Assembly (NCBI GenBank): GCA_002796995.1
Contig: PEKW01000007.1
Span: 62,001-126,000 of the forward strand
From: Rhizobium sp.
GTDB taxonomy: Bacteria > Pseudomonadota > Alphaproteobacteria > Rhizobiales > Rhizobiaceae
Direction of reading: 5' to 3'
Length of the DNA stretch: 64,000 nt
The notes beneath the pieces were generated by a model, which had not been told where the DNA came from, ran no database searches, and saw nothing but the letters and a program-made list of their open reading frames with translations. The position numbers were made by a program, and so were the translations under genes. Within the stretch, counting starts at the first letter, position 1; each line of letters starts with the position of its first letter. Positions 1-64,000 of this stretch are shown here, piece by piece.

Positions 1-721
1 CGTTCGTGCCGACCGCCTCGAGGTCCGAATCCATGGCGAGCAGCACGTTGCTGGTGCCGGTAAAGGCCGGGCCGATGCCTTCCTTGAGCGCCTCGACGCA
101 CCAGCGCTGCCACAGGAAGCTGTGGCGCCGACGGGTGCCGAAATCGGAGATGCGCAGGCCCGGCAGTTCACGCAGCCGCTCGACCTTGGCCCACATCTTG
201 GCCTTGGCGCGGGCATAGAGAACGTCGAGGGTGAAGAGCCCCATGGTCTTGGCGACCGCCCGCGAACGCAACTCGTTGATGATGGCGAGAGCCGGGATCT
301 CCCACATCGTGGTTTCCATCCACTTGCCGTAGAAATGCAGGCTGAACTGGCCGTCCTTCTTCGACAGCTCGTATTCGGGCAGCTGGAATTTGGCGAGCCA
401 GGCGAGGAACTCGGGCTCGAAGATCTGCTTGGTGCCGTAGAAGGTGTTACCGGCCAGCCAGATCGCTTCCTTCTTGGTGAGGCGAAGCGAGCGGGCAAAA
501 TCGAGCTGCTCGCGCAATTCGCCCTCGTCGATCTCCTCGGCAAGATGAACCGTCGTCGTGCGGTTGATCAGCGTGAAGGTCGCATCGACGTCCGGATAGA
601 GCTTCCAGATCATCTGCAGCATGAGGAGCTTGTAGAAGTCCGTGTCGATCAGACTGCGGACGATCGGATCGAGCTTCCAGCTGTGATTGAAAACTCTCGT
701 CGCGATGTCGGTCTTGGTCAT
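1..721 (-). CDS. pncB: Nicotinate phosphoribosyltransferase, 5' part (cut by window edge)
   Basis: PncB converts nicotinate and PRPP to nicotinate mononucleotide in the cytoplasm (Preiss-Handler NAD salvage). I translated the reverse strand from the ATG at 721: 240 codons remain open to the window edge. The N-terminus carries the typical stretch [20 protein letters not shown], followed by [17 protein letters not shown] and, further on, [13 protein letters not shown], which fits the PRPP/nicotinate-binding part of the family. The usual length is about 430 residues, so a little over half is present. It is the most downstream gene of the minus-strand run shown here and is 115 bp from the next gene upstream, so it may have its own promoter. 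The family call is secure; the C-terminus cannot be judged. Confidence 0.93.
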
Positions 722-836
722 CGAGTGACTGCCCTGCAAGCCGCGGCCGGGTCAGACCGCCCTGTCGGCCGGGACTCGCCCCGACCGTTTTCGCCGTCAC
801 TTATCGGGAATCCGTCCCGCAAAGTCCATAGGGGGA

Positions 837-1100
837 TCAGCGCTGGACCGACGTGTTGTCCGCAGGCGAGGGAGCCGTCTCCTGGACCGGCTGATTGGAC
901 GGGTTCTCCGGCGCAATGGAATTGCCCCACCATTCGGCCGGGATCCAGACCACCATGGCAAGGACGATACCGGCGAGAAGCACGATCAGCACGGGGCGGC
1001 CACGAAAGCCCTGGCGGGCCTCGATCGGCGTGACCGTCTCGGGCCGCATGCCGCGCGTATGACGGTCGGTGCTGTCGGGCAGATCAATTCGGCTGTTCAT
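837..1100 (-). CDS. Small single-pass membrane protein of unknown function
   Basis: An 87-residue protein starting at the ATG at 1100, which has a GGGAGA Shine-Dalgarno upstream. The longer open frame reaching back to 1319 runs over the gap and the end of the next gene and is not needed. Residues 1-35 are polar and basic, residues about 36-54 form one hydrophobic helix (PVLIVLLAGIVLAMVVW), and the tail is proline- and asparagine-rich, probably periplasmic. I recognise no family. It sits between the ghrA-like gene and pncB on the same strand, which says little about its role. Confidence 0.72.
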   Translation of the reverse strand: MNSRIDLPDSTDRHTRGMRPETVTPIEARQGFRGRPVLIVLLAGIVLAMVVWIPAEWWGNSIAPENPSNQPVQETAPSPADNTSVQR

Positions 1101-1203
1101 CGGATTTCTCCCTGTTGTTCCGAAGAGCGGCCGCTTCTGCGCGCCGCAGTCCCAGGGCAAACGGAGGGAGAGGCCGAATGTTCCGTTTCCGGCCAGCGCC
1201 AGA

Positions 1204-2166
1204 TCAGTAACCGGCGGTGCGATCCACGACGTGCTCAAGCGATTCGCCCGACTCGAACCGGGCGATCTGCCGCTCGACATGGCGGAAGAGCGCACTGACA
1301 TCGGAGGCCGCGGCGGCATGCGGCGTGATCACGACATTGTCGAGGCCCCAGAGCGGGCTTTCCGGCGACAGCGGCTCCTGTTCGAAGACGTCGAGCGAAG
1401 CCGCGACCAGAGTGCCCGCTTCGAGCGCCGTGACGATATCGGCTTCGACCTGGCTGCCACCGCGGCCGGCATTGATGAACACCGGCCCACCGAGAGCCCC
1501 TCCCTGGCGAAGCCTGGAAAACAGCGAGGCGTTGTAGAGGCCGCGGGTGTCCGGCGTCAGCGGCAGGAGGCCGACGAGGATGTCGGTGCGTCCGAGAAAG
1601 GCATCGATTCCACCGGCGTCGAAGGTCTCGACGCCTTCGATCTCGCGCTTGCGCCGTGACCAGCCGATCACGTCGAAGCCCATCACCTTCAGCTTGCGCA
1701 CGGCATCCTCGCCGAGCACGCCGAGGCCCATGACGCCGACGGTCACGTCGCGGGCTTCCGGTTGCGGCGAGAATTCGTTCCAGACGCGTTCTCGCTGCTG
1801 GCGGGCATAGGCAAGCACGCCGCGCAGGTGGGTCAGGCATTGCAGCACGACCCATTCGCTCATGCGGTCGGTCAGGCTGCGGTCGACGAAACGCACCACC
1901 GGCAGGTCCGGCAAGGTGTAGGCCGAGAGGATATGGTCGACGCCGGCGCCTCCGGAGAAGATCACCTTGAGGTCGCGCGCGCGATCGAACAACGACGGAT
2001 CGGGCTTCCAGACAACGGCATAGGGCGCGCCGGAAAGATCGCGGCCGGCATTGGCCGGATCGCCCATGTCGATCACCGGCCGGCCGGGAAAGGCAGTCTT
2101 CAGTGCTTCGACAACGCCGCTGCGCGCGAATTTGAGGTCGATGACGACGGCGTTCTGGTCGGGCAT
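1204..2166 (-). CDS. D-2-hydroxyacid dehydrogenase, glyoxylate/hydroxypyruvate reductase A type
   Basis: A 320-residue NAD(P)-dependent oxidoreductase that probably reduces glyoxylate or hydroxypyruvate in the cytoplasm. The Rossmann segment VGVMGLGVLGEDAV lies near residues 142-155. Catalytic motifs are visible in order: the Arg loop INAGRGGSQVEADI, the Glu region LDVFEQEPL and the His motif ITPHAAAASD. Length and the short N-terminal lobe match GhrA rather than the longer GhrB/SerA types. It lies 13 bp downstream of yejF on the same strand and may be co-transcribed with the yej operon. Substrate is inferred from family only. A second, GhrB-like enzyme lies at 52596-53600. Confidence 0.86.
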   Translation of the reverse strand: MPDQNAVVIDLKFARSGVVEALKTAFPGRPVIDMGDPANAGRDLSGAPYAVVWKPDPSLFDRARDLKVIFSGGAGVDHILSAYTLPDLPVVRFVDRSLTDRMSEWVVLQCLTHLRGVLAYARQQRERVWNEFSPQPEARDVTVGVMGLGVLGEDAVRKLKVMGFDVIGWSRRKREIEGVETFDAGGIDAFLGRTDILVGLLPLTPDTRGLYNASLFSRLRQGGALGGPVFINAGRGGSQVEADIVTALEAGTLVAASLDVFEQEPLSPESPLWGLDNVVITPHAAAASDVSALFRHVERQIARFESGESLEHVVDRTAGY

Positions 2167-2179
2167 GAAGGAAGATCCG

Positions 2180-3808
2180 TTACTGGCTCACGCCGCCGAT
2201 CTCGACGGCTTCGAGGTTGAAGGCTGCGGCCATCAGCGCGCGCGTATAGTCGGCCTTGGGCGCATGGAAGATCTCGGTGGCTGGCCCCTGCTCCACTACC
2301 TTGCCGGAGCGCAGGACGATCACCTCGTTGGCGAGCGCCTTGACGACGCGCAGGTCGTGGCTGATGAACAGATAGGCGAGATCGTGCTTCTTCTGCAGGT
2401 CGCGCAGCAGGTCGACCACCTGGGCCTGCACCGTCATGTCGAGCGCCGAGGTCGGCTCGTCCAGCATGACGAAACGGGGCTTCAGCACCATGGCGCGGGC
2501 GATGGCAATGCGCTGGCGCTGGCCACCGGAGAATTCGTGCGGATAACGCCAGCGGGTGGCCGTGTCGAGGCCGACCTCGTCGAGCGCCCAGCAGACGCGG
2601 GCGTCGCGCTCGGCGGCCGACAGCGCGCGCTCATGCACCTTCAGTCCTTCGGCAATGATCTCGCCGACCGACATGCGGGGGCTGAGCGAACCGAAGGGAT
2701 CCTGGAAGACGATCTGCAGCCGGTCGCGCAGCGGACGCATCTCGGCGAAGGAATAGCCGTCGATGTCCTGGCCGATGAAGCTGATGCGGCCCTTGGACGA
2801 AATGAGGCGGGCGAGCGCCAGGCCGAGCGTCGTCTTGCCCGAGCCGGATTCGCCAACGACGCCGAGCGTCTGACCGGCACGCAGCACCATGTCGACCCCG
2901 TCGACCGCCTTCACGTGGTCGACGACCTTGCGCAGGAAGCCGGACTTGATGGGGAACCAGACACGGATGTCGTCGCCCTGCATGACCACCGGCTTGGTCT
3001 CGTCGAGCGGAGGCGGTTCGCCGCGCGGCTCCGAGGCCAGCAGCTTCTTGGTGTAGTCGTGCTGCGGGTTGGTGAAGATGTCCTCGACCGGTCCGCTTTC
3101 GACGATCTTGCCCCTGGTCATGACGCAGACCTTGTCGGCGAACTTGCGCACGATGCCGAGGTCGTGGGTGATGAACAGCATGGACATGCCGTGATCGGCC
3201 TTGAGCTGGCGCAGAAGGTCGAGGATCTGTGCCTGGACGGTGACGTCGAGCGCAGTGGTCGGTTCGTCGGCGATCAGAAGCTTCGGACGATTGGCGAGCG
3301 CCATGGCGATCATCACGCGCTGGCGCTGACCACCCGAGAGCTCATGCGGATAGGCGGAAAGGCGCTTTTCCGGATCGCGGATACCGACCTGGCGCAGGAG
3401 TTCGAGGGTGCGCTCGCGCGCCGTCTGCCCGGCGATCGCCTGATGCAGCGCCAGGATCTCGCCGATCTGCTTTTCGATGTTGTGGAGCGGATTGAGCGAG
3501 GTCATCGGCTCCTGGAAGATCATCGTGATGTCGTTGCCGCGCACGGCGCGCAGCTCGCGCTCCGGCGCCGTCATCAGGTCGCGGCCCTCGAACAGGATCT
3601 CGCCCGACGGATGGCTCGCCGCCGGATAGGGCAGGAGCTTCAGGATCGACGAGGCGGTGACAGACTTGCCCGAACCGGACTCGCCGACCAGAGCCACGAC
3701 CTCGCCCGGCGCGATGTCGAAGGAGACGCGATCGACGGCGAGCGTCTCCTTGCCGCCCTGATGGAAGGCGACCGAGAGATCCCGAACGGAGAGAAGGGGA
3801 GCGGTCAT
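2180..3808 (-). CDS. yejF: Oligopeptide/microcin C-type ABC importer, duplicated ATPase subunit
   Basis: A 542-residue fused ATPase with two complete nucleotide-binding domains, the cytoplasmic motor of the Yej importer. Domain 1 (about 1-260) has Walker [11 protein letters not shown], signature [11 protein letters not shown] and Walker [13 protein letters not shown]. Domain 2 (about 275-540) has [21 protein letters not shown] and [11 protein letters not shown]. Each domain is followed by the oligopeptide-type extension ending in repeats such as [11 protein letters not shown] and [11 protein letters not shown]. The start codon overlaps the yejE stop in an ATGA junction at 3805-3808, implying translational coupling. 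The operon order A-B-E-F matches Escherichia coli yejABEF. The transported peptide cannot be told from sequence. Confidence 0.93.
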
Positions 3809-4950
3809 CGGAACGTCTTTCTCGGATCGAACGCATCGCGCACGGCCTCGCCGACGAAGATCAACAGCGAGAGCATGATCGACATGGTGAAGAACGCGGT
3901 GAGGCCGAGCCAGGGGGCCTGGAGATTACGCTTGCCCTGCGCGATCAGTTCGCCGAGCGAAGGCGAGCCGGGCGGCATGCCGAAGCCCAGGAAGTCGAGC
4001 GAGGTCAGCGTGGTAATCGAGCCCGACAGGATGAAGGGCAGGAAGGTGAGCGTCGCCACCATGGCATTCGGCAACAGGTGCCGGAACATGATGGTCCAGC
4101 TGCCGACGCCGAGCGCGCGGGCCGCATTCACATATTCGAAATTGCGGGCCCGCAGGAATTCCGCACGAACGATCCCGACGAAACTGACCCATGAGAACAG
4201 CAGCATGATGCCGAGCAGGACGAAGAAGCCGGGCGGCAGGATGGCGGCAATGATCAGCAGGATGTAGAGGACCGGCATGGACGACCAGATCTCGATGAAG
4301 CGCTGCATCAGCAGATCGGTCCAGCCGCCGAAATAGCCTTGGATCGCGCCTGCGGTGACACCCACCAGCGCCGAGCAGATCGTCAGAATCAGGCCGAACA
4401 GGACCGAGATGCGGAAGCCGTAGATCATGCGGGCAGCGACGTCGCGGGCCTGGTCGTCGGTGCCGAGCCAGTTGAGATTGCCGATCACGCAGTTCGGATC
4501 CTCGCCCTTCAGCGGATAGGCGGCGCAACGCTCTTGCTTGTCCATCAGCCAGAAGGGTGCCGTCGGCGCGGAATGGGGGATCTCGGAATTCACGGTGCGG
4601 TAGGAGTAGCGGATCGGCGGCCACACCATCCAGCCATTGGCATTGATCTCGTCGGCGATGAAGGGCGAGCGGTAGTCGGTGACCGCCAGGAAGCCGCCGA
4701 ACTTCTCCTCCGGATAGTCGACGACGACGGGGAACAGGATCTCGCCCTTGTAGGAGGCGATCAGCGGACGGTCGTTGGCGATGAACTCGGCAAACAGCGA
4801 GAGGACGAAGAGCACCATGAACAGCCAGAACGACCAGTAGCCACGCTTGTTGGCCCGGAAGTTCTCCAGACGCCGCTTGTTGGTCGGCGAGAGCCACGGC
4901 TTCTTCATCGGGGCCACGGTTTCGGTGCGGGTGACGTCGAGCGAGGTCAT
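3805..4950 (-). CDS. yejE: Oligopeptide/microcin C-type ABC importer, permease E
   Basis: A 381-residue inner-membrane permease. One membrane segment (WSFWLFMVLFVLSLFAEFI) near residues 40-60 is followed by a long periplasmic region with the DYPEEKFGGF stretch, then the C-terminal bundle with the EAA-type loop region (VNAARALGVGSWTIMFRHLLPNA). I chose the ATG at 4950 over the one at 4959: the Shine-Dalgarno GGAGGG abuts the 4959 ATG with no spacer but sits 9 nt from the 4950 ATG. The chosen start is 1 nt past the yejB stop. It partners with YejB as the channel heterodimer. Confidence 0.91.
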   Translation of the reverse strand: MTSLDVTRTETVAPMKKPWLSPTNKRRLENFRANKRGYWSFWLFMVLFVLSLFAEFIANDRPLIASYKGEILFPVVVDYPEEKFGGFLAVTDYRSPFIADEINANGWMVWPPIRYSYRTVNSEIPHSAPTAPFWLMDKQERCAAYPLKGEDPNCVIGNLNWLGTDDQARDVAARMIYGFRISVLFGLILTICSALVGVTAGAIQGYFGGWTDLLMQRFIEIWSSMPVLYILLIIAAILPPGFFVLLGIMLLFSWVSFVGIVRAEFLRARNFEYVNAARALGVGSWTIMFRHLLPNAMVATLTFLPFILSGSITTLTSLDFLGFGMPPGSPSLGELIAQGKRNLQAPWLGLTAFFTMSIMLSLLIFVGEAVRDAFDPRKTFR

Positions 4951-4951
4951 G

Positions 4952-6046
4952 TCAGACATCCCTCCGCTCGAAGTCGATGCGCGGATCGATCCAGGTGTAG
5001 ATCAGGTCGGAGACCAGGCTGACGACGAGGCCCATGAGCGAGAAGATATAGAGCGTGGCAAAGACGATCGGGTAATCGCGGTTGACGACGGCGAGATAAC
5101 CGAGGCGGCCGAGGCCGTCGAGCGAGAAGATGTTCTCGATCAGCAGCGAGCCGGTGAAGAAGGCGGAAATGAAGGCGCCCGGAATGCCGGCGATCACGAT
5201 CAGCATGGCGTTGCGGAAGACATGGCCGTAAAGCACCTGGCGCTCGCCCAGCCCCTTGGCGCGGGCGGTTACCACATACTGTTTCTTGATCTCGTCGATG
5301 AAGGAATTCTTGGTGAGAAGCGTGGTGGTGGCGAACGCGGAAAGCAGCAGCGCCGTCAGCGGCAGCGCCAGATGCCAGAAGTAGTCGAGGATCTTCTCCC
5401 ACCAGGAGAGTTCGGCGAAATTGTCGGAGATCAGGCCGCGCAGCGGGAACCAGTCGAAGAAGGATCCGCCGGCAAACAGCACGATCAGCAGGATACCGAA
5501 CAGGAAGCTCGGAACGGCATAGCCGATGACGATGACGCCCGACGTCCAGACGTCGAAGGGCGAGCCGTCCTCAACCGCCTTCTTGATGCCGAGCGGAATG
5601 GAGATGGCATAGGAGATGATCAGGATCCACACGCCGAGCGAGATCGAGACCGGCATCTTCTCGACGATCAGGTCGATGACGCTGGTATTGCGGAAGAAGC
5701 TCTCGCCGAAATCGAAGCGGATATAGTTCCACATCATCTCGAGGAAGCGGGTGAGCGGCGGCTTGTCGAAGCCGAACTGCTTTTCCAGCTTGGCGATCAG
5801 TTCGGGATCGAGCCCCTGCGCGCCGCGATATTTGGCGTTCATCTCGTCGCCGGCGAATTGCTGGTTGAGCATGTCGCCGCCGCCGGACAGGCGCTGGTCG
5901 GCGCCGTCGCCCTGGCCGGTCAGCTGGGCGATCACCTGCTCGACCGGGCCGCCCGGCGCGAACTGGATGACGAGGAAGGAAATCGCCATGATGCCGACAA
6001 TGGTCGGGATCATCAGCAGCAGGCGCCTCAGAATATAGGCGCCCAT
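4952..6046 (-). CDS. yejB: Oligopeptide/microcin C-type ABC importer, permease B
   Basis: A 364-residue permease of the DppB/OppB class. The N-terminus (YILRRLLLMIPTIVGIMAISFLVIQFAPGG, residues 4-33) is the hallmark first helix of this class. A periplasmic segment with GDMLNQQFAGDEMNAKYRG follows, then five further membrane helices and the cytoplasmic coupling loop around VTARAKGLGERQVLYGHVFRNAML. A GGGAG ribosome-binding site lies about 9 nt before the ATG. The gap to yejA upstream is 139 bp and holds no gene. Confidence 0.92.
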   Translation of the reverse strand: MGAYILRRLLLMIPTIVGIMAISFLVIQFAPGGPVEQVIAQLTGQGDGADQRLSGGGDMLNQQFAGDEMNAKYRGAQGLDPELIAKLEKQFGFDKPPLTRFLEMMWNYIRFDFGESFFRNTSVIDLIVEKMPVSISLGVWILIISYAISIPLGIKKAVEDGSPFDVWTSGVIVIGYAVPSFLFGILLIVLFAGGSFFDWFPLRGLISDNFAELSWWEKILDYFWHLALPLTALLLSAFATTTLLTKNSFIDEIKKQYVVTARAKGLGERQVLYGHVFRNAMLIVIAGIPGAFISAFFTGSLLIENIFSLDGLGRLGYLAVVNRDYPIVFATLYIFSLMGLVVSLVSDLIYTWIDPRIDFERRDV

Positions 6047-6185
6047 CAGGTCGTCGCTCCCGCCAGAAGCGCGCGCGCTCCAACCATGGTCGTCCTAGCT
6101 TCGATCAATCCGTCGATCCCTTCCGGTGACACCGATTCGTTCCTGCCATTCCTAGCCGTTCGAGACGCGGGCGCAAAGCCCGCCC

Positions 6186-8042
6186 TCAGCGCGGTGCCGC
6201 CTTAAACCACCAGATGTCCGGGAAGCCCGAGGAATAGGTCGGCAATTCCGCCGGGTGAACCAGCTTGTCCCAATAGGCCAGGCGGGCGAAGCGGGCGGTG
6301 TAGCTCGGCACGACGTAGCTGCCGGCCAGAAGCACGCGGTCCAGTGCCTTGGTGGTTGCCACGAGGGTAGGCCTGTCCTTGGCGAAAATGATCTGCTTGA
6401 CGAGGGTATCGATCGCCGGATCGCTGATGCCCGCATAGTTCTGCGACCCCGGCTGATCGACGGCCTTGGAGCCCCAGTAATTGGCCTGTTCGTTCCCCGG
6501 ACGCAGGGACTGCGCCCAGCCGAGATAGATCATGTCGTAGTCGAAACTGCGAATCCGGTTTGTATATTGGGCGGCATCGACCGTGCGGACGCTGACTTCC
6601 ACGCCAATCTTCCTGAGGTTTGCGGCAAACGGCAGGGCAACGCGTTCGATCGTCGGACCGTTCAGGAGGATTTCGAAGGTCAGCGGCGTGCCGGTCTTGC
6701 CGTCCGTCATCCGGCCGTTCTTGATCTCGTAGCCAGCCTCGCGGAACAGCGCCACGGCACTGCGCAGGTTGTCGCGCATCTTGGCAGGGTCGCCACCAAC
6801 GGGGTTCTTGTATTCCGTCGTGAAGACCTCCGGCGGCAACTGTTCGCGCAGCGGGTTGAGCACTTCCAGTTCGGCGGCGTCCGGCAATCCCTTGGACGCG
6901 AGCTCGCTGCCGAAGAAATAGCTGTCGATCCGCTGGTACTGATTGAAGAATACCGTGCGGTTCAGCTCCTCGAAATCGAAGGCGAGGTTGAGCGCGCGGC
7001 GCAATTTCGGGTGCTTGAACTTGTCGCGCCGCATGTTCGGGATGAAGCCGACGAGCAGGCCGGACGAGCGATAGTCGTTTTCTACCACCTCCCGTTTGAC
7101 CTGCCCGCTGGCGACAGCCGGGAAATCGTAGCTGCGAGCCCAACGCATGGCGGAATTCTCCCACCAGTAGTCGGTATTGCCGGAACGGAATGCCTCGAAC
7201 TCGACGTCGAGATCGGCAAAATAGGTGTAATCCACGGTGCGGAAATTGTGATAGCCGATGTTGACGTTGAGGTCCTTGCCCCAGTAGTCGTCGCGCAATT
7301 CGTAAGAAATGCGGGCGCCGGGCGAAAAGCTCGCAATCCTGTAAGGGCCTGATCCCAGAACCGGTTCCAGTGTCGTCTTCGAAATGTCGCGCGGCTTGCC
7401 GTCCGCCCCGGTACCGGTCCACCAGTGCTTCGGCACGATGTCGAGCTGGCCGACAATGTTGGGCAATTCGCTGTTGTTCTTTTCGTCGAAGGTGAAGGTG
7501 ACCTCAAGTTCGCCGGTCTTTTCCGCCTTCACGACATGCGCGTAGTAGACGGCGTATTGCGGGTTGAATTCCTTGAAGCTGTCAAAGCTGAAAACCACGT
7601 CTTCCGGCGTCACCGGCTGGCCGTCGGCCCAACGCGCCTCGGGCCGAAGACGGAATTTCGCGTAGGAATAGTCGGCGGGAAAAGTGACGGCTTCGGCCAG
7701 AAGGCCGTATTCGGCGTCGACCTCGTCCATCGAAGGTTTCATCAGCGTCTCGGTCACCTTCGACAGGCGCGGCGCCAGACCGGCGGCGAGTTCACCCTTG
7801 TCGAGGACCGGATTGAAGCTGTCGAAAGTGCCGCTGGCGGAAAGCCTGAGCTGGCCCTCCTTCGGCGCTTCCGGGTTGACATAATCGAAGCGCGGGAAAC
7901 CCTCGGGATATTTCGGCGGGGCGATGATGGCCGTTGCGTGCCGCCACTCCGCTGCAGGCTCTTCGGCCTGAACCGGCCATACGGCCGCAACAAGCAGCAT
8001 CGCGATGGCACACCACCCAACCCGCACTCTCGCCAACCCCAT
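6186..8042 (-). CDS. yejA: Oligopeptide/microcin C-type ABC importer, periplasmic binding protein
   Basis: A 618-residue SBP family 5 (cluster C) binding protein that delivers peptide-type ligands to YejBE. I place the start at the ATG at 8042, 26 codons into the longest frame. It has an AGGGG ribosome-binding site, and the protein then begins with a clean signal peptide (MGLARVRVGWCAIAMLLVAA, cleavage near VQA-EE at about residue 26). Typical motifs are PKYPEGFPRFDYVNPEAPK and SPGARISYELRDDYWGKDL. First gene of the operon; the 189-bp divergent gap to mepA must hold its promoter. Confidence 0.93.
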   Translation of the reverse strand: MGLARVRVGWCAIAMLLVAAVWPVQAEEPAAEWRHATAIIAPPKYPEGFPRFDYVNPEAPKEGQLRLSASGTFDSFNPVLDKGELAAGLAPRLSKVTETLMKPSMDEVDAEYGLLAEAVTFPADYSYAKFRLRPEARWADGQPVTPEDVVFSFDSFKEFNPQYAVYYAHVVKAEKTGELEVTFTFDEKNNSELPNIVGQLDIVPKHWWTGTGADGKPRDISKTTLEPVLGSGPYRIASFSPGARISYELRDDYWGKDLNVNIGYHNFRTVDYTYFADLDVEFEAFRSGNTDYWWENSAMRWARSYDFPAVASGQVKREVVENDYRSSGLLVGFIPNMRRDKFKHPKLRRALNLAFDFEELNRTVFFNQYQRIDSYFFGSELASKGLPDAAELEVLNPLREQLPPEVFTTEYKNPVGGDPAKMRDNLRSAVALFREAGYEIKNGRMTDGKTGTPLTFEILLNGPTIERVALPFAANLRKIGVEVSVRTVDAAQYTNRIRSFDYDMIYLGWAQSLRPGNEQANYWGSKAVDQPGSQNYAGISDPAIDTLVKQIIFAKDRPTLVATTKALDRVLLAGSYVVPSYTARFARLAYWDKLVHPAELPTYSSGFPDIWWFKAAPR

Positions 8043-8231
8043 GCAAATCACCCCTCGTTTTTTGTGGATACGAAGAACAATAAGCCAAACCGCGGCAAAA
8101 AACAGACCGGCCTCATGCAAGGCGCAATCGGGCTCGCGGAAAACACGGATTCACCAAAATCCCGTTCCAGAGTATCGTCACGGCAAATCACCCGGACGAG
8201 ACGGGCGATCCCCGAAGCGGCGGAAGACGGC

Positions 8232-9302
8232 ATGACGATGATGATCAGTAGAGGTTTCAGGGCTCTGGCGAAGGGCCTGGCGCTCACGGCGGGGCTCGTG
8301 GCGGCGACGACGGGGGGAGCCTCGGCGGAGGGTGCGGCGGCCAAGCAGCTGTTCGGCGGCATGAAACTGCCGTCGCGCGCGGCGCCCACGCCTTACGGCT
8401 TCTACTCCAAGGGCTGCATTGCCGGCGCGGTCGCCATTCCCGTGGACGGGCCGACCTGGCAGGCGATGCGGCTTTCGCGCAACCGTCGCTGGGGCCATCC
8501 GCAGATGATCTCGCTGCTCGAGCGGCTGTCCAGGGATGCGCCGGGCATCGGCTGGCCGGGCCTGCTGATCGGCGACGTGTCGCAGCCGCGCGGCGGACCG
8601 ATGCTCACCGGCCATGCCTCGCACCAGATCGGCCTCGATGCCGACGTCTGGCTGACGCCGATGCCGGATCGCAGGCTGTCGGCCAAGGAACGCGAGGACA
8701 TGCCCTTCACCTCGATGCTGAAGGAGAACAAGTTTCTCACAGTCGACACCAAGCGCTGGACGCCGGCCCATGCCAAGCTGATCATGCTGGCGGCGAGCTA
8801 TCCGGAGGTCGAGCGCGTCTTCGTCAATCCGGCGATCAAGAAGAAGCTCTGCGACACCTGGAGCGGCGACCGCTCGGCGCTCGGCAAGGTCAGGCCGATC
8901 TATGGCCACGACGCGCATTTCCATGTCCGCATCGGATGTCCGGACGGCGCCGCGGGCTGCAAGCCGCAGGCGGCCGTCGGGGCCGGCGACGGTTGTGACA
9001 AGTCGCTCGCTTGGTGGTTCACCGACGAGCCCTGGGCAAAGCCGAAGAAGGACCCGAACGCCAAGCCGCCGAAGCCGCCCCGGCCGATGCAGCTTTCCGA
9101 CATGCCGAAGGCTTGCGCGGCGGTGCTGCAGGCGCCCTCGCCCGACAGCGAGATGGCGGCCACCTTCGGTGGCGCGACCGCCGTTTCCGCCCTGGCCGCC
9201 ATGCCGGGGAACGCCAACGACGCCGTTCCCGCCATCGCTGCGCAGATGCCGGAGCTGCCGGACGTCGTGCCGATCCCGCTTCCGCGTCCCGCCGGCTACT
9301 GA
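8232..9302 (+). CDS. mepA: Penicillin-insensitive murein endopeptidase
   Basis: MepA (peptidase M74, LAS superfamily) cuts D-Ala-meso-DAP cross-links in periplasmic peptidoglycan. The 356-residue frame begins at 8232, with GGAAG 5 nt upstream, and opens with a signal peptide (ALAKGLALTAGLVAATTGGASA). Zinc-site motifs are present: LTGHASHQIGLDADVWL (H128, H131, D138; the last two keep the seven-residue spacing of E. coli H113 and D120) and YGHDAHFHVRIGC with the C-terminal HxH. The C-terminal 100 residues are Pro/Lys/Ala-rich (KPPKPPRPMQ) and longer than in E. coli. It is divergent from yejA. Confidence 0.92.
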   Translation: MTMMISRGFRALAKGLALTAGLVAATTGGASAEGAAAKQLFGGMKLPSRAAPTPYGFYSKGCIAGAVAIPVDGPTWQAMRLSRNRRWGHPQMISLLERLSRDAPGIGWPGLLIGDVSQPRGGPMLTGHASHQIGLDADVWLTPMPDRRLSAKEREDMPFTSMLKENKFLTVDTKRWTPAHAKLIMLAASYPEVERVFVNPAIKKKLCDTWSGDRSALGKVRPIYGHDAHFHVRIGCPDGAAGCKPQAAVGAGDGCDKSLAWWFTDEPWAKPKKDPNAKPPKPPRPMQLSDMPKACAAVLQAPSPDSEMAATFGGATAVSALAAMPGNANDAVPAIAAQMPELPDVVPIPLPRPAGY

Positions 9303-9393
9303 CGCCGACAAAGGCACAGCCGACAGGCTTTTCAAGCGGGACGTCCTGGGTTAGAAGGCAATCAAATCGATTTAAATCAGGCCGGTACCGACC

Positions 9394-9768
9394 ATGACCC
9401 GATGCATCGCTTTGATTGCGCATGACCAGAAGAAGGACGACATGGCGGATTTCGCCGATCGTCACCAGTCGGTTCTGGCCCGCTGGCGGATCGTCGCCAC
9501 AGGTACGACCGGCGGCCGCATCCAGGCGGCCTGCCCCCATCTCGATGTCACCCGGCTGAAAAGCGGCCCGCTCGGCGGCGACCAGCAGATCGGTGCGATG
9601 ATCGCCACCGGCGAAGTCGACATGCTGATTTTCTTCGTCGATCCTTTGACATCCATGCCGCATGATGTCGATGTAAAGGCGCTGATGCGACTGGCGACAG
9701 TCTACGACATACCGATGGCGCTCAACCGTGCCACGGCCGAAATCCTGATGAACACCCACGCCAACTGA
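9394..9768 (+). CDS. mgsA: Methylglyoxal synthase
   Basis: MgsA converts dihydroxyacetone phosphate to methylglyoxal and phosphate, a bypass used when sugar phosphates build up. The protein is 124 residues. The phosphate-binding segment is [10 protein letters not shown], and the catalytic residues D63 (in [13 protein letters not shown]), H90 and D93 (TSMPHDVDV) keep the E. coli D71/H98/D101 spacing exactly. It lies 39 bp upstream of glk, so the two probably share a transcript; the pairing links sugar phosphorylation with relief of sugar-phosphate stress. The AT-rich gap upstream contains a palindromic AAATCGATTT of unknown meaning. Confidence 0.94.
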
Positions 9769-9807
9769 GCGACCCGCCCGACCGCCGCGGCCTCAACGGA
9801 ACCGGAC

Positions 9808-10830
9808 ATGCCCAAGCCCAACGACAACGACCAGCTGACCTTTCCGATCCTGATCGGCGACATCGGGGGCACGAATGCCCGTTTCTCGATCCTCATCGAC
9901 GCCTATGCCGAGCCGAAGGCCTTTCCGATCGTGCACACCGCGGATTTCGCCACGATCGACGAGGCGATCCAGACGACCGTGCTCGACAAGACCTCGGTGC
10001 AGCCGCGCTCGGCGATTCTCGCCATTGCCGGACCGATCAAGGGCGACGAGATCCCGCTCACCAATTGCGACTGGGTGGTCCGGCCAAAGGCGATGATCGC
10101 CGATCTCGGCTTCGGCGACGTCATGGTCGTCAACGACTTCGAGGCGCAGGCGCTGGCCGTCGCATCGCTCGCCGAGGAGGACCGCGAGCCGATCGGCGCC
10201 GGCCGGACCAGCCCGATCGCCTCGCGCGTCGTGCTCGGGCCGGGCACCGGGCTCGGGGTCGCCGGCCTGGTGCATGCGCAGCACACCTGGTTTCCCGTTC
10301 CCGGCGAAGGCGGGCATGTCGACATCGGCCCGCGCAGCGAACGCGACTTCGCCATCTTCCCGCATCTGACGCCGATCGAGGGACGGATCTCGGCCGAGCA
10401 GCTGCTGTGCGGCCGCGGCATCGTCAACATCTACCAGGCGGTCTGCCTCGCCGACGGCATCGAGCCGAAATTCACGATCCCCGCAGACATCACCGCCACC
10501 GGCCTCTCGGGGGCCGATGCCCAGGCCGAGCAGACGATGAGCCTGTTCGTCACCTATCTCGGCAGGCTTGCCGGCGACCTCGCGCTGATCTTCATGGCGC
10601 GCGGCGGCGTGTTCCTCTCCGGCGGCATATCGCAGAAGATCATCCCAGCCCTGAAGCGTCCGGAATTTCGCCAGGCCTTCGAGGACAAGGCGCCGCATAA
10701 CGGGCTGATGAAGGCGATCCCGACCTTCGTCGTCACCCACCCGCTCGCCGCCCTTTCGGGCCTTGCCGCCTTTGCGCGGACCCCCAGCAATTTCGGCCTC
10801 GCGACCGAGGGACGGCGCTGGCGCCGCTGA
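9808..10830 (+). CDS. glk: Glucokinase
   Basis: A 340-residue ATP-dependent glucokinase of the bacterial Glk family (not the ROK type). The phosphate-1 loop is [15 protein letters not shown] (residues 11-25). The glucose-binding region includes TNCDWVV and [12 protein letters not shown], followed by [13 protein letters not shown] and the [12 protein letters not shown] segment. It has no transmembrane or DNA-binding part. It sits between mgsA and an ABC exporter gene, all on the plus strand. Confidence 0.94.
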
Positions 10831-10907
10831 CGGTCGCCGCCGCCCGCGCGCGCATTGACTATGGCCAAACGGCGTCCGACTGGCTATAGAGCGGCCAGCG
10901 CGGGCCA

Positions 10908-12743
10908 ATGGCGCCCGCCATGGCCCATTTCCACGGGGAATGTCCTTTCTTGAACGCCAGCAGGACCCACAAGATACCGGTCAGCTCGACAAGCGTAACA
11001 TCGGTACTCAAACGCATCATCGCGGAAAACGGCCGCGATCACGTGCGCGGCTATGCCTTTGCCATTGTCTGCCTGGCGACGGTCGCGCTGACGACCGCGT
11101 TTACCGCCTGGATCATGGAAGCGGTGGTCAACGAAGCCTTCGCCAAGCAGCGGGCCGACGTCGTCCTGCTGATCTGCGGCTCCATTCTCGCCGCCTTCAT
11201 CCTGCGCGGCTTTGCCGGCTACGGTCAGGCCGTCACGCTGTCGAAGATCGGCAACAATATCGTGGCGCGCTACCAGCGCCGGCTGTTCTCGCACCTGATG
11301 ACGCTGTCGCTCGGCTATTTCACGGAATCCCGCTCGGCCCATCTCGCCGCCCAGATCAGCCAGAACATCAACGGCATCCGCGACGTCCTGAACCTCACGG
11401 TCACCTCGACGGCGCGCGACCTGCTGACGCTCATCGCGCTGGTCGGGGTCATGCTGTTCAAGGATCCGGTGCTCACCCTGATCGTCTTCGTCGTGGCCCC
11501 GCCCCTGCTCTACGCCCTGCGCTACCTGTCGAAGCGGTTGCGCAGCGCAACCCGGGAATCGGTCATCTTCAACAGCCATGTGCTGGGCGCGATGCAGGAG
11601 ACGGTCCAGGGGATCGCCATCGTCAAGGCCTTCACAATGGAAGAGGAGCTGGAGCGCAAGGTCCAGGCGACCATCGCAGCTGCCGAAAAGCGCTCCAACC
11701 GGATCGCGCGGCTCAGCGAACGCACCTCGCCGCTGACGGAGACCTTTGCCGGCGTGGCGATTTCCAGCGTGCTCGCCTATGCCGCCTTCCGCTCGATCTA
11801 CGGCGGTGTGCTGCCGGGCGCCTTCTTCTCGTTCGTCGCGGCGCTGCTGATGGCCTACGAGCCGGCCAAGCGGCTCGCCAAGCTGCAGGTGCAGATGGAA
11901 CGCGCCGTGGTCAATGCGCGGATGATCTACGAAATCCTCGACATGCAGACCCACCAGCGCGACAGGACGGGCGCGGGCGATCTCAAGGTGACCGAGGCGC
12001 GCATCGAGTTCCGCGGCGTCAAGTTCGCCTATGGCAATGGCGAGGCGGTACTCAAGGGCATCGACTTCGTCGCCGAGGGCGGAAAGACGACCGCGCTGGT
12101 CGGGCCGTCGGGCGCCGGCAAGTCGACGGTGATCACCCTCATCCCGCGCTTCTACGACCCTCTCGAAGGCGAGATCCTGATCGACGGGCAGAACATCGCC
12201 GACGTCACCAAGGCGTCGCTGCGCAAGCACCTCGCCTATGTCTCGCAGCAACCCTACCTGTTCGAAGGCACGATCCGCGACAACATCCGTTACGGCCGGC
12301 CGGAAGCGACCGACGCCGAGATCGAGGAGGCGGCCCGCCTCGCCTATGCCCACGACTTCATCCTCGCCCAGCCCTCGGGTTACGACACGCCGGTCGGCGA
12401 GAACGGCGTGACGCTGTCCGGCGGCCAGCGCCAGCGGCTGTCGATCGCCCGCGCACTGGTGCGCAATGCGCCGATCCTGCTGCTCGACGAGGCGACTTCG
12501 GCGCTCGATACCGAATCCGAGGCTGCGGTGCAGAAGGCGCTCGACGAGGCGATGACCGGCCGCACCGTGGTCGTCATCGCGCACCGGCTGTCGACCATCC
12601 GGCGCGCCGACAAGATCATCGTCATGCAGGCCGGCACGATCGCCGAAGAAGGCTCGCATGACGAGCTTGCACAGCGTCCGGACGGGCTTTACGCTCGCTT
12701 GAACCAGCTGCAGCCCACCGCCACCACGGACGACTTCATCTAA
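10908..12743 (+). CDS. ABC exporter, fused permease and ATPase (MsbA/LipA type)
   Basis: A half-transporter of up to 611 residues that works as a homodimeric exporter in the inner membrane. The N-terminal half (to about 340) has six predicted helices and the coupling-helix region QNINGIRDVLNLT. The C-terminal ATPase has Walker A VGPSGAGKST, signature [12 protein letters not shown], Walker B ILLLDEATSALD and the His switch VIAHRLST. The start is uncertain: ATG at 10908 or 10920, or TTG at 10950, which has GGGGA 10 nt upstream; conserved sequence only begins near SVTSVLKRII. The substrate is unknown; lipid or drug export are the family roles. dapB follows 15 bp downstream. Confidence 0.88.
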   Translation: MAPAMAHFHGECPFLNASRTHKIPVSSTSVTSVLKRIIAENGRDHVRGYAFAIVCLATVALTTAFTAWIMEAVVNEAFAKQRADVVLLICGSILAAFILRGFAGYGQAVTLSKIGNNIVARYQRRLFSHLMTLSLGYFTESRSAHLAAQISQNINGIRDVLNLTVTSTARDLLTLIALVGVMLFKDPVLTLIVFVVAPPLLYALRYLSKRLRSATRESVIFNSHVLGAMQETVQGIAIVKAFTMEEELERKVQATIAAAEKRSNRIARLSERTSPLTETFAGVAISSVLAYAAFRSIYGGVLPGAFFSFVAALLMAYEPAKRLAKLQVQMERAVVNARMIYEILDMQTHQRDRTGAGDLKVTEARIEFRGVKFAYGNGEAVLKGIDFVAEGGKTTALVGPSGAGKSTVITLIPRFYDPLEGEILIDGQNIADVTKASLRKHLAYVSQQPYLFEGTIRDNIRYGRPEATDAEIEEAARLAYAHDFILAQPSGYDTPVGENGVTLSGGQRQRLSIARALVRNAPILLLDEATSALDTESEAAVQKALDEAMTGRTVVVIAHRLSTIRRADKIIVMQAGTIAEEGSHDELAQRPDGLYARLNQLQPTATTDDFI

Positions 12744-12758
12744 GGACAGCCGATCGCC

Positions 12759-13583
12759 ATGCAGGATGCTATGAAACTTGTCGTGGTGGGGGCCGGGGGC
12801 CGAATGGGCCAGACGCTCGCCCGCGTCATCCACGCAAGCGAAGGCGTCGTCCTGCATGCCGCCGTCGCGCGGCAGGGCTCGAACCTGATCGGCCGCGACG
12901 CCGGCGAGATCGCCGGCCTCGGCACGATCGGGATTACTATTACCGACGACCCGCTTGCAGCCTTCCTCGATGCCGATGGCGTGATCGACTTCACCTCGCC
13001 GCAGACATCAACGGAATATGCCGGGCTCGCGGCACAGGCACGCATCGTCCACGTGCTCGGCACCACCGGCTGCCTGCCGGTGCACGACGCAAAGATCGAG
13101 GCGGCTTCCCGCCATGCGCGGATCGTCAAATCCGGCAATATGAGCCTCGGCGTCAACCTGCTTTCGGTGCTCGTGCAGCAGGCCGCCCGCGCGCTCGATG
13201 CGGCGGGCTGGGACATCGAGGTGCTCGAGATGCACCACAAGCACAAGGTCGACGCGCCTTCCGGAACCGCGCTCCTTCTCGGCGAAGCGGCAGCGCGCGG
13301 GCGCGGCGTCGATCTCGCCTCCCATTCGGTGCGGGTGCGCGACGGCCATACCGGCGCACGTCAGACCGGGTCGATCGGCTTTGCCACGCTGCGCGGCGGC
13401 TCGGTGGTCGGCGAACACTCGATCATTCTCGCCGGCGAAGGCGAACTGGTGACGCTCAGCCACAGCGCCGGCGACCGCTCGATCTTTGCGCGCGGCGCGG
13501 TCAGGGCGGCGCTCTGGGCGCGCGACCAGAAACCCGGTCTCTATTCGATGCTCGACGTGCTCGGGCTGTCTTCTTCCATCTGA
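12759..13583 (+). CDS. dapB: 4-hydroxy-tetrahydrodipicolinate reductase
   Basis: DapB reduces 4-hydroxy-tetrahydrodipicolinate with NAD(P)H in lysine and meso-DAP synthesis. The protein is 274 residues. The nucleotide-binding loop is [14 protein letters not shown] (7-20). The catalytic motif [20 protein letters not shown] carries the His pair and Lys. IDFTSPQTS and GTTGCLP match the substrate/cofactor interface. An AGGA element precedes the start; a second in-frame ATG at codon 5 (MKLVVVG) is also possible. gpmA follows 22 bp downstream. Confidence 0.95.
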
Positions 13584-13605
13584 CATCAATGCGGAGGATT
13601 TTCCG

Positions 13606-14241
13606 ATGAGTGGTACCCTTGTGCTCGTGCGCCACGGCCAGAGCGAATGGAATTTGAAGAACCTGTTCACCGGCTGGAAGGATCCTGGCCTGACCGAGCT
13701 TGGCGTCCAGGAAGCCAATGCCGGCGGCAAGGCGCTTGCCGACTACGGCATCAAGTTCGACATCGCGTTTACCTCGGCGCTGTCGCGCGCCCAGAGGACC
13801 TGCCAGATCGTGCTCGACAATGTCGGCCAGGCGAACCTCGAGACGATCCGCGACGAGGCGCTCAACGAGCGCGACTACGGCGATCTCTCCGGCCTCAACA
13901 AGGACGATGCCCGCGCCAAGTGGGGCGAGGAACAGGTGCATGTCTGGCGCCGCTCCTACGACGTTCCGCCGCCGGGCGGGGAAAGCCTGCGCGACACCGG
14001 CGCCCGCGTCTGGCCCTACTACATGACGGAAATCCTGCCGCGCGTCCTCAGGGGCGAGACCGTGCTGGTGGCCGCGCACGGCAATTCGCTGCGCGCGCTC
14101 GTCATGGTGCTCGACCGCCTGTCGAAGGAGGAGATCCTCAAGCTCAACCTCGCGACCGGCGTGCCGATGGTCTACAAGCTCAAGGCCGACTCGACGGTTG
14201 CGTCGAAGGAAGTGCTCGGCGACATGTCGGGTGCGCACTGA
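13606..14241 (+). CDS. gpmA: 2,3-bisphosphoglycerate-dependent phosphoglycerate mutase
   Basis: GpmA interconverts 3- and 2-phosphoglycerate. I set the start at 13606, after GGAGG, giving 211 residues. The phosphohistidine motif [10 protein letters not shown] is at residues 6-15, [14 protein letters not shown] is the acid/base region, and [17 protein letters not shown] holds the second active-site His. The protein is shorter than the 250-residue E. coli enzyme, as is usual for alphaproteobacteria. It is the last gene of the mgsA-glk-exporter-dapB-gpmA run and is convergent with phnF (15 bp apart). Confidence 0.95.
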
Positions 14242-14256
14242 GGCGCTCGTCTCCCA

Positions 14257-14994
14257 TCAATTGGTGATGGTGAACTCGACGCGGTCAGCGGGAAACCGAG
14301 TGACCGCGTATTGGATCGGCAGGCCTTGCATGTCGGTGTTGAGCGCACGGGTCACCAGCACGATCGCGCCCGGCGTCAGCGCCAGTTGCGCGACGTCGTC
14401 GGGCTCGGCATGGGTGGCGGAAACTTCCGTGACCGCCCGCAGATAGTCATCCACGCCGTATTCGCGCAGTGCGCGGGTGACCGATCCCGTCCGGCGAAAC
14501 GCCTCGTCTATGCCTTTGAAACGCCCGGCCGGAAACCAGATGGTCGAGCGCGACAAAGCCCGGCCGTCGGCCTTGCGCAGCACGTCGAGCCGGATGACCT
14601 GGGTCTGCGGCTCCAGCGCCAGCCATTTCGCCACGTCATTTCCGGCAGGCTCGAGGGCCGACGATAAGAGCAATCCCTCCAGCCCCTTCGCCTGGTCGCC
14701 GATACCCTCGGTGAAGCGGGTGCGCCTGGCGATCGGGAAGGTGAACTTGTCCTTCCGGTCGATCATCGTGCCACGTCCCTGCACGGCGCGCACGATCCCC
14801 TCCTGCCCGAGCGCCGCCAACGCGCTTCGCACCGTGTGACGATTGACCCCGAACTGCTCGGCAAGCTGCGTCTCGGGCGGCACCATGCCCGTCGCGTCAA
14901 AGTCCCCTTGCGCAATGGAGGCACGGATCCGGTCGGCAATCTGCCGCCACAGCGCCACGCCCTTTTGTCGTTCCATCGATTTCTGCTGTGTCAT
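14257..14994 (-). CDS. phnF: GntR/HutC-family repressor of the phosphonate genes
   Basis: A 245-residue transcription factor. The N-terminal winged helix (about 10-78) contains IRASIAQGDFDATGMVPPETQLAEQF and VNRHTVRSALAALGQEGIVR; the C-terminal UTRA-type effector domain runs from about 90 to 245. It is divergent from phnG. The 83-bp intergenic region holds a perfect TGTCTA-N6-TAGACA palindrome, which I take as its operator, and a Pho box that overlaps its own start codon. By family it should repress phnG onward until a phosphonate-derived or phosphate-related ligand binds; the ligand is not established here. Confidence 0.9.
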   Translation of the reverse strand: MTQQKSMERQKGVALWRQIADRIRASIAQGDFDATGMVPPETQLAEQFGVNRHTVRSALAALGQEGIVRAVQGRGTMIDRKDKFTFPIARRTRFTEGIGDQAKGLEGLLLSSALEPAGNDVAKWLALEPQTQVIRLDVLRKADGRALSRSTIWFPAGRFKGIDEAFRRTGSVTRALREYGVDDYLRAVTEVSATHAEPDDVAQLALTPGAIVLVTRALNTDMQGLPIQYAVTRFPADRVEFTITN

Positions 14995-15010
14995 GTCACA
15001 CGCTTGTCAC
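14993..15010 (+). promoter_or_regulatory. PhoB box candidate for the phnG transcript
   Basis: Direct repeat ATGTCAC-ACGC-TTGTCAC: two 7-bp half-sites at an exact 11-bp period, close to the Pho-box consensus CTGTCAY-N4-CTGTCAY. It is oriented toward phnG, whose start codon is 67 bp downstream. Its first two bases are within the phnF start codon on the other strand, so bound PhoB should also hinder phnF expression. Confidence 0.68.
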
Positions 15011-15038
15011 GCCCGATTGCTAGCCATAGAGTAACTTG

Positions 15039-15062
15039 TATAGTTGTCTATATTACTAGACA
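15039..15062. promoter_or_regulatory. PhnF operator candidate (nested palindromes)
   Basis: TGTCTA-TATTAC-TAGACA at 15045-15062 is a perfect 6-bp inverted repeat. It overlaps a second one, TATAG-TTGT-CTATA, at 15039-15052. HutC-type GntR repressors usually bind GTNTA/TANAC half-sites. The site lies between the Pho box and the phnG ribosome-binding site, a position suited to blocking initiation. Confidence 0.62.
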
Positions 15063-15077
15063 TTTTGAGGCCTGACA

Positions 15078-15548
15078 ATGGAAGCTAGACGGGAAAACGC
15101 AGAAATCCAGAAGCCCGAGCGCAAGCGTGTCGTGGACCTGCTGGCGCGCACCGAAATCCAGGACCTGACCCGCGTGTGGGACGGCCTGCCGCAACAGCCC
15201 GAGATGCAGATGCTGCGCGGGCCGGAGATCGGGCTCGTCATGGTGCGCGGACGGATCGGCGGCGGCGGCGCGCCCTTCAACCTCGGCGAAGCCACTGTGA
15301 GCCGGGCGACCGTGCGGCTGGACAATGGTCTCGTGGGCCATGGCCATGTGCTCGGCGCCAATCTGAAGCGCGCCAAACTGGCGGCCGTCTTCGACGCGCT
15401 CTGGCAGGACCCTGGGCATCGCGGAATCGTCGAGGCGCAGCTCCTGCAGCCGGTCGAAGCGCGGATTGCCGAAGAAAAGCGGAAGAAATCGGAAGAGGTG
15501 GCCGCGACCCGCGTCGACTTCTTCACCATGGTGCGGGGAGAGGACTGA
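15078..15548 (+). CDS. phnG: C-P lyase core complex subunit PhnG
   Basis: A 156-residue subunit of the PhnGHIJ core. The core, with PhnI, attaches phosphonates to ATP-derived ribose (forming ribose 1-methylphosphonate 5-triphosphate) and presents the substrate to PhnJ. Typical motifs are RTEIQDLTRVWDGLP, GEATVSRATVRL and GHGHVLGANLKRAKLAAVFDALWQ. The start has GAGG 7 nt upstream. Its stop overlaps the phnH start (TGATG). It is the first gene of the catalytic operon, downstream of the Pho box and PhnF operator. Confidence 0.95.
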   Translation: MEARRENAEIQKPERKRVVDLLARTEIQDLTRVWDGLPQQPEMQMLRGPEIGLVMVRGRIGGGGAPFNLGEATVSRATVRLDNGLVGHGHVLGANLKRAKLAAVFDALWQDPGHRGIVEAQLLQPVEARIAEEKRKKSEEVAATRVDFFTMVRGED

Positions 15549-16156
15549 TGAACCCGAAGATCGAAGCCCTGACCGGCGGTTTCGCCGAACCCGTACACCA
15601 CGCCCAGAGCGTGTTTCGCATGATGATGGATTGCCTGTCGCGGCCCGGCACCGTTCAGTCCATCCTGCCGGAGGTCGAGCCGCCGAAGCCATTGGGCGTC
15701 GCTGCGGGGGCGATCGCGCTGACGCTGCTCGACCACGACACGCCGGTCTGGCTGACGCCGGGCCTCGCCAAGTCGGCGGTGGCGGAATGGATCGGCTTTC
15801 ACACCGGCGCACCCCTCACCCGGGAAAAGTCGGAGGTGCGCTTCGCCTTTGCCGAGGCGGGCGCCTCGTTCTCCTCCTTCGGGCTCTTCGCCACCGGCAC
15901 CCAGGAATATCCCGATCGCTCGACCACCATCGTGCTCGAGGTTGCGAGCCTCGACAAGGGGCCGGCGCTGACGCTCTCGGGCCCCGGCATCCGGCACAGC
16001 GCGGCCATCGCTCCGCTCGGCCTGCCCGAGATGTTCCTCAGGCAATGGGCCGACAATCGCGCCCATTTTCCTCGCGGCGTCGATGTCGTGCTGACGGCCG
16101 GGGCCCAGATGCTCGGCCTGCCGCGCACCTGCAAGATCACGCCCAAGGAGGTTTGA
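15548..16156 (+). CDS. phnH: C-P lyase core complex subunit PhnH
   Basis: A 202-residue subunit of the C-P lyase core. Family features are GGFAEPVHHAQSVFRMMMDCLSRPG near the N-terminus, LLDHDTPVWL in the middle and LPEMFLRQWADNRAHFPRGVDVVL near the C-terminus. It folds like a PLP-dependent transferase but lacks the cofactor lysine, as known for the family; its role is structural, docking between PhnG and PhnI. It is coupled to phnG by a 1-nt overlap and is followed by phnI after 4 bp. Confidence 0.95.
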   Translation: MNPKIEALTGGFAEPVHHAQSVFRMMMDCLSRPGTVQSILPEVEPPKPLGVAAGAIALTLLDHDTPVWLTPGLAKSAVAEWIGFHTGAPLTREKSEVRFAFAEAGASFSSFGLFATGTQEYPDRSTTIVLEVASLDKGPALTLSGPGIRHSAAIAPLGLPEMFLRQWADNRAHFPRGVDVVLTAGAQMLGLPRTCKITPKEV

Positions 16157-16160
16157 GACC

Positions 16161-17270
16161 ATGTATGTTGCCGTCAAGGGCGGGGAAGCCGCCATCGACA
16201 ATGCACATCGACTGCTGGCCGACCGGCGGCGCGGCGACCGTTCGCTGCCGGCGCTGACCATTGACCAGATCGTCGAGCAGCTCGGGCTCGCCGTCGACCG
16301 CGTCATGGCGGAAGCCTCGCTGTTCGACCGGGCGCTGGCAGCGCTTGCCGTCAAGCAGGCGCGCGGCGACATGATCGAAGCGATCTTCCTGCTGCGCGCC
16401 TACCGCACCACCCTGCCGCGTTTCGGCTATAGCGTGCCGCTCGACACCGGCCGCATGCAGATCGAGCGACGGATTTCGGCGACCTACAAGGACCTGCCCG
16501 GCGGCCAGCTGCTGGGACCGACCTTCGACTATACCCATCGCCTGCTCGACACGTCGCTGCTCGAAGATGGCGCGGTTGTCCAGCCGGCGCATAAGGAACC
16601 GCTTTGCGAGGCGGTGATGCGCGTCTCCGAAATTCTGGCCGAGGAAGGCTTGATCGAAGCGGACGGCGAACTGCCGGAGGATCATGTCGCCGGCGACATC
16701 ACTCGCGAGCCGATCGAGTTTCCGATGGATCGCGACACGCGGCTCCAGGCGCTTGCCCGCGGCGACGAGGGTTTTCTGCTGGCGCTCGCCTATTCGACCC
16801 AGCGCGGCTATGGCCGCAGCCATCCGTTCGTCGGCGAGATCCGCATCGGCGAGGTGGAGGTGGAGCTGGAGGTTGCGGAACTCGGTTTTGCCGTCTCTCT
16901 CGGCGACATCCGGGTCACCGAATGCCAGATGGTCAACCAGTTCAAGGGATCGGCCAAGGCGCCGCCGCAGTTTACGCGGGGCTATGGCCTGGTCTTCGGC
17001 CAAAGCGAGCGCAAGGCCATGGCCATGTCGCTGGTCGATCGTGCCCTGCGCGCCACGGAATTCGGCGAAGACATCGTCGCCCCGGCGCAGGACGAGGAAT
17101 TCGTCATTGCACATTCCGACAATGTGCAGGCGACCGGTTTCGTCGAACACCTGAAGCTGCCGCACTATGTCGACTTCCAGGCCGAGCTTGACCTCGTGCG
17201 CCGCATGCGCGGCGAGTTCGAGACATCGCGCCGCAATGGCCAGGCCATCCAGGCCGAGGCGGCCGAATGA
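16161..17270 (+). CDS. phnI: C-P lyase core complex subunit PhnI (nucleosidase)
   Basis: PhnI displaces adenine from ATP so that the phosphonate becomes linked to C1 of ribose triphosphate; PhnG, H and L support the reaction. The 369-residue protein starts MYVAVKGGEAAIDNAH and carries RRGDRSLPALTIDQIVEQL, LLRAYRTTLPRFGYS and SYSTQRGYGRSHPFVGEIR-like sequence (here AYSTQRGYGRSHPFVGEIR), all conserved. A strong AGGAGG precedes the start. It is followed by an unusual 142-bp gap before phnJ that contains a reverse-strand small gene. Confidence 0.95.
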   Translation: MYVAVKGGEAAIDNAHRLLADRRRGDRSLPALTIDQIVEQLGLAVDRVMAEASLFDRALAALAVKQARGDMIEAIFLLRAYRTTLPRFGYSVPLDTGRMQIERRISATYKDLPGGQLLGPTFDYTHRLLDTSLLEDGAVVQPAHKEPLCEAVMRVSEILAEEGLIEADGELPEDHVAGDITREPIEFPMDRDTRLQALARGDEGFLLALAYSTQRGYGRSHPFVGEIRIGEVEVELEVAELGFAVSLGDIRVTECQMVNQFKGSAKAPPQFTRGYGLVFGQSERKAMAMSLVDRALRATEFGEDIVAPAQDEEFVIAHSDNVQATGFVEHLKLPHYVDFQAELDLVRRMRGEFETSRRNGQAIQAEAAE

Positions 17271-17281
17271 GTAGATATCAC

Positions 17282-17377
17282 TCAATCGCGGTTCTGCTCG
17301 TTGAACCAGTAAGCGCTGCCAACGGTCGAGGCGATCATGACCGTGACGATGATCGTGAGCATGACACTGATTTCCAT
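17282..17377 (-). CDS. 31-residue membrane peptide antisense between phnI and phnJ
   Basis: A short frame on the reverse strand: MEISVMLTIIVTVMIASTVG is the first part, ending in a polar tail with a WFNEQN segment. Residues about 5-25 form one hydrophobic helix. The ATG at 17377 is preceded by a full AAGGAGGT Shine-Dalgarno (17385-17392) with a 7-nt spacer, among the best in the window. It lies wholly inside the phnI-phnJ gap, opposite to the operon. I recognise no family and it is not one of the common CydX/KdpF-type peptides. The upstream reading to 17548 overlaps phnJ and is not needed. A peptide is strongly suggested but not proven. Confidence 0.6.
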   Translation of the reverse strand: MEISVMLTIIVTVMIASTVGSAYWFNEQNRD

Positions 17378-17412
17378 ATCCAGTACCTCCTTCTGATCCA
17401 GGACAACGCCCG

Positions 17413-18312
17413 ATGACGCAGGAAGTTTCGCAGTATTCAGGTCTGGCGAGTTATAATTTCGCCTATCTGGACGAACAGACCAAGCGGATGATCCGCCGCG
17501 CGATCCTGAAGGCGATCGCCATTCCCGGCTACCAGGTGCCTTTCGCATCCCGTGAAATGCCCATGCCCTATGGCTGGGGCACGGGCGGCGTGCAGGTGAC
17601 GGCCTCGATCATCGGCCAGGAAGACGTGCTCAAGGTCATCGACCAGGGGGCCGACGACACGACCAATGCCGTCTCCATCCGCGCTTTCTTCCAGAAGGTC
17701 GCCAATGTCGCCGTGACCACCCATACGAGGGACGCGACGATCATCCAGACGCGCCACCGCATCCCCGAAGAAAAGCTTCAGGAAAACCAGGTGCTGGTCT
17801 ACCAAGTGCCGATCCCGGAACCCCTGCGCTTCCTCGAGCCGCGCGAGACCGAGACGCGCAAGATGCATGCGCTCGAGGAATACGGCCTGATGCACGTCAA
17901 GCTCTACGAGGACATCGCCAAGAACGGCCGCATCGCCACGACCTATGCCTATCCGGTCAAAGTCGCCGGCCGTTATGTCATGGACCCCTCGCCGACGCCG
18001 AAGTTCGACAATCCGAAGATGCACATGTCGGAGGCGCTGCAGCTGTTCGGCGCCGGCCGCGAGAAGCGCATCTACGCGGTTCCGCCGTTCACCGAAGTGG
18101 TGAGCCTCGATTTCGAGGACCATCCCTTCGAGATCCAGACCTTCGACAAGCCGTGCGCACTCTGCGGCGCCGAGCAGGTCTATCTCGACGAGGTCATTCT
18201 CGACGACAAGGGCGGTCGCATGTTCGTCTGCTCCGACACCGATCACTGCGAGGAACGCCGCGAGCATGGCCATGTGGGCCATCTGGGCGTGGCAAAGGAG
18301 GCCGCCGAATGA
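17413..18312 (+). CDS. phnJ: Alpha-D-ribose 1-methylphosphonate 5-phosphate C-P lyase
   Basis: PhnJ is the radical-SAM enzyme that breaks the carbon-phosphorus bond, giving ribose 1,2-cyclic phosphate 5-phosphate and the alkane. The 299-residue protein has the cluster/active-site cysteines C248, C251, C273 and C279. Their spacing (3, 22, 6) is identical to the E. coli residues 241, 244, 266 and 272. The N-terminus LASYNFAYLDEQTKRMIRRA is typical, and the C-terminus is His/Glu-rich. Its start has AGGA about 9 nt upstream. The phnK start overlaps its stop (ATGA). Confidence 0.96.
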   Translation: MTQEVSQYSGLASYNFAYLDEQTKRMIRRAILKAIAIPGYQVPFASREMPMPYGWGTGGVQVTASIIGQEDVLKVIDQGADDTTNAVSIRAFFQKVANVAVTTHTRDATIIQTRHRIPEEKLQENQVLVYQVPIPEPLRFLEPRETETRKMHALEEYGLMHVKLYEDIAKNGRIATTYAYPVKVAGRYVMDPSPTPKFDNPKMHMSEALQLFGAGREKRIYAVPPFTEVVSLDFEDHPFEIQTFDKPCALCGAEQVYLDEVILDDKGGRMFVCSDTDHCEERREHGHVGHLGVAKEAAE

Positions 18313-19085
18313 GCGACACGCCGCTTCTCAAGGTCCGCGACCTTTCCAAATTTTACGGCAAGCGCATCGGCTGCGCCAATGTCGCCTTCGAGCTCTGGCC
18401 CGGCGAGGTGCTGGCAATCGTCGGCGAGTCGGGCTCCGGCAAGACGACCCTGCTCAACTGCCTGTCGACCCGGCTGATGCCGACCACCGGCAGCGTCGAA
18501 TACCATATGCGCGACGGCGGCTACCGAGACCTCTATCACATGAGCGAGGCCGAGCGGCGCTTCCTGATGCGCACCGACTGGGGCTTCGTCCACCAGAACC
18601 CGGCCGACGGCCTGCGCATGACGGTTTCGGCCGGCGCCAATGTCGGCGAGCGGCTGATGGCCATCGGGAACCGCCACTACGGCAATATCCGCAACACGGC
18701 CAGCGACTGGCTGGAACGCGTTGAGATCAGCACCGACCGCATCGACGACCAGCCGCGCGCCTTTTCCGGCGGCATGCGCCAGCGGCTGCAGATCGCCCGC
18801 AACCTGGTGACCGGCCCGCGCCTCGTCTTCATGGACGAGCCGACCGGCGGTCTCGACGTCTCGGTGCAGGCGCGCCTGCTCGACCTGGTGCGCGGCCTCG
18901 TCAACGATCTCGGCCTTTCGGCCATCGTCGTCACCCACGACCTCGCGGTGGCACGCCTGCTGTCGCACCGGATGATGGTGATGAAGGATGGCTACGTGAT
19001 CGAGCAGGGACTGACCGACCGCGTGCTCGACGACCCGCGCGAGCCCTATACCCAGCTGCTCGTCTCTTCGATCCTGCAAGTCTGA
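18309..19085 (+). CDS. phnK: C-P lyase accessory ATPase PhnK
   Basis: A 258-residue ABC-type ATPase that docks on the PhnGHIJ core and helps turnover; it is not a transporter subunit. Walker A is GESGSGKTT, the signature is SGGMRQRLQIARNLV, Walker B is LVFMDEPTGGLDVS, and the His switch is VTHDLAVARLL. I start at 18309, where ATG overlaps the phnJ stop, not at the longer frame from 18153. phnL follows 21 bp downstream with its own AGAGGAA. Confidence 0.95.
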   Translation: MSDTPLLKVRDLSKFYGKRIGCANVAFELWPGEVLAIVGESGSGKTTLLNCLSTRLMPTTGSVEYHMRDGGYRDLYHMSEAERRFLMRTDWGFVHQNPADGLRMTVSAGANVGERLMAIGNRHYGNIRNTASDWLERVEISTDRIDDQPRAFSGGMRQRLQIARNLVTGPRLVFMDEPTGGLDVSVQARLLDLVRGLVNDLGLSAIVVTHDLAVARLLSHRMMVMKDGYVIEQGLTDRVLDDPREPYTQLLVSSILQV

Positions 19086-19106
19086 AGCCTTCAAGAGGAA
19101 ATCCCC

Positions 19107-19814
19107 ATGGCCACGCCCCTCGTCGTCTCGGAAGTCTCCAAGAGCTTCACCATGCATCTCCGCGACGGCCTCCGCTTGCCGGTGGTCGCCAATGTCTCCT
19201 TCTCGGTCGCCTCAGGCGAGTGCGTCGTGCTCGGCGGTCCGTCGGGCATCGGCAAGAGCTCGATCCTCAAGATGCTCTACGGCAATTATGCCGTGGATGC
19301 CGGCCAGATCCTGATCGAGCACAAGGACCGCATCATCGACATCGCCAGCGCCGATCCGCGTTCCGTGCTGGAAGTCCGCCGCGCCACGCTCGGTTATGTC
19401 AGCCAGTTCCTGCGCACCGTGCCGCGTGTCGCCACCATCGACGTGGTCGCAGAGCCACTGGTCGCGCGCGGCATTGCCTCAGAACAGGCGCGTGAGCGCG
19501 CCGCAGAACTGTTGGAAAAGCTCAATCTGCCGCGTGATCTCTGGCAGCTGCCGCCCGCCACCTTCTCCGGCGGCGAGCAGCAGCGCGTCAACATCGCCCG
19601 CGGCTTCATCACCGATCACCGCATCCTGCTGCTCGATGAACCGACAGCTTCGCTTGATGCCGCCAACCGCGCCGTCGTGGTCGAGATGATCCGCGCCAAG
19701 AAGGCGGCGGGCGTGGCATTGCTCGGCATCTTCCACGACGAGGAAGTGCGCGAAGCCGTCGCCGACCGCGTTCTCGACGTCTCGCAGTTCTCGCCGCGGA
19801 AGGTCGCCGCATGA
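19107..19814 (+). CDS. phnL: C-P lyase accessory ATPase PhnL
   Basis: A 235-residue ABC-type ATPase, partner of PhnK in the C-P lyase system and needed for full activity of the nucleosidase step. Walker A is [10 protein letters not shown], the PhnL-type loop is [12 protein letters not shown], the signature is [15 protein letters not shown] and Walker B is [12 protein letters not shown]. There is no membrane segment. Its stop overlaps the start of the hexapeptide-transferase gene (ATGA at 19811-19814). Confidence 0.95.
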
Positions 19815-20425
19815 GCAGGAAACTCGGGCTCGAACCCTTCATCCACGAAAGCGCCCGCGTGTCGAATTCGACGCTCGGCCGCTACACCGAGGTCTCCGAG
19901 CGCTGCCGCCTGGATGAGGTCGTCATGGGCGACTATTCCTACATCATGCAGGACGGCTCGGTGTGGTGCGCGCAGATCGGCAAATTCGCCAATATCGCGG
20001 CGGCCGTGCGCATCAACGCCACCAACCATCCGACCTGGCGCGCGACGCTGCACCATTTCACCTATCGCGCCGCGGACTATTTCGATGGCGCCGAGAACGA
20101 TCACGACTTCTTCGAATGGCGACGGGAGAACCGCGTCACGATCGGCCATGACGTGTGGATCGGCCATGGCGCGACGGTACTGCCCGGCGTCACCGTCGGC
20201 AATGGCGCGGTGATCGGCGCCGGCGCCGTCGTGTCGAAGGACGTCGCCGCCTACACGATCGTTGGCGGTGTTCCGGCCAGATTGATACGCGAACGCTTTG
20301 CGCCGGAGACGGCCGCCCGCATGGAAAGCCTCTCCTGGTGGGACTGGGACCACGACCGGCTGTTTGCCGCGCTCGCCGATTTCCGTTCTCTGGAGGCTGA
20401 GGAATTCGTCGAGAAATATTCCTGA
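19811..20425 (+). CDS. Hexapeptide-repeat acyltransferase of phosphonate clusters
   Basis: A 204-residue left-handed beta-helix protein. Hexapeptide turns are seen in [37 protein letters not shown] and [37 protein letters not shown]. The NHPTW and HHFTYRA segments carry the catalytic-type His of xenobiotic/chloramphenicol acetyltransferase relatives. This family recurs in phn operons (TIGR03308-type). It may acetylate aminoalkylphosphonates, the job of PhnO, which is absent here; that role is inference. It is coupled to phnL and is the last gene before the 122-bp gap to phnC. Confidence 0.87.
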
Positions 20426-20464
20426 TCGTCGTTTCTCTTCAAAGCCTTACACGATTTTACATTT

Positions 20465-20493
20465 CCTACACAAATCTGACATTCGTGCTTCAT
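20465..20493 (+). promoter_or_regulatory. PhoB box candidate for phnCDE
   Basis: Three 7-bp units at an 11-bp period: CCTACAC (20465), CTGACAT (20476) and GCTTCAT (20487). The middle unit matches CTGTCAT in six of seven bases; the outer ones are weaker. Further TTACA copies lie just upstream at 20446-20462. It sits in the 122-bp gap before phnC (start 20548). Confidence 0.5.
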
Positions 20494-20547
20494 GGGTACT
20501 CGCTAAAGCCTGTTCGACCCCATGGACATGACGTCGAAAGAACAGAC

Positions 20548-21405
20548 ATGAAATTCCAGCTGAAGAATGTCACCCGCAAGTTCGGCCAGCATCTCGCCGT
20601 CGATGGCGTGAATGTCGACATTGAACGGGGCGAGATGGTGGGCGTCATCGGCCGCTCCGGTGCCGGCAAGTCCACCCTGCTGAGGATGATCAACCGGCTG
20701 GTCGATCCGTCGTCCGGTTCGATCCATTTCGGCGACGTCGAGGTCTCGGCCCTCAAGGGTGCGGGCCTGCGCAACTGGCAGCGTGACTGCGCCATGATCT
20801 TCCAGCAGTTCAACCTGGTTCCGCGTCTCGACGTGCTGACCAATGTCCTGCTCGGCCGGCTGAACCATCGCCCGACAGCGCTCAGCATCCTGAACATCTT
20901 TTCGCGCGAGGAGCGGATCATGGCGATCGCCGCGCTCGAGCGCCTCGGCATCGAGCAGACCGCGCTCCAGCCGGCGGGCACATTGTCCGGCGGCCAGCAG
21001 CAGCGCGTGGCGATCGCCCGCGCCCTGATGCAGGGCCCCAAGGTGGTGCTGGCCGACGAGCCGATCGCCTCCCTCGATCCGCTCAACGCCAAGATCGTCA
21101 TGGACGCCCTGCGCGACATCAACGAACGCGACGGCATCACCGTCGTCACCAACCTGCATACGCTCGACACGGCGCGCAACTACTGCTCCCGCATCATCGG
21201 CATGGCGCAGGGCCGCGTCGTGTTCGACGGCACGCCGGACCGGCTGACTGCCGAAACGGTCCAGGAAATCTACGGCTCCGACAGCCATGGCGCCGGCATC
21301 GACGAGAGCATGACGTCGACGAGCATTCGAATCCCCAGCGCCACGGCCGTGTCCGGCGCTCCCGCATCCCCCGGTTTCAGGACCCTGGCCGTCGCCGAAG
21401 CCTGA
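20548..21405 (+). CDS. phnC: Phosphonate/phosphate ABC importer ATPase PhnC
   Basis: A 285-residue ATPase energising PhnE1E2 uptake of phosphonates (and phosphate, as shown for the rhizobial PhoCDET system). Walker A is [10 protein letters not shown], the signature is [15 protein letters not shown] and Walker B is [13 protein letters not shown] set the start at [14 protein letters not shown], not 21 codons upstream, because the upstream part covers the Pho-box region and shows no homology. The C-terminal extension [15 protein letters not shown] to the end is long for the family and low in complexity. Confidence 0.94.
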
Positions 21406-21490
21406 GATCACGACGATCGACCGCCCGCGTGAAGGGCACTTCATTGATCAGAAAAGGTTCCGGCCCGCCCGGACAACAGGAGAGAAACTC

Positions 21491-22396
21491 ATGCTGAAGA
21501 AGACCCTTCTTGCCGCCGTGGCGCTCGTGTCGCTCGCAGGCATCGCCGCTGCCGAAGACCTCAAGGAATTCCGCATCGGCATTCTCGGTGGCGAAAACGA
21601 AGCCGACCGCCTGCGCAACTTCCAGTGCATGACCGAAAAGCTGCCGTCCGTTCTCGGCGTCGAAAAGGTCTCGCTGTTCCCCGCCGCCGACTATGACGGC
21701 GTCGTCCAGGGCCTGCTCGGCGGCACGCTCGACTACGCCGAACTCGGCGCCTCGGCCTTCGCCAAGGTCTATCTCGCCAAGGCCGACGCCGTCGAGCCGA
21801 TCCTGACCACCGTCCAGACCGACGGCTCGACCGGCTATTACTCGATCATGGTTGCCCGCAAGGACTCGGGCATCACCAAGCTCGAAGACATGAAGGGCAA
21901 GAAGCTCGGCTTCGCCGACCCGGATTCCACCTCCGGCTACCTCGTACCGCTGGTCACCCTTCCGGAAGCCGTCGGCGGCCCGGTCAAGGAATTCTTCGGC
22001 GAGACCGGCTTCGGCGGCGGCCATGAGAACCTCGTCCTCGAAGTCCTCAAGGGCACCTTCGTTGCCGGCACCACCTGGGGTTCGGGCGTCGGCGAGTTCA
22101 AGGACGGCTACACTTCGGGCAACCTGAAGAAGATGGTCGACAAGGGCATCCTGAACATGGACGACCTCGTCGAACTCTGGAAGTCCCCGCTGATCCCGAA
22201 CGGCCCGGTCGTCGTTCGCGCTTCGATGAACGAAGACATGAAGACCAAGTTCAAGACCTTCATGATGGAACTGCCGAAGTCTGACCCGGCCTGCTTCTCG
22301 GCCATCCAGGGCGGCGACTTCACCGGCTTCACCGAAGTCAACGTCGACTTCTACAAGCCGATCATCGACGCCCGCAAGGCCACCATCGGCGGCTGA
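21491..22396 (+). CDS. phnD: Phosphonate ABC importer, periplasmic binding protein PhnD
   Basis: A 301-residue binding protein with a signal peptide (MLKKTLLAAVALVSLAGIAA, cleavage after AAA near 23). The family sequence IGILGGENEADRLRNFQCM follows, then LGASAFAKVYLAKADAV and GYYSIMVARKDSG, and LGFADPDSTSGYLVP, the phosphonate-binding loop. AGGAG precedes the start. A strong intrinsic terminator lies 18 bp after the stop, before phnE1, which should make PhnD more abundant than the permeases. Confidence 0.95.
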   Translation: MLKKTLLAAVALVSLAGIAAAEDLKEFRIGILGGENEADRLRNFQCMTEKLPSVLGVEKVSLFPAADYDGVVQGLLGGTLDYAELGASAFAKVYLAKADAVEPILTTVQTDGSTGYYSIMVARKDSGITKLEDMKGKKLGFADPDSTSGYLVPLVTLPEAVGGPVKEFFGETGFGGGHENLVLEVLKGTFVAGTTWGSGVGEFKDGYTSGNLKKMVDKGILNMDDLVELWKSPLIPNGPVVVRASMNEDMKTKFKTFMMELPKSDPACFSAIQGGDFTGFTEVNVDFYKPIIDARKATIGG

Positions 22397-22414
22397 TCCG
22401 CCGCCATGAACAGG

Positions 22415-22447
22415 AAACGCCGGACGACTGCTCGTCCGGCGTTTTTC
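22415..22447 (+). terminator. Intrinsic terminator between phnD and phnE1
   Basis: A perfect 12-bp stem (AACGCCGGACGA / TCGTCCGGCGTT) with a CTGC loop, followed by TTTC. It lies inside an apparent operon, so it likely acts as a partial terminator that lowers phnE1E2 relative to phnD; retroregulation of phnD mRNA stability is also possible. Confidence 0.88.
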
Positions 22448-22490
22448 TTGGGGCGAGCCGGCTCGCCTGTCCTGCCGCAAGGGGAAAGAC

Positions 22491-23450
22491 ATGACGTTTT
22501 CGACAACGCCTTCGCTGGGCGAGAACGGTTCGCTCGTCGAGCGGCACTGGCAACAGCTCGCAGCGAAGCGGCGCCTCTATTCCCTCTTCGGCCTGGGACT
22601 GTTTCTTGTCGTGGTCAGCGGCTCGCTCTGGTTCGCCAACGAGACCAATTCCGGCAAGTTCTTCGACCGTATCCCGTACTTCTTCGATTTCATCGAAGAC
22701 CTCCTGCCGCGCGACGGCATGGAGGTTTTCCGCGCTCTTTTCGACCTGCCCTCGCCCTATGCCGACGGCAGCATGAAATACAATTATCCGGAGGGCCGTC
22801 TCTACATCACCGAGACGCTCTACATACCCGAATACGTTCACAAGATGGTCGAGACGGTCAACATCGCCATCCTGTCGACCCTGATCGGCCTGCTGATCGG
22901 CTTCTGCCTGTCGTTTCTCGCCGCCCGCAACATGATGACGAATCCGTGGATCCGCGGCACCACCCGGCGCATCATGGAACTGCTGCGCGCCTTTCCCGAG
23001 GTCGTCATCGCCGGCTTCTTCCTGGCCGTCTTCTCGCTTGGGCCCATCCCCGCGATCATCGCCGTGTCGATCCACACGATCGGCGCGCTCGGCAAGATGT
23101 TCTTCGAGGTCATCGAGAATGCCGACATGAAACCGGATGAAGGGTTGAAGGCGGTTGGCGCCAACTGGTTCGAGCGCGTCTGGTTCGGCATGGTGCCGCA
23201 GGTCATGCCGAATTTCATGAGCTATTTCCTGCTGCGGCTCGAGATCAACGTGCGCGCCTCGACGATCATCGGCGCGGTCGGCGGCGGCGGCATCGGCGAG
23301 CTGCTTCGGCTTTCGATCGGCCAGGGCCATGAAGCCAAGACGCTTGCGATCGTGCTGCTGCTTCTGTGCACCATCATCGCCGTCGACCAGTTTTCCGCCT
23401 GGCTGCGCCGCAAGCTTGTCGGCGAGCAGGCCTTCCAGACCATCCAGTGA
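22491..23450 (+). CDS. phnE: Phosphonate ABC importer permease PhnE1
   Basis: A 319-residue inner-membrane permease. One helix lies near residues 36-54 (LFGLGLFLVVVSGSLWFAN), then a periplasmic stretch with NYPEGRLYITETLYIPEY. The C-terminal bundle has LLRAFPEVVIAGFFLAVFSLGPIPAIIAVSIHTIGALGKMFFEVIENAD, containing the EAA-type loop, and IIGAVGGGGIGELLRL. AGGGGAAA precedes the start. It pairs with the adjacent PhnE2 as a heterodimer. Confidence 0.93.
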   Translation: MTFSTTPSLGENGSLVERHWQQLAAKRRLYSLFGLGLFLVVVSGSLWFANETNSGKFFDRIPYFFDFIEDLLPRDGMEVFRALFDLPSPYADGSMKYNYPEGRLYITETLYIPEYVHKMVETVNIAILSTLIGLLIGFCLSFLAARNMMTNPWIRGTTRRIMELLRAFPEVVIAGFFLAVFSLGPIPAIIAVSIHTIGALGKMFFEVIENADMKPDEGLKAVGANWFERVWFGMVPQVMPNFMSYFLLRLEINVRASTIIGAVGGGGIGELLRLSIGQGHEAKTLAIVLLLLCTIIAVDQFSAWLRRKLVGEQAFQTIQ

Positions 23451-23461
23451 GGACCACGTCC

Positions 23462-24976
23462 ATGCAAACCATGAACATGAACGAACTGGAGGCGATCGCC
23501 GCCCGCCATCCCGGCATCCTGCAGCGGTCCGTCTGGCAGCGTTTCAAGATCGGCTTCATCGCCGGCGGCGTCATTCTCTATTTCGTCTTCGCCTGGTGGT
23601 TCTTTTCGATCGGCAAGGTCGTCTCCAACGCCAATTGGTCGATCGCCGGCTCCTACCTCGCCGACTGGGTTTCCTACGAAGTCCGCCCCGACATTTCGAT
23701 CGCCGCCGACGGGGCGATGGAGATCACCTATCCCCGCTTCGACCCGCTCGGCCCCAATGCCAATCCGGACTGGCTGAAGGCCACGCGGGAAACTGTGAGC
23801 CGCACTGCCGCTGCACCGGCGGCTCCCAGCGCCGCAGCCGCGGCACCGGCAAAGTCCTCGACTTTCAGCTTCATGGCGCCTGCGGCGGCCACAGCCAAGG
23901 CCGACGCGAACGCACAGGAAGCGATCGCTCCGCAAGTCCGGCAGGAAGAGATCGTCACCCACGCCCTGGTCGAGATGGGCACTACCCGCACGGTCGAGAT
24001 CATGCCCGACCGGGTCGTGTTGGTGCGGGACGGCGAGACTGTCGTGCTGGATCTCGACGGAGCTCGCGATACCGTCGATGCCACAGCGGCGCTTCCCGAC
24101 TGGGCCGAACAGCGCCAGCCCGGGGCAAAGGTGGTCGCAAGCTTCGGCATGTCAGGCTGGGTCGAGATCCAGGCGGACAAGGTCAAGATTCGCAAGCGCT
24201 TCTTCGGCTGGGAGAATTTCTTCTTCGACACCAATTCCGCCTTCTTCGACAAGAGCCTCGGCGAGGTCGCAGGATTGGTCTTCTCCGGCGAGCGGCTCGA
24301 TCCGGCACGCAGCAATCTTTCGCTCGCCTGGAACGACATTCTCTACAATCCGTCGTGGCAACATCTCGACGTCTGGACGAAGATGCTGCAGACCATCGTC
24401 ATGGCGTTCATCGGCACGCTCTTCGCCTCGATCGTCGCTTTTCCGCTGTCCTTCATCGCCGCGCGCAACATCCTGCGCAACGGCTTCGTGAACCAGCTGA
24501 CCAAGCGGTTCTTCGACTTTCAGCGCTCCGTGGACATGCTGATCTGGGCACTGTTCTTCACCCGCGCCTTTGGTCCCGGACCACTCGCAGGCATGTCGGC
24601 GATCTTCTTCACCGACACCGGGACGCTCGGCAAACTCTATTCGGAGGCGCTGGAGAACATCGACGACAAGCAGCGCGAAGGGGTCAAGTCCGTCGGCGCT
24701 TCCCCGCTTGCCGTGCAGCGCTTCGGCGTGCTGCCGCAGGTCCTGCCGCTGTTTGCATCGCAGGCACTGTATTTCTGGGAATCCAATACTCGCTCGGCCA
24801 CCATCATCGGCGCCGTCGGCGCCGGCGGTATCGGCCTGAAGCTGTGGGAAGCGATGCGAACGAATTCCGACTGGGAGAATGTCGCCTATATGGTCGCGCT
24901 GATCCTGATCGTCGTCTTCGTCTTCGACGGCATCTCGAACGCGCTGCGCTCGCGCCTGATGGGAACGAAGCACTGA
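23462..24976 (+). CDS. phnE: Phosphonate ABC importer permease PhnE2 with large periplasmic insert
   Basis: A 504-residue permease, about 185 residues longer than PhnE1. I start at MQTMNMNELEAIAARHPG, after GAGGA. A first helix near residues 38-55 is followed by a domain of roughly 230 residues, probably periplasmic. That domain includes an Ala/Pro-rich linker (AAAPAAPSAAAAAPAKSS) and a beta-rich part with repeated MGTTRTVEIMPDRVVLVRDG-like sequence. The membrane bundle starts near MLQTIVMAFIGTLFASIVAF and keeps the EAA-type loop and GAVGAGGIGLKLWE. Rhizobial PhnE2/PhoT proteins are known to be long; the linker looks expanded. Confidence 0.9.
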   Translation: MQTMNMNELEAIAARHPGILQRSVWQRFKIGFIAGGVILYFVFAWWFFSIGKVVSNANWSIAGSYLADWVSYEVRPDISIAADGAMEITYPRFDPLGPNANPDWLKATRETVSRTAAAPAAPSAAAAAPAKSSTFSFMAPAAATAKADANAQEAIAPQVRQEEIVTHALVEMGTTRTVEIMPDRVVLVRDGETVVLDLDGARDTVDATAALPDWAEQRQPGAKVVASFGMSGWVEIQADKVKIRKRFFGWENFFFDTNSAFFDKSLGEVAGLVFSGERLDPARSNLSLAWNDILYNPSWQHLDVWTKMLQTIVMAFIGTLFASIVAFPLSFIAARNILRNGFVNQLTKRFFDFQRSVDMLIWALFFTRAFGPGPLAGMSAIFFTDTGTLGKLYSEALENIDDKQREGVKSVGASPLAVQRFGVLPQVLPLFASQALYFWESNTRSATIIGAVGAGGIGLKLWEAMRTNSDWENVAYMVALILIVVFVFDGISNALRSRLMGTKH

Positions 24977-24998
24977 TTTCGAAGGCCACACCCTTGCC

Positions 24999-25016
24999 GT
25001 ATCATCAATCTGTCAT
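24999..25016 (+). promoter_or_regulatory. PhoB box candidate for the DUF1045-phnM-phnN transcript
   Basis: GTATCAT-CAAT-CTGTCAT: two half-sites at an exact 11-bp period, the second a perfect CTGTCAT and the first five of seven. It lies in the 89-bp gap after phnE2 and 49-82 bp before the two possible starts of the next gene. Confidence 0.62.
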
Positions 25017-25065
25017 GCTGTTCGGCTAGCGAGACCGACTTGAACCCCGCCCCGGAAACGTCATT

Positions 25066-25788
25066 GTGGCGGCGGCCAATCATACGAGGATCTCTCCCTT
25101 GCGCTATGCGCTCTATTTCACGCCTCCCGCTGACGATCCCCTGACCCTGAGCGCGGCTGCCTGGCTCGGCCGCGACGCTTTTTCCGGGGACACCATCGCG
25201 ATCGAGGCGGCGGATGCGTTTCCGGCCGAGACCATGGTGAGCCTCACCGAGGATCCCCGGCGCTACGGATTTCACGCGACGATCAAGGCGCCCTTCGAAC
25301 TGGCCGAAGGCCAGAGCGAAGACGCGCTGGTCGAGCGCTATCGGGCATTCTGCGCGTCCCGTGCGGCCTTCGACATACCCTCGATCGTGGTCGGCCAGCT
25401 CGGTCCGTTCTTCGCGCTGATCCCCGCCGAGACGCACCCGCCGCTGCAGGACTTCGCCGCTGCCGTGGTCGAGGCCTTCGAACCCTTCCGCGCACCGCTC
25501 AGCGACGCCGACATTGCCCGACGCAAGCCCGAGCGGCTCAGCGACGCGCAGCGGGCGCATCTGCTGCGCTGGGGCTACCCCTACGTCATGGAGGAATTCC
25601 GCTTCCACATGACGCTGACCGGCCCGGTTGAGCCCACCCGGGCGGAGACGATGCGCCAGCTCGCTGCCGCGCGCTTCGCCGCCTACACCGACAAACCGCT
25701 CCGCATTTCCGGCCTCGCGCTCTTCGTCGAGCAGGAACGCGGCGCGCCCTTCACCGTCCACGCCTGGCAGCCGCTCACCGGCGCCTGA
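25066..25788 (+). CDS. DUF1045 2H-phosphoesterase-like protein of phosphonate operons
   Basis: A protein of 240 residues from the GTG at 25066, or 229 from the TTG at 25099. The TTG has GAGGA 8 nt upstream and gives MRYALYFTPPADDPLT, a better-looking N-terminus. Two HxT motifs are seen, YGFHATIKAPF (H70, T72) and FRFHMTLTGPV (H181, T183), numbered from the GTG. Paired HxT motifs define the 2H phosphoesterase superfamily, in which a phosphonate-operon branch (mlr3352-like) was described. The gene directly precedes phnM, and phnP is absent from the cluster. Opening the ribose 1,2-cyclic phosphate made by PhnJ is a plausible but unproven role. Confidence 0.85.
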   Translation: MAAANHTRISPLRYALYFTPPADDPLTLSAAAWLGRDAFSGDTIAIEAADAFPAETMVSLTEDPRRYGFHATIKAPFELAEGQSEDALVERYRAFCASRAAFDIPSIVVGQLGPFFALIPAETHPPLQDFAAAVVEAFEPFRAPLSDADIARRKPERLSDAQRAHLLRWGYPYVMEEFRFHMTLTGPVEPTRAETMRQLAAARFAAYTDKPLRISGLALFVEQERGAPFTVHAWQPLTGA

Positions 25789-25807
25789 ACCATCGAAAGT
25801 CGATCGC

Positions 25808-26947
25808 ATGTCCGCCGAGACCATTCTTTCCAATGCCCGCATCGTTCTTGAAGACCAAGTCGTTGAAGGCTCCGTCCAGATCCGCGACGGCCGCATCGCC
25901 GACATTTCGGAAGGCCCGATGCGCACCGGCGAGGATTTCGGCGGCGACTACCTGATCGCCGGTCTCGTCGAGCTGCACACCGACCACCTCGAATCGCACT
26001 ATTCGCCGCGCCCCGGGGTGCGGTGGAACAAGACCTCCGCGATCCAGGCGCATGACGCCCAGGTGGCCACCGCCGGCATTACCACCGTATTCGACTGCCT
26101 GCGCATGGGCTCGGACGAGGACGGCGGCTTCAGCCAGGGCGAGATGCGCGAGATGGCCGATGCCATACAGGCGGCCGAGCGCGAGGACCGCCTGAGGGCG
26201 GAACATCTGATCCACCTGCGCTGCGAGGTTTCGGCCGCCGACGTGCTCGACCATTTCGCCGATTTCGAGACCGATCCCTATGTCCGTCTGGTCTCGCTCA
26301 TGGACCATGCGCCGGGGCAGCGGCAGTTCCAGACGATGGAGCAGTACACGCTGTACTACAAGACGAAGCGCGGCCTGTCGGAAGAGGCCTTCGCCCATTT
26401 CGTCACCCGCCGGCAGGAATCCTCGGCGAAATACGCGGGCCCCCACCGCGACGCGCTGGCACGCGTCTGTGCCGCGCGCGGCATCACGGTGGCGAGCCAT
26501 GACGACGCGACCCTCGACCATGTCGAGGAGGCCAAGGGCTATGGTGTGCGGCTCGCCGAGTTTCCGACCAGCCTCGAGGCGGCGGATGCTTCGCACCAGG
26601 CCGGCATGAGCGTGCTGATGGGTGCGCCGAACGTGGTGCGCGGCAAGTCGCATTCCGGCAATATCGCCGCGCGCGATCTCGCCGGCCGGGGCGTGCTGGA
26701 CGTGCTCTCCTCCGACTACGTGCCGCTCAGCCTGCTGCATGCACCCTTCGTGCTGGCGGATGATTTCGACGGCATCAGCCTGCCGCAGGCACTCGCCATG
26801 GTCACGTCGACCCCGGCGCGGACCGTTGGCCTCGACGACCGCGGCCGGATCGCGCCCGGCCTGCGTGCCGACCTCGTTCGCGTGCGGCGTGACGACGGCG
26901 TTCCGGTGGTGCGGTCGGTCTGGCGCGAAGGGCGCAGGGTCGCCTGA
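25808..26947 (+). CDS. phnM: Alpha-D-ribose 1-methylphosphonate 5-triphosphate diphosphatase
   Basis: PhnM (amidohydrolase superfamily) removes pyrophosphate from ribose 1-methylphosphonate 5-triphosphate, making the PhnJ substrate. The 379-residue protein has the metal motif VELHTDHLESH, the middle segment ITVASHDDATLDHV, the APNVVRGKSHSGNIAARDL loop and SSDYVPLSLL with the catalytic Asp. The ATG at 25808 has only a weak ribosome-binding site and lies 19 bp after the DUF1045 stop, so coupling is likely. Its stop overlaps the phnN start (TGATG). Confidence 0.95.
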   Translation: MSAETILSNARIVLEDQVVEGSVQIRDGRIADISEGPMRTGEDFGGDYLIAGLVELHTDHLESHYSPRPGVRWNKTSAIQAHDAQVATAGITTVFDCLRMGSDEDGGFSQGEMREMADAIQAAEREDRLRAEHLIHLRCEVSAADVLDHFADFETDPYVRLVSLMDHAPGQRQFQTMEQYTLYYKTKRGLSEEAFAHFVTRRQESSAKYAGPHRDALARVCAARGITVASHDDATLDHVEEAKGYGVRLAEFPTSLEAADASHQAGMSVLMGAPNVVRGKSHSGNIAARDLAGRGVLDVLSSDYVPLSLLHAPFVLADDFDGISLPQALAMVTSTPARTVGLDDRGRIAPGLRADLVRVRRDDGVPVVRSVWREGRRVA

Positions 26948-27549
26948 TGGACAACGATCCCGCAATAGCGCGAAAGAAGAGCAAGACCGGCACCATGGTG
27001 GCGGTCGTCGGCCCGAGCGGCGCCGGCAAGGACAGCCTCATCCATATCGCCATGACGCATTTTTCCGGGCGCCCCGACGTGCACTTCGTGCAGCGGGTGA
27101 TCACCCGGCCTGCGGACGCGGGCGGAGAACAGCACCTCGGCGTCTCGCCCGAGGAGTTCGGGGTGATGCGTGAACAGGGCGCGTTCGCGGTGGACTGGGA
27201 TGCCCACGGCCTGAGCTACGGCATTCCAGCCTCGGTGCATGAAAAGCTGGCGCTCGGCCATCTGGTGATCGCCAACGGCTCGCGTTCGGCGCTGCCGCAC
27301 TGGGCGAAGGCCTTTCCCTCGCTGCTGGTCATCAACGTCACGGCGTCGCCGGAAGTGCTCGCCGAAAGGCTGGTCGCCCGCGGCCGCGAGAGCCGCGAGG
27401 AAATCCTCGAGCGGCTGAAGCGCGGTTCGCTGACCGTCGAGGGCGACTACGACGTGGTCGACATCGACAATAGCGGTGCGCTGTCAGATGCAGGCGCGAG
27501 GTTCATCTCGACGCTCGAAGCAGCCCTGGTGCGCCGCGCCAGCGCCTGA
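26947..27549 (+). CDS. phnN: Ribose 1,5-bisphosphate phosphokinase
   Basis: PhnN phosphorylates ribose 1,5-bisphosphate to PRPP, returning the ribose of the C-P lyase pathway to metabolism. The 200-residue protein has P-loop VAVVGPSGAGKDSLI (residues 17-31), RVITRPADAGGEQH and WDAHGLSYGIP, as in the guanylate-kinase-like PhnN family. It is coupled to phnM by a 1-nt overlap. It is the last gene of the island and is convergent with pcaB, only 10 bp away. Confidence 0.95.
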   Translation: MDNDPAIARKKSKTGTMVAVVGPSGAGKDSLIHIAMTHFSGRPDVHFVQRVITRPADAGGEQHLGVSPEEFGVMREQGAFAVDWDAHGLSYGIPASVHEKLALGHLVIANGSRSALPHWAKAFPSLLVINVTASPEVLAERLVARGRESREEILERLKRGSLTVEGDYDVVDIDNSGALSDAGARFISTLEAALVRRASA

Positions 27550-27559
27550 TCCCAAAATC

Positions 27560-28618
27560 TCAGCCGGCTTCGCCGATGCGCTCGACCGAGGCGAGCAGCG
27601 CGGCGGCATGCGACAGGGCCGTCGCCGCCGCCTCTATCATCTGCGGCAGGATCAGCCATTCCAGCGTCCAGGCGCTGCCGGAGCGCTCCTGCTCATGCAC
27701 CAGCGCCTGATGCAGGCAGGCGACCTGGATGGCGTTGTAGCGCGCCAGCGTCACCAGCACCTCGGCCAGAACCGGATTGCGCTTGTGCGGCATGGCCGAG
27801 GATCCGCCGCCGCCGGACAGCTCGATCTGGTCGACACCGTTCTGAGCCATCAGGGCGATGTCCATTCCCATCTTGCCGAGTGCGCCGGTGATGCGCGACA
27901 GGAAGGATGCGAAGTCGGCGATCCGGTCGCGATCCGTGTGGGGCACATGGGCCGGCACACCGAGACCCAGTTCCGCCGCGAGCGCCGCGCGCACAGGGCC
28001 GATGCTGTCCCCGAACTTCTCCGCCGTGCCGGCCGCGCCGGCGAGCGACAGGATGAGCATCCGTTCGGCCATGGCGGGAAGCGCCGTGGCGAGATGGCTG
28101 ATGCTACCGCGCCAGACGTCGAGCCTGTCGCCCACGGTGATCATGATCGCCGACTGCATGCGCGTGCGCGCCATCAGCGGGCGGCTTGCGAAGCGCTCGA
28201 TGAGCTCCGCAAGCTTTTTGTCGACGGCGTCGAGCCGCCGTTGAAGCAGCGCAAGGACCGGTTTCAGCTTCAATGCCAGGGCGGTATCGATCACGTCCTG
28301 GGAAGTCGCGCCAAAATGCAGCGCCGACGCCGCCTCTCCGCCGATCGCTTCCCGCAGCTGGGCGATGAGATCCGGCACTGGGACGCCGTCCCTCAACACC
28401 GCTTCAGCCAAACGCTTGAGGTCCGGCCGAAAGCCACCGACCGCGGAGCCGATCGCATCCGCGTGCCGCGCGTCGATCAGTCCCTGCGAGGCTTCAACCC
28501 GGGCGAGCGCCACCTCGAAGGCGAGCATTGCGGCGAGATCCGCCTGTTCCCCGAGCATCTCGGTGATCTCGGCATCGCCGAGCAGGCGGGCGTTGTAGGG
28601 CAGGAAGGTCAGGACCAT
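27560..28618 (-). CDS. pcaB: 3-carboxy-cis,cis-muconate cycloisomerase
   Basis: PcaB lactonises beta-carboxy-cis,cis-muconate to gamma-carboxymuconolactone, the step after PcaGH. A fumarase/aspartase-superfamily protein of 352 residues, with DTALALKLKPVLALLQRRLD, the signature SSAMPHKRNPVLAEVL (superfamily GSSxMPxKxNP) and HFGATSQDVIDT. Length matches rhizobial PcaB, which lack part of the C-terminus of the 450-residue pseudomonad type. It is 3 bp downstream of pcaF, so it is expressed with pcaIJF here, not with pcaDCHG. Confidence 0.93.
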   Translation of the reverse strand: MVLTFLPYNARLLGDAEITEMLGEQADLAAMLAFEVALARVEASQGLIDARHADAIGSAVGGFRPDLKRLAEAVLRDGVPVPDLIAQLREAIGGEAASALHFGATSQDVIDTALALKLKPVLALLQRRLDAVDKKLAELIERFASRPLMARTRMQSAIMITVGDRLDVWRGSISHLATALPAMAERMLILSLAGAAGTAEKFGDSIGPVRAALAAELGLGVPAHVPHTDRDRIADFASFLSRITGALGKMGMDIALMAQNGVDQIELSGGGGSSAMPHKRNPVLAEVLVTLARYNAIQVACLHQALVHEQERSGSAWTLEWLILPQMIEAAATALSHAAALLASVERIGEAG

Positions 28619-28621
28619 GGA

Positions 28622-29827
28622 TCAGACCCGCTCCAGGGCCACGGCAATACCCTGGCCGACGCCGATGCACATGGTCGACAGCGAATAACGGCCGCCGGTG
28701 AGCGACAGTTCGAGCGCCGCCGTGCCGGTGATGCGGGCGCCGGACATGCCGAGCGGGTGGCCAAGAGCGATCGCCCCGCCGTTCCGGTTGACCCGCGTGT
28801 CGTCGTCGGCAATGCCGAGTAGACGGAGCGTCGCCAGACCCTGGGAGGCGAAAGCCTCGTTGAGTTCGATGACGTCGAACTGGTCCTGGCGCAGGCCGAG
28901 CCGGGCCATCAGCTTCTGCGAGGCCGGCGCCGGGCCGATGCCCATGATGCGCGGCGGCACGCCGGCGACGGCACCGCCCAGAACACGGGCGATCGGGGTC
29001 AGCCCGTGCTTGCGGGCAGCGGCTTCCGAGGCGACGATCAGAGCGGCAGCACCGTCATTGACGCCCGAGGCATTGCCGGCGGTTACCGTCCCGCCTTCCC
29101 GTTTGAAAGGAGTGCCGAGCTTGGCGAGCGTCTCGATGGTCGTGGCCCGCGGATGTTCGTCGCGGTCGACGACGACGGCATCTCCCTTGCGCTGGGGAAT
29201 GGTCACCGAGGTGATCTCCTTTGCCAGCCGCCCGCTCTGCTGGGCGGCCGAGGCCTTGGCCTGCGAGCGGACGGCAAGAGCGTCCTGGTCCTCGCGGCTG
29301 ACGTGGTAATCTGCCGCAACGTTCTCGCCGGTCTCGGGCATGGAGTCGACACCGTACTGCTTCTTCATCAGCGGATTGACGAAGCGCCAGCCGATGGTGG
29401 TGTCGTGGATCTCGGCATGGCGGGAAAAGGCGGTCTCGGCCTTCGGCATGACGAAGGGCGCGCGCGACATGCTTTCGACGCCGCCTGCGATCATCAGTTC
29501 CGCCTCGCCAGCCTTGATGGCGCGGGCCGCGGTGATCACCGCGTCCATGCCCGAGCCGCACAGGCGGTTGATCGTGGTTCCGCCGAGACTGACCGGCAGC
29601 CCGGCGAGCAGCAGCGACATGCGGGCGACGTTGCGATTGTCCTCGCCTGCCTGGTTTGCGCAGCCGAAGATGACATCGTCCACCGCTTCGAAATCGAGGC
29701 CGCCATGCCGGGCCATCAAGGCTTTCAACGGCACGGCGCCGAGATCGTCTGCTCGCACCGACGAGAGCGAACCGCCGAACCGGCCGATCGGGGTGCGGAC
29801 ATAGTCGCAGATGAAGGCTTCGGTCAT
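28622..29827 (-). CDS. pcaF: Beta-ketoadipyl-CoA thiolase
   Basis: PcaF cleaves 3-oxoadipyl-CoA to succinyl-CoA and acetyl-CoA, the last step of the pathway. I start at MTEAFICDYVRTPIGRFGGS (401 residues, the standard length), not 18 codons upstream. The acylated Cys lies in NRLCGSGMDAV, the His in NEAFASQ/NRNGGAIALGHPLGMSGAR, and the second Cys in STMCIGVGQGIAV. It is 4 bp downstream of pcaJ. Confidence 0.95.
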   Translation of the reverse strand: MTEAFICDYVRTPIGRFGGSLSSVRADDLGAVPLKALMARHGGLDFEAVDDVIFGCANQAGEDNRNVARMSLLLAGLPVSLGGTTINRLCGSGMDAVITAARAIKAGEAELMIAGGVESMSRAPFVMPKAETAFSRHAEIHDTTIGWRFVNPLMKKQYGVDSMPETGENVAADYHVSREDQDALAVRSQAKASAAQQSGRLAKEITSVTIPQRKGDAVVVDRDEHPRATTIETLAKLGTPFKREGGTVTAGNASGVNDGAAALIVASEAAARKHGLTPIARVLGGAVAGVPPRIMGIGPAPASQKLMARLGLRQDQFDVIELNEAFASQGLATLRLLGIADDDTRVNRNGGAIALGHPLGMSGARITGTAALELSLTGGRYSLSTMCIGVGQGIAVALERV

Positions 29828-29831
29828 CAAA

Positions 29832-30527
29832 TCATCCTTGCAGTTCGGGTACGACGAGTTCGGCAACGGGACCGTCGACATGCAGGCCTGCGCCCGTCAT
29901 CGCCTGAAGCTCCTCCATCGACATGCCGGCGAGCTTCTCGCGCACCACGAAACGGTTCTTCACGATATCGATGACGGCGTGGCTCGTATAGACACGGGTG
30001 ATGCAGCCGACACCGGTCAGCGGGAAAGCGCATTTTTCCACCAGCTTGGGCTCGCCCTTCTTCGTGACATGCTCGGTGATGACGAAGACCTGCTTTGCGC
30101 CATGCACGAGGTCCATCGCTCCACCGACGGCCGGCACGCCCTTGGAGCCCACCCGCCAATTGGCCAGGTCACCGTTCTGGGCGACCTGGTAGGCGCCGAG
30201 GATGGCGACGTCGAGGTGTCCGCCGCGAACCATGGCGAAGCTGTCGGCATGATGGAAGAAGGCGGCGCCGGGCTTCAGCGTCACGGCCTTCTTGCCGGCA
30301 TTGATCAGGTCCCAGTCCTCTTCTCCGGGCGGTGGCGGCTCGCCGAAATTGAGGATGCCGTTTTCCGTATGGAAGATCGCCTCACGGCCCGGAGGCTGGT
30401 AGCGGGCGACCATTTCGGGAAATCCGATGCCGAGATTGACATAGGCGCCGTCGGCAATGTCCTGGGCGGCACGCCAGGCGATCTGGGCGTTGGAAAGCTT
30501 GATGTCTTCGCGCGTGTCGATGGTCAT
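29832..30527 (-). CDS. pcaJ: 3-oxoadipate CoA-transferase subunit B
   Basis: The 231-residue beta subunit of the enzyme that moves CoA from succinyl-CoA to 3-oxoadipate. The catalytic Glu is in IFHTENGILNFG (family ENG motif). VNLGIGFPEMVA and GGHLDVAILGAYQVAQNGDLANW follow the class I CoA-transferase pattern. The start at 30527 overlaps the pcaI stop (ATGA), so the two subunits are translationally coupled in equal amounts. Confidence 0.95.
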   Translation of the reverse strand: MTIDTREDIKLSNAQIAWRAAQDIADGAYVNLGIGFPEMVARYQPPGREAIFHTENGILNFGEPPPPGEEDWDLINAGKKAVTLKPGAAFFHHADSFAMVRGGHLDVAILGAYQVAQNGDLANWRVGSKGVPAVGGAMDLVHGAKQVFVITEHVTKKGEPKLVEKCAFPLTGVGCITRVYTSHAVIDIVKNRFVVREKLAGMSMEELQAMTGAGLHVDGPVAELVVPELQG

Positions 30528-31231
30528 ACGTAGGCCACTCCGGCTCGAATGAGTTCTTCTTCCTGCTGCGGGTTCGGAATCTCCACGACGGAATTCACGA
30601 AGATGCCCGGCGTGATGACATGTTCCGGATCGATGCCTCCGGCGGGCACCAGCTTCGACACCTGGGCGATGGTGCGGGCGGCGGCCATGCACATCAGCGG
30701 ATTAAAATTGCGGCCGGCCTTGTTGTAGGTCAGGTTGCCATGGGTATCGCCGATTTGACCCTTGACGATGGCAAAGTCGGCTTTCAGCCAGCGCTCCTGC
30801 ACATAGGGACGGCCATCGAACTCGGCGATCGGCTTGCCCTCGGCGAGCTCCGTGCCGTAGGCGGTCGGCGTATAGAAAGCCGGAATGCCGGCACCACCCG
30901 CCCGGATCCGCTCGGCGAGCGTTCCCTGAGGGACAAGTTCGAGTTCGATCTCGCCGGCGAGATAGCGGTCGGTGAATGCCCGCGGATCGGACGAGCGCGG
31001 AAACGAGCAGACCATCTTGCGGACCATGCCCGCATCGATCATCGCGGCGATGCCGATGCGTCCGTTGCCGGCATTGTTGTTGATGACGGTCAGATCCTTT
31101 GGCCCCTTGTCGATCAGGGCATGGATCAGCTCGATCGGCGCGCCGGACCCGCCGAAGCCGCCGATCATCACGGTCGCTCCATCGCCGATATCGGCCACGG
31201 CCGCAGCCGCGTCTGAAACTGTCTTGTCCAT
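30524..31231 (-). CDS. pcaI: 3-oxoadipate CoA-transferase subunit A
   Basis: The 235-residue alpha subunit. The glycine-rich VMIGGFGGSGAPIELIHAL (residues 21-39) and NNNAGNGRIGIAAMI are CoA-transferase family I landmarks. I start at 31231, 5 nt after a GGAGGT Shine-Dalgarno; the long frame extending to 32248 crosses pcaR and is spurious. It is the first gene of pcaIJFB and faces pcaR across a 150-bp region with a strong palindrome. Confidence 0.95.
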   Translation of the reverse strand: MDKTVSDAAAAVADIGDGATVMIGGFGGSGAPIELIHALIDKGPKDLTVINNNAGNGRIGIAAMIDAGMVRKMVCSFPRSSDPRAFTDRYLAGEIELELVPQGTLAERIRAGGAGIPAFYTPTAYGTELAEGKPIAEFDGRPYVQERWLKADFAIVKGQIGDTHGNLTYNKAGRNFNPLMCMAAARTIAQVSKLVPAGGIDPEHVITPGIFVNSVVEIPNPQQEEELIRAGVAYV

Positions 31232-31318
31232 GTGCACCTCCGTAGCGGCTCGACGAGCCATGCTCGCCGACGACTTCGGCAAAAGAAGTAAGCGGACCAA
31301 GGCTCGACGGCAACTGAT

Positions 31319-31355
31319 TTGTGCGTTATATGATTTTTGTTCGTATATCGCACAA
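31319..31355. promoter_or_regulatory. PcaR operator candidate between pcaI and pcaR
   Basis: Long inverted repeat with arms TTGTGCGTTATATGA and TCGTATATCGCACAA (13 of 15 positions pair) around a TTTTTGT spacer. The right arm, as GTTCGTATATCGCAC, closely resembles the GTTCGATAATCGCAC sites of IclR-type aromatic regulators (PcaR, PcaU, PobR). It is well placed to control both divergent genes. Confidence 0.7.
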
Positions 31356-31381
31356 CATGCAGAAGTCCACAGGGAAGCAGA

Positions 31382-32140
31382 ATGATAAAGGAACGCGACC
31401 TCATGGGAGGTCTGATGAAGGGCCTCAGGGTGATCGAGGCCTTCAGCGCCGACCGGCCACGGCTGTCGATCACCGAAGCGGCTGAGGCCGCAGGCCTCGA
31501 TCGTGCCACGACGCGCCGCTGCCTGCTGACGCTGTCCGAGATGGGCTATGCGGCCTATGACGGGAAGTTCTTCACGCTGACGCCCCGCGTGCTGAGACTC
31601 GGAACGGGTTGCCTGGCCGCCATGCCCTTGCCGCGCATCGTGCAGCCGGTTCTCGACCGTCTGTCCCAGGAGATCGGCGAAAGCACCTCGGTGTCGATCC
31701 TCGACGAGAGCGAAATCGTCTATGTCGCGCGGGCCGCCCAGCGCCGAGTGATGTCGATCGCACTGATGCCGGGTTCGCGCCTGCCCGCCTACTGTACGTC
31801 GATGGGCCGCGTTCTGCTGGCGGCGCTGGATCCCGCAGAGGCAAGGCAGGTACTTCAGGCGTCCGCCCGGACATCGCGAACGGAGCGGACCATAACCGAT
31901 CTCGACGCGCTGATGGCGATCCTCAAACAGACACGCGAACAGGGTTACGCGCTGATCGACCAGGAGGTCGAACTGGGCCTGCGCTCCATCGCCGTGCCGC
32001 TGACGACGGCGCGCGGCCAGACGGTGGCCGCACTCAATGTCGGGCTCGGTGCCGGCGCCGAACCCATGTCGGCGGTCGCGGCACGTTATCTGCCGGCCTT
32101 GCGCAAGGTTCAGGCGGAGCTTTCCCAGGTGCTCGCCTGA
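31382..32140 (+). CDS. pcaR: IclR-family regulator of beta-ketoadipate genes
   Basis: A 252-residue regulator that probably activates pcaIJFB in response to beta-ketoadipate. The N-terminal winged helix contains SITEAAEAAGLDRATTRRCLLTL (about 28-50). The C-terminal IclR ligand domain includes ESTSVSILDESEIVYVARAA and AYCTSMGRVLLAAL. Start chosen at MIKERDLMGG, preceded by GGGAAG; the upstream extension runs into the palindrome. It is divergent from pcaI. After its stop a GCCATGCG/CGCATGGC hairpin (32216-32246) lies in the convergent gap with pcaG. Confidence 0.91.
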   Translation: MIKERDLMGGLMKGLRVIEAFSADRPRLSITEAAEAAGLDRATTRRCLLTLSEMGYAAYDGKFFTLTPRVLRLGTGCLAAMPLPRIVQPVLDRLSQEIGESTSVSILDESEIVYVARAAQRRVMSIALMPGSRLPAYCTSMGRVLLAALDPAEARQVLQASARTSRTERTITDLDALMAILKQTREQGYALIDQEVELGLRSIAVPLTTARGQTVAALNVGLGAGAEPMSAVAARYLPALRKVQAELSQVLA

Positions 32141-32265
32141 CATGAAGACAACAGGCATGCGCTGCGACATCGACCGGAGGCAAGCCCTCCCAGATCGCAC
32201 TGCGGTTTCGCGCGAGCCATGCGATGCGCCGGCGAAGGCGCATGGCACGTTTCCGGCAGCGTGCC

Positions 32266-32883
32266 TCAGATGTCGAAGAACACTGTCTCGTTCTCGCCCT
32301 GCAGATGGATGTCGAACCTGTAGGCATCGCCATCCCGCATGGCGATCAGGGTCGGGACGCGCACCTTGTGCTCGATGCGGGCCAGCACCGGGTCGGCCGC
32401 ATTGGCCTCGGCCTCGTCAGCAAAGTACATGCGGGTGTGCAGCCCGATATTGATGCCGCGCGCCACGATCCACACCGTGATGTGCGGCGCCATGAGCCGG
32501 CCGTCGGCGAACGGCACGCGACCCGGCTTGATCGTCTCGAAGACGTATTCGCCGGTCTCCATGTCGGCCGGGCAGCGGCCCCAGCCAAGAAAATTCGGAT
32601 CGGCCTTGCCGCGGGTTTCGGACGGGCTGTCGTAGAAGCCGTCGGCATCGGCCTGCCAGATTTCCACCATGGCGTCGCGCAGCGCCGTGCCCGAACCGTC
32701 GATGACGCGGCCCTTGACCGTGATGCGTTCGCCGCGGGTCTTGTCGTTGACCAGCGGACCGGAACCCAGGTCCTTTTCATAGACGCCGGAAATGCCGGCG
32801 AAGTTCGGCGTGCAGCCGATATGGACATAGGGGCCGGCCGTCTGCGACGCGGTTTCCTTCAGGTAGTCGAGTGGCTGTACCAT
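32266..32883 (-). CDS. pcaG: Protocatechuate 3,4-dioxygenase alpha subunit
   Basis: The 205-residue alpha subunit of the intradiol dioxygenase that opens protocatechuate to beta-carboxy-cis,cis-muconate. Sequence such as TAGPYVHIGCTP, GTALRDAMVEIWQADADGFY and AYRFDIHLQGENETVFFDI is typical. It lacks the full iron-ligand set, which the beta subunit supplies. It starts 1 nt after the pcaH stop and ends the pcaDCHG operon. Confidence 0.95.
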   Translation of the reverse strand: MVQPLDYLKETASQTAGPYVHIGCTPNFAGISGVYEKDLGSGPLVNDKTRGERITVKGRVIDGSGTALRDAMVEIWQADADGFYDSPSETRGKADPNFLGWGRCPADMETGEYVFETIKPGRVPFADGRLMAPHITVWIVARGINIGLHTRMYFADEAEANAADPVLARIEHKVRVPTLIAMRDGDAYRFDIHLQGENETVFFDI

Positions 32884-32884
32884 G

Positions 32885-33625
32885 TCAGTTCCCCTCCTTC
32901 CGGTTCTCGAACAGCGTCGAGCGGCGGCCGCGCAGCACGATGTCGAACTTGTAGGCCCGCATGTCGTGCGGCATGGTCGCGTTCATGTCGAGCGGGGCTA
33001 TGAGGCGCTCGATCGCCGCCTTGTCAGGAATCGTCTTGACGATCGGGCAGATCCAGATCAGCGGGTCGCCCTCGAAATACATCTGGGTGATCAGCCGCTG
33101 GGCGAAACCGTCGCCGAAGATCGAGAAGTGGATATGTGCCGGGCGCCAGTCGTTGACGCCGTTCGGCCAGGGATAGGGGCCGGGCTTGATGGTCTTGAAC
33201 CAGTAGTAGCCGTCCTCGTCGGCGATGGTGCGGCCGACGCCGCCGAAATTCGGGTCGAGCGCCGCCAGATAGGTGTCCTTCTTGTGGCGGTAGCGGCCGC
33301 CGGCATTGGCCTGCCAGAACTCGACGAGCGCGCCGGCGACACCCCTGCCACGTTCGTCCAAAACCCGGCCATGAACCAGGATGCGCTGGCCTATCGGGCT
33401 CTCGCCGGGCTTGGCGTAATTGACGATCAGGTCGTTGTCGAACTCGTTCAACATGTTGTGGCCGAAGACCGGACCCGTAATCTCGCTTCTGGTTCCTTCG
33501 AGAGAGATCAGCGCGCGCTGCGGCGAACGCAGCACGGTGGTCTTGTACCAAGGGGTGTAGGCGGGCGGATGCATGTCACGGTCGCGGGGGAAGAATATCC
33601 CCGTCTCGGGCTTGGTGTTGGTCAT
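32885..33625 (-). CDS. pcaH: Protocatechuate 3,4-dioxygenase beta subunit
   Basis: The 246-residue iron-binding subunit. The Fe(III) ligands can be placed as Y112 (GGRYRHKK), Y151 (KPGPYPW), H164 and H166 (RPAHIHFSI). Their spacing (39, 13, 2) is identical to Pseudomonas Y408, Y447, H460, H462. The start overlaps the pcaC stop (ATGA at 33622-33625). It forms the (alpha-beta-Fe)12 type enzyme with PcaG. Confidence 0.96.
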
Positions 33626-34038
33626 CGTCCTTCCTCCCTCTCGCTGTCGCCTTCCATTTGCCGGAGCGCGTTCTTGGCAATCTTGATCGCGTGATTGGCC
33701 GCCGGCACGCCGGCATAGATCGCCACGTGCAGCAGCGCCTCCATGATGTCCTCGGGCGTCGCTCCCGTGTTCCTCGTCGCCCGCACGTGCATGGCCACCT
33801 CCTCGTCATGGCCGAGCGCGGCGAGCAGCGCGATGGTCACCATCGAGCGCTCGCGCTTGCTCCAGGTCGGGCGCGACCAGACATGACCCCAGGCAGCCTC
33901 CGTGATCAGGTCCTGGAAGGGCTCGTCGAAGGCGGTCTTCGACTTCTGTGCCTCATCCACATAACTGTCGCCCAGCACGCTGCGGCGGGTCGCCATGCCC
34001 TGATCGTAACGAGGAGACTTTTCCGGGGCGTCGCTCAT
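33622..34038 (-). CDS. pcaC: 4-carboxymuconolactone decarboxylase
   Basis: PcaC decarboxylates gamma-carboxymuconolactone to 3-oxoadipate enol-lactone. A 138-residue protein of the CMD/AhpD fold; [28 protein letters not shown] and [29 protein letters not shown] carry the conserved His and Glu. It is encoded separately from pcaD (start 1 nt past the pcaD stop) and not as the PcaL fusion known in some actinobacteria. Confidence 0.95.
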
Positions 34039-34039
34039 C

Positions 34040-34828
34040 TCATGCCTTCTTGAGAAACGCCTGCAGCAATTCGGCCAGCGCTTCGGGCTGTTCGACGCAG
34101 GGGATATGGCCGCAACCCTCTATGACTTCGAAGCGTGCGCCGGGAATGGCGCGGGCCGCGGCCTCGACCAGTTCGGGCGGAGTCGAGCCATCCTGGTCGC
34201 CGACAACGCAGAGAACGGGCACCGAGATCGTCGCCAGTCCATCGGTGAAGTCCGCGTCGCGGATCGCTTCGCAGGTCGAGACATAACCGGCGGCGGACTG
34301 GCGGCACAGCATCGTCCGGTAGCCGCCGAGATCGTCAGCGCGCTCTTCATGGAAGTCCGGCGTGAACCAGCGCTGCATGACGTTGTCGGCAATGCTTTCG
34401 AGACCGCCCTTGGCGATGGCGTCGATGCGCGCGTTCCAGACGTCGGCCGTGCCGATCCGGGCCGCCGTGTCGCACAGCACCAGCTTCTTCACCAACTCGG
34501 GCCGCTTCTGCCACACGCCCTGGCAGATCAGTCCGCCGACCGAGAGGCCGCAGAACACCGCCCGCTTGATGCCGACATTCTCGACGAGCGCGATCAGGTC
34601 ATCGACAAGCTCGGCCATGCCGAAAGGCTTGTCGGCGCCACCGGTCAGGCCATGGCCGCGGCTGTCGTAGAGCAGGACGGAGATGTCGTCGCTGATCTCA
34701 TCGAACAGCGGCAGCCAGATGCGGAAGTCCGTGCCGAGCGAGTTGGAGAAGACGACGAGATTCTTCGCGTCCGGCTCTCCCAGCATTTCATAGTGGACCG
34801 TAATTCCGTTGATAGTGGCGAAAGCCAT
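34040..34828 (-). CDS. pcaD: 3-oxoadipate enol-lactonase
   Basis: PcaD hydrolyses 3-oxoadipate enol-lactone to 3-oxoadipate. A 262-residue alpha/beta hydrolase: oxyanion region FSNSLGTDFRIWLPLF, nucleophile elbow CGLSVGGLI, acid in CVVGDQDGSTPPEL and His in GCGHIPCVEQPE. GAGGAG precedes the start. It is the first gene of pcaDCHG and is divergent from pcaQ across a 92-bp region. Confidence 0.95.
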   Translation of the reverse strand: MAFATINGITVHYEMLGEPDAKNLVVFSNSLGTDFRIWLPLFDEISDDISVLLYDSRGHGLTGGADKPFGMAELVDDLIALVENVGIKRAVFCGLSVGGLICQGVWQKRPELVKKLVLCDTAARIGTADVWNARIDAIAKGGLESIADNVMQRWFTPDFHEERADDLGGYRTMLCRQSAAGYVSTCEAIRDADFTDGLATISVPVLCVVGDQDGSTPPELVEAAARAIPGARFEVIEGCGHIPCVEQPEALAELLQAFLKKA

Positions 34829-34899
34829 GGGTTTCTCCTCGATGGATGGAAGTTATGCGATGCGTTTTGGCGGGTAAAATGATATTTCCTCTCAAATTC

Positions 34900-34915
34900 A
34901 TAACCAGTTCGGCAT
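34900..34915. promoter_or_regulatory. PcaQ box candidate in the pcaD-pcaQ gap
   Basis: ATAACC-AGTT-CGGCAT reads on the pcaD strand as ATGCCG-AACT-GGTTAT. One half is close to the PcaQ motif reported for Sinorhizobium (ATAACC-N4-GGTTAA) and the other half is poor. It lies just before the pcaQ start, where a LysR autoregulator would bind. Confidence 0.4.
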
Positions 34916-34920
34916 GAATC

Positions 34921-35844
34921 ATGGATCAGAGGATCAAGTTTCGGCACCTGCAGACCTTTCTTGAGGTCGCACGCCAGCGCAGCGTCGGCAAGGCCGCCGA
35001 CGCATTGGCCATCACCCAGCCCGCTGTCACGCGAACGATGCGCGAGCTTGAGGAGATTCTCGGCGTGGCGCTTCTCGAGAAGGAAGGTCGCGGCATCCGG
35101 ATCTCGCATTTCGGCGAGGTGTTCCTGAAGCACGCGGCCGAGAGCCTCGCGGCGGTGCAGCGGGGCATGGACTCGCTTGCCCAGGCGATGAAGTCGGAGG
35201 GACCGCCAATCCGCATCGGCACCTTGCCCACCGCCTCCGCGACCTTCATGCCGGATGCGGTCGCCGATTTCCTGGCAAGCGGCACCGGCAGCCAGGTAAC
35301 GATCGAAAGCGGCGAGAACCGCGCGCTGCTGAATTCGCTGCGCCTCGGCGAACTGGACCTGGTGGTGGGGCGCCTGGCGGCACCGGAGCGCATGACCGGC
35401 CTGCACTTCGAGCCGCTCTACAGCGAGGAAGTGGCGATCATCGTGGCGCCCGGCCATCCGCTTCTGGCCCGGCGCAATTTCACGCTCGGCTCGCTTGCCA
35501 ACTACACTGTGTTGATGCCGAACAAGGGCTCGGTCATCCGCCCCTATGTCGACCGGCTGCTGCTGACCAACGGCATTCCGGAACTGCCGAACACCGTGGA
35601 GACGGTTTCGGACTCGTTCGGACGCGCCTTCGTCACCCGCCATCAGGCCGTGTGGTTCATCTCGCGCGGCGTTGTCGCCGAAGAGTTGCAGAGCGGCCGG
35701 CTGGCCGAGCTCGCAATCGACATGAGCGAGACACGCGGCGCGGTCGGGTTGACCACCCAAGCCGGTGTCGAACCGAGTGCCGCACTCACGCTGCTCAAAC
35801 AGACGATCCGCAATCATGTGGCGGCACGGACCGCCCTGATCTGA
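34921..35844 (+). CDS. pcaQ: LysR-family activator of pcaDCHG
   Basis: A 307-residue LysR regulator. The helix-turn-helix is FLEVARQRSVGKAADALAITQPAVTRTMRELEEILG (residues about 13-48). The effector domain follows from about 95, with IRIGTLPTASATFMPDAVADF. PcaQ activates pcaD operons with protocatechuate-derived beta-carboxymuconate or the lactone in Agrobacterium and Sinorhizobium. It is divergent from pcaD and convergent with polA (8-bp gap). Confidence 0.93.
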   Translation: MDQRIKFRHLQTFLEVARQRSVGKAADALAITQPAVTRTMRELEEILGVALLEKEGRGIRISHFGEVFLKHAAESLAAVQRGMDSLAQAMKSEGPPIRIGTLPTASATFMPDAVADFLASGTGSQVTIESGENRALLNSLRLGELDLVVGRLAAPERMTGLHFEPLYSEEVAIIVAPGHPLLARRNFTLGSLANYTVLMPNKGSVIRPYVDRLLLTNGIPELPNTVETVSDSFGRAFVTRHQAVWFISRGVVAEELQSGRLAELAIDMSETRGAVGLTTQAGVEPSAALTLLKQTIRNHVAARTALI

Positions 35845-35852
35845 TCGCCTGC

Positions 35853-38852
35853 TCAGTGCGCCTCGTCCCAGTTGTGGGCGGCCCGGGCGTCGACCTTGAG
35901 CGGCACGCGCATGGAAACGGCCGGCATGGCCGCATGCTCCATCGTCTGGACGATGATCGGCATGGCCGCGTCGATCGCCTCGTCTTCGACCTCGAAGATC
36001 AATTCGTCATGCACCTGCAGAAGCATGCGCGCCTTTTCGCGAAGACCAGCCGCTTCGAGCGCCGGCTCGGCCTTGATCATGGCGCGGCGGATGATGTCGG
36101 CGGCCGAGCCCTGGATCGGAGCGTTGATGGCGGCCCGCTCGTTGAAGGCGCGCATGGACGGGTTGGACGACTTGATTTCCGGATAGTGGGCGCGACGGCC
36201 GAAGATAGTCTCGACATAGCCGTTTTCGCGGGCGAAGGCCTTGGTGCTCTCCATGTAGTCCTTGATGCCCGGGAAGCGCTCGAAATACTTCTTGATATAG
36301 TCGCCGGCCTCCGACCGCTCGATGCCGAGCTGGTTGGCGAGACCGAAGGCGGAAATGCCGTAGATGATGCCGAAGTTGATCGCCTTGGCGCGGCGGCGGA
36401 CTTCCGGCGGCATGCCCTCGACCGGAACGCCGAACATTTCCGAGGCGGTCATCGCATGAATGTCGATACCGTCGGCGAAGGCCTGGCGCAGCTGCGGGAT
36501 CTCGGCCACATGGGCGAGCACGCGCAGTTCGATCTGGCTGTAGTCGGCCGACAGGAGCTTGTGACCGGGCGTCGAGACGAAGGCCGTGCGGATCTTGCGG
36601 CCCTCGGCGGTGCGCACCGGAATGTTCTGCAGGTTCGGCTCGGAGGACGACAGGCGGCCGGTCGTGGTCGAGGCGAGCGAATAGCTGGTGTGGACCCGCT
36701 TCGTCTCCGGGTGGACGAAGCTCGGCAGCGCGTCCGTATAGGTGGATTTCAGCTTGGTCAGCTGGCGCCAGTCGACGATCTTGCGCGGCAGGGGCGCGCC
36801 TTCGGCCGCAAGGTCCTCCAGCACCTGGGCCGAGGTCGACCATTGGCCGGTCTTGGTCTTCGATCCGCCGGGAAGGCCCATGCGACCGAAAAGGATGTCG
36901 CCGAGCTGCTTGGGCGAGCCGATATTGAAGCGCTCGCCGGCGAGTTCATAGATCTCGTCCTCGAAGGCGGCTGCCTTCTGGCCGAGTTCGCCGGAAAGGC
37001 GCGACAGGATCTGGCGGTCGATCGAGATGCCGCGCTCTTCCATGTCGGCCAGTACCGGGACCAGCGGACGCTCGAGGCGCTCGTAGATGCGTGTCAGCTT
37101 TTCCGCCGCAAGGCGGGGCTTGAGCACCATCCACAGGCGCAGCGTCACATCGGCGTCTTCCGCCGCATAGGCGGTCGCCTTGTCGATATCGACATGGTCG
37201 AAGGTGACCGACGACTTGCCGGTGCCGGCGACATCCTTGTAGGCGATCGGCGTGTGCCCCAGCCAGCGCTCCGACAGGCCGTCCATACCGTGATTGCCCT
37301 TGCCGGCATCCAGCACGTAGGACATCAGCATGGTGTCGTCGAAGCCCTTGATGACGATGCCGTGGCGCTTCATCAGCAGGTAGTCGTATTTGAGGTTCTG
37401 CGCGACCTTGAGGATCGACGGATCCTCCAGCATGCCCTTGAGCGCTGCCAGCGCCTCGGCCATCGGGATCTGTCCTTCGGCCAGTTTCAGGCCGTCGCTG
37501 AACAGGTCGTCGCGGCCGGTCTTGTGGCCAAGCGGCACATAGGCGGCGCGAATGCCGGTGGAGCCGGACTGCTGGCCATTGTCGGCGATGGCCAGCGAGA
37601 AGCCGACCAGTTCGGCCAGCATCGGATCGATGGAGGTGGTCTCGGTGTCGAAGCCGACCAGGCCAGACTCGCGCGCAGCCTCGATCCAGGCGTTGAGCGT
37701 TTCGATGTCGCGGATCGTCTGGTAACCGGTCGTGTCGATCGTGCTGCCATGGAACGCGGCCGCGCGCGCGGCTGCGAGATCCGCAGGGGTCTGATCGCCG
37801 GTCGGAACCGCTGCCGACGGCAGCGTCTTGCCGGCGTCGACCGTCACGGCAGCCGAGGCGGTGGCCGCACCGTTTGCCGGGACTGCTGCATCCAGATCGG
37901 GACCGTGGGCGGCCGGACCCCATTCGACCGTCACCGGAGCCGGGTCGATGGCGGAGGCGTCGCAACCGCAGGCGTCGGCGACGCGGCGCGTCAGCGTGGT
38001 GAATTCCATCGTCTTCAGGAATCCGACCAGCTTCGGCCCGTCTTGCGGCTCCAGCACCAGGGCATCGAGCGGCATGTCGACCGGCACGTCGGTCTTCAGC
38101 GTCACCAGCTGGCGCGACAGGCGGACGAGATCCGCATTGGCCACGATGTTTTCGCGGCGCTTGACCTGCTTGATCTCGCCGGCACGCGCCAGCAGCGTGT
38201 CGAGATCGCCAAATTCCTCCAGCAGCTGCGCGGCGGTCTTCGGGCCGATGCCCGGGACACCGGGGACATTGTCGGTGGAATCGCCGGTGAGCGACTGCAG
38301 GTCGATCATCTTTTCCGGCGGAACACCCCATTTCTCGATGACGTCGGGAATGCCGATCTGCTTGTCCTTCATGCTGTCATACATGTGGACCATCGGGGTC
38401 ACGAGCTGCATCAGGTCCTTGTCGGACGAGATGATTGTGACGTCGGCGCCGATCGCCTCGGCCTGGCGGGCATAGGTCGCGATCAGGTCGTCGGCCTCGA
38501 AGCCCTCGGTCTCGATGCAGGGAAGGTTGAAGGCGCGGGTCGCTTGGCGGATCAGGCCGAACTGCGGGACCAGCTCTTCCGGCGGCGCCGACCGGTTGGC
38601 CTTGTACAGCGGATAGAGTTCCTTGCGGAACGTCTTCGACGAATAGTCGAAGATGACGGCGAAATGGGTGGGCGTCACCCCGACATTGGTGTCGCGCGCC
38701 TCTGTCAGCAGCTTCCACAGCATGTTGCAGAAGCCCGAGACGGCGCCGACCGGTAGCCCGTCCGACTTTCGGGTCAGCGGGGGAAGAGCGTGGAAGGCAC
38801 GAAAGATGAAGCCCGAGCCGTCGACGAGGAAGAGATGATCGCCTTTTTTCAT
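35853..38852 (-). CDS. polA: DNA polymerase I
   Basis: A 999-residue polymerase. The start at 38852 gives MKKGDHLFLVDGSGFIFRAF; the frame extension to 38981 is not conserved. The 5'-3' nuclease domain (about 1-300) has VIFDYSSKTFRKELYP and DSTDNVPGVPGIGPKTA. The 3'-5' exonuclease (about 370-590) keeps the metal motif GFDTETTSIDPM, so proofreading is probably intact. The polymerase domain has LSADYSQIELRVLAHVA, RRRAKAINFGIIYG and QVHDELIFEV. An Ala-rich linker near 340-370 joins the first two. It is divergent from an sRNA candidate and marR. Confidence 0.96.
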   Translation of the reverse strand: MKKGDHLFLVDGSGFIFRAFHALPPLTRKSDGLPVGAVSGFCNMLWKLLTEARDTNVGVTPTHFAVIFDYSSKTFRKELYPLYKANRSAPPEELVPQFGLIRQATRAFNLPCIETEGFEADDLIATYARQAEAIGADVTIISSDKDLMQLVTPMVHMYDSMKDKQIGIPDVIEKWGVPPEKMIDLQSLTGDSTDNVPGVPGIGPKTAAQLLEEFGDLDTLLARAGEIKQVKRRENIVANADLVRLSRQLVTLKTDVPVDMPLDALVLEPQDGPKLVGFLKTMEFTTLTRRVADACGCDASAIDPAPVTVEWGPAAHGPDLDAAVPANGAATASAAVTVDAGKTLPSAAVPTGDQTPADLAAARAAAFHGSTIDTTGYQTIRDIETLNAWIEAARESGLVGFDTETTSIDPMLAELVGFSLAIADNGQQSGSTGIRAAYVPLGHKTGRDDLFSDGLKLAEGQIPMAEALAALKGMLEDPSILKVAQNLKYDYLLMKRHGIVIKGFDDTMLMSYVLDAGKGNHGMDGLSERWLGHTPIAYKDVAGTGKSSVTFDHVDIDKATAYAAEDADVTLRLWMVLKPRLAAEKLTRIYERLERPLVPVLADMEERGISIDRQILSRLSGELGQKAAAFEDEIYELAGERFNIGSPKQLGDILFGRMGLPGGSKTKTGQWSTSAQVLEDLAAEGAPLPRKIVDWRQLTKLKSTYTDALPSFVHPETKRVHTSYSLASTTTGRLSSSEPNLQNIPVRTAEGRKIRTAFVSTPGHKLLSADYSQIELRVLAHVAEIPQLRQAFADGIDIHAMTASEMFGVPVEGMPPEVRRRAKAINFGIIYGISAFGLANQLGIERSEAGDYIKKYFERFPGIKDYMESTKAFARENGYVETIFGRRAHYPEIKSSNPSMRAFNERAAINAPIQGSAADIIRRAMIKAEPALEAAGLREKARMLLQVHDELIFEVEDEAIDAAMPIIVQTMEHAAMPAVSMRVPLKVDARAAHNWDEAH

Positions 38853-38999
38853 GTCGGCATGGATAGCGCGGGGCGTTCGAGGCGTCCATACAAACTTGCC
38901 GCAGGAGCCGTGCCGCAAACACGAAAACGTTACGAATTTGTAATCCGGCCTTCCCTTGAAAAACCATATTTCACCGCACATTTGATAGTCACCGGCGCC

Positions 39000-39140
39000 T
39001 GATCACGCCGCAGTCTGAAAGAGGCTCGTCCCCCGCCGCTTCAGACTGGACAAAGGCCTTATCCCCCTCTCCGGGCCTTTGTCCCCCATTTCGAAGCCGC
39101 CATGGCGCCCGCCTCCAAGCCATGGCGGCTTCTTGATGTC
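39000..39140 (+). ncRNA. Trans-acting sRNA candidate beside polA, three stem-loops (alpha-r7/Smr7C-like)
   Basis: The 388-bp gap between polA and marR carries three consecutive perfect hairpins. SL1 is CAGTCTGAA/TTCAGACTG (39011-39048). SL2 is GGACAAAGGCC/GGCCTTTGTCC (39048-39084). SL3 is GAAGCCGCCATGGC/GCCATGGCGGCTTC (39093-39132), followed by TTGATGT. The loops are C-rich (for example TTATCCCCCTCTCCG), suited to pairing with Shine-Dalgarno sequences. A CTTGAA -35-like element is at 38955-38960. From memory, Sinorhizobium Smr7C (alpha-r7, about 150 nt) lies next to polA; position and three-hairpin form fit. Ends are estimates. Confidence 0.68.
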
Positions 39141-39219
39141 CGGGCCATGGTTCGCCCGCCGCCGAAGCCTCAAAAAGACCCAATCCCGAACTAGATCGCC
39201 TGCGATTTATTCTTGAGAG

Positions 39220-39236
39220 AAGCCTTAAACAGGCTT
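39220..39236. promoter_or_regulatory. Inverted repeat before the marR-type gene
   Basis: AAGCCT-TAAAC-AGGCTT, a perfect 6-bp inverted repeat ending 4 bp before the ATG at 39241. Its place suggests autoregulation by the MarR-type protein; it could also be a short mRNA hairpin that affects translation. Confidence 0.4.
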
Positions 39237-39240
39237 ATCC

Positions 39241-39678
39241 ATGGGCATGGCTCAAAATCGCTCCGATTCCGCCACCTATCTCGCCGGCCAGCTGGCCAAG
39301 GGATTTGCCCGCGCCCTGCAGGTGCGTGCGGCGAAACTGGGATTTTCGGCCGGCCAGTTGCCTATCCTAATCGAGCTTTGGAACGAAGAGGGGCTGACGC
39401 AGAAGCAGCTTCTCGACCGCGTCGACATCGAACAGGCGACCATGGCCAATACGTTGTCGCGCATGGAACGCGACGGCCTGATCGAGCGCAGGCCGCATCC
39501 CTCCGATCGCCGCGCCCAGCTCGTCTTTCTCACCGACAAGGCCCGCGGCCTCAAAGACGAGGCGCTTGCCGCAGCCGACGCGGCGGATGAGGCGCTTTTC
39601 TCCGGTTTCCGCCGGTTCGAGAAGGAGTTGATGCTCGAATATATCCGCTGGGCGATCGACAACGCCCGCAAGGTCTAG
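39241..39678 (+). CDS. MarR-family transcriptional regulator
   Basis: A 145-residue winged-helix regulator, probably dimeric. LGFSAGQLPILIELWNEEGLTQKQLLDRVDIEQATMANTLSRMERDGLIERRPHPSDRRAQLVFLT covers the DNA-binding domain, with the DxRA-type wing SDRRAQ. N- and C-terminal helices form the dimer interface. There is no Cys, so thiol-based redox sensing as in OhrR is unlikely. Target genes are unknown; two palindromes flank it (39220-39236 and 39715-39729). Confidence 0.9.
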   Translation: MGMAQNRSDSATYLAGQLAKGFARALQVRAAKLGFSAGQLPILIELWNEEGLTQKQLLDRVDIEQATMANTLSRMERDGLIERRPHPSDRRAQLVFLTDKARGLKDEALAAADAADEALFSGFRRFEKELMLEYIRWAIDNARKV

Positions 39679-39714
39679 CCACGCATCACCGGTCCTGCGG
39701 CGGCCCGCACTTGA

Positions 39715-39729
39715 CGAAATTAAATTTCG
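39715..39729. promoter_or_regulatory. 15-bp palindrome upstream of the M20 peptidase gene
   Basis: CGAAATT-A-AATTTCG, a perfect 7-bp inverted repeat around one base, in the 119-bp gap between marR and the peptidase gene. A CTTGAC that could serve as -35 overlaps its left edge (39710-39715). The binding factor is unknown. Confidence 0.4.
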
Positions 39730-39797
39730 GCCGGCCTCGAAACCTCCAAACCTTTGGTCTATCGTCCCGGCGATTTGCAATGTCCAGGATGGATGCC

Positions 39798-41189
39798 ATG
39801 ACCGATATTTCCGCCGTACTCGACAGCGCCGACAAGGCCCTGCCTCAGAGCCTCGACCGCCTGTTCGACCTCGTCCGGATCCGCTCGATCTCGACCGATC
39901 CCGCCTACAAGGCCGAGTGCCGCAAGGCCGCCGAGTGGCTGGTCAAGGAACTGACCGCGCTCGGCTTCACGGCTTCGGTGCGCGACACGCCCGGCCATCC
40001 GATGGTCGTCGCCCACCACGCCGGCGCGACGACAAACGCGCCGCACGCGCTGTTCTACGGCCATTACGACGTCCAGCCGGTCGATCCGCTGAACCTGTGG
40101 GAGAACGATCCCTTCGCGCCGGCGATCAAGGAACTCGACGGTGGCCGCAAGGTCATCACCGGCCGCGGCACGTCCGACGACAAGGGCCAGCTGCTGACCT
40201 TCGTCGAAGCCTGCCGCGCCTACAAGGCGGTGCATGGCAGCCTGCCGATCGAGATCACCATCCTGTTCGAAGGCGAGGAAGAATCCGGTTCGCCATCGCT
40301 GAAGCCCTTCCTTTCCGCCAATGCCGAAGAACTGAAGGCCGACTATGCGCTGGTCTGCGACACCAGCATGTGGAACACGGAAACGCCGGCGATCGCGGCT
40401 GCGCTGCGCGGTCTGGTCGGCGAGGAGATCACCATCACCGCGGCCGACCGCGACCTGCATTCCGGCCTGTTCGGTGGCGCCGCCGCCAACCCGATCCACA
40501 TCCTGGTCGACATCCTGGCCGGCCTGCATGACGAAACCGGGCGTATCACCCTGCCGGGCTTCTACGACGGGGTCGAAGAGACGCCCGCCAACATCAAGGC
40601 ATCCTGGGAAACGCTCGGCCGCACGGCGGAAAGCTTCCTCGGCGAAGTCGGGCTGTCGATCCCGTCCGGCGAAAAGGGCCGCTCGGTGCTCGAGCTCACC
40701 TGGGCGCGGCCGACGGCAGAGGTCAACGGCATTACCGGCGGCTATACCGGCGAAGGCTTCAAGACCGTGATTGCCGCCAAGGCGTCCGCCAAGGTGTCGT
40801 TCCGGCTGGTCGGCGACCAGAACCCGGCCCAGATCCGCGAGAGCTTCCGCGCCTATGTGCGCTCGAAGATCCCGGCCGACTGCTCGGTCGACTTCCACGA
40901 ACATGGCGGCTCGCCGGCAATCCAGCTGTCCTATGACTCACCGGTGCTGACCAAGGCGAAGAACGCCCTGTCGGACGAATGGCCGAAGCCGGCCGTCGTC
41001 ATCGGCATGGGCGGATCGATCCCGATCGTCGGCGATTTCCAGAAGATGCTCGGCATGGATTCGCTGCTGGTCGGCTTCGGCCTGACCGATGACCGCATCC
41101 ATTCGCCGAACGAGAAATACGACCTGAACTCGTTCCACAAGGGCATCCGGTCGTGGATCCGCATTCTCGATGCGCTGGCTTCCTCCTGA
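39798..41189 (+). CDS. M20-family dipeptidase/metallopeptidase
   Basis: A 463-residue dizinc peptidase of the M20 dipeptidase class (carnosinase/CNDP type), cytoplasmic with no signal peptide. Metal and catalytic motifs in order: HALFYGHYDVQPVD, GRGTSDDKGQLLTFVEA, LFEGEEESGSPSL, VCDTSMWN, and RDLHSGLFGGAAANP for the lid/dimer domain. I take the ATG at 39798, which has AGGA upstream; in-frame ATGs at 39780 and 39789 are alternatives. The natural dipeptide is unknown. Confidence 0.88.
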   Translation: MTDISAVLDSADKALPQSLDRLFDLVRIRSISTDPAYKAECRKAAEWLVKELTALGFTASVRDTPGHPMVVAHHAGATTNAPHALFYGHYDVQPVDPLNLWENDPFAPAIKELDGGRKVITGRGTSDDKGQLLTFVEACRAYKAVHGSLPIEITILFEGEEESGSPSLKPFLSANAEELKADYALVCDTSMWNTETPAIAAALRGLVGEEITITAADRDLHSGLFGGAAANPIHILVDILAGLHDETGRITLPGFYDGVEETPANIKASWETLGRTAESFLGEVGLSIPSGEKGRSVLELTWARPTAEVNGITGGYTGEGFKTVIAAKASAKVSFRLVGDQNPAQIRESFRAYVRSKIPADCSVDFHEHGGSPAIQLSYDSPVLTKAKNALSDEWPKPAVVIGMGGSIPIVGDFQKMLGMDSLLVGFGLTDDRIHSPNEKYDLNSFHKGIRSWIRILDALASS

Positions 41190-41568
41190 GGGAGCCAGGA
41201 CTGTCGCGCATGCCGCCTTCCGGTCGGCATGCGCCAAAAACGCAAAAAGGCCGGGAGTTACCCGACCTTTCCTCTGCCGCTTCGACGCCCGTGCCAGTAC
41301 ATCCGTGGTCAGGGGCGGAAACGTGCAATGCGCATTTCCGGACTAGGGTCTGCCTTTCGGCTTGTCCCGCGTCCCATGATCAGGAGAATGAGGCCAAGTG
41401 ATTAACCAGTGGTTAACGGCGGCAACTTCCCTGATCCAAAACGCTGCAACACATCTTGGCGTGCAAGTTGCATTGGTTGATCCTTAAGTGGGAAGCCCGG
41501 ACGCCGATATCAAGGACCTCTTCAAACGAGACTTGCCTGATGGCGAAAGCTGCGGATAGAAAAGAACG
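41190..41568. other. 379-bp intergenic region with hairpin and CtrA-type box
   Basis: No credible gene. A hairpin AAAGGCCGGG/CCCGACCTTT (41246-41270, one mismatch) with A-runs on its left could end transcripts on either strand, mainly those of the minus strand. A CtrA-type box follows at 41402-41417. The last 150 bp before the ybaK-like gene contain only weak repeats (TGCAAC/GTTGCA around 41444-41471). Confidence 0.6.
41402..41417. promoter_or_regulatory. CtrA-type box upstream of the ybaK-like gene
   Basis: TTAA-CCAGTGG-TTAAC matches the CtrA consensus TTAA-N7-TTAAC exactly and is also an inverted repeat (TTAACCA/TGGTTAA). It lies 152 bp before the next start codon. Confidence 0.6.
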
Positions 41569-42027
41569 ATGAGCCTCCTGTCCGTCCGTACCTTCTTCGC
41601 CGAAAACGCCCCCGACATCGCAGTCATCGTCACCGATGCGAGTTCGGCGACGGTCGCGCTGGCCGCCGAAGCCCACGGGGTCGAGCCGGACCAGATCGCC
41701 AAGACGATCTGCCTCAGGATCGGCGACGCGGTCGTGCTGGTGGTGACCGCCGGCACCAAGCGGCTCGACAATCGCAAGTTCAAGGACCGCTTCGGCGTCA
41801 AGCCGCGCATGCTGGGGCCGGAAGAGGTGGTCGAAGTCACCAGCCATCCGGTCGGCGGCGTCTGCCCGTTCGGCCTGCCCTCGCCCCTCAAGGTTTATTG
41901 CGACGTATCGCTGAAGGCGTTCGACGAGGTCGTACCGGCCGCCGGCGCCACCAATTCGGCGGTCCACATCGCGCCGCAGCGCATGGCGGAACTGACCAAT
42001 GCCGAGTGGGCCGATCTCTGCCAGTAG
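41569..42027 (+). CDS. YbaK/EbsC-family aminoacyl-tRNA deacylase
   Basis: A 152-residue protein of the YbaK/ProXp superfamily that clears misacylated tRNA (Cys- or Ala-tRNAPro). Visible features are AKTICLRIGDAVVLVVTAGTKRLDNRKFKDRFG, with the conserved Lys region, and VTSHPVGGVCPFGLPSPLKVYCDVSL, the GGVxPFG loop. There is no tRNA-synthetase domain. It is the only gene between two CtrA-type boxes. The exact tRNA target cannot be told. Confidence 0.88.
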   Translation: MSLLSVRTFFAENAPDIAVIVTDASSATVALAAEAHGVEPDQIAKTICLRIGDAVVLVVTAGTKRLDNRKFKDRFGVKPRMLGPEEVVEVTSHPVGGVCPFGLPSPLKVYCDVSLKAFDEVVPAAGATNSAVHIAPQRMAELTNAEWADLCQ

Positions 42028-42109
42028 GGCGGTATGCATCGGCCGCTTGAGCGCGCGGGCCTGTGCCCGCGCCCCGGGGACGGCGCGATAGGGGAATGTT
42101 TACCGCGTG

Positions 42110-42124
42110 TTAACCCCCCCTTAA
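42110..42124. promoter_or_regulatory. CtrA-type box upstream of the class A PBP gene
   Basis: TTAA-CCCCCCC-TTAA has the 7-bp spacing of the CtrA site. It lies 49 bp before the first possible PBP start (42173) and 133 bp before the preferred one. The run of seven C is unusual. Confidence 0.55.
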
Positions 42125-42256
42125 ATCGCCGCATTTAGACTCCAATCCTCCGGCCGCGCCTTCCTGCTTGTCATGCGGCTGCAACACACAGCGCAAAGCG
42201 CGTCCCGGCGACGGCCGGTCGCAGGCGCACAGGTTTCTGGAGCAAGATCGCCGGCC

Positions 42257-44536
42257 ATGGCAAGCAGAGGCAAATCCCGTGAACGCGTCGAGCCGACCTT
42301 CGAGGAGGAGGACGAGCGCGACGACGAGTTTCGCGTCGATGCTGGCGACCGCATCGGCGGGAAGCGCACGGGTCGCGGCGCCAAGGCAAAGACCGGCAAG
42401 ACGGCAAAGGCCGGGTCCAAGCCGCGCTCGTCGGGCCGCGGCAAGGGTAAGGCCAAGCGCAGTTCCGGCGGGCTGTCGGGCTTGCTCGGCCGCCTGATCT
42501 ACTGGTGCATCGTACTCGGCATCTGGGGCGCCATCGGCGTCGGCGGGATCGTCATGTATTACGGCGCGCGCATGCCGAGCGCCAGTTCCTGGTCGATCCC
42601 CGAGCGTCCGCCCAACCTCAAGGTCGTTTCGGTCGAGGGAACCGTCATCGCCAATCGCGGCGCAACCGGCGGCGAGGCGCTGGCGCTCGAAGACATGTCG
42701 CCCTTCATCCCGCAGGCCGTCATCGCCATCGAGGACCGGCGCTTCTATTCGCATTTCGGCGTGGATCCGTTCGGCCTGGCCCGCGCGGTGGTGACCAATA
42801 TCGTCAGCGGCCGCACCGTCCAGGGCGGCTCGACGCTGACGCAGCAGCTGGCGAAGAACCTTTTCCTCTCGCCCGAGCGCACGGTCGAACGCAAGATCCA
42901 GGAAGTGCTTCTGTCCTTCTGGCTCGAACACAAATTCACCAAGGACCAGATCCTGGCCATGTATCTCAACCGCGTCTATTTCGGCTCGAACGCCTATGGC
43001 GTCGAGGCGGCATCGCGGCGCTATTTCTCCAAGTCGGCCCGCGACGTCAATCTCGGCGAGGCCGCGCTGCTGGCCGGTCTTCTGAAGGCGCCGTCGCGCC
43101 TTTCCCCGGCACGCGACCCTGAAGCCGCGGAAGCCCGGGCGCAGGTCGTTCTCGGCGCCATGCGCGAGGAAGGCTACATCTCAGAAGACGAAATCAAGAC
43201 GGCGATGTCGCAACCCCCGACCACGGCCAAGCGCTACTGGACCGGCGCGGGCCAATACGTGGCCGACATGGTACTCGACGAGACCAAGCGCCTCATCGGC
43301 ACGATCAGCGAAGATCTGCTCGTCGAGACGACGATCGACATGACGCTGGAGAAGAAGGCCGAGGCAGTGATCGTCGACAGCCTCGAGGCCGAGGGCGACA
43401 AGCTCAAGGCATCGCAGGCCGCTCTGGTATCGATCGACGGCACCGGCGCGATCCGCGCGCTGGTCGGAGGCAAGGACTATGCCGAGAGCCAGTTCAACCG
43501 CGCGGTCAAGGCCAAGCGCCAGCCGGGCTCGGCCTTCAAGCCGTTCGTCTACGCCGCGGCGCTGGAAACCGGCGTGCGCCCTGATTCCGTCCGCAACGAC
43601 GCGCCGGTCAGGATCGGCAACTGGACGCCGGAGAACTACGACGAGAAATATCGCGGGCCGGTCACCATCGCCAATGCGCTGGCCAATTCGCTAAACACGA
43701 TCGCCGCGCAGCTGGTGATGGAGGTGGGCCCGGACCATGTCATCAAGCTCGCCCACCGGCTCGGCATCGAATCGGAGCTGCAATCCAACGCCTCGATCGC
43801 ACTCGGCACCTCGGAAGTCTCGCTGCTCGAGCTGACGGCCGCCTATGCCCCGTTCATGAACGGCGGCTACAAGGCGACGCCGCACATCATCCGGCGCATC
43901 TCCACCGCCGAGGGCAAGGTGCTCTACGAGAACGACTATGCCGAACCGCCGCGCGTCCTCGGCGAACCGGTGGTCGCCGCCATGAACCGCATGCTGAAGG
44001 GCGTCATCACCGAGGGCACCGGCAAGAAGGCGCGACTCGACGGCTGGGAAGCGGCGGGCAAGTCCGGGACGACCCAGTCCTTCCGCGACGCGCTGTTCGT
44101 CGGTTACACCAGCAACCTGACGACCGGCGTATGGTTCGGCAATGACGACGGCCAGTCGATGAAGAAGGTGACGGGCGGCGGGCTTCCCGCCAAGGCCTGG
44201 CACGACTTCATGACCGCCGCCCATGCGGGGCTGACGCCCGTGCCGTTGGCCGGCGAAGGTTATGTGGAACCGCAGGCACAGCCGATGACAATCGGCACCA
44301 TTCTCTCCGACGTGTTCTCCGGCGGCGAAAAGCGCTATCCGACGGCGCCCGGTACCCCCGCCGGCAGGCAGGGCAATATTCCTCAGGCCGACATGCCGCA
44401 GGCAGAAATCCCGCAGGCGGATCCCTATCAGCAGGGCGCAGGCGGGCCTATTCCGCCGGCCGATGTCGGCGCTCCGTCACCGGTCCGGCCGGCGGCCAGG
44501 CGCACCACGCTCATGGACATCATCATGGGCCAATAG
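42257..44536 (+). CDS. Class A penicillin-binding protein (PBP1A family)
   Basis: A bifunctional peptidoglycan glycosyltransferase/transpeptidase of 759 residues, anchored in the inner membrane with its domains in the periplasm. The first 75 residues are charged and very basic (KRTGRGAKAKTGKTAKAG). One helix lies at about 80-103. The glycosyltransferase Glu is E159 in VIAIEDRRFYSHFG; QGGSTLTQQLAKNLFLS follows. Transpeptidase motifs are RQPGSAFKPF (SxxK), NSLN and KSGTTQ. The tail has QADMPQAEIPQADPYQQ repeats. The longer start at 42173 has no ribosome-binding site. A CtrA-type box upstream hints at cell-cycle control. Confidence 0.92.
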   Translation: MASRGKSRERVEPTFEEEDERDDEFRVDAGDRIGGKRTGRGAKAKTGKTAKAGSKPRSSGRGKGKAKRSSGGLSGLLGRLIYWCIVLGIWGAIGVGGIVMYYGARMPSASSWSIPERPPNLKVVSVEGTVIANRGATGGEALALEDMSPFIPQAVIAIEDRRFYSHFGVDPFGLARAVVTNIVSGRTVQGGSTLTQQLAKNLFLSPERTVERKIQEVLLSFWLEHKFTKDQILAMYLNRVYFGSNAYGVEAASRRYFSKSARDVNLGEAALLAGLLKAPSRLSPARDPEAAEARAQVVLGAMREEGYISEDEIKTAMSQPPTTAKRYWTGAGQYVADMVLDETKRLIGTISEDLLVETTIDMTLEKKAEAVIVDSLEAEGDKLKASQAALVSIDGTGAIRALVGGKDYAESQFNRAVKAKRQPGSAFKPFVYAAALETGVRPDSVRNDAPVRIGNWTPENYDEKYRGPVTIANALANSLNTIAAQLVMEVGPDHVIKLAHRLGIESELQSNASIALGTSEVSLLELTAAYAPFMNGGYKATPHIIRRISTAEGKVLYENDYAEPPRVLGEPVVAAMNRMLKGVITEGTGKKARLDGWEAAGKSGTTQSFRDALFVGYTSNLTTGVWFGNDDGQSMKKVTGGGLPAKAWHDFMTAAHAGLTPVPLAGEGYVEPQAQPMTIGTILSDVFSGGEKRYPTAPGTPAGRQGNIPQADMPQAEIPQADPYQQGAGGPIPPADVGAPSPVRPAARRTTLMDIIMGQ

Positions 44537-44708
44537 GCGTCTGCGTCTTGTATCGGCGCATGGCAGGAACCATCTTTTCGGATGCAGCCCGGCGCAAGGC
44601 TTGACCGCTATCGGTCTTGCCCAGTCAGGCCGTAGATTTCAGGCCGCAAAAAGGCCGGCAAATGGACGCCAATCTGTTCTTTTTACAGGGTTACGCCCCG
44701 TTTCCAGC

Positions 44709-44737
44709 CTTGCAGTCAGAAAAACCGCTTCTTATAT
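44709..44737 (+). promoter_or_regulatory. RpoH (sigma-32) promoter of dnaK
   Basis: CTTG at 44709-44712, an 18-bp spacer, then CTTATAT at 44731-44737, matching the alphaproteobacterial RpoH form CTTG-N17/18-CYTATNT in full. It sits 111 bp before the dnaK start, in a 312-bp gap whose other content is a GACCG/CGGTC hairpin near 44601-44625 after the PBP stop. Confidence 0.78.
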
Positions 44738-44848
44738 ACGCGACATAACCGCAGCGAAGGCTGCGAGATCCCAGACCATCCACGTCGAGGGGCCGTCAGG
44801 GGAATGCCTTTCGGGGGTTCCGACGGCCTGCTTCAAGGAGAGAATGAC

Positions 44849-46762
44849 ATGGCTAAAGTAATCGGTATCGACCTTGGAACGACCAACTCCTGCGTTTCCG
44901 TCATGGACGGCAAGGACGCGAAGGTCATCGAGAATTCCGAAGGCGCACGCACCACGCCTTCCATGGTCGCCTTCAGCGACGATGGCGAGCGTCTCGTCGG
45001 CCAGCCGGCCAAGCGCCAGGCGGTCACCAACCCGACCAACACCCTCTTCGCCGTCAAGCGCCTCATCGGCCGCCGCTACGAAGATCCGACCGTCGAGAAG
45101 GACAAGGGCCTTGTCCCGTTCCACATCATCAAGGGCGATAACGGCGACGCCTGGGTCGAAGCCCAGGGCAAGGGTTATTCTCCGGCCCAGATCTCGGCCA
45201 TGATCCTTCAGAAGATGAAGGAAACGGCGGAAGCCTATCTCGGCGAGAAGGTCGAAAAGGCCGTCATCACCGTTCCGGCCTACTTCAACGACGCCCAGCG
45301 TCAGGCCACCAAGGACGCAGGCCGCATCGCCGGCCTCGAAGTCCTGCGCATCATCAACGAGCCGACGGCGGCCGCGCTTGCCTACGGTCTCGACAAGAAG
45401 GAAGGCAAGACCATCGCCGTATACGACCTTGGCGGCGGTACCTTCGACATCTCGATCCTGGAAATCGGCGACGGCGTCTTCGAAGTGAAGTCGACCAACG
45501 GCGATACCTTCCTCGGCGGTGAAGACTTCGACATGCGTCTCGTCGAATATCTCGCAGCCGAGTTCAAGAAGGACAACGGCATCGATCTGAAGAACGACAA
45601 GCTGGCCCTGCAGCGCCTCAAGGAAGCTGCGGAAAAGGCGAAGATCGAACTCTCGTCCTCACAGCAGACCGAAATCAACCTGCCGTTCATCACGGCGGAC
45701 GCTTCCGGTCCGAAGCACCTGACGATGAAGCTGACGCGCGCCAAGTTCGAAAGCCTGGTCGACGACCTGGTTCAGCGCACCGTGGCCCCCTGCAAGGCAG
45801 CCCTCAAGGATGCCGGCCTCACCGCCTCGGAAATCGAGGAAGTGGTTCTCGTCGGCGGCATGAGCCGCATGCCGAAGGTGCAGGAAATCGTCAAGCAGCT
45901 GTTCGGCAAGGAACCGCACAAGGGCGTCAACCCGGATGAAGTCGTCGCCATGGGCGCCGCGATCCAGGCCGGCGTTCTGCAGGGCGACGTCAAGGACGTC
46001 CTGTTGCTCGACGTAACCCCGCTGTCGCTCGGCATCGAGACCCTCGGTGGCGTCTTCACCCGTCTGATCGATCGCAACACGACGATCCCGACCAAGAAGA
46101 GCCAGACCTTCTCGACCGCCGAAGACAACCAGAATGCCGTGACCATCCGCGTCAGCCAGGGCGAGCGCGAAATGGCGCAGGACAACAAGCTGCTCGGCCA
46201 GTTCGACCTCGTCGGCCTGCCGCCGGCTCCCCGCGGCGTCCCGCAGATCGAAGTGACCTTCGACATCGACGCCAACGGGATCGTCCAGGTTTCGGCCAAG
46301 GACAAGGGTACCGGCAAGGAGCAGCAGATCCGCATCCAGGCTTCCGGTGGTCTGTCTGACGCCGACATCGAGAAGATGGTCAAGGATGCCGAGGCACATG
46401 CCGAGGAAGACAAGAAGCGGCGCGCCGCGGTCGAAGCCAAGAACCATGCCGAGAGCCTCGTCCATTCGACGGAAAAGTCTCTCAAGGAGTATGGCGACAA
46501 GGTTTCGGAAACCGACCGCAAGGCCATCGAAGACGCAATCGCCGCTCTGAAGAGCGCGATGGAAGTCTCCGAGCCGAACGCCGAGGACATCCAGGCCAAG
46601 ACGCAGACACTCATGGAAGTTTCCATGAAGCTCGGCCAGGCGATCTATGAATCGCAGCAGGCCGAAGAAGGCGCTGGCGCCTCGGAAGGCGGCAAGGACG
46701 ACGATGTCGTCGATGCCGATTACGAGGAAGTAAAGGACGACGACGCGAAGAAGTCGGCCTGA
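44849..46762 (+). CDS. dnaK: Chaperone DnaK (Hsp70)
   Basis: A 637-residue ATP-driven chaperone that works with DnaJ and GrpE. The N-terminus is [20 protein letters not shown]. Signatures are [14 protein letters not shown] and [17 protein letters not shown], with the linker [15 protein letters not shown] before the substrate domain. The C-terminus is acidic ([16 protein letters not shown]), the typical EEVKD-type tail followed by KKSA. AAGGAG precedes the start by 8 nt. An RpoH promoter lies upstream. The stop overlaps the start of the next gene (TGATG). Confidence 0.97.
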
Positions 46763-47235
46763 TGCAGCGGCCGCAGCGACGTATCACCTTCAAGAGGCTG
46801 GCCTTCGGGCCAGCCGCATTTTCATTGGCCCTTGGCGCGAGCGCCGTTTCGGCGCAGGACAATGGTCAACTGGAAGCGGTCTTTCGCAAGGTGAACGCCG
46901 CCGAGGCCACCATCGTCAAGGCGATCGGTGCGGGCAACAGCCGCCAGCTATCCAAGACAGGCACTGAACTCGGCCGGATCATCGAAGCAGCGCTCAAGCG
47001 CCGCGAGGAAGGTGGCACCGTGACGTCCTGCGACATGGCGGCCCATTCGCTGGCCTACCTTGCCGTATCAGTGGCGGACGGACTGGCCAACAAGGGCGAG
47101 CCTCGCCAGCTGCTGATCGAAGATGCACGCGCCGCGGCGTCTGACTTCCAGAAGGACATGGCCGCCTGCGAAAAGCAGGCAGGCAAGAAAACTGGCAGCC
47201 ACACGAGCGTGGAGAAAGCTTTGAGAGCTTTGTAG
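46762..47235 (+). CDS. Secreted protein of unknown function inserted between dnaK and dnaJ
   Basis: A 157-residue protein starting inside the dnaK stop codon (TGATG). A basic N-terminus ([20 protein letters not shown]) and hydrophobic stretch with cleavage near SAVSA-QD (about residue 31) indicate export to the periplasm. The mature part is helical, and C90 and C136 could form a disulfide. dnaJ begins 4 bp after its stop. I recognise no family. Its tight setting implies heat-shock co-expression; the function is unknown. Confidence 0.82.
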
Positions 47236-47239
47236 GACC

Positions 47240-48388
47240 ATGGCAAAAGCAGATTTCTACGAGACCCTCGGGGTCGCCAAGACCGCCGACGAAAAGGAGC
47301 TGAAAAGCGCCTTTCGCAAGCTGGCGATGAAACTTCACCCGGACAAGAACCCGGGCGACGCGGAAGCGGAAAAGAAGTTCAAGGAAATCAACGAAGCCTA
47401 TGAGACGCTCAAGGACCCGCAGAAGCGCGCGGCCTATGACCGTTTCGGCCATGCCGCCTTCGAGCAGGGCGGTGGCGGTGGCTTCCATCCGGGCGGCGGC
47501 GGTTTTGCCGGCGGCGGATTCTCCGACATCTTCGAAGACATCTTCGGCGAGATGATGGGCGGCGGCCGCGGCGGCCGTGCGCGATCGACCGGCGGTCGCG
47601 AACGCGGCGCCGACCTGCGCTACAACATGGAAATCTCGCTCGAGGAAGCGTTTACCGGCAAGACCGCGCAGATCAGGGTTCCGACCTCGATCACCTGCGA
47701 GGTCTGCACCGGGACTGGCGCCAAGCCGGGCACCAAGCCGACCACCTGCGCCACCTGTCAGGGCACGGGACGCATCCGCGCCGCCCAGGGCTTCTTCTCG
47801 ATCGAACGGACCTGTCCGACCTGCCACGGTCGCGGCCAGACGATCTCGGATCCCTGCGGCAAGTGCCATGGCCAGGGCCGGGTTACCGAAGAGCGCTCGC
47901 TGTCCGTCAACATTCCCGCCGGCATCGAGGACGGCACCCGCATCCGCCTGCAGGGCGAAGGCGAGGCAGGACTGCGCGGCGGCCCGGCGGGGGATCTTTA
48001 TATCTTCCTGTCAGTCAAGCCGCACGAATTCTTCCAGCGTGACGGAGCGGATCTCTACTGTACCGTGCCGATCTCCATGACGACGGCCGCTCTTGGCGGC
48101 ACGTTCGACGTGGTGACGCTCGATGGCGCCAAGTCGCGCGTGACGGTTCCGGACGGCACCCAGCCCGGCAAGCAGTTCCGCTTGAAGGGCAAGGGTATGC
48201 CGGTGCTGCGTTCGGCGCAGACGGGCGATCTCTACATCCAGATCCAGATCGAGACGCCGCAGAAGCTGACGAAGCGGCAGCGCGAGCTGCTGCAGGAGTT
48301 CGAACAGCTTTCGTCGAAGGAAAACAACCCGGAATCGACCGGCTTCTTCGCCCGGATGAAGGACTTCTTCGATACGCTGAGCGACTGA
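47240..48388 (+). CDS. dnaJ: Co-chaperone DnaJ (Hsp40)
   Basis: A 382-residue type I J-protein that stimulates DnaK. The J domain (1-70) has the HPD loop in [11 protein letters not shown] Gly/Phe-rich stretch ([18 protein letters not shown]) follows. Four zinc repeats lie at [24 protein letters not shown] and CGKCHGQG, and then the C-terminal substrate domains. The ribosome-binding AGGA overlaps the stop of the upstream secreted-protein gene. A terminator follows. Confidence 0.97.
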
Positions 48389-48416
48389 GTACATCAGGTC
48401 CACTGCCAGGAACATC

Positions 48417-48454
48417 GAGCGAGCCGGAGCCCCTCCGGCTCGCTTCTCTTTTCC
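48417..48454 (+). terminator. Intrinsic terminator after dnaJ
   Basis: A perfect 12-bp stem AGCGAGCCGGAG/CTCCGGCTCGCT with a CCC loop (48418-48444), followed by TCTCTTTT. It ends the dnaK-dnaJ transcript before the minus-strand small membrane gene. Confidence 0.85.
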
Positions 48455-48463
48455 CCGTCAGGC

Positions 48464-48718
48464 TCAGGCAATCGCCGGGCGTGGCTGGCGAAGAATGAAC
48501 CAGGCAAAGCGCTGCTGAATGGTCGGCGCGATCCCGTAGACGATGCTGAACACCATGATCGGCGCCAGGAGCGCCGTGCGTTCCCAGAGCGGCCAGCCGT
48601 CGGTCAGCGGCATCAGCACATAGAGAATTGTCGTAACGAAGGGATAGACGGCGGCCAGCATCAGGATGGACAGCCGGAACTTCGAAAGGACTGGACGGGG
48701 CGCGGAAATCTCGGGCAT
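48464..48718 (-). CDS. Small two-helix membrane protein divergent from tetR
   Basis: An 84-residue protein from the ATG at 48718 (MPEISAPRPVLSKFRLSILM), which has GGAG upstream; an in-frame ATG at 48730 lacks a ribosome-binding site. Two helices are predicted, about residues 16-35 (LAAVYPFVTTILYVLMPL) and 46-65 (LLAPIMVFSIVYGIAPTI). The tail is basic. Family not recognised. It faces a TetR gene over a duplicated operator, so it is probably the regulated target. Confidence 0.75.
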   Translation of the reverse strand: MPEISAPRPVLSKFRLSILMLAAVYPFVTTILYVLMPLTDGWPLWERTALLAPIMVFSIVYGIAPTIQQRFAWFILRQPRPAIA

Positions 48719-48731
48719 GAATGTCTCCATA

Positions 48732-48775
48732 GGAACGGTACGTTTCGTTCTATATAGGAACGAGCCGTTTCGTTC
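48732..48775. promoter_or_regulatory. Duplicated TetR-type operator
   Basis: Two identical copies of GGAACG-N3-CGTTTCGTTC, at 48732-48750 and 48757-48775, with a 25-bp period. Each contains an AACG-N3-CGTT palindrome. They sit between the divergent starts of the small membrane gene and tetR, as expected for cooperative autoregulation. Confidence 0.68.
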
Positions 48776-48824
48776 AATAGCAAAGCATGCTATGGCGATG
48801 AATAAATTGGAGGGCCGCGTGACG

Positions 48825-49421
48825 ATGGAAAAACAGGTGGAGGACCGCCGCACCTCGATCGGATCGCAGCGCAATCCGGCAAGCGAGGAGGCCATTCTCA
48901 AGGCCGCACAGGACATCCTGCTCGAAGGCGGCCTGCCCGCCTTTTCGATCGAGGCCGTCGCCCGGCGCGCCAAGGCCGGAAAGCCGACCATCTATCGCTG
49001 GTGGCCGTCAAAGGCCGCGCTGCTGCTCGACGTCTATCATCGTCAGAAGGACGGGGTTCCCCATCCCGACACCGGGGATATCCGCAAGGACCTCTCACTG
49101 TTCCTCGCAGGCCTTCTCGGTTTCTGGCGCGATGGCGGAGGGGCAATCTTCCGCTCGATCATCGCCGAAGCACAGAACGATCCCGCCGCGCTGCAGGCGC
49201 TCCAAGCCTATGCCATGTCCCGATGCCGGCAGAGCGGGGTTATCCTCAAGCGCGGACAGGCGCGGGGAGAGGTTCGGGCGGATATCGATCCGGCACTGTT
49301 GATCGAGCTGTTTTCGAGCTTTGCCTGGAACAGGCTGCTGACCAGCCGGCTGGACGTAAGCCAAGAGGAGATCGAACAGATCGTCTCGGCGGTCGTGGAC
49401 GGGGTGGCGGTGCGGAAATAG
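48825..49421 (+). CDS. TetR/AcrR-family transcriptional regulator
   Basis: A 198-residue repressor-type protein. The N-terminal domain EEAILKAAQDILLEGGLPAFSIEAVARRAKAGKPTIYRWWPSKAALLLDVY contains the helix-turn-helix. The C-terminal domain (about 80-198) is helical and ligand-binding, of the TetR_C_16-like type with the FRSIIAEAQ segment. The start is at 48825, 10 nt after GGAGGG; a GTG two codons upstream is possible. Ligand unknown. It is convergent with slyX. Confidence 0.87.
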   Translation: MEKQVEDRRTSIGSQRNPASEEAILKAAQDILLEGGLPAFSIEAVARRAKAGKPTIYRWWPSKAALLLDVYHRQKDGVPHPDTGDIRKDLSLFLAGLLGFWRDGGGAIFRSIIAEAQNDPAALQALQAYAMSRCRQSGVILKRGQARGEVRADIDPALLIELFSSFAWNRLLTSRLDVSQEEIEQIVSAVVDGVAVRK

Positions 49422-49425
49422 GCGT

Positions 49426-49635
49426 TCAGTAGTGCGGCGGCCGGGTAATGGCGGGCGCTTCCAGCGACTGTTCCTCGAGCGACAGGAAACGCTCGGTCAA
49501 CCGATCGAGCTTGGCGCGCGTCTGCTCGACCACCTTCCACTGCTCGGTAAGCTGGTCGGAAAGCTCCTCGATCACCCGGGCCTGATGGGCCACCGTCTCT
49601 TCGAGCCGCAGCAAACGGTCTTCCTGGTCGCTCAT
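49426..49635 (-). CDS. slyX: SlyX family protein
   Basis: A 69-residue coiled-coil protein from the ATG at 49635, with GGAG 6 nt upstream. RLLRLEETVAHQARVIEELSDQLTEQWKVVEQ has clear heptads, and the C-terminus ends in the conserved PPHY. The biochemical role of SlyX is not known. It lies 4 bp from the TetR stop (convergent) and 81 bp downstream of a small membrane gene. Confidence 0.88.
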   Translation of the reverse strand: MSDQEDRLLRLEETVAHQARVIEELSDQLTEQWKVVEQTRAKLDRLTERFLSLEEQSLEAPAITRPPHY

Positions 49636-49716
49636 GATCTGCTCCGTTGTTCGACTGACGCGGTTCTGGCGGATGTCCGCCGCCCGGTCAATGGCGGCGA
49701 AACGCTGCGTCACCGG

Positions 49717-50004
49717 CTAGCGTTGCTTCTTTTTCTTGTAGGGCATCAGCATGATGGCAGACGCCGCCACGGCCGCGCCGAAGGTAAGCGCCAGTGGAAT
49801 CGCGATCATGGCTGCGGGCAGATAGGGGTTGCGGCTGCGGGCCAGATGGCTGCCGAGCCCGCCGATATCGAGCCAGATCAGCATGGCGGCGACCGCAAGT
49901 CCGAGGCAGACGCCGAACAGCGCGTTGCCCCCGAGGAAACGCAGCATTTCCCAGTGATCGCGGCGGGCTTCTTCCGGCGTCAGTTCGTCTCGATCGGAGC
50001 TCAT
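49717..50004 (-). CDS. Small two-helix membrane protein of unknown function
   Basis: A 95-residue protein starting at MSSDRDELTPEEARRDHWEM, with AGGGG before the ATG at 50004. Two helices lie at about 31-48 (ALFGVCLGLAVAAMLIWL) and 64-86 (PAAMIAIPLALTFGAAVAASAIM), and the protein ends in YKKKKQR, a cytoplasmic anchor. Such proteins are common next to slyX/recF in rhizobia, but I know no function. It is divergent from recF. Confidence 0.72.
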   Translation of the reverse strand: MSSDRDELTPEEARRDHWEMLRFLGGNALFGVCLGLAVAAMLIWLDIGGLGSHLARSRNPYLPAAMIAIPLALTFGAAVAASAIMLMPYKKKKQR

Positions 50005-50181
50005 GGGCACCCCTGCATTCGCATCGTGAACCACCAGATACACCCGCGCCGGGCGCTGGTCCATGCGTCGCAACGTCCGGGTCCCGCCGGCCGTTCCGCG
50101 CTCGCCCGGAAAAACCCCAAGCCCGCCTTGCCATCTGCGGCCTTTCAGCCTAGCTCAGGAATGCACCGAACCCGGACCACC

Positions 50182-51303
50182 ATGACGCACAAGACCTCGA
50201 TCCACCGGCTGAAGCTCACGGATTTCCGCAACTACGCGACCGCAGCATTGACGCTCGACGGGCGGCACGTCGTGCTGACGGGGGAGAACGGCGCGGGCAA
50301 AACCAATCTCATGGAGGCCATCTCCTTCCTGTCTCCCGGCCGGGGCCTGCGCCGGGCGGTGCTGGCCGATGTGGCACGCGTCGGCGCGCCGGGCGGCTTC
50401 TCGGTCTTCGCCGAGATCGACGGCATGGAGGGCGAGGTCGAGATCGGCACGGGCTCCGAGGGCGAAGGCGAGGCCGTGGTCCGTCGCCTGCGCATCAACG
50501 GCACGCCCGCGAAGTCGGTCGACGAACTCACCGACCATTTGCGCATTCTCTGGCTGACACCGGCCATGGACGGGCTCTTCACCGGCTCCGCTTCCGATCG
50601 CCGCCGTTTCCTCGACCGGCTGGTGCTATCGCTCGACCCGGCGCATGGACGCCGTGCCAGCGACTTCGAGCGCGCCATGCGCAGCCGCAACAAGCTCTTG
50701 TCGGAAGGCCGATTCGATCCGGCCTGGCTGACCGGCATCGAACAGCAGATGGCCGGTCTCGGCGTGGCGATGATGCTGGCGCGCCGCGAAATGCTCGGCC
50801 TGCTCGCCGGCCTGACCGCCCGACAGGATGATTCGAGCTTTCCCTCGGCGCACCTTGCCCTCAGCGGCTTTCTCGACGAGGAAGGCGATGCTCCCGCCAT
50901 CGAGATCGAGGATCGATATCTCGCCGCACTGGCCAATGGACGCTATCGCGACGCGGCCGCCGGCCGGACGCTGGAAGGGCCGCACCGCGCCGATCTCCTG
51001 GTCCGTCATGCCGACAAGGACATCGAGGCCGAGCGTTGCTCGACCGGCGAGCAGAAGGCCCTGCTCGTCGGCCTGGTGCTTGCCCATGCAAGTCTCGTCG
51101 CCACCATGACCGGCCACGCTCCTATACTCCTGCTTGATGAGATCGCCGCCCATTTCGACGAGGGCCGGCGCGCCGCGCTGTTCAACCGGATCGATGCGCT
51201 CGGCGGCCAGGCCTTCATGACCGGCACCGACCGGTCGATGTTCTCGGCGCTCGGCGAGCGTGCCCAGTTCGTTACCGTGCGCGACAGCGTACTCTCAGCC
51301 TGA
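50182..51303 (+). CDS. recF: DNA replication and repair protein RecF
   Basis: A 373-residue SMC-like ATPase that loads RecA at gaps with RecO and RecR. Walker A is LTGENGAGKTNLMEA, the signature is CSTGEQKALLVGLVLAHA and Walker B is ILLLDEIAAHFD. I start at MTHKTSIHRLKLTDFRNYA; the ATG at 50161 adds seven residues of no conservation. It is not next to dnaN, unlike in many bacteria; recR lies at the end of this window. Confidence 0.95.
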   Translation: MTHKTSIHRLKLTDFRNYATAALTLDGRHVVLTGENGAGKTNLMEAISFLSPGRGLRRAVLADVARVGAPGGFSVFAEIDGMEGEVEIGTGSEGEGEAVVRRLRINGTPAKSVDELTDHLRILWLTPAMDGLFTGSASDRRRFLDRLVLSLDPAHGRRASDFERAMRSRNKLLSEGRFDPAWLTGIEQQMAGLGVAMMLARREMLGLLAGLTARQDDSSFPSAHLALSGFLDEEGDAPAIEIEDRYLAALANGRYRDAAAGRTLEGPHRADLLVRHADKDIEAERCSTGEQKALLVGLVLAHASLVATMTGHAPILLLDEIAAHFDEGRRAALFNRIDALGGQAFMTGTDRSMFSALGERAQFVTVRDSVLSA

Positions 51304-51344
51304 CGGGCTTTCCCGTCCGCGCCAACCGTGCGAATATCGTGCCC

Positions 51345-52112
51345 ATGGATCCGCTCAGCCCCGACGAAGTATCCCGCTATCACCGGCATATCCTGCTCCC
51401 CGAGATCGGCGGGCAGGGCCAGCAGAAACTGAAAGCCGCCCGCGTCATGGTGATCGGTGCCGGGGGACTGGGGGCGCCCACGCTGATGTATCTCGCCGCC
51501 GCCGGCGTCGGCACGCTCGGCATTGCCGACGACGACCGCGTGTCGCTCTCCAACCTGCAGCGCCAGGTGATCCACGACAGCGGCACGATCGGTGAGGAGA
51601 AGACCGAAAGTGCTGCCCGCGCGATCGCCCGCCTCAACCCGCATGTGCGGGTGAAACGGTTCGAGCAGCGTTTCGACGGCGTGTTTGCCGCCTCGCATCT
51701 GGCCGGATTCGACCTGCTGATCGACGGTTCCGACAATTTCGACACGCGCTATGCCGCCGCCGATGCGGCCGAGGCGCGGCAGGTTCCGCTGGTGACGGGC
51801 GCCGTCGGCCGGTTCGACGGCTCGCTGACCGTGTTGAAGCCCTATGAAGACAATGCGCAGGGAGAGCCCAATCCGCGCTATCGCGACCTCTTTCCGGAGC
51901 CGCCGCCCGCCGGGCTGGTGCCTGCCTGCGCCGAATCCGGCATCGTCGGGGCGCTTACCGGCGTGATCGGCACGCTGATGGCGATGGAGGCGATCAAGCT
52001 GATCACCGGGGTCGGCGAACCCCTCATCGGCCGCCTTTTGCTCTACGACGCGCTGTCGGCGCGGTTCGACACGATCCGCTACCGCCGGCGCAAGGCTTCG
52101 CCTTCGTCATGA
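51345..52112 (+). CDS. moeB: Molybdopterin-synthase adenylyltransferase (MoeB/ThiF type), zinc motif lost
   Basis: A 255-residue E1-like enzyme that adenylates the C-terminus of MoaD (or ThiS). The nucleotide loop is VMVIGAGGLGAPTLMYLAAAG. SLSNLQRQVIH, DGSDNFDTRY and the Cys loop LVPACAESGIVG fit the family. The usual zinc ligands are absent: the CYRC position reads RYRD before LFPEPPP, and no C-terminal CxxC is present. There is no rhodanese domain. The start is the ATG at 51345; the GTG at 51339 is possible. It overlaps the GNAT gene (ATGA). Confidence 0.88.
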   Translation: MDPLSPDEVSRYHRHILLPEIGGQGQQKLKAARVMVIGAGGLGAPTLMYLAAAGVGTLGIADDDRVSLSNLQRQVIHDSGTIGEEKTESAARAIARLNPHVRVKRFEQRFDGVFAASHLAGFDLLIDGSDNFDTRYAAADAAEARQVPLVTGAVGRFDGSLTVLKPYEDNAQGEPNPRYRDLFPEPPPAGLVPACAESGIVGALTGVIGTLMAMEAIKLITGVGEPLIGRLLLYDALSARFDTIRYRRRKASPSS

Positions 52113-52585
52113 CGATCGAGGTCCTGCGCATCGATGCGGGCTTCGACCGCTACGAGGAGCTGCTGCATGTGATCCTGGCCGCCTTCGCTTTCATGGACGG
52201 GCGGATTGACCCGCCCTCCTCCGCCCATCGGCTGACGCCGGCGGCGCTCCGGCAGAAGGCAGAACAGGAGATCGCCTTTGCCGCGCTGGACGAAGAACAA
52301 TTGGTCGGCTGCGTCTTTCTGAAGCCCGAGGAGAGCTCACTCTATATCGGCAAGCTTGCCGTCCTTCCCGCAGCGCAAGGTCAGGGCATAGGCCGTTTGC
52401 TGCTGGCGCGCGCCGAAGCGACGGCCCGTGAACGCGGGCTTTCCAGTCTTCGGCTCGAGACCCGTATCGAACTGATCGAAAACCACCGGCTCTTTGCCGC
52501 CTGGGGCTTTGGCAAGACGGCGGAAACCCGCCATGCCGGCTATGACCGGACCACCTCGATCGAGATGCGCAAGCCGCTCGCCTGA
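52109..52585 (+). CDS. GNAT-family N-acetyltransferase
   Basis: A 158-residue acetyltransferase. The acetyl-CoA loop is LAVLPAAQGQGIGRLLLARAE, followed by LRLETRIELIENHRLFAAWGF, typical of the Acetyltransf_1 fold. The substrate is unknown. Coupled to moeB by a 4-nt overlap, and convergent with the next dehydrogenase gene (10 bp). Confidence 0.86.
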   Translation: MTIEVLRIDAGFDRYEELLHVILAAFAFMDGRIDPPSSAHRLTPAALRQKAEQEIAFAALDEEQLVGCVFLKPEESSLYIGKLAVLPAAQGQGIGRLLLARAEATARERGLSSLRLETRIELIENHRLFAAWGFGKTAETRHAGYDRTTSIEMRKPLA

Positions 52586-52595
52586 ACGCCCATGC

Positions 52596-53600
52596 TCAGG
52601 TCCGGCTCGGCAGCACGCGGTTCGGCGGGCGATGGCCGTCGAAATAGGTGCGGATGTTGATGATCACCTTGTCGCCCATGTCGATGCGGCCCTCGATGGT
52701 GGCCGAACCGGTATGTGGCAGGAGCACGACCTTGCCTTCGTTCGCGAGCTTTATCAGCTTGGGATTGACCGCAGGCTCCTTCTCGAACACGTCGAGCCCG
52801 GCACCGGCGATCCGGCCCTCGCGCAGGCACTGGATCAGGGCGTCCTCGTCGATGATGTCGCCGCGCGCAGTGTTGACGATGTAGCTGTTCGGCTGCATCA
52901 GCGCCAGACGCCGCGCCGACAGGAGATGGAAGGTGGCGGGCGTCGACGGGCAGTTGACAGAGACGATATCGACGCGGGCCAGCATCTGGTCGAGGCTGTC
53001 CCAATAGGTCGCCTCCAGCTCGTCCTCGGTCACCGGATTGACGCGCTTGCGGTTGTGGTAGTGGATCGACAGGCCGAAGGCCTTGGCGCGACGGGCGACG
53101 GCCGTGCCGATGCGGCCCATGCCGATGATGCCGATCCGCTTGCCCCAGATACGCCGACCGAGCATCCAGGTCGGCGACCAGCCGGTCCATTCGCCGGGCT
53201 TGTCCATCAGGATGCGCGCGCCCTCGACCAGGCGGCGCGGCACGGCGAGAATGAGCGCCATGGTCATGTCGGCGGTGTCTTCGGTCAGCACGTTCGGCGT
53301 ATTGGTGACGGTGATGCCCTTCTTCGCCGCGGCATCGACATCGATATGGTCGATGCCGTTGGAGAAGCTGGCGATCAGCTTCAGCTGAGGCCCCGCCTGC
53401 TCGATCAGCGCCGCGTCGATGCGGTCGGTCACCGTCGGCACCAGGACGTCGGCCGTTTTCATCGCAGCAACGAGTTCGGGCTGGGTGCGCGGCTTGTCAT
53501 CGATGTTGAGCTCCGCCTCGAACAGTTCGCGCATGCGGGTCTCCACGGCGTCCGGCAATTTCCGGGTGATATAGACCTTGGGTCTTTTCCTGTTCGTCAT
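52596..53600 (-). CDS. D-2-hydroxyacid dehydrogenase, glyoxylate/hydroxypyruvate reductase B type
   Basis: A 334-residue NAD(P)-dependent enzyme. The Rossmann loop is IGIIGMGRIGTAVARRAKAFG. The catalytic trio lies in NTARGDIIDEDALIQ (Arg), LDVFEKEP (Glu) and VLLPHTGSAT (His). TFHLLSARRLALMQPN is also typical of GyaR/GhrB. Likely substrates are glyoxylate or hydroxypyruvate; D-glycerate metabolism is possible. The ribosome-binding site is weak. The 197-bp gap upstream holds only an ACGGGG/CCCCGT hairpin near 53639. Confidence 0.88.
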   Translation of the reverse strand: MTNRKRPKVYITRKLPDAVETRMRELFEAELNIDDKPRTQPELVAAMKTADVLVPTVTDRIDAALIEQAGPQLKLIASFSNGIDHIDVDAAAKKGITVTNTPNVLTEDTADMTMALILAVPRRLVEGARILMDKPGEWTGWSPTWMLGRRIWGKRIGIIGMGRIGTAVARRAKAFGLSIHYHNRKRVNPVTEDELEATYWDSLDQMLARVDIVSVNCPSTPATFHLLSARRLALMQPNSYIVNTARGDIIDEDALIQCLREGRIAGAGLDVFEKEPAVNPKLIKLANEGKVVLLPHTGSATIEGRIDMGDKVIINIRTYFDGHRPPNRVLPSRT

Positions 53601-53797
53601 GGGAAGAATCGATGCCTTGTTCAGAGGTCGTTAACCAAGACGGGGGATAATTTCCCCGTTCAGGGCATTTTCTACCAAACCCGTCAGCGAAGACAAACAA
53701 AACCTCGCAGGTCGGCGCCCGTTTTATGGCGAGACCGGCGGAACGATTGGCGGAATCGCGCAGAAACCCTTGAAATCTTTGAGCGATCGGAACCGCC

Positions 53798-54334
53798 ATG
53801 CGTCACATCGTGCTTCGTGCCTCTCTCGTTTCGTGGATCGCCCTCGGGCTTTGCGCAATGGGCGGGCCGGCAGCCGAGGCCCAAGGCGTGTCCAAGGGTT
53901 CGAGCGGCCTGCCGCTGCCGCGCTTCGTCAGCCTGAAGGCCAAGCGGGTCAATCTCAGGATCGGTCCGAGCACCGACTATGCCGTCTCCTGGCTCTACCT
54001 GAAATCCGGGCTGCCGGTTGAGATCATCCAGGAATACGAGAACTGGCGGCGCATCCGTGACGCTGACGGCACGGAGGGGTGGGTAAGCCAGACCCTGCTG
54101 TCGGGCGAGCGCACCGCGGTCGCCGCGCCGTGGATGCGCGGCAACGACGTCTATGTGAACCTCAGGTCCGATTCGCAGTCGACGGCGAGTGTCGTCGCCA
54201 AGCTCGAGCCCGGCGTGGTGATGCGGCTCGAGGAGTGCACCGGCAACTGGTGCCTGGCGGAAGCGGGCGGCGTCAACGGATGGGTGGCGCAGAGCGAGAT
54301 CTGGGGCGCCTATCCGGGCGAGGCCTTCAAATAA
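53798..54334 (+). CDS. Secreted bacterial SH3-domain protein
   Basis: A 178-residue exported protein. The signal peptide (MRHIVLRASLVSWIALGLCA, cleavage near AEA-QG at about 29) is followed by two SH3-like repeats. The first is FVSLKAKRVNLRIGPSTDYAVSWLYLKSGLPVEII with WRRIRDADGTEGWVSQTLL. The second is DVYVNLRSDSQSTASVVAKLEPGVVMRLEE with WCLAEAGGVNGWVAQSEIWG. Such domains usually bind peptidoglycan. Its last 8 bp overlap the end of the convergent kinase gene. Confidence 0.88.
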   Translation: MRHIVLRASLVSWIALGLCAMGGPAAEAQGVSKGSSGLPLPRFVSLKAKRVNLRIGPSTDYAVSWLYLKSGLPVEIIQEYENWRRIRDADGTEGWVSQTLLSGERTAVAAPWMRGNDVYVNLRSDSQSTASVVAKLEPGVVMRLEECTGNWCLAEAGGVNGWVAQSEIWGAYPGEAFK

Positions 54335-55319
54335 GCCCGACCTCTCCGGCCGCCTTGGACAGCGAGCCGAGCGGTCGCGGACCGATCTGCTGGATGACGA
54401 TGCCGGCTGCGAGGCAGCCGATCCGGCCGCAATCGTAGAGCGAGCGGCCCTGGGTATAGCCATAGAGGAAGCCCGCAGCGAACAGGTCGCCGGCGCCCGT
54501 GGTGTCGACCAGTTGGCCGATCACGGTCGCCTCGACGCGGATGCGTTCGCCGCCCTTGAGGATCACGGCGCCCTCCTCGCTCATCGTCACGGCGGCAAGC
54601 TTGCAGTCGCCCGCCATCCTGGTGAGCGCGAGATCGAAATCCTCGGTCTCGTAGAGCGAGAGCGCTTCCTGCTTGTTGGAGAAGACGATGTCGACCGTGC
54701 CGGAGCGCATCAGAGCGAGGAATTCGTCGCGGTAGCGGCCGACGCAGAAGCTGTCGGACAGGGTCATCGACATTTCCCGGCCGTTCTCGTGGGCGATGCG
54801 GGCGCAGTCGAGGATCGCCTGCTTGGCCCGCGGCGGATCCCAGAGATAGCCTTCGAAATAGGTGACCTTCGACTGCGCCACGACCTCCGGCTCGACGTCT
54901 TCCGGGCCGAATTCGACGCAGGCGCCGAGATAGGTGTTCATCGAACGCTCGCCGTCCTCGGTGACGAAGATCATGCTTCGCGCGGTCGGCGGAAACGTGC
55001 CTTCCGGCTTCGTCTCGTAGTGAACGCCCTGGGCGCGGATGTCGTGGGCGAAGATCTTGCCGAGCTGGTCCTCGGCCACCTTGCCGAAATAGGCGGCCTT
55101 GCCGCCGAGGCTGGCGATGCCGGCGGCCGTATTGCCGGCGCTGCCGCCGGAGGCTTCTACGGCGGGGCCCATCAGGGCGTAGAGCTTTTCGGCCCGTTCG
55201 GCATCGATCAGGTTCATCGCGCCCTTGGTAATGCCGTTGTCGACGAGGAAGGCATCCTCGCAACGCGAGATGATGTCGACGATGGCGTTACCGACGGTGA
55301 GAACATCGAACCTGCTCAT
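54327..55319 (-). CDS. PfkB-family adenosine kinase
   Basis: A 330-residue cytoplasmic sugar/nucleoside kinase. The N-terminal DVLTVGNAIVDIISRCED, the GGSAGNTAAGIASLGGKAAYFGKV ribose-binding loop and the anion-hole signature DTTGAGDLFAAGFLYG are clear. Length and the GNAxVDI start fit the rhizobial adenosine kinase subgroup; other nucleosides are possible. The start is at 55319; the frame extension to 55640 covers the RNA element at 55450-55616 and is spurious. Confidence 0.9.
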   Translation of the reverse strand: MSRFDVLTVGNAIVDIISRCEDAFLVDNGITKGAMNLIDAERAEKLYALMGPAVEASGGSAGNTAAGIASLGGKAAYFGKVAEDQLGKIFAHDIRAQGVHYETKPEGTFPPTARSMIFVTEDGERSMNTYLGACVEFGPEDVEPEVVAQSKVTYFEGYLWDPPRAKQAILDCARIAHENGREMSMTLSDSFCVGRYRDEFLALMRSGTVDIVFSNKQEALSLYETEDFDLALTRMAGDCKLAAVTMSEEGAVILKGGERIRVEATVIGQLVDTTGAGDLFAAGFLYGYTQGRSLYDCGRIGCLAAGIVIQQIGPRPLGSLSKAAGEVGLI

Positions 55320-55449
55320 AAATCCCGGATCTCCAATAGTTTGGGGTTTTCCGGTCATAGCCGTTTTTCTCCGGCAGAAAAGGAAAAAGCGCGCGCCTAG
55401 GCGGAATTGCGTAGACGTCATTCGTTTGTCACGCAGGCCGATTAGACAG

Positions 55450-55616
55450 TCCTCAAGTGGTGATGGCATGGAGCGCTTCCGGCGCCTCGCCATCCGCGCA
55501 GGGGACATGTTTGGTCCCCGATCAAGAACTCGCATCGACCACGGATGTACTGGCGATGCGGCTTCGGGCCCGACCTCCGGTCTGGCAGCGAAAGCGGGGG
55601 GCAACCCCGCTTTTTT
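55450..55616 (+). ncRNA. Highly structured RNA ending in an intrinsic terminator (sRNA or leader)
   Basis: In the 411-bp gap between the kinase and AEC genes there are consecutive hairpins: GATGGC/GCCATC (55462-55494, with an inner GAGCGC/GCGC stem), GGGGAC/GTCCCC (55501-55519), CGCATCG-A-CCA/TGG-CGATGCG (55531-55560), and short GGC/GCC and GACC/GGTC stems (55560-55581). They are followed by a terminator at 55591-55616. No frame on either strand looks coding. The AEC gene starts 115 bp later, so this is either a free sRNA or a terminating 5' leader. It matches no RNA I can name; 6S RNA was considered and not supported. The 5' end is a guess. Confidence 0.65.
55591..55616 (+). terminator. Intrinsic terminator of the structured RNA
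   Basis: A perfect 9-bp stem AAAGCGGGG/CCCCGCTTT with a GGCAA loop, running into six consecutive T (55611-55616). No protein gene ends just upstream on this strand, so it closes an RNA gene or a leader. Confidence 0.88.
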
Positions 55617-55730
55617 CGTTTTCGGCGGGCGTACTGACAAAGATCAATCCGCACTGGCCGATTCACACGCATCGCGATAAGCCTTGGGGGCTCACCACGC
55701 CTTCTCCTCCTCCCGAGAGCCATTCCGCCG

Positions 55731-56675
55731 ATGTATGCGATTGCCCAGGACGTCTTTCCGATCTTCATCCTCATCCTGTTCGGCTGGGGGCTGGTCAAGA
55801 CCCGGATCCTGAACGCTGATATCGGCGACGGACTGGGCGAATTCGTCTTCAAGGTCGCGGTGCCGGTCCTCCTCTTCCGCACAATTTCGCAGGCGGACTT
55901 CCACGGCGCCTCCCCGTTCCGGCTCTGGATCGCCTATTTCACCGGTGTCGCGATCACCTGGACGGTCGGGCATCTCCTGGCAACCCGCCTCTTTGGACGC
56001 GATACCCGGGTCGGGGTGCTGGCGGGGGTGTCCTCAGCCTTTGCCAACAACATCTTCATCGGCCTGCCGCTCGTCGAGCGCACCGTCGGCAGCGACGGCA
56101 TCGTCGCCGTGTCCATCCTGCTGGCCGTGCATCTGCCGCTGATGATGGTCATCGGCACGGTGCTGATGGAGCGCGCCGAGCACAAGGTCAATGGCGGCGA
56201 GTCACGGGGGCTGGTGAACGTCCTGCGGCAGGTGGGCACCAATCTGATGCGTAATCCGCTGGTCATCGGCCTTGCCGCGGGGCTTGTCCTGCATGTCAGC
56301 GGGCTTGCGCTTCCCCGGGTGCTGGCAAGCGTGGTGGATCAGATCACCGCTATGGCGGCACCCGCCGCGCTGATCTCGCTCGGCATGGCGCTCAACAAAT
56401 ACGGCATCCACGGGAATGTCGGCATCGCGACCGTGATCTCGGCCCTCAAGCTGCTGCTGATGCCGGCCTGCGTCTGGCTCGCCTGCCGCGTTCTGGGACT
56501 GAGCGCGGACTGGACGGCGGCGCTGGTGCTCACCTCGTCCGTGCCCACCGGCATCAATGCCTGGCTGATCGCCAACCGCTTCGGCGTCGGCCACGGGCTC
56601 GCCGCCTCGGCGATCTCGCTCAGCACCGCGGTCGGCGTGCTCAGCGTCACGCTCTGGGCATGGATCCTGCAGTAA
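55731..56675 (+). CDS. AEC (auxin efflux carrier) family transporter
   Basis: A 314-residue inner-membrane carrier with about ten helices in two repeats. VFPIFILILFGWGLVKTRIL is the first helix region. The helix breaks SSAFANNIFIGLPLVERTVG and LTSSVPTGINAWLIANRFGVG are family signatures. Substrates in the family include malonate, malate and other organic acids, and cannot be chosen here. The possible leader RNA at 55450-55616 would place it under RNA control. A bidirectional terminator separates it from cycM. Confidence 0.9.
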   Translation: MYAIAQDVFPIFILILFGWGLVKTRILNADIGDGLGEFVFKVAVPVLLFRTISQADFHGASPFRLWIAYFTGVAITWTVGHLLATRLFGRDTRVGVLAGVSSAFANNIFIGLPLVERTVGSDGIVAVSILLAVHLPLMMVIGTVLMERAEHKVNGGESRGLVNVLRQVGTNLMRNPLVIGLAAGLVLHVSGLALPRVLASVVDQITAMAAPAALISLGMALNKYGIHGNVGIATVISALKLLLMPACVWLACRVLGLSADWTAALVLTSSVPTGINAWLIANRFGVGHGLAASAISLSTAVGVLSVTLWAWILQ

Positions 56676-56697
56676 CCGGGAGCATAGCCCCAAACGA

Positions 56698-56724
56698 AAA
56701 ATGCCCGGCAGAGCCGGGCATTTT
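56698..56724. terminator. Bidirectional terminator between the AEC transporter and cytochrome c genes
   Basis: AAAATGCCCGGC-AGA-GCCGGGCATTTT, a perfect 12-bp inverted repeat with A-run and T-run on its sides, between two convergent genes. Confidence 0.9.
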
Positions 56725-56752
56725 CATGAACTGGATTTGATCAGCCGCCGGA

Positions 56753-57484
56753 TCAGTTGTTGGCGGCGGGAGCCGGAGCCGCATCGGTTGCCGGAGCAGG
56801 CGCAGCATCGGTCGCAGGAGCGGCCTCGGCGGGCGCTGCTTCAGCCGGAGCGTCGGCTGCCGGCGCTGCTTCAGCGGCAGGAGCCGCTTCGGCTGCGGGG
56901 GCTGCCTCGGCAGGCGCTGCGGCGGCGGCATCAGCTGCCGGAAGCGCAACCGGGGTATCGGCCAGCGAGCGCAGATAGGCGATCAGGTTGGCACGCTCTT
57001 CTTCCTTTTTCAGACCGGCGAAGCCCATGGCGGTGCCGGGGATGAACTTCTTCGGAGCGGTCAGGAAGTGGTTGAGGTTGTCGAAGGTCCAGGTGACCGA
57101 ACCACCCTGCGAGAAGTCCTTCATCGCGGCCGAATAGCCGAAGCCTTCATGCGATGCGATCGGACGTTCCACGACACCGAACAAGTTCGGGCCAACCTTG
57201 TTGGCGCCGCCCTTGTCCCCGGTGTGACAGCTCGTGCACTTCTTGAATACCGCTTCGCCGGCGGCAGCGTCGGCGCTTGCCAGGAGCGTGGCAATCGGCG
57301 TTTCGGTGGCGGCAGCGGCGCCGGCGCCGGCTTCACCCTCGGACGAGGCTTCGGCGACGATGGCGTAGCCTTCCTTCTCCGGAACCGCCGAGTGGAAAAT
57401 GCCTTCCGACGCGATGGATACGGACATCAGGACGAAAACGGTGCCAAGTAGAGCACCAACGCCCATGTTCACATATGAGTTCAT
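56753..57484 (-). CDS. cycM: Membrane-anchored class I cytochrome c with Ala/Pro-rich tail
   Basis: A 243-residue periplasmic electron carrier anchored by an uncleaved N-terminal helix ([20 protein letters not shown], about 7-26). The haem site is C83-T-S-C86-H87, the sixth ligand is M153 in GTAMGFAG, and AYLRSLAD ends the domain near 176. The last 60 residues are almost only Ala, Pro, Glu and Asp, with [22 protein letters not shown] repeats. CycM carries electrons from the bc1 complex to aa3 oxidase in rhizobia. It is divergent from kdsB. Confidence 0.9.
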
Positions 57485-57637
57485 CTGCAAACGCTCCCAT
57501 GCAGCCGGCGGATCAGTAACCGGACGATCTTGAAATCGCGCGGAACCTATGTCTTTTGCTTGACAGTTGCAACACGATTGTGATCCCCAAATTGGGACTT
57601 TTTGACACTTTTCCGGCGTGATTTGAAGGGGCTGACG

Positions 57638-58393
57638 ATGAACGATGACGAATTGGGCAAGACCCTCGTGCTGATCCCGGCACGAATGGCATCGACCCGC
57701 CTGCCCGGAAAGCCGCTTGCCGACATATGCGGCCTGCCGATGATCGTGCAGGTCGCCATGCGGGCGCGCGAAGCGAATGTCGGGCGAATCATTGTCGCCG
57801 TCGACGACCAGCAGGTCTTCGACGCGGTGGCGGCCGCCGGTTTCGAGGTGGTGATGACGCGTGTCGACCACCAGTCCGGTTCGGACCGCATCCACGAGGC
57901 CTTGACCAAGGCCGACCCGAACGGCGTTGTCGAGACCGTGATCAACGTTCAGGGCGACCTGCCGACGATCGAGCCGGAGACCATCCGCGCCGCTCTGAGG
58001 CCACTCGAGAACCCCGCGGTCGATATCGCGACGCTGACCGTCGAGATCACCGACGAGGAAGAAAAGACCAATCCCAACGTCGTCAAGGTCGTCGGATCAC
58101 CCCTGTCGGACACACGGCTGCGGGCGCTCTATTTCACCCGCGCGACCGCGCCGCACGGCAAGGGGCCGCTCTACCACCATATCGGCCTCTACGCCTATCG
58201 CCGGGCCGCGCTCGATCGCTTCGTCGCCCTGCGTCCGTCACCGCTGGAGAAGCGCGAATCGCTGGAACAGCTTCGCGCGCTCGAAGCGGGAATGCGCATC
58301 GACGTCGAGATCGTCAATTCCATCCCGCTCGGGGTCGACACCTCCGCCGACCTCGAAAAAGCACGACAGATCCTCAGCCTCAAGGCCAAGTGA
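57638..58393 (+). CDS. kdsB: 3-deoxy-manno-octulosonate cytidylyltransferase
   Basis: KdsB makes CMP-Kdo for the lipopolysaccharide inner core. The protein is 251 residues from the ATG at 57638 (GAAGGGG upstream). [23 protein letters not shown] is the nucleotide-binding signature. [13 protein letters not shown] holds the metal Asp, and the sequence [13 protein letters not shown] is also family-typical. The divergent 153-bp gap with cycM contains a CTTGAC at 57554-57559 that could be a -35 element. pheA follows 14 bp downstream. Confidence 0.95.
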
Positions 58394-58407
58394 AGAACGG
58401 ATACCCG

Positions 58408-59268
58408 ATGACGACCAGAACCAACAGGATCGCCTTCCAGGGCGAGTTCGGCGCGAATTCCGACATGGCCTGCCGAGACATGTTCCCGCAGATGGAGCCG
58501 CTCCCCTGCCCGACCTTCGAGGACGCCTTCGTCGCCGTCGAAAACGGTGAGGCGGACCTCGCCATGATCCCGATCGAGAACACCATTGCCGGACGCGTCG
58601 CCGACATTCACTACCTGCTTCCGGAATCGAGGCTGCACATCATCGGCGAATATTTCATGCCGATCCGTTTCCAGCTGATGGTGCTGCCGGGGGTATCGAT
58701 CGATGAGATCCGCACGGTTCACAGCCATATCCATGCGCTTGGCCAGTGCCGCAAGATCATGCGGGCCAACGGCTGGAAGCCGGTGGTGGCCGGCGACACG
58801 GCCGGTGCGGCCAAGCTCGTCGCCGAGCGCGGCGACCGGACGATGGCGGCGCTCGCGCCACGCCTTGCTGCCGATCTCTACGGCCTCGACATCGTCGCCG
58901 AGAACGTCGAGGACACAGAGAACAACGTGACCCGTTTCGTCGTCCTGTCGCGCGAAGAGTCGATCGCCCAGCGCGTGAGCCCCGACGAGCTGATCGTCAC
59001 CACCTTCGTCTTCAACGTGCGCAACATCCCCGCCGCGCTTTACAAGGCGATGGGCGGCTTTGCCACCAACGGCATCAACATGACGAAGCTCGAGAGCTAC
59101 CAGATCGGCGGCAAGTTTGTGGCGACCCAGTTCTACGCCGACATCGAGGGCCATCCGGAAGACGCGCCGGTGCGACGCGCGCTGGAGGAGCTGCGGTTCT
59201 TCTCGGAAAAGGTTCGCATTCTCGGCGTCTACAAGGGACATCCGATGCGCGGCAAGCTCGGCGGCTGA
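58408..59268 (+). CDS. pheA: Prephenate dehydratase
   Basis: Converts prephenate to phenylpyruvate in phenylalanine synthesis. A 286-residue monofunctional enzyme with no chorismate mutase domain. The dehydratase domain (1 to about 185) has AFQGEFGANSDMA, AMIPIENTIAGRVADIHYLL and the catalytic NNVTRFVVL (Thr). The ACT domain (about 200-286) has GINMTKLESYQIGGKFVATQFYADIEG for allosteric phenylalanine binding. It is probably co-transcribed with kdsB. Confidence 0.95.
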   Translation: MTTRTNRIAFQGEFGANSDMACRDMFPQMEPLPCPTFEDAFVAVENGEADLAMIPIENTIAGRVADIHYLLPESRLHIIGEYFMPIRFQLMVLPGVSIDEIRTVHSHIHALGQCRKIMRANGWKPVVAGDTAGAAKLVAERGDRTMAALAPRLAADLYGLDIVAENVEDTENNVTRFVVLSREESIAQRVSPDELIVTTFVFNVRNIPAALYKAMGGFATNGINMTKLESYQIGGKFVATQFYADIEGHPEDAPVRRALEELRFFSEKVRILGVYKGHPMRGKLGG

Positions 59269-59279
59269 GGCTTAAGGCC

Positions 59280-60239
59280 TCAGCGCTTCCATTCGAGCCA
59301 ATCGACGATCAGCCGCCGGGCGATCGTCCCCTCGATCGGCAGGCTCAGGCCATTGACCGGCCCCTGTTCGATCAGTTCCGCCGTCTCGGCGCGGCTGAAC
59401 CAACGGCAATCGGCAAGCTCGGCCTCGTCCGCCTGTATGTCGAACGAGATCGCCTCGGCGAAGCAACCGATCATCAGCTGGTGCGGCATCGGCCAGGGCT
59501 GCGAGGCGTGATAGCGCACGCGGCCGATCTCGATGCCGGATTCCTCGCGCGTCTCGCGGCGCACGGCATTCTCGATCGTCTCGCCAGGTTCGACGAAGCC
59601 GGCAAGGCTGGAATACATGCCGTCGGGGAAACGGTGATTGCGTCCGAGCAGGCAGCGGTCGCGCTTCTCGTCGATCGCCAGCATGATCGCGACCGGGTCG
59701 GTGCGCGGGAAGATCTCGTGGCCGCAGCCGGAGCAAATGCGCTTGTAGCCGCCGATGCGGCTCTCCATCGCCGATCCGCAGCGACCGCAGAAGCGGTTGT
59801 CGGCGTTCCAGCGGAGAAGGCTCAAAGCCTGGGCGGCCTCGCCCAGCAGGTCCTCGCCCACCAGCCGGTCGCGGAACAGGGCGCGGGCATCCGCCGGCTT
59901 ATACTGACCGGCAAGATCGTCGGCCGGGCATTGGATGGGCACGGCGATACGCGGCTCGCCGCTCGGCTGGAAACCCAGAAGCACGGCATTGTCGAAGTCG
60001 GGCTCGAGCTCCGCCAGTTCGTAAGGGGCAAAGAGCGGATCGAGCACCGCACCGTCGTGCTTCAGCACCAGCCTGGCGTCGCAGAACGCCAGAATGTGGG
60101 TTCCCTCGACCGCGAGCGCCTTTTCGAGCGACGTCTCGTCGCGGTGTTCGCTGTCGCGGGACAGGGCATTTCGGGAAAAGGCGGTCAGGTCGCTGGGCTC
60201 GGGATGCGGGCCGCCGAAGTCGAAAATGGATTTTTTCAT
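59280..60239 (-). CDS. nudC: NADH pyrophosphatase / NAD-cap hydrolase
   Basis: A 319-residue Nudix enzyme that splits NAD(H) and removes NAD caps from RNA. The zinc ribbon NRFCGRCGSAMESR with RICSGCGHEIF is complete. The Nudix box GFVEPGETIENAVRRETREESGIEIG has all Glu residues. The SQPWPMPHQLMIG segment is the NudC signature (SQPWPFPxS type). The start overlaps the HIT-gene stop. It is convergent with pheA. Confidence 0.94.
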   Translation of the reverse strand: MKKSIFDFGGPHPEPSDLTAFSRNALSRDSEHRDETSLEKALAVEGTHILAFCDARLVLKHDGAVLDPLFAPYELAELEPDFDNAVLLGFQPSGEPRIAVPIQCPADDLAGQYKPADARALFRDRLVGEDLLGEAAQALSLLRWNADNRFCGRCGSAMESRIGGYKRICSGCGHEIFPRTDPVAIMLAIDEKRDRCLLGRNHRFPDGMYSSLAGFVEPGETIENAVRRETREESGIEIGRVRYHASQPWPMPHQLMIGCFAEAISFDIQADEAELADCRWFSRAETAELIEQGPVNGLSLPIEGTIARRLIVDWLEWKR

Positions 60240-60646
60240 GAGTGAATGGCTTCGAGTATCTTCTGCTGGAAGGTGCGGCGTTCATCCTCGCCGTAGGGTA
60301 CGGCTATTCCATGGCCCCAGACGGGACCCGGCCAGTTGGCATCGCCTTCGGTGCGGGCGATGACATGGACATGCAGCTGGCGGACGATGTTGCCGATCGC
60401 GGCGATGTTGATCTTGGTGGCGCCCGTCACGGTTTTTAGGGCGGAGGCGACGGTGTTCTGCTCGAAGGTCAGCACGGCCTGGTCGAGCGGGGTGAGGTCG
60501 AAGACTTCGGATATGTCCGGACGCTTGGGCACGAGGACGAGCCAGGGCCACCGGCTGTCGTTCATCATGCGCAGTTCGCACAGGCCCAGATGAACCACGA
60601 GGCCACTGTCGCGCGCCAACCGCTCGTCCAGCACGAATTTGCTCAA
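60236..60646 (-). CDS. HIT-family nucleotide hydrolase-like protein, TTG start
   Basis: A 136-residue protein. The best start is TTG at 60646, 4 nt after AGGAGGG, giving (M)SKFVLDERLARDSG; the frame from 60757 runs through the SRP RNA gene and is not coding. The active-site motif reads RQLHVHVIAR: the first His of the HxHxH triad is Gln, as is common in this alphaproteobacterial subgroup. NDSRWPWLVLVPKR and TKINIAAIGNIV are conserved. The stop overlaps the nudC start (ATGA), so both nucleotide hydrolases are co-translated. Confidence 0.88.
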   Translation of the reverse strand: MSKFVLDERLARDSGLVVHLGLCELRMMNDSRWPWLVLVPKRPDISEVFDLTPLDQAVLTFEQNTVASALKTVTGATKINIAAIGNIVRQLHVHVIARTEGDANWPGPVWGHGIAVPYGEDERRTFQQKILEAIHS

Positions 60647-60729
60647 GTGTCCCTCCTGACGTTTTTTCCCTTCATAGCAGTTTTTTGCGGGCTTGGCTTG
60701 CATTTGATCTCGTAATTGCCGATATGTGG

Positions 60730-60831
60730 CTCGGGAGGTTGGTGGTGGACGAGCCACTCGCCAACCGGGTCAGGTCCGGAAGGAAGCAGCCCTAACGAGC
60801 GCGGCACGGGTCATCGTGCCAGCCTCCCACC
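60730..60831 (+). ncRNA. ffs: Signal recognition particle RNA (4.5S)
   Basis: The domain IV hallmark CAGGTCCGGAAGGAAGCAGC lies at 60771-60790, with the symmetric and asymmetric loops that bind Ffh. The ends pair: GGGAGG at 60733-60738 with CCTCCC at 60823-60828. Size about 100 nt, the short bacterial type. It is directly upstream of dnaX, the usual rhizobial position. Ends are approximate. Confidence 0.94.
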
Positions 60832-60909
60832 TTCCGTTTTATTTGGCCGGCCACGACGCTGGCCAGTGCGTGCCCGGGCATCGGGTCTTCGAGAGACGCT
60901 GGCAGGGCG

Positions 60910-62784
60910 ATGAGCGATTTCGAGCCGAAAGCATCGAATTCCGAGGGTAGCGTCACCGGCTACCGGGTTCTCGCCCGCAAATATCGCCCCAAGGATTTCA
61001 CCGACCTGATGGTCGGCCAGGAGCCGATGGTGAGAACCCTCACCAACGCCTTCGAGACCGGACGCATCGCGCAGGCCTACATGCTGACCGGGGTCCGCGG
61101 CGTGGGCAAGACCACGACCGCCCGCATTCTGGCGCGCGCGCTCAACTACAAGACACCCGAGATCGACAAGCCGACGATCGACCTCAAGATCCCCGGCGAG
61201 CACTGCCAGGCGATCATGGAAGGCCGCCATGTCGACGTGATCGAGATGGACGCGGCCTCCCATACCGGCATCGACGACATCCGCGAGATCATCGAGCAGG
61301 TGCGCTACCGCCCGGTCTCGGCGCGCTACAAGGTCTACATCATCGACGAAGTGCACATGCTGTCGACGCAGGCCTTCAACGGCCTGCTGAAGACGCTCGA
61401 GGAACCGCCCGAGCATGTGAAGTTCATCTTCGCCACGACCGAGATCCGCAAGGTCCCGATCACCGTGCTGTCGCGTTGCCAGCGCTTCGACCTGCGGCGC
61501 ATCAGCGCCGGCGATCTGGTCGGCCTGTTCTCGACGATTTCGTCCAAGGAAGGCATCGAGGCCGAGGAAGAGGCGCTCGCCATGATCGCGAGAGCCGCCG
61601 AAGGCTCGGCACGCGACGGTCTGTCGCTGCTCGACCAGGCGATCGCCCATGGCGGCGGCATCGTGCGGGCGGATGCCGTGCGCGGCATGCTCGGCCTTGC
61701 CGACCGGGCCCGTATCGTCGACCTGTTCGGCCATATCGTGCGCGGCGACGTGGCAGCGGCCCTTGCCGAATTCGGCAGCCAGTACGAGGCCGGCGCCAAT
61801 CCGACCGTCGTGCTGACCGACCTCGCCGACTTCACCCACCTCGTGACACGCCTCAAATATATCCCGTCCGCCTCCCAGGACCCTTCGCTCAGCGAAGTCG
61901 AGCGGGTGCGCGGGGCGGAGCTGGCCGACAGCATTTCGGTTTCCACCCTGTCGCGCATGTGGCAGATGCTGCTGAAGGGTATTCCGGAAGCGGAGAATTC
62001 GTCGCGACCGGCCGGCGCGGCCGAAATGGTGATCATCCGCCTGTCGCATGCCGCCCACCTGCCCTCGCCCGAGGACGCCGCACGCCGGCTGCTCGAGCTT
62101 GGCAATGGCGGCGAAGGCGCGCAGGCCGGAAGCGCGCCGCGTGGCGGCAATGGCGGCGGCGCGTCTGCTGCCTATCGTACGGCGGTCGTCTCGCAACAGG
62201 CCGTCGAGACTTCGCCCCGGCCCTCCGCCGCCCAGCCGGTCGCCCGGCTTCACAGCGTTCCCCAGCCGGAGAATGCACCGGTCGCGCTTGGCCGTACCGA
62301 GGCAAAGCCCGCCGAAGCGCAGCCGCAGCCGAAAGTGCACGTCAACTCGCTCGAAGATCTTGCGGAACTCTGCACCAAGAACCGCGACCCGAAGCTGCGG
62401 GCCCTGTTGCGCAATTTCGTCCATCTCGTGCGCATCGAGCCGGGCCGGCTCGAAATCAACCTGCCGGCGGAAGCGCCGAAATCGCTGGTCAGCGACCTGC
62501 AGAAGCGTCTGGAGGAATGGACCGAAATCCGCTGGATGGTCATCCTGAGCCGCGAGGCCGGACAGCCGACCCTGGTCGAGGCTGATGCCTCGACCCGCGA
62601 GGCGCGTTTCGTCGATGCGAGGCAGGACCCGGACGTGGCCGCGATCCTCTCGCGCTTCCCCGGCGCCAAGATCACCGACGTCCGCATTCGCACGGCCGTC
62701 GTAGAGGACGATACGCCGAGCCTGCCGGCGGCGGCGGAATCGTCCGAGGGCGACATTCTGCCGGGCGACGACATCGAATTCTGA
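60910..62784 (+). CDS. dnaX: DNA polymerase III subunits gamma/tau
   Basis: A 624-residue clamp-loader ATPase. Walker A is [17 protein letters not shown], Walker B is [10 protein letters not shown], the SRC-type motif is [14 protein letters not shown]. The zinc-module region ([24 protein letters not shown]) keeps one Cys only, so zinc binding is probably lost. An Ala/Gly-rich linker (about 395-470) precedes the tau C-terminal domain. I see no A-run slippery site for a gamma frameshift. CAGGG precedes the start. Confidence 0.95.
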
Positions 62785-62825
62785 CGCAACCGAATTCAGT
62801 TTACAGATCCAAGGAGACAGCGACG

Positions 62826-63149
62826 ATGCGCGACATCATGGGCATGATGGGCAAGGTCAAGGAAATGCAGGCCAAGATGGAGAAGATGCAGGCGGAAATC
62901 GCCTCGCTCGAAGTCGAAGGCAAGTCCGGCGGCGGGCTGGTGACCGTGACCATGACCGGCAAGGGCGACCTCAAGGGTCTGAAGATCGACCCGTCGCTCT
63001 TCAAGGAAGACGACGTGGAAATCCTCGAGGACCTGATCGTCGCCGCCCACAAGGACGCCAAGGACAAGGCCGAGGTGGTGATGGCGGAGAAGACCAAGGA
63101 AATGACCGCCGGCCTGCCGATTCCGCCCGGCATGAAGCTGCCGTTCTGA
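62826..63149 (+). CDS. ybaB: Nucleoid-associated protein YbaB/EbfC
   Basis: A 107-residue DNA-binding protein that forms dimers with tweezer-like helices. [52 protein letters not shown] is the full family pattern. AAGGAGA lies before the start. It lies between dnaX and recR as in most bacteria, though here a reverse-strand MOSC gene separates it from recR. A terminator follows. Confidence 0.95.
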
Positions 63150-63178
63150 GGTTTCGGCTTGATCCGACAATGCCGACG

Positions 63179-63203
63179 ACGGCCGCCTTTGGCGGCCGTT
63201 TTC
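63179..63203 (+). terminator. Intrinsic terminator after ybaB
   Basis: ACGGCCGCC-TTT-GGCGGCCGT, a perfect 9-bp stem followed by TTTTC. It ends the dnaX-ybaB transcript and lies immediately beside the MOSC stop. Confidence 0.85.
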
Positions 63204-63204
63204 G

Positions 63205-63816
63205 CTAGTCCGTCAGGAACGCCCTGAGCTTGGCATGTAGCGGAGTGGCGAGATAGCGATCCCGCTCCGCACCGTGCAGCTTCCTGCCATAGGTCGCCAT
63301 CAGGTCGGGCATGGTGATGCGGTCCCCGGCGAAGGGCCGGTACTCGACCGCCTGCCCGGTCTCCAGCATGCCGCCGGCGAGCACGCGCGCATAGGCGCCG
63401 GCGCGGGCGGCCTTCATGTAGCGCCTGGGAAATTTCGGATCGCCCATCTTCGCCGCAAAGGTGGCGCAGGGGATCCGCGTCGAGGTCACCTCCAGAACCA
63501 CGTCAGCGGCAATGAAACGATCGCCGACGGCGATCCGGCGATTGTCGATTCCGGAGATCACCAGGTTTTCTCCGAAGGTTCCGGGCTCCAGGGGACGGCC
63601 GAGCTCTTCCGCCCACCAGTCGAGCGTCTCCGCACCTTCGATATAGATCGCCTGCTCCTCGCCGCCGTGATGGTCGCCGTTGCAGATCGCGTCGCCGACG
63701 ATGCCGTAGGCGTCGACCATGACCGGTCCGGTGACCGGAACCTTGTTGATGCCGGTCTTGTATTTCTTGCCGGGCAGGGTTTCGGCGCTGCCACGGCAGA
63801 CGGCGAGGATTTTCAT
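63205..63816 (-). CDS. MOSC domain protein (YiiM type)
   Basis: A 203-residue protein from MKILAVCRGSAETLPG, with AAGGAG before the ATG at 63816. GDAICNGDHHGGEEQAIYIEG is the YiiM-like segment, GTFGENLVISGID and TSTRIPCATFAAKM (with the conserved Cys) complete the MOSC fold. MOSC proteins bind molybdopterin or act in N-hydroxylated base reduction (YiiM). It interrupts the usual ybaB-recR linkage, on the opposite strand. Confidence 0.88.
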   Translation of the reverse strand: MKILAVCRGSAETLPGKKYKTGINKVPVTGPVMVDAYGIVGDAICNGDHHGGEEQAIYIEGAETLDWWAEELGRPLEPGTFGENLVISGIDNRRIAVGDRFIAADVVLEVTSTRIPCATFAAKMGDPKFPRRYMKAARAGAYARVLAGGMLETGQAVEYRPFAGDRITMPDLMATYGRKLHGAERDRYLATPLHAKLRAFLTD

Positions 63817-63873
63817 GCAGCAGCGCTCCTTTGGGCGATTCCGTTTTGCGAGGATATGGGGTAGAAGCGGCCG

Positions 63874-64000
63874 ATGGCAAAGCGAGTCACTGGTCCCGAA
63901 ATCGAAAAACTGATCCAGCTGCTGGCAAAGGTCCCGGGGCTTGGCCCCCGCTCGGCGCGGCGCGCCGCGCTCCACCTGATCAAGAAGAAGGACCAGTTGA
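63874..64000 (+). CDS. recR: Recombination protein RecR, 5' part (cut by window edge)
   Basis: The first 42 codons from the ATG at 63874: [20 protein letters not shown], then [19 protein letters not shown], which is the RecR helix-hairpin-helix DNA-binding region. RecR acts with RecF (also in this window) and RecO in gap repair. The rest lies beyond the window. Confidence 0.9.

Follow-up and report, generated by a model that had tools for sequence, protein, structure and literature searches.

The segment at 55450-55616 on the forward strand of the window (the whole 64,000-nucleotide stretch of Rhizobium sp. DNA analysed here) almost certainly belongs to the alpha-r35 / RFM_SmelB053 hairpin family, as a divergent lineage. 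We propose that it encodes an independently transcribed sRNA which may act as a decoy for a factor that reads the hairpins of cold-shock 3′-UTRs and, judging from sequence comparisons, we give this statement as a whole a probability of about 0.4. The module in question, a ~30-nt hairpin whose apex hardly varies, occurs repeatedly at rhizobial cold-shock genes, in small RNAs, and on virus-classed contigs.

The RNA lies in a 411-nt gap between the start of an adenosine kinase gene at 55319 (− strand) and the start of an AEC transporter gene at 55731 (+ strand), with the following parts:

54327..55319, − strand: gene which we take to be adenosine kinase / PfkB-type; an ORF divergent from the RNA, used as synteny anchor.
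55415..55432, + strand: Pho-box-like direct repeat ACGTCAT-N4-TTGTCAC with an 11-bp period, from the repeat counts across adenosine-kinase loci.
55442..55448, + strand: predicted −10 region TTAGACA, suggested by the constant spacing from repeat to TA in orthologs.
55462..55494, + strand: stem-loop 1, GATGGC ... GCCATC, from the minimum-free-energy fold.
55501..55519, + strand: stem-loop 2, GGGGAC-AUGUUUG-GUCCCC, with ortholog stems changed on both sides.
55531..55560, + strand: stem-loop 3, the family hairpin, CGCATCG-A-CCA / TGG-CGATGCG, from model R1, covariation and the ar35 apex; bulged A at 55538, CCA/UGG at 55539-55541 / 55551-55553, loop CGGAUGUAC at 55542-55550.
55568..55586, + strand: stem-loop 4, between the family hairpin and the terminator, from the fold.
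55591..55616, + strand: intrinsic terminator, stem AAAGCGGGG / CCCCGCTTT at 55591-55613 and six T at 55611-55616.
55654..55682, + strand: promoter-like pair CTGGCC-N17-ATAAGC, possibly the AEC gene's own promoter, with similar pairs in orthologs.
55731..56675, + strand: AEC-type membrane transporter, 314 aa, Pfam Mem_trans PF03547, 157.2 bits (cut-off 25.7).

Minimum-energy and centroid folds were computed for 55450-55620, and the former reaches -80.9 kcal/mol, compared with -68.2 ± 4.3 for 200 dinucleotide shuffles (z -2.9; 0/200 as good). A preliminary description of this DNA had given the 411-nt gap, the stem at 55531-55560, the hairpin at 55501-55519 and the terminator at 55591-55616, and all are at those places in the window sequence. 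Its multi-hairpin fold ending in a terminator also stands, with four stem-loops ahead of the terminator in the minimum-energy fold (five stem-loops with the terminator counted) rather than the five that it had given; its 9-bp terminator with six T is present, the 9-bp stem taking in three of those T. Transcription of the RNA is expected to start near 55455. Scanning 55200-55900 for terminators found one, with 0.7 expected by chance, so the terminator by itself proves little and it is conservation that counts. Two coding ORFs over the RNA, 55225-55680 (+) and 55457-55819 (+), were ruled out because orthologs differ there by indels of other than three bases.

The family assignment follows from the apex of the central hairpin, GACCACGGATGTACTGGC, which is the alpha-r35 / RFM_SmelB053 signature (loop GGAUGUA). 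At gathering level Rfam reports nothing at 55450-55616, and a permissive Rfam scan aligns 55531-55560 with positions 62-91 of RF02346 ar35 at 19.8 bits (gathering cut-off 45); the apex alone aligns and the score is below the cut-off, so the window RNA is not an ar35 member in Rfam's sense. An 18-nt core is identical between the 55531-55560 region (+) and a second copy in the window:

41240..41336, − strand: second family member, Rfam RF02346 ar35, 54.1 bits (gathering score 45).

The preliminary description had been able to match the RNA to no known family. With the central hairpin identified, the RNA loses its claim to novelty, which leaves the question of function where it was. Two further Rfam RNAs are present in the window, an ar7 sRNA at 38990-39134 (+; 107.9 bits) and a small SRP RNA at 60734-60830 (+; 61.7 bits).

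In the available text of a 2011 Rhizobiales sRNA survey (PMC3927594), RFM_SmelB053 (SmelB050, SmelB053/SmrB35, SmelC691) has the loop GGAUGUA, a variable first domain, a Rho-independent terminator and a triple stem-loop; its members are mainly in Rhizobiaceae, with several copies per genome on several replicons, and 29/33 of the related 3′-UTRs are on cold-shock genes. The authors tie its copy number to mobile elements, and propose Hfq-dependent stability control and interceptor (decoy) transcripts. The prototype, SmrB35, is a mapped transcript of Sinorhizobium (S. meliloti) to which a length of 139 nt was assigned; luteolin stimulates it moderately, and nodules gave no detectable transcript (PMC2780559). 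In S. meliloti, trans-encoded sRNAs include free-standing members of the family (PMC3927594, PMC2780559).

To follow the lineage we used the adenosine kinase gene as anchor, with 30 best loci from 40 genus genomes (own included) and 29 further loci from 60 other family genomes. The element was found there with model R1, which scores 48.2 bits at 55530-55561 (stem-loop 3) and whose seed is alignment A1, 27 hairpins with tidy stems picked for ≥6 of 7 outer pairs (L213, the 28th listed, was dropped as an ORF covers it). At E 0.1 the element is divergent from adenosine kinase in 25/30 genus loci and 3/29 other family loci, and strongly changed loops would escape this finder. The loops at these loci read GGATGTAC, with GGATGGAC in L386 and L389 and GGATGAAC in L392, L401, L407 and L411; L388 and L391 have G as the bulged base, and L408 is able to pair without a bulge. 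A terminator follows the element in 25/28 ortholog loci, none being found in L388, L391 and L395. Most orthologs have a counterpart of stem-loop 2 on another stem (L403 lacks a stem, and those of L408 and L391 have 2-3 bp), and its loops, for which an AU[GC] start was required, begin with AUGA in 18/28 and AUCA in 3/28, and with AUGU in the window copy. The stem-loop 1 region aligns poorly in distant orthologs, and by eye many of them have CCCGG...CCGGG-like stems at the position of stem-loop 4. When the whole RNA was folded as a consensus, nothing beyond the family hairpin and a portion of the terminator came out.

Promoter-like signals accompany the element. The strict repeat GTCA[TC]-N6-GTCA[TC] occurs in 19/28 element-bearing and 0/30 parsed element-free adenosine-kinase loci, and a relaxed repeat with a −10 TA, a form fitted after viewing the sequences, in 28/28 and 0/30, respectively (27/28 over a shorter stretch). 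The own genome has the strict pattern once, and the reversed control none. The Pho box given in the available text of PMC3131613 sets two CTGTCAT 7-mers on either side of an A/T-rich spacer of 4 nt; the window sequence shows the repeat and the period, but the spacer there is G+C-rich. The Pho-box reading is weaker because of the G+C-rich spacers and because the own genome holds no other strict site, and given the spacer, singling out PhoB from the OmpR-type regulators is a guess. Between terminator and AEC gene, a promoter-like pair is found in 17/28 orthologs, against a mean of 1.8 and a maximum of 6 in 300 single-base shuffles, for a pattern picked after viewing the alignment and in 28 related rows.

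The preliminary description had posed the choice between a free-standing sRNA and a 5′ leader of the AEC gene, and this was the right choice to pose. The promoter-like signals before the RNA (28/28) and before AEC (17/28) favour two units, as does the usual position of the family hairpin before a terminator, whereas the linkage to AEC opposes this: an AEC-like ORF is adjacent and co-directional in 28/28 element-bearing loci, and such an ORF is present in 1/31 element-free ones, which is more linkage than a free sRNA needs and the strongest evidence for a leader. Such a leader would start at the Pho-box-like promoter, its hairpin array would sense a protein, RNA or ligand, and its terminator would set read-through into AEC. 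The repeat in every element-bearing locus and in none of the 30 parsed element-free loci, and the terminator at 25/28, agree with it, and the same hairpin in small-ORF 5′ leaders elsewhere means that leader positions exist. We consider a leader a serious rival but less likely than the sRNA, given the promoter-like pair downstream of the terminator in 17/28 loci and the terminator that usually follows the element elsewhere (212/241 distinct copies), and the linkage may be mere common descent of one block. Since repeat, element and AEC are gained or lost together, the repeat is not assignable to the RNA alone.

The sequence constraints on the hairpin bear on what might read it. For covariation we took the exact-core copies minus three coding or chance loci and two near locus ends, and thinned 245 distinct 42-mers to 115 with no pairing filter. 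The base 5′ of CCA is A, the bulge, in 115/115 thinned copies; with the three coding or chance loci kept it is A in 115/117, and pairing exceeds the arm-swap control at every pair to the eighth. Across the eight outer pairs 76.5% of cells are standard pairs, compared with 53.9% when shuffled (maximum 58.2, 500 shuffles), and 261 cells are altered on both sides, compared with 120 (maximum 148); at least 6 of 7 outer pairs are present in 55/115 copies. The values from alignment A1, 91.6% paired cells and a covariation score of 0.689, are inflated by the way its hairpins were picked. The preliminary description had held the structure to be beyond chance and named compensatory changes across relatives as a check; such changes are present among the 115 copies, and the outer-stem pairing and the recurrence at adenosine-kinase loci of the genus bear out its view.

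The apex varies within narrow limits. On virus-classed contigs, the closing A-U pair is replaced by G-C, a double change, in 10 stretches, by A-C in none, and by G-U in one; six of the ten G-C stretches have ≥5 of 7 outer pairs, two are identical in sequence, and two have a terminator in the scan. The sixth base of GGATGTAC is altered in 15 stretches, 9 of them with ≥6 of 7 outer pairs, and the third base (A) in a single stretch with 1 of 7. These base-change counts at closing pair and loop yield an apex rule of a bulged A, CCA/UGG or CCG/CGG, and the loop CGGAUGNAC. For the family, the loop reads GGAUGNAC, under an almost fixed bulged A. The bulge and inner pairs are fixed along with the loop, which points to recognition of shape plus sequence. 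It is here that antisense riboregulation, in which a trans-acting sRNA would pair with mRNAs by the loop GGAUGNAC or by that of stem-loop 2, becomes improbable: the S. meliloti free-standing members are trans-encoded sRNAs and few parts are as well conserved as the loop, yet the bulged A and two inner C-G pairs, needless for a pairing seed, are kept too, and the same hairpin is the 3′-UTR of coding genes.

The exact 15-nt core is present in 218/297 GTDB-family genomes, at 0 to 9 copies each, with about nine matches in the reversed-letter control on the same 297 genomes. At class level it occurs in 13/385 genomes, one of them the own genome, and the matches in G707 and G545 are coding or chance by eye. 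Named genome contigs hold at least 118 stretches with the exact core, 113 of the 118 listed loci being titled Hyphomicrobiales, and virus-classed contigs at least 120, where the reversed pattern gave 0; this control rules out a chance origin of the core. One contig titled Arenimonas (L185) matches 8 kb of the window at 87.5% identity and is probably a mislabelled bin. Five copies (L036, L051, L093, L125, L127) have the core about 86-108 nt 5′ of a small ORF, mostly MTTRTTQ-like, in a leader without a terminator; L037 is similar with another ORF, and Pfam gave no match for the small-ORF proteins of L051 and L037.

Of the 241 distinct copies, 212 have a terminator after them (csp, 108/115; other cellular, 63/74; other virus-classed, 41/52), against 57/669 control windows, at similar distances from the hairpin (medians 19-24 nt). 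None was found after 29/241, the scan being strict for some (L178, L182). These figures and the varied upstream genes on virus-classed contigs would suit a passive 3′-end module, hairpin plus terminator, shielding transcripts from 3′ exonucleases with no specific partner, which is nonetheless very improbable, as a passive stem would not hold bulge and loop fixed while the outer pairs change, and the adenosine-kinase-side copies retain their own promoter-like block.

The decoy reading draws on the cold-shock genes. A csp ORF ends ≤250 nt upstream in 154 of the 313 exact matches listed (38/71 in the own, family and class set; 67/121 on genome contigs; 49/121 on virus-classed contigs), counts that are not independent as the own and some other copies are present more than once, and from which L007 was left out. 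Six exact copies of the 14-nt core ACGGATGTACTGGC occur in the own genome, on contigs C6, C34 and C35, four of them directly 3′ of CspA-type stop codons; the seventh match listed carries a single mismatch and falls, by eye, within a coding gene. The Rfam model recognises 1/6 of these exact copies. Nine CSD matches were found in the own genome, two of them within a single ORF; the element accompanies the four of MTTGTVKWFNSTKGFGFIQPD type, and model R1 finds none at the other CSD loci (L310, L312, L315, L316).

As an exact-core search cannot show variation of the core, we also searched 101 family genomes with the CspA protein, giving 29 new loci (best matches only), of which 28 were parsed. The exact core is present in 20 of these, the loop GGATGTA in 3 more, GGATGGAC in L349, and no element in 4. 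Two csp loci (L366, L370) have G-C in place of the closing A-U pair, and a third (L357) has A-C there and an altered first loop base. Tandem hairpin cores, two each, 69 and 86 nt apart, stand 3′ of a cold-shock gene in L061 and L133. Of the 29 best csp loci from 190 genomes beyond the family, 3 carry the element.

From this pattern we suggest that a trans-acting factor, most probably a protein, would recognise the apex with its bulged A, two fixed C-G pairs and loop, and that this factor would act on cold-shock mRNAs via the hairpin copies in their 3′-UTRs. Free-standing copies such as 55450-55616 would compete for the same factor, and the window copy might be switched by a regulator of OmpR/PhoB type, plausibly PhoB under phosphate shortage. 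The rarity of the csp element outside the family, the A-C closing pair in L357, and the copies in 5′ leaders count against this reading.

Besides the csp copies, virus-classed contigs carry two free-standing groups. Group A lies 3′ of the last gene in varied operons, and group B has a CTTGTTT..CTATAT block, which we take to be promoter-like. By eye, fifteen group B loci (L208, L211, L219, L221, L232, L234, L236, L246, L250, L251, L258, L265, L284, L301, L304) look like complete sRNA genes, with the promoter-like block, a conserved upstream part, the family hairpin and a terminator. Genes adjoining the group A hairpin, often convergent, are defence-like in L198, L205, L207, L229, L233, L241, L248, L276, L289, L302, L306 and L307. 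Six neighbour proteins were tested, with matches to PDC-S19 in L229 (E 9e-53), of the L241 kinase to mads_6 (1e-30) and PD-T4-6 (1e-25), and to an OLD-like protein in L289 (4e-20), weak ones to AbiP in L302 (4e-5) and mad8 in L233 (0.002), and no defence match for L205; the remaining loci are listed by likeness to these six. The group A setting resembles a defence hotspot of prophages with the hairpin at its edge. The virus-classed contig L235 (436 kb) has a copy whose stem is long and perfect, directly 3′ of an apparent tRNA 3′ end (by eye).

L267 resembles phage 16-3 in a capsid gene. A blastn search of the INPHARED isolated phages with two free-standing virus-type queries gave a single match of 21 nt for one, within the polymerase gene of a Lachnospiraceae phage, and none for the other; with no real counterpart there, carriage by phages rests on the IMG/VR classification. 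Plasmid records gave one weak 34-nt match. Four virus-classed csp copies (L191, L200, L212, L227) have the same flanks as the host csp locus L023, so host flank is likely in such contigs.

Two known regulators were considered as readers of the loop. The CsrA profile has 0 matches in the own genome (G000) and matches in 1 of 101 family genomes, with 3/14 control genomes positive; CsrA is ruled out as the reader here because its gene is absent from the own genome. The sole match among these 101, G070 (82.8 bits), also has three exact hairpin cores. Rhizobial genomes are without recognisable CsrA-like proteins according to the available text of a review (PMC7143759). We hold Hfq to be an unlikely reader since SmrB35 gave no Hfq co-precipitation signal, which its authors take to mean that binding is absent or very weak (PMC2848018, available text). 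The accessible portions of the literature on the rhizobial sRNA family, Hfq, CsrA and prophage decoys held no binding partner and no phage copy of RFM_SmelB053, and we did not meet there the adenosine-kinase-side lineage, its promoter-like block or the virus-classed copies.

We speculate, with considerable doubt, that the bulged-A GGAUGNAC hairpin is the site of a putative alphaproteobacterial RNA-binding protein, a functional CsrA counterpart where CsrA is absent. The cold-shock 3′-UTRs would hold its sites, free-standing copies would be regulated decoys, and rhizobial phages would have acquired csp genes, 3′-UTR copies and decoy genes, thereby tapping the same control. A dedicated protein, if real, would mean a layer of post-transcriptional control in a family most of whose genomes lack CsrA; if there is none, the hairpins are still a precise RNA module of which the Rfam model catches one copy in six in the own genome. 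The recognition rule, with its bulged A, two alternative inner stems and set loop, makes the partner directly testable.

CsrA targets share the consensus ANGGA, and CsrB-type RNAs are CsrA decoys. The family hairpin resembles CsrA/RsmA target hairpins in that its loop holds A-C-GGA-UGU, near ANGGA, and the decoy logic of the free-standing copies is alike. The SmelA075 sRNAs, with CCUCCUCCC loops, are likewise multi-copy rhizobial hairpins with a fixed loop on diverged stems (PMC3927594); their loop differs from that of the window RNA. The available text of that survey gives neither the bulged-A and GGAUGNAC rule nor virus-classed copies, and its consensus-structure figure may show the bulge. 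As in RFM_SmelB053, the window RNA has GGAUGUA, at 55543-55549, and a Rho-independent terminator after it, with stem-loop 4 between. It differs from RFM_SmelB053, as described in the same text, in having four stem-loops rather than two before the terminator, and in its Pho-box-like promoter and AEC neighbour.
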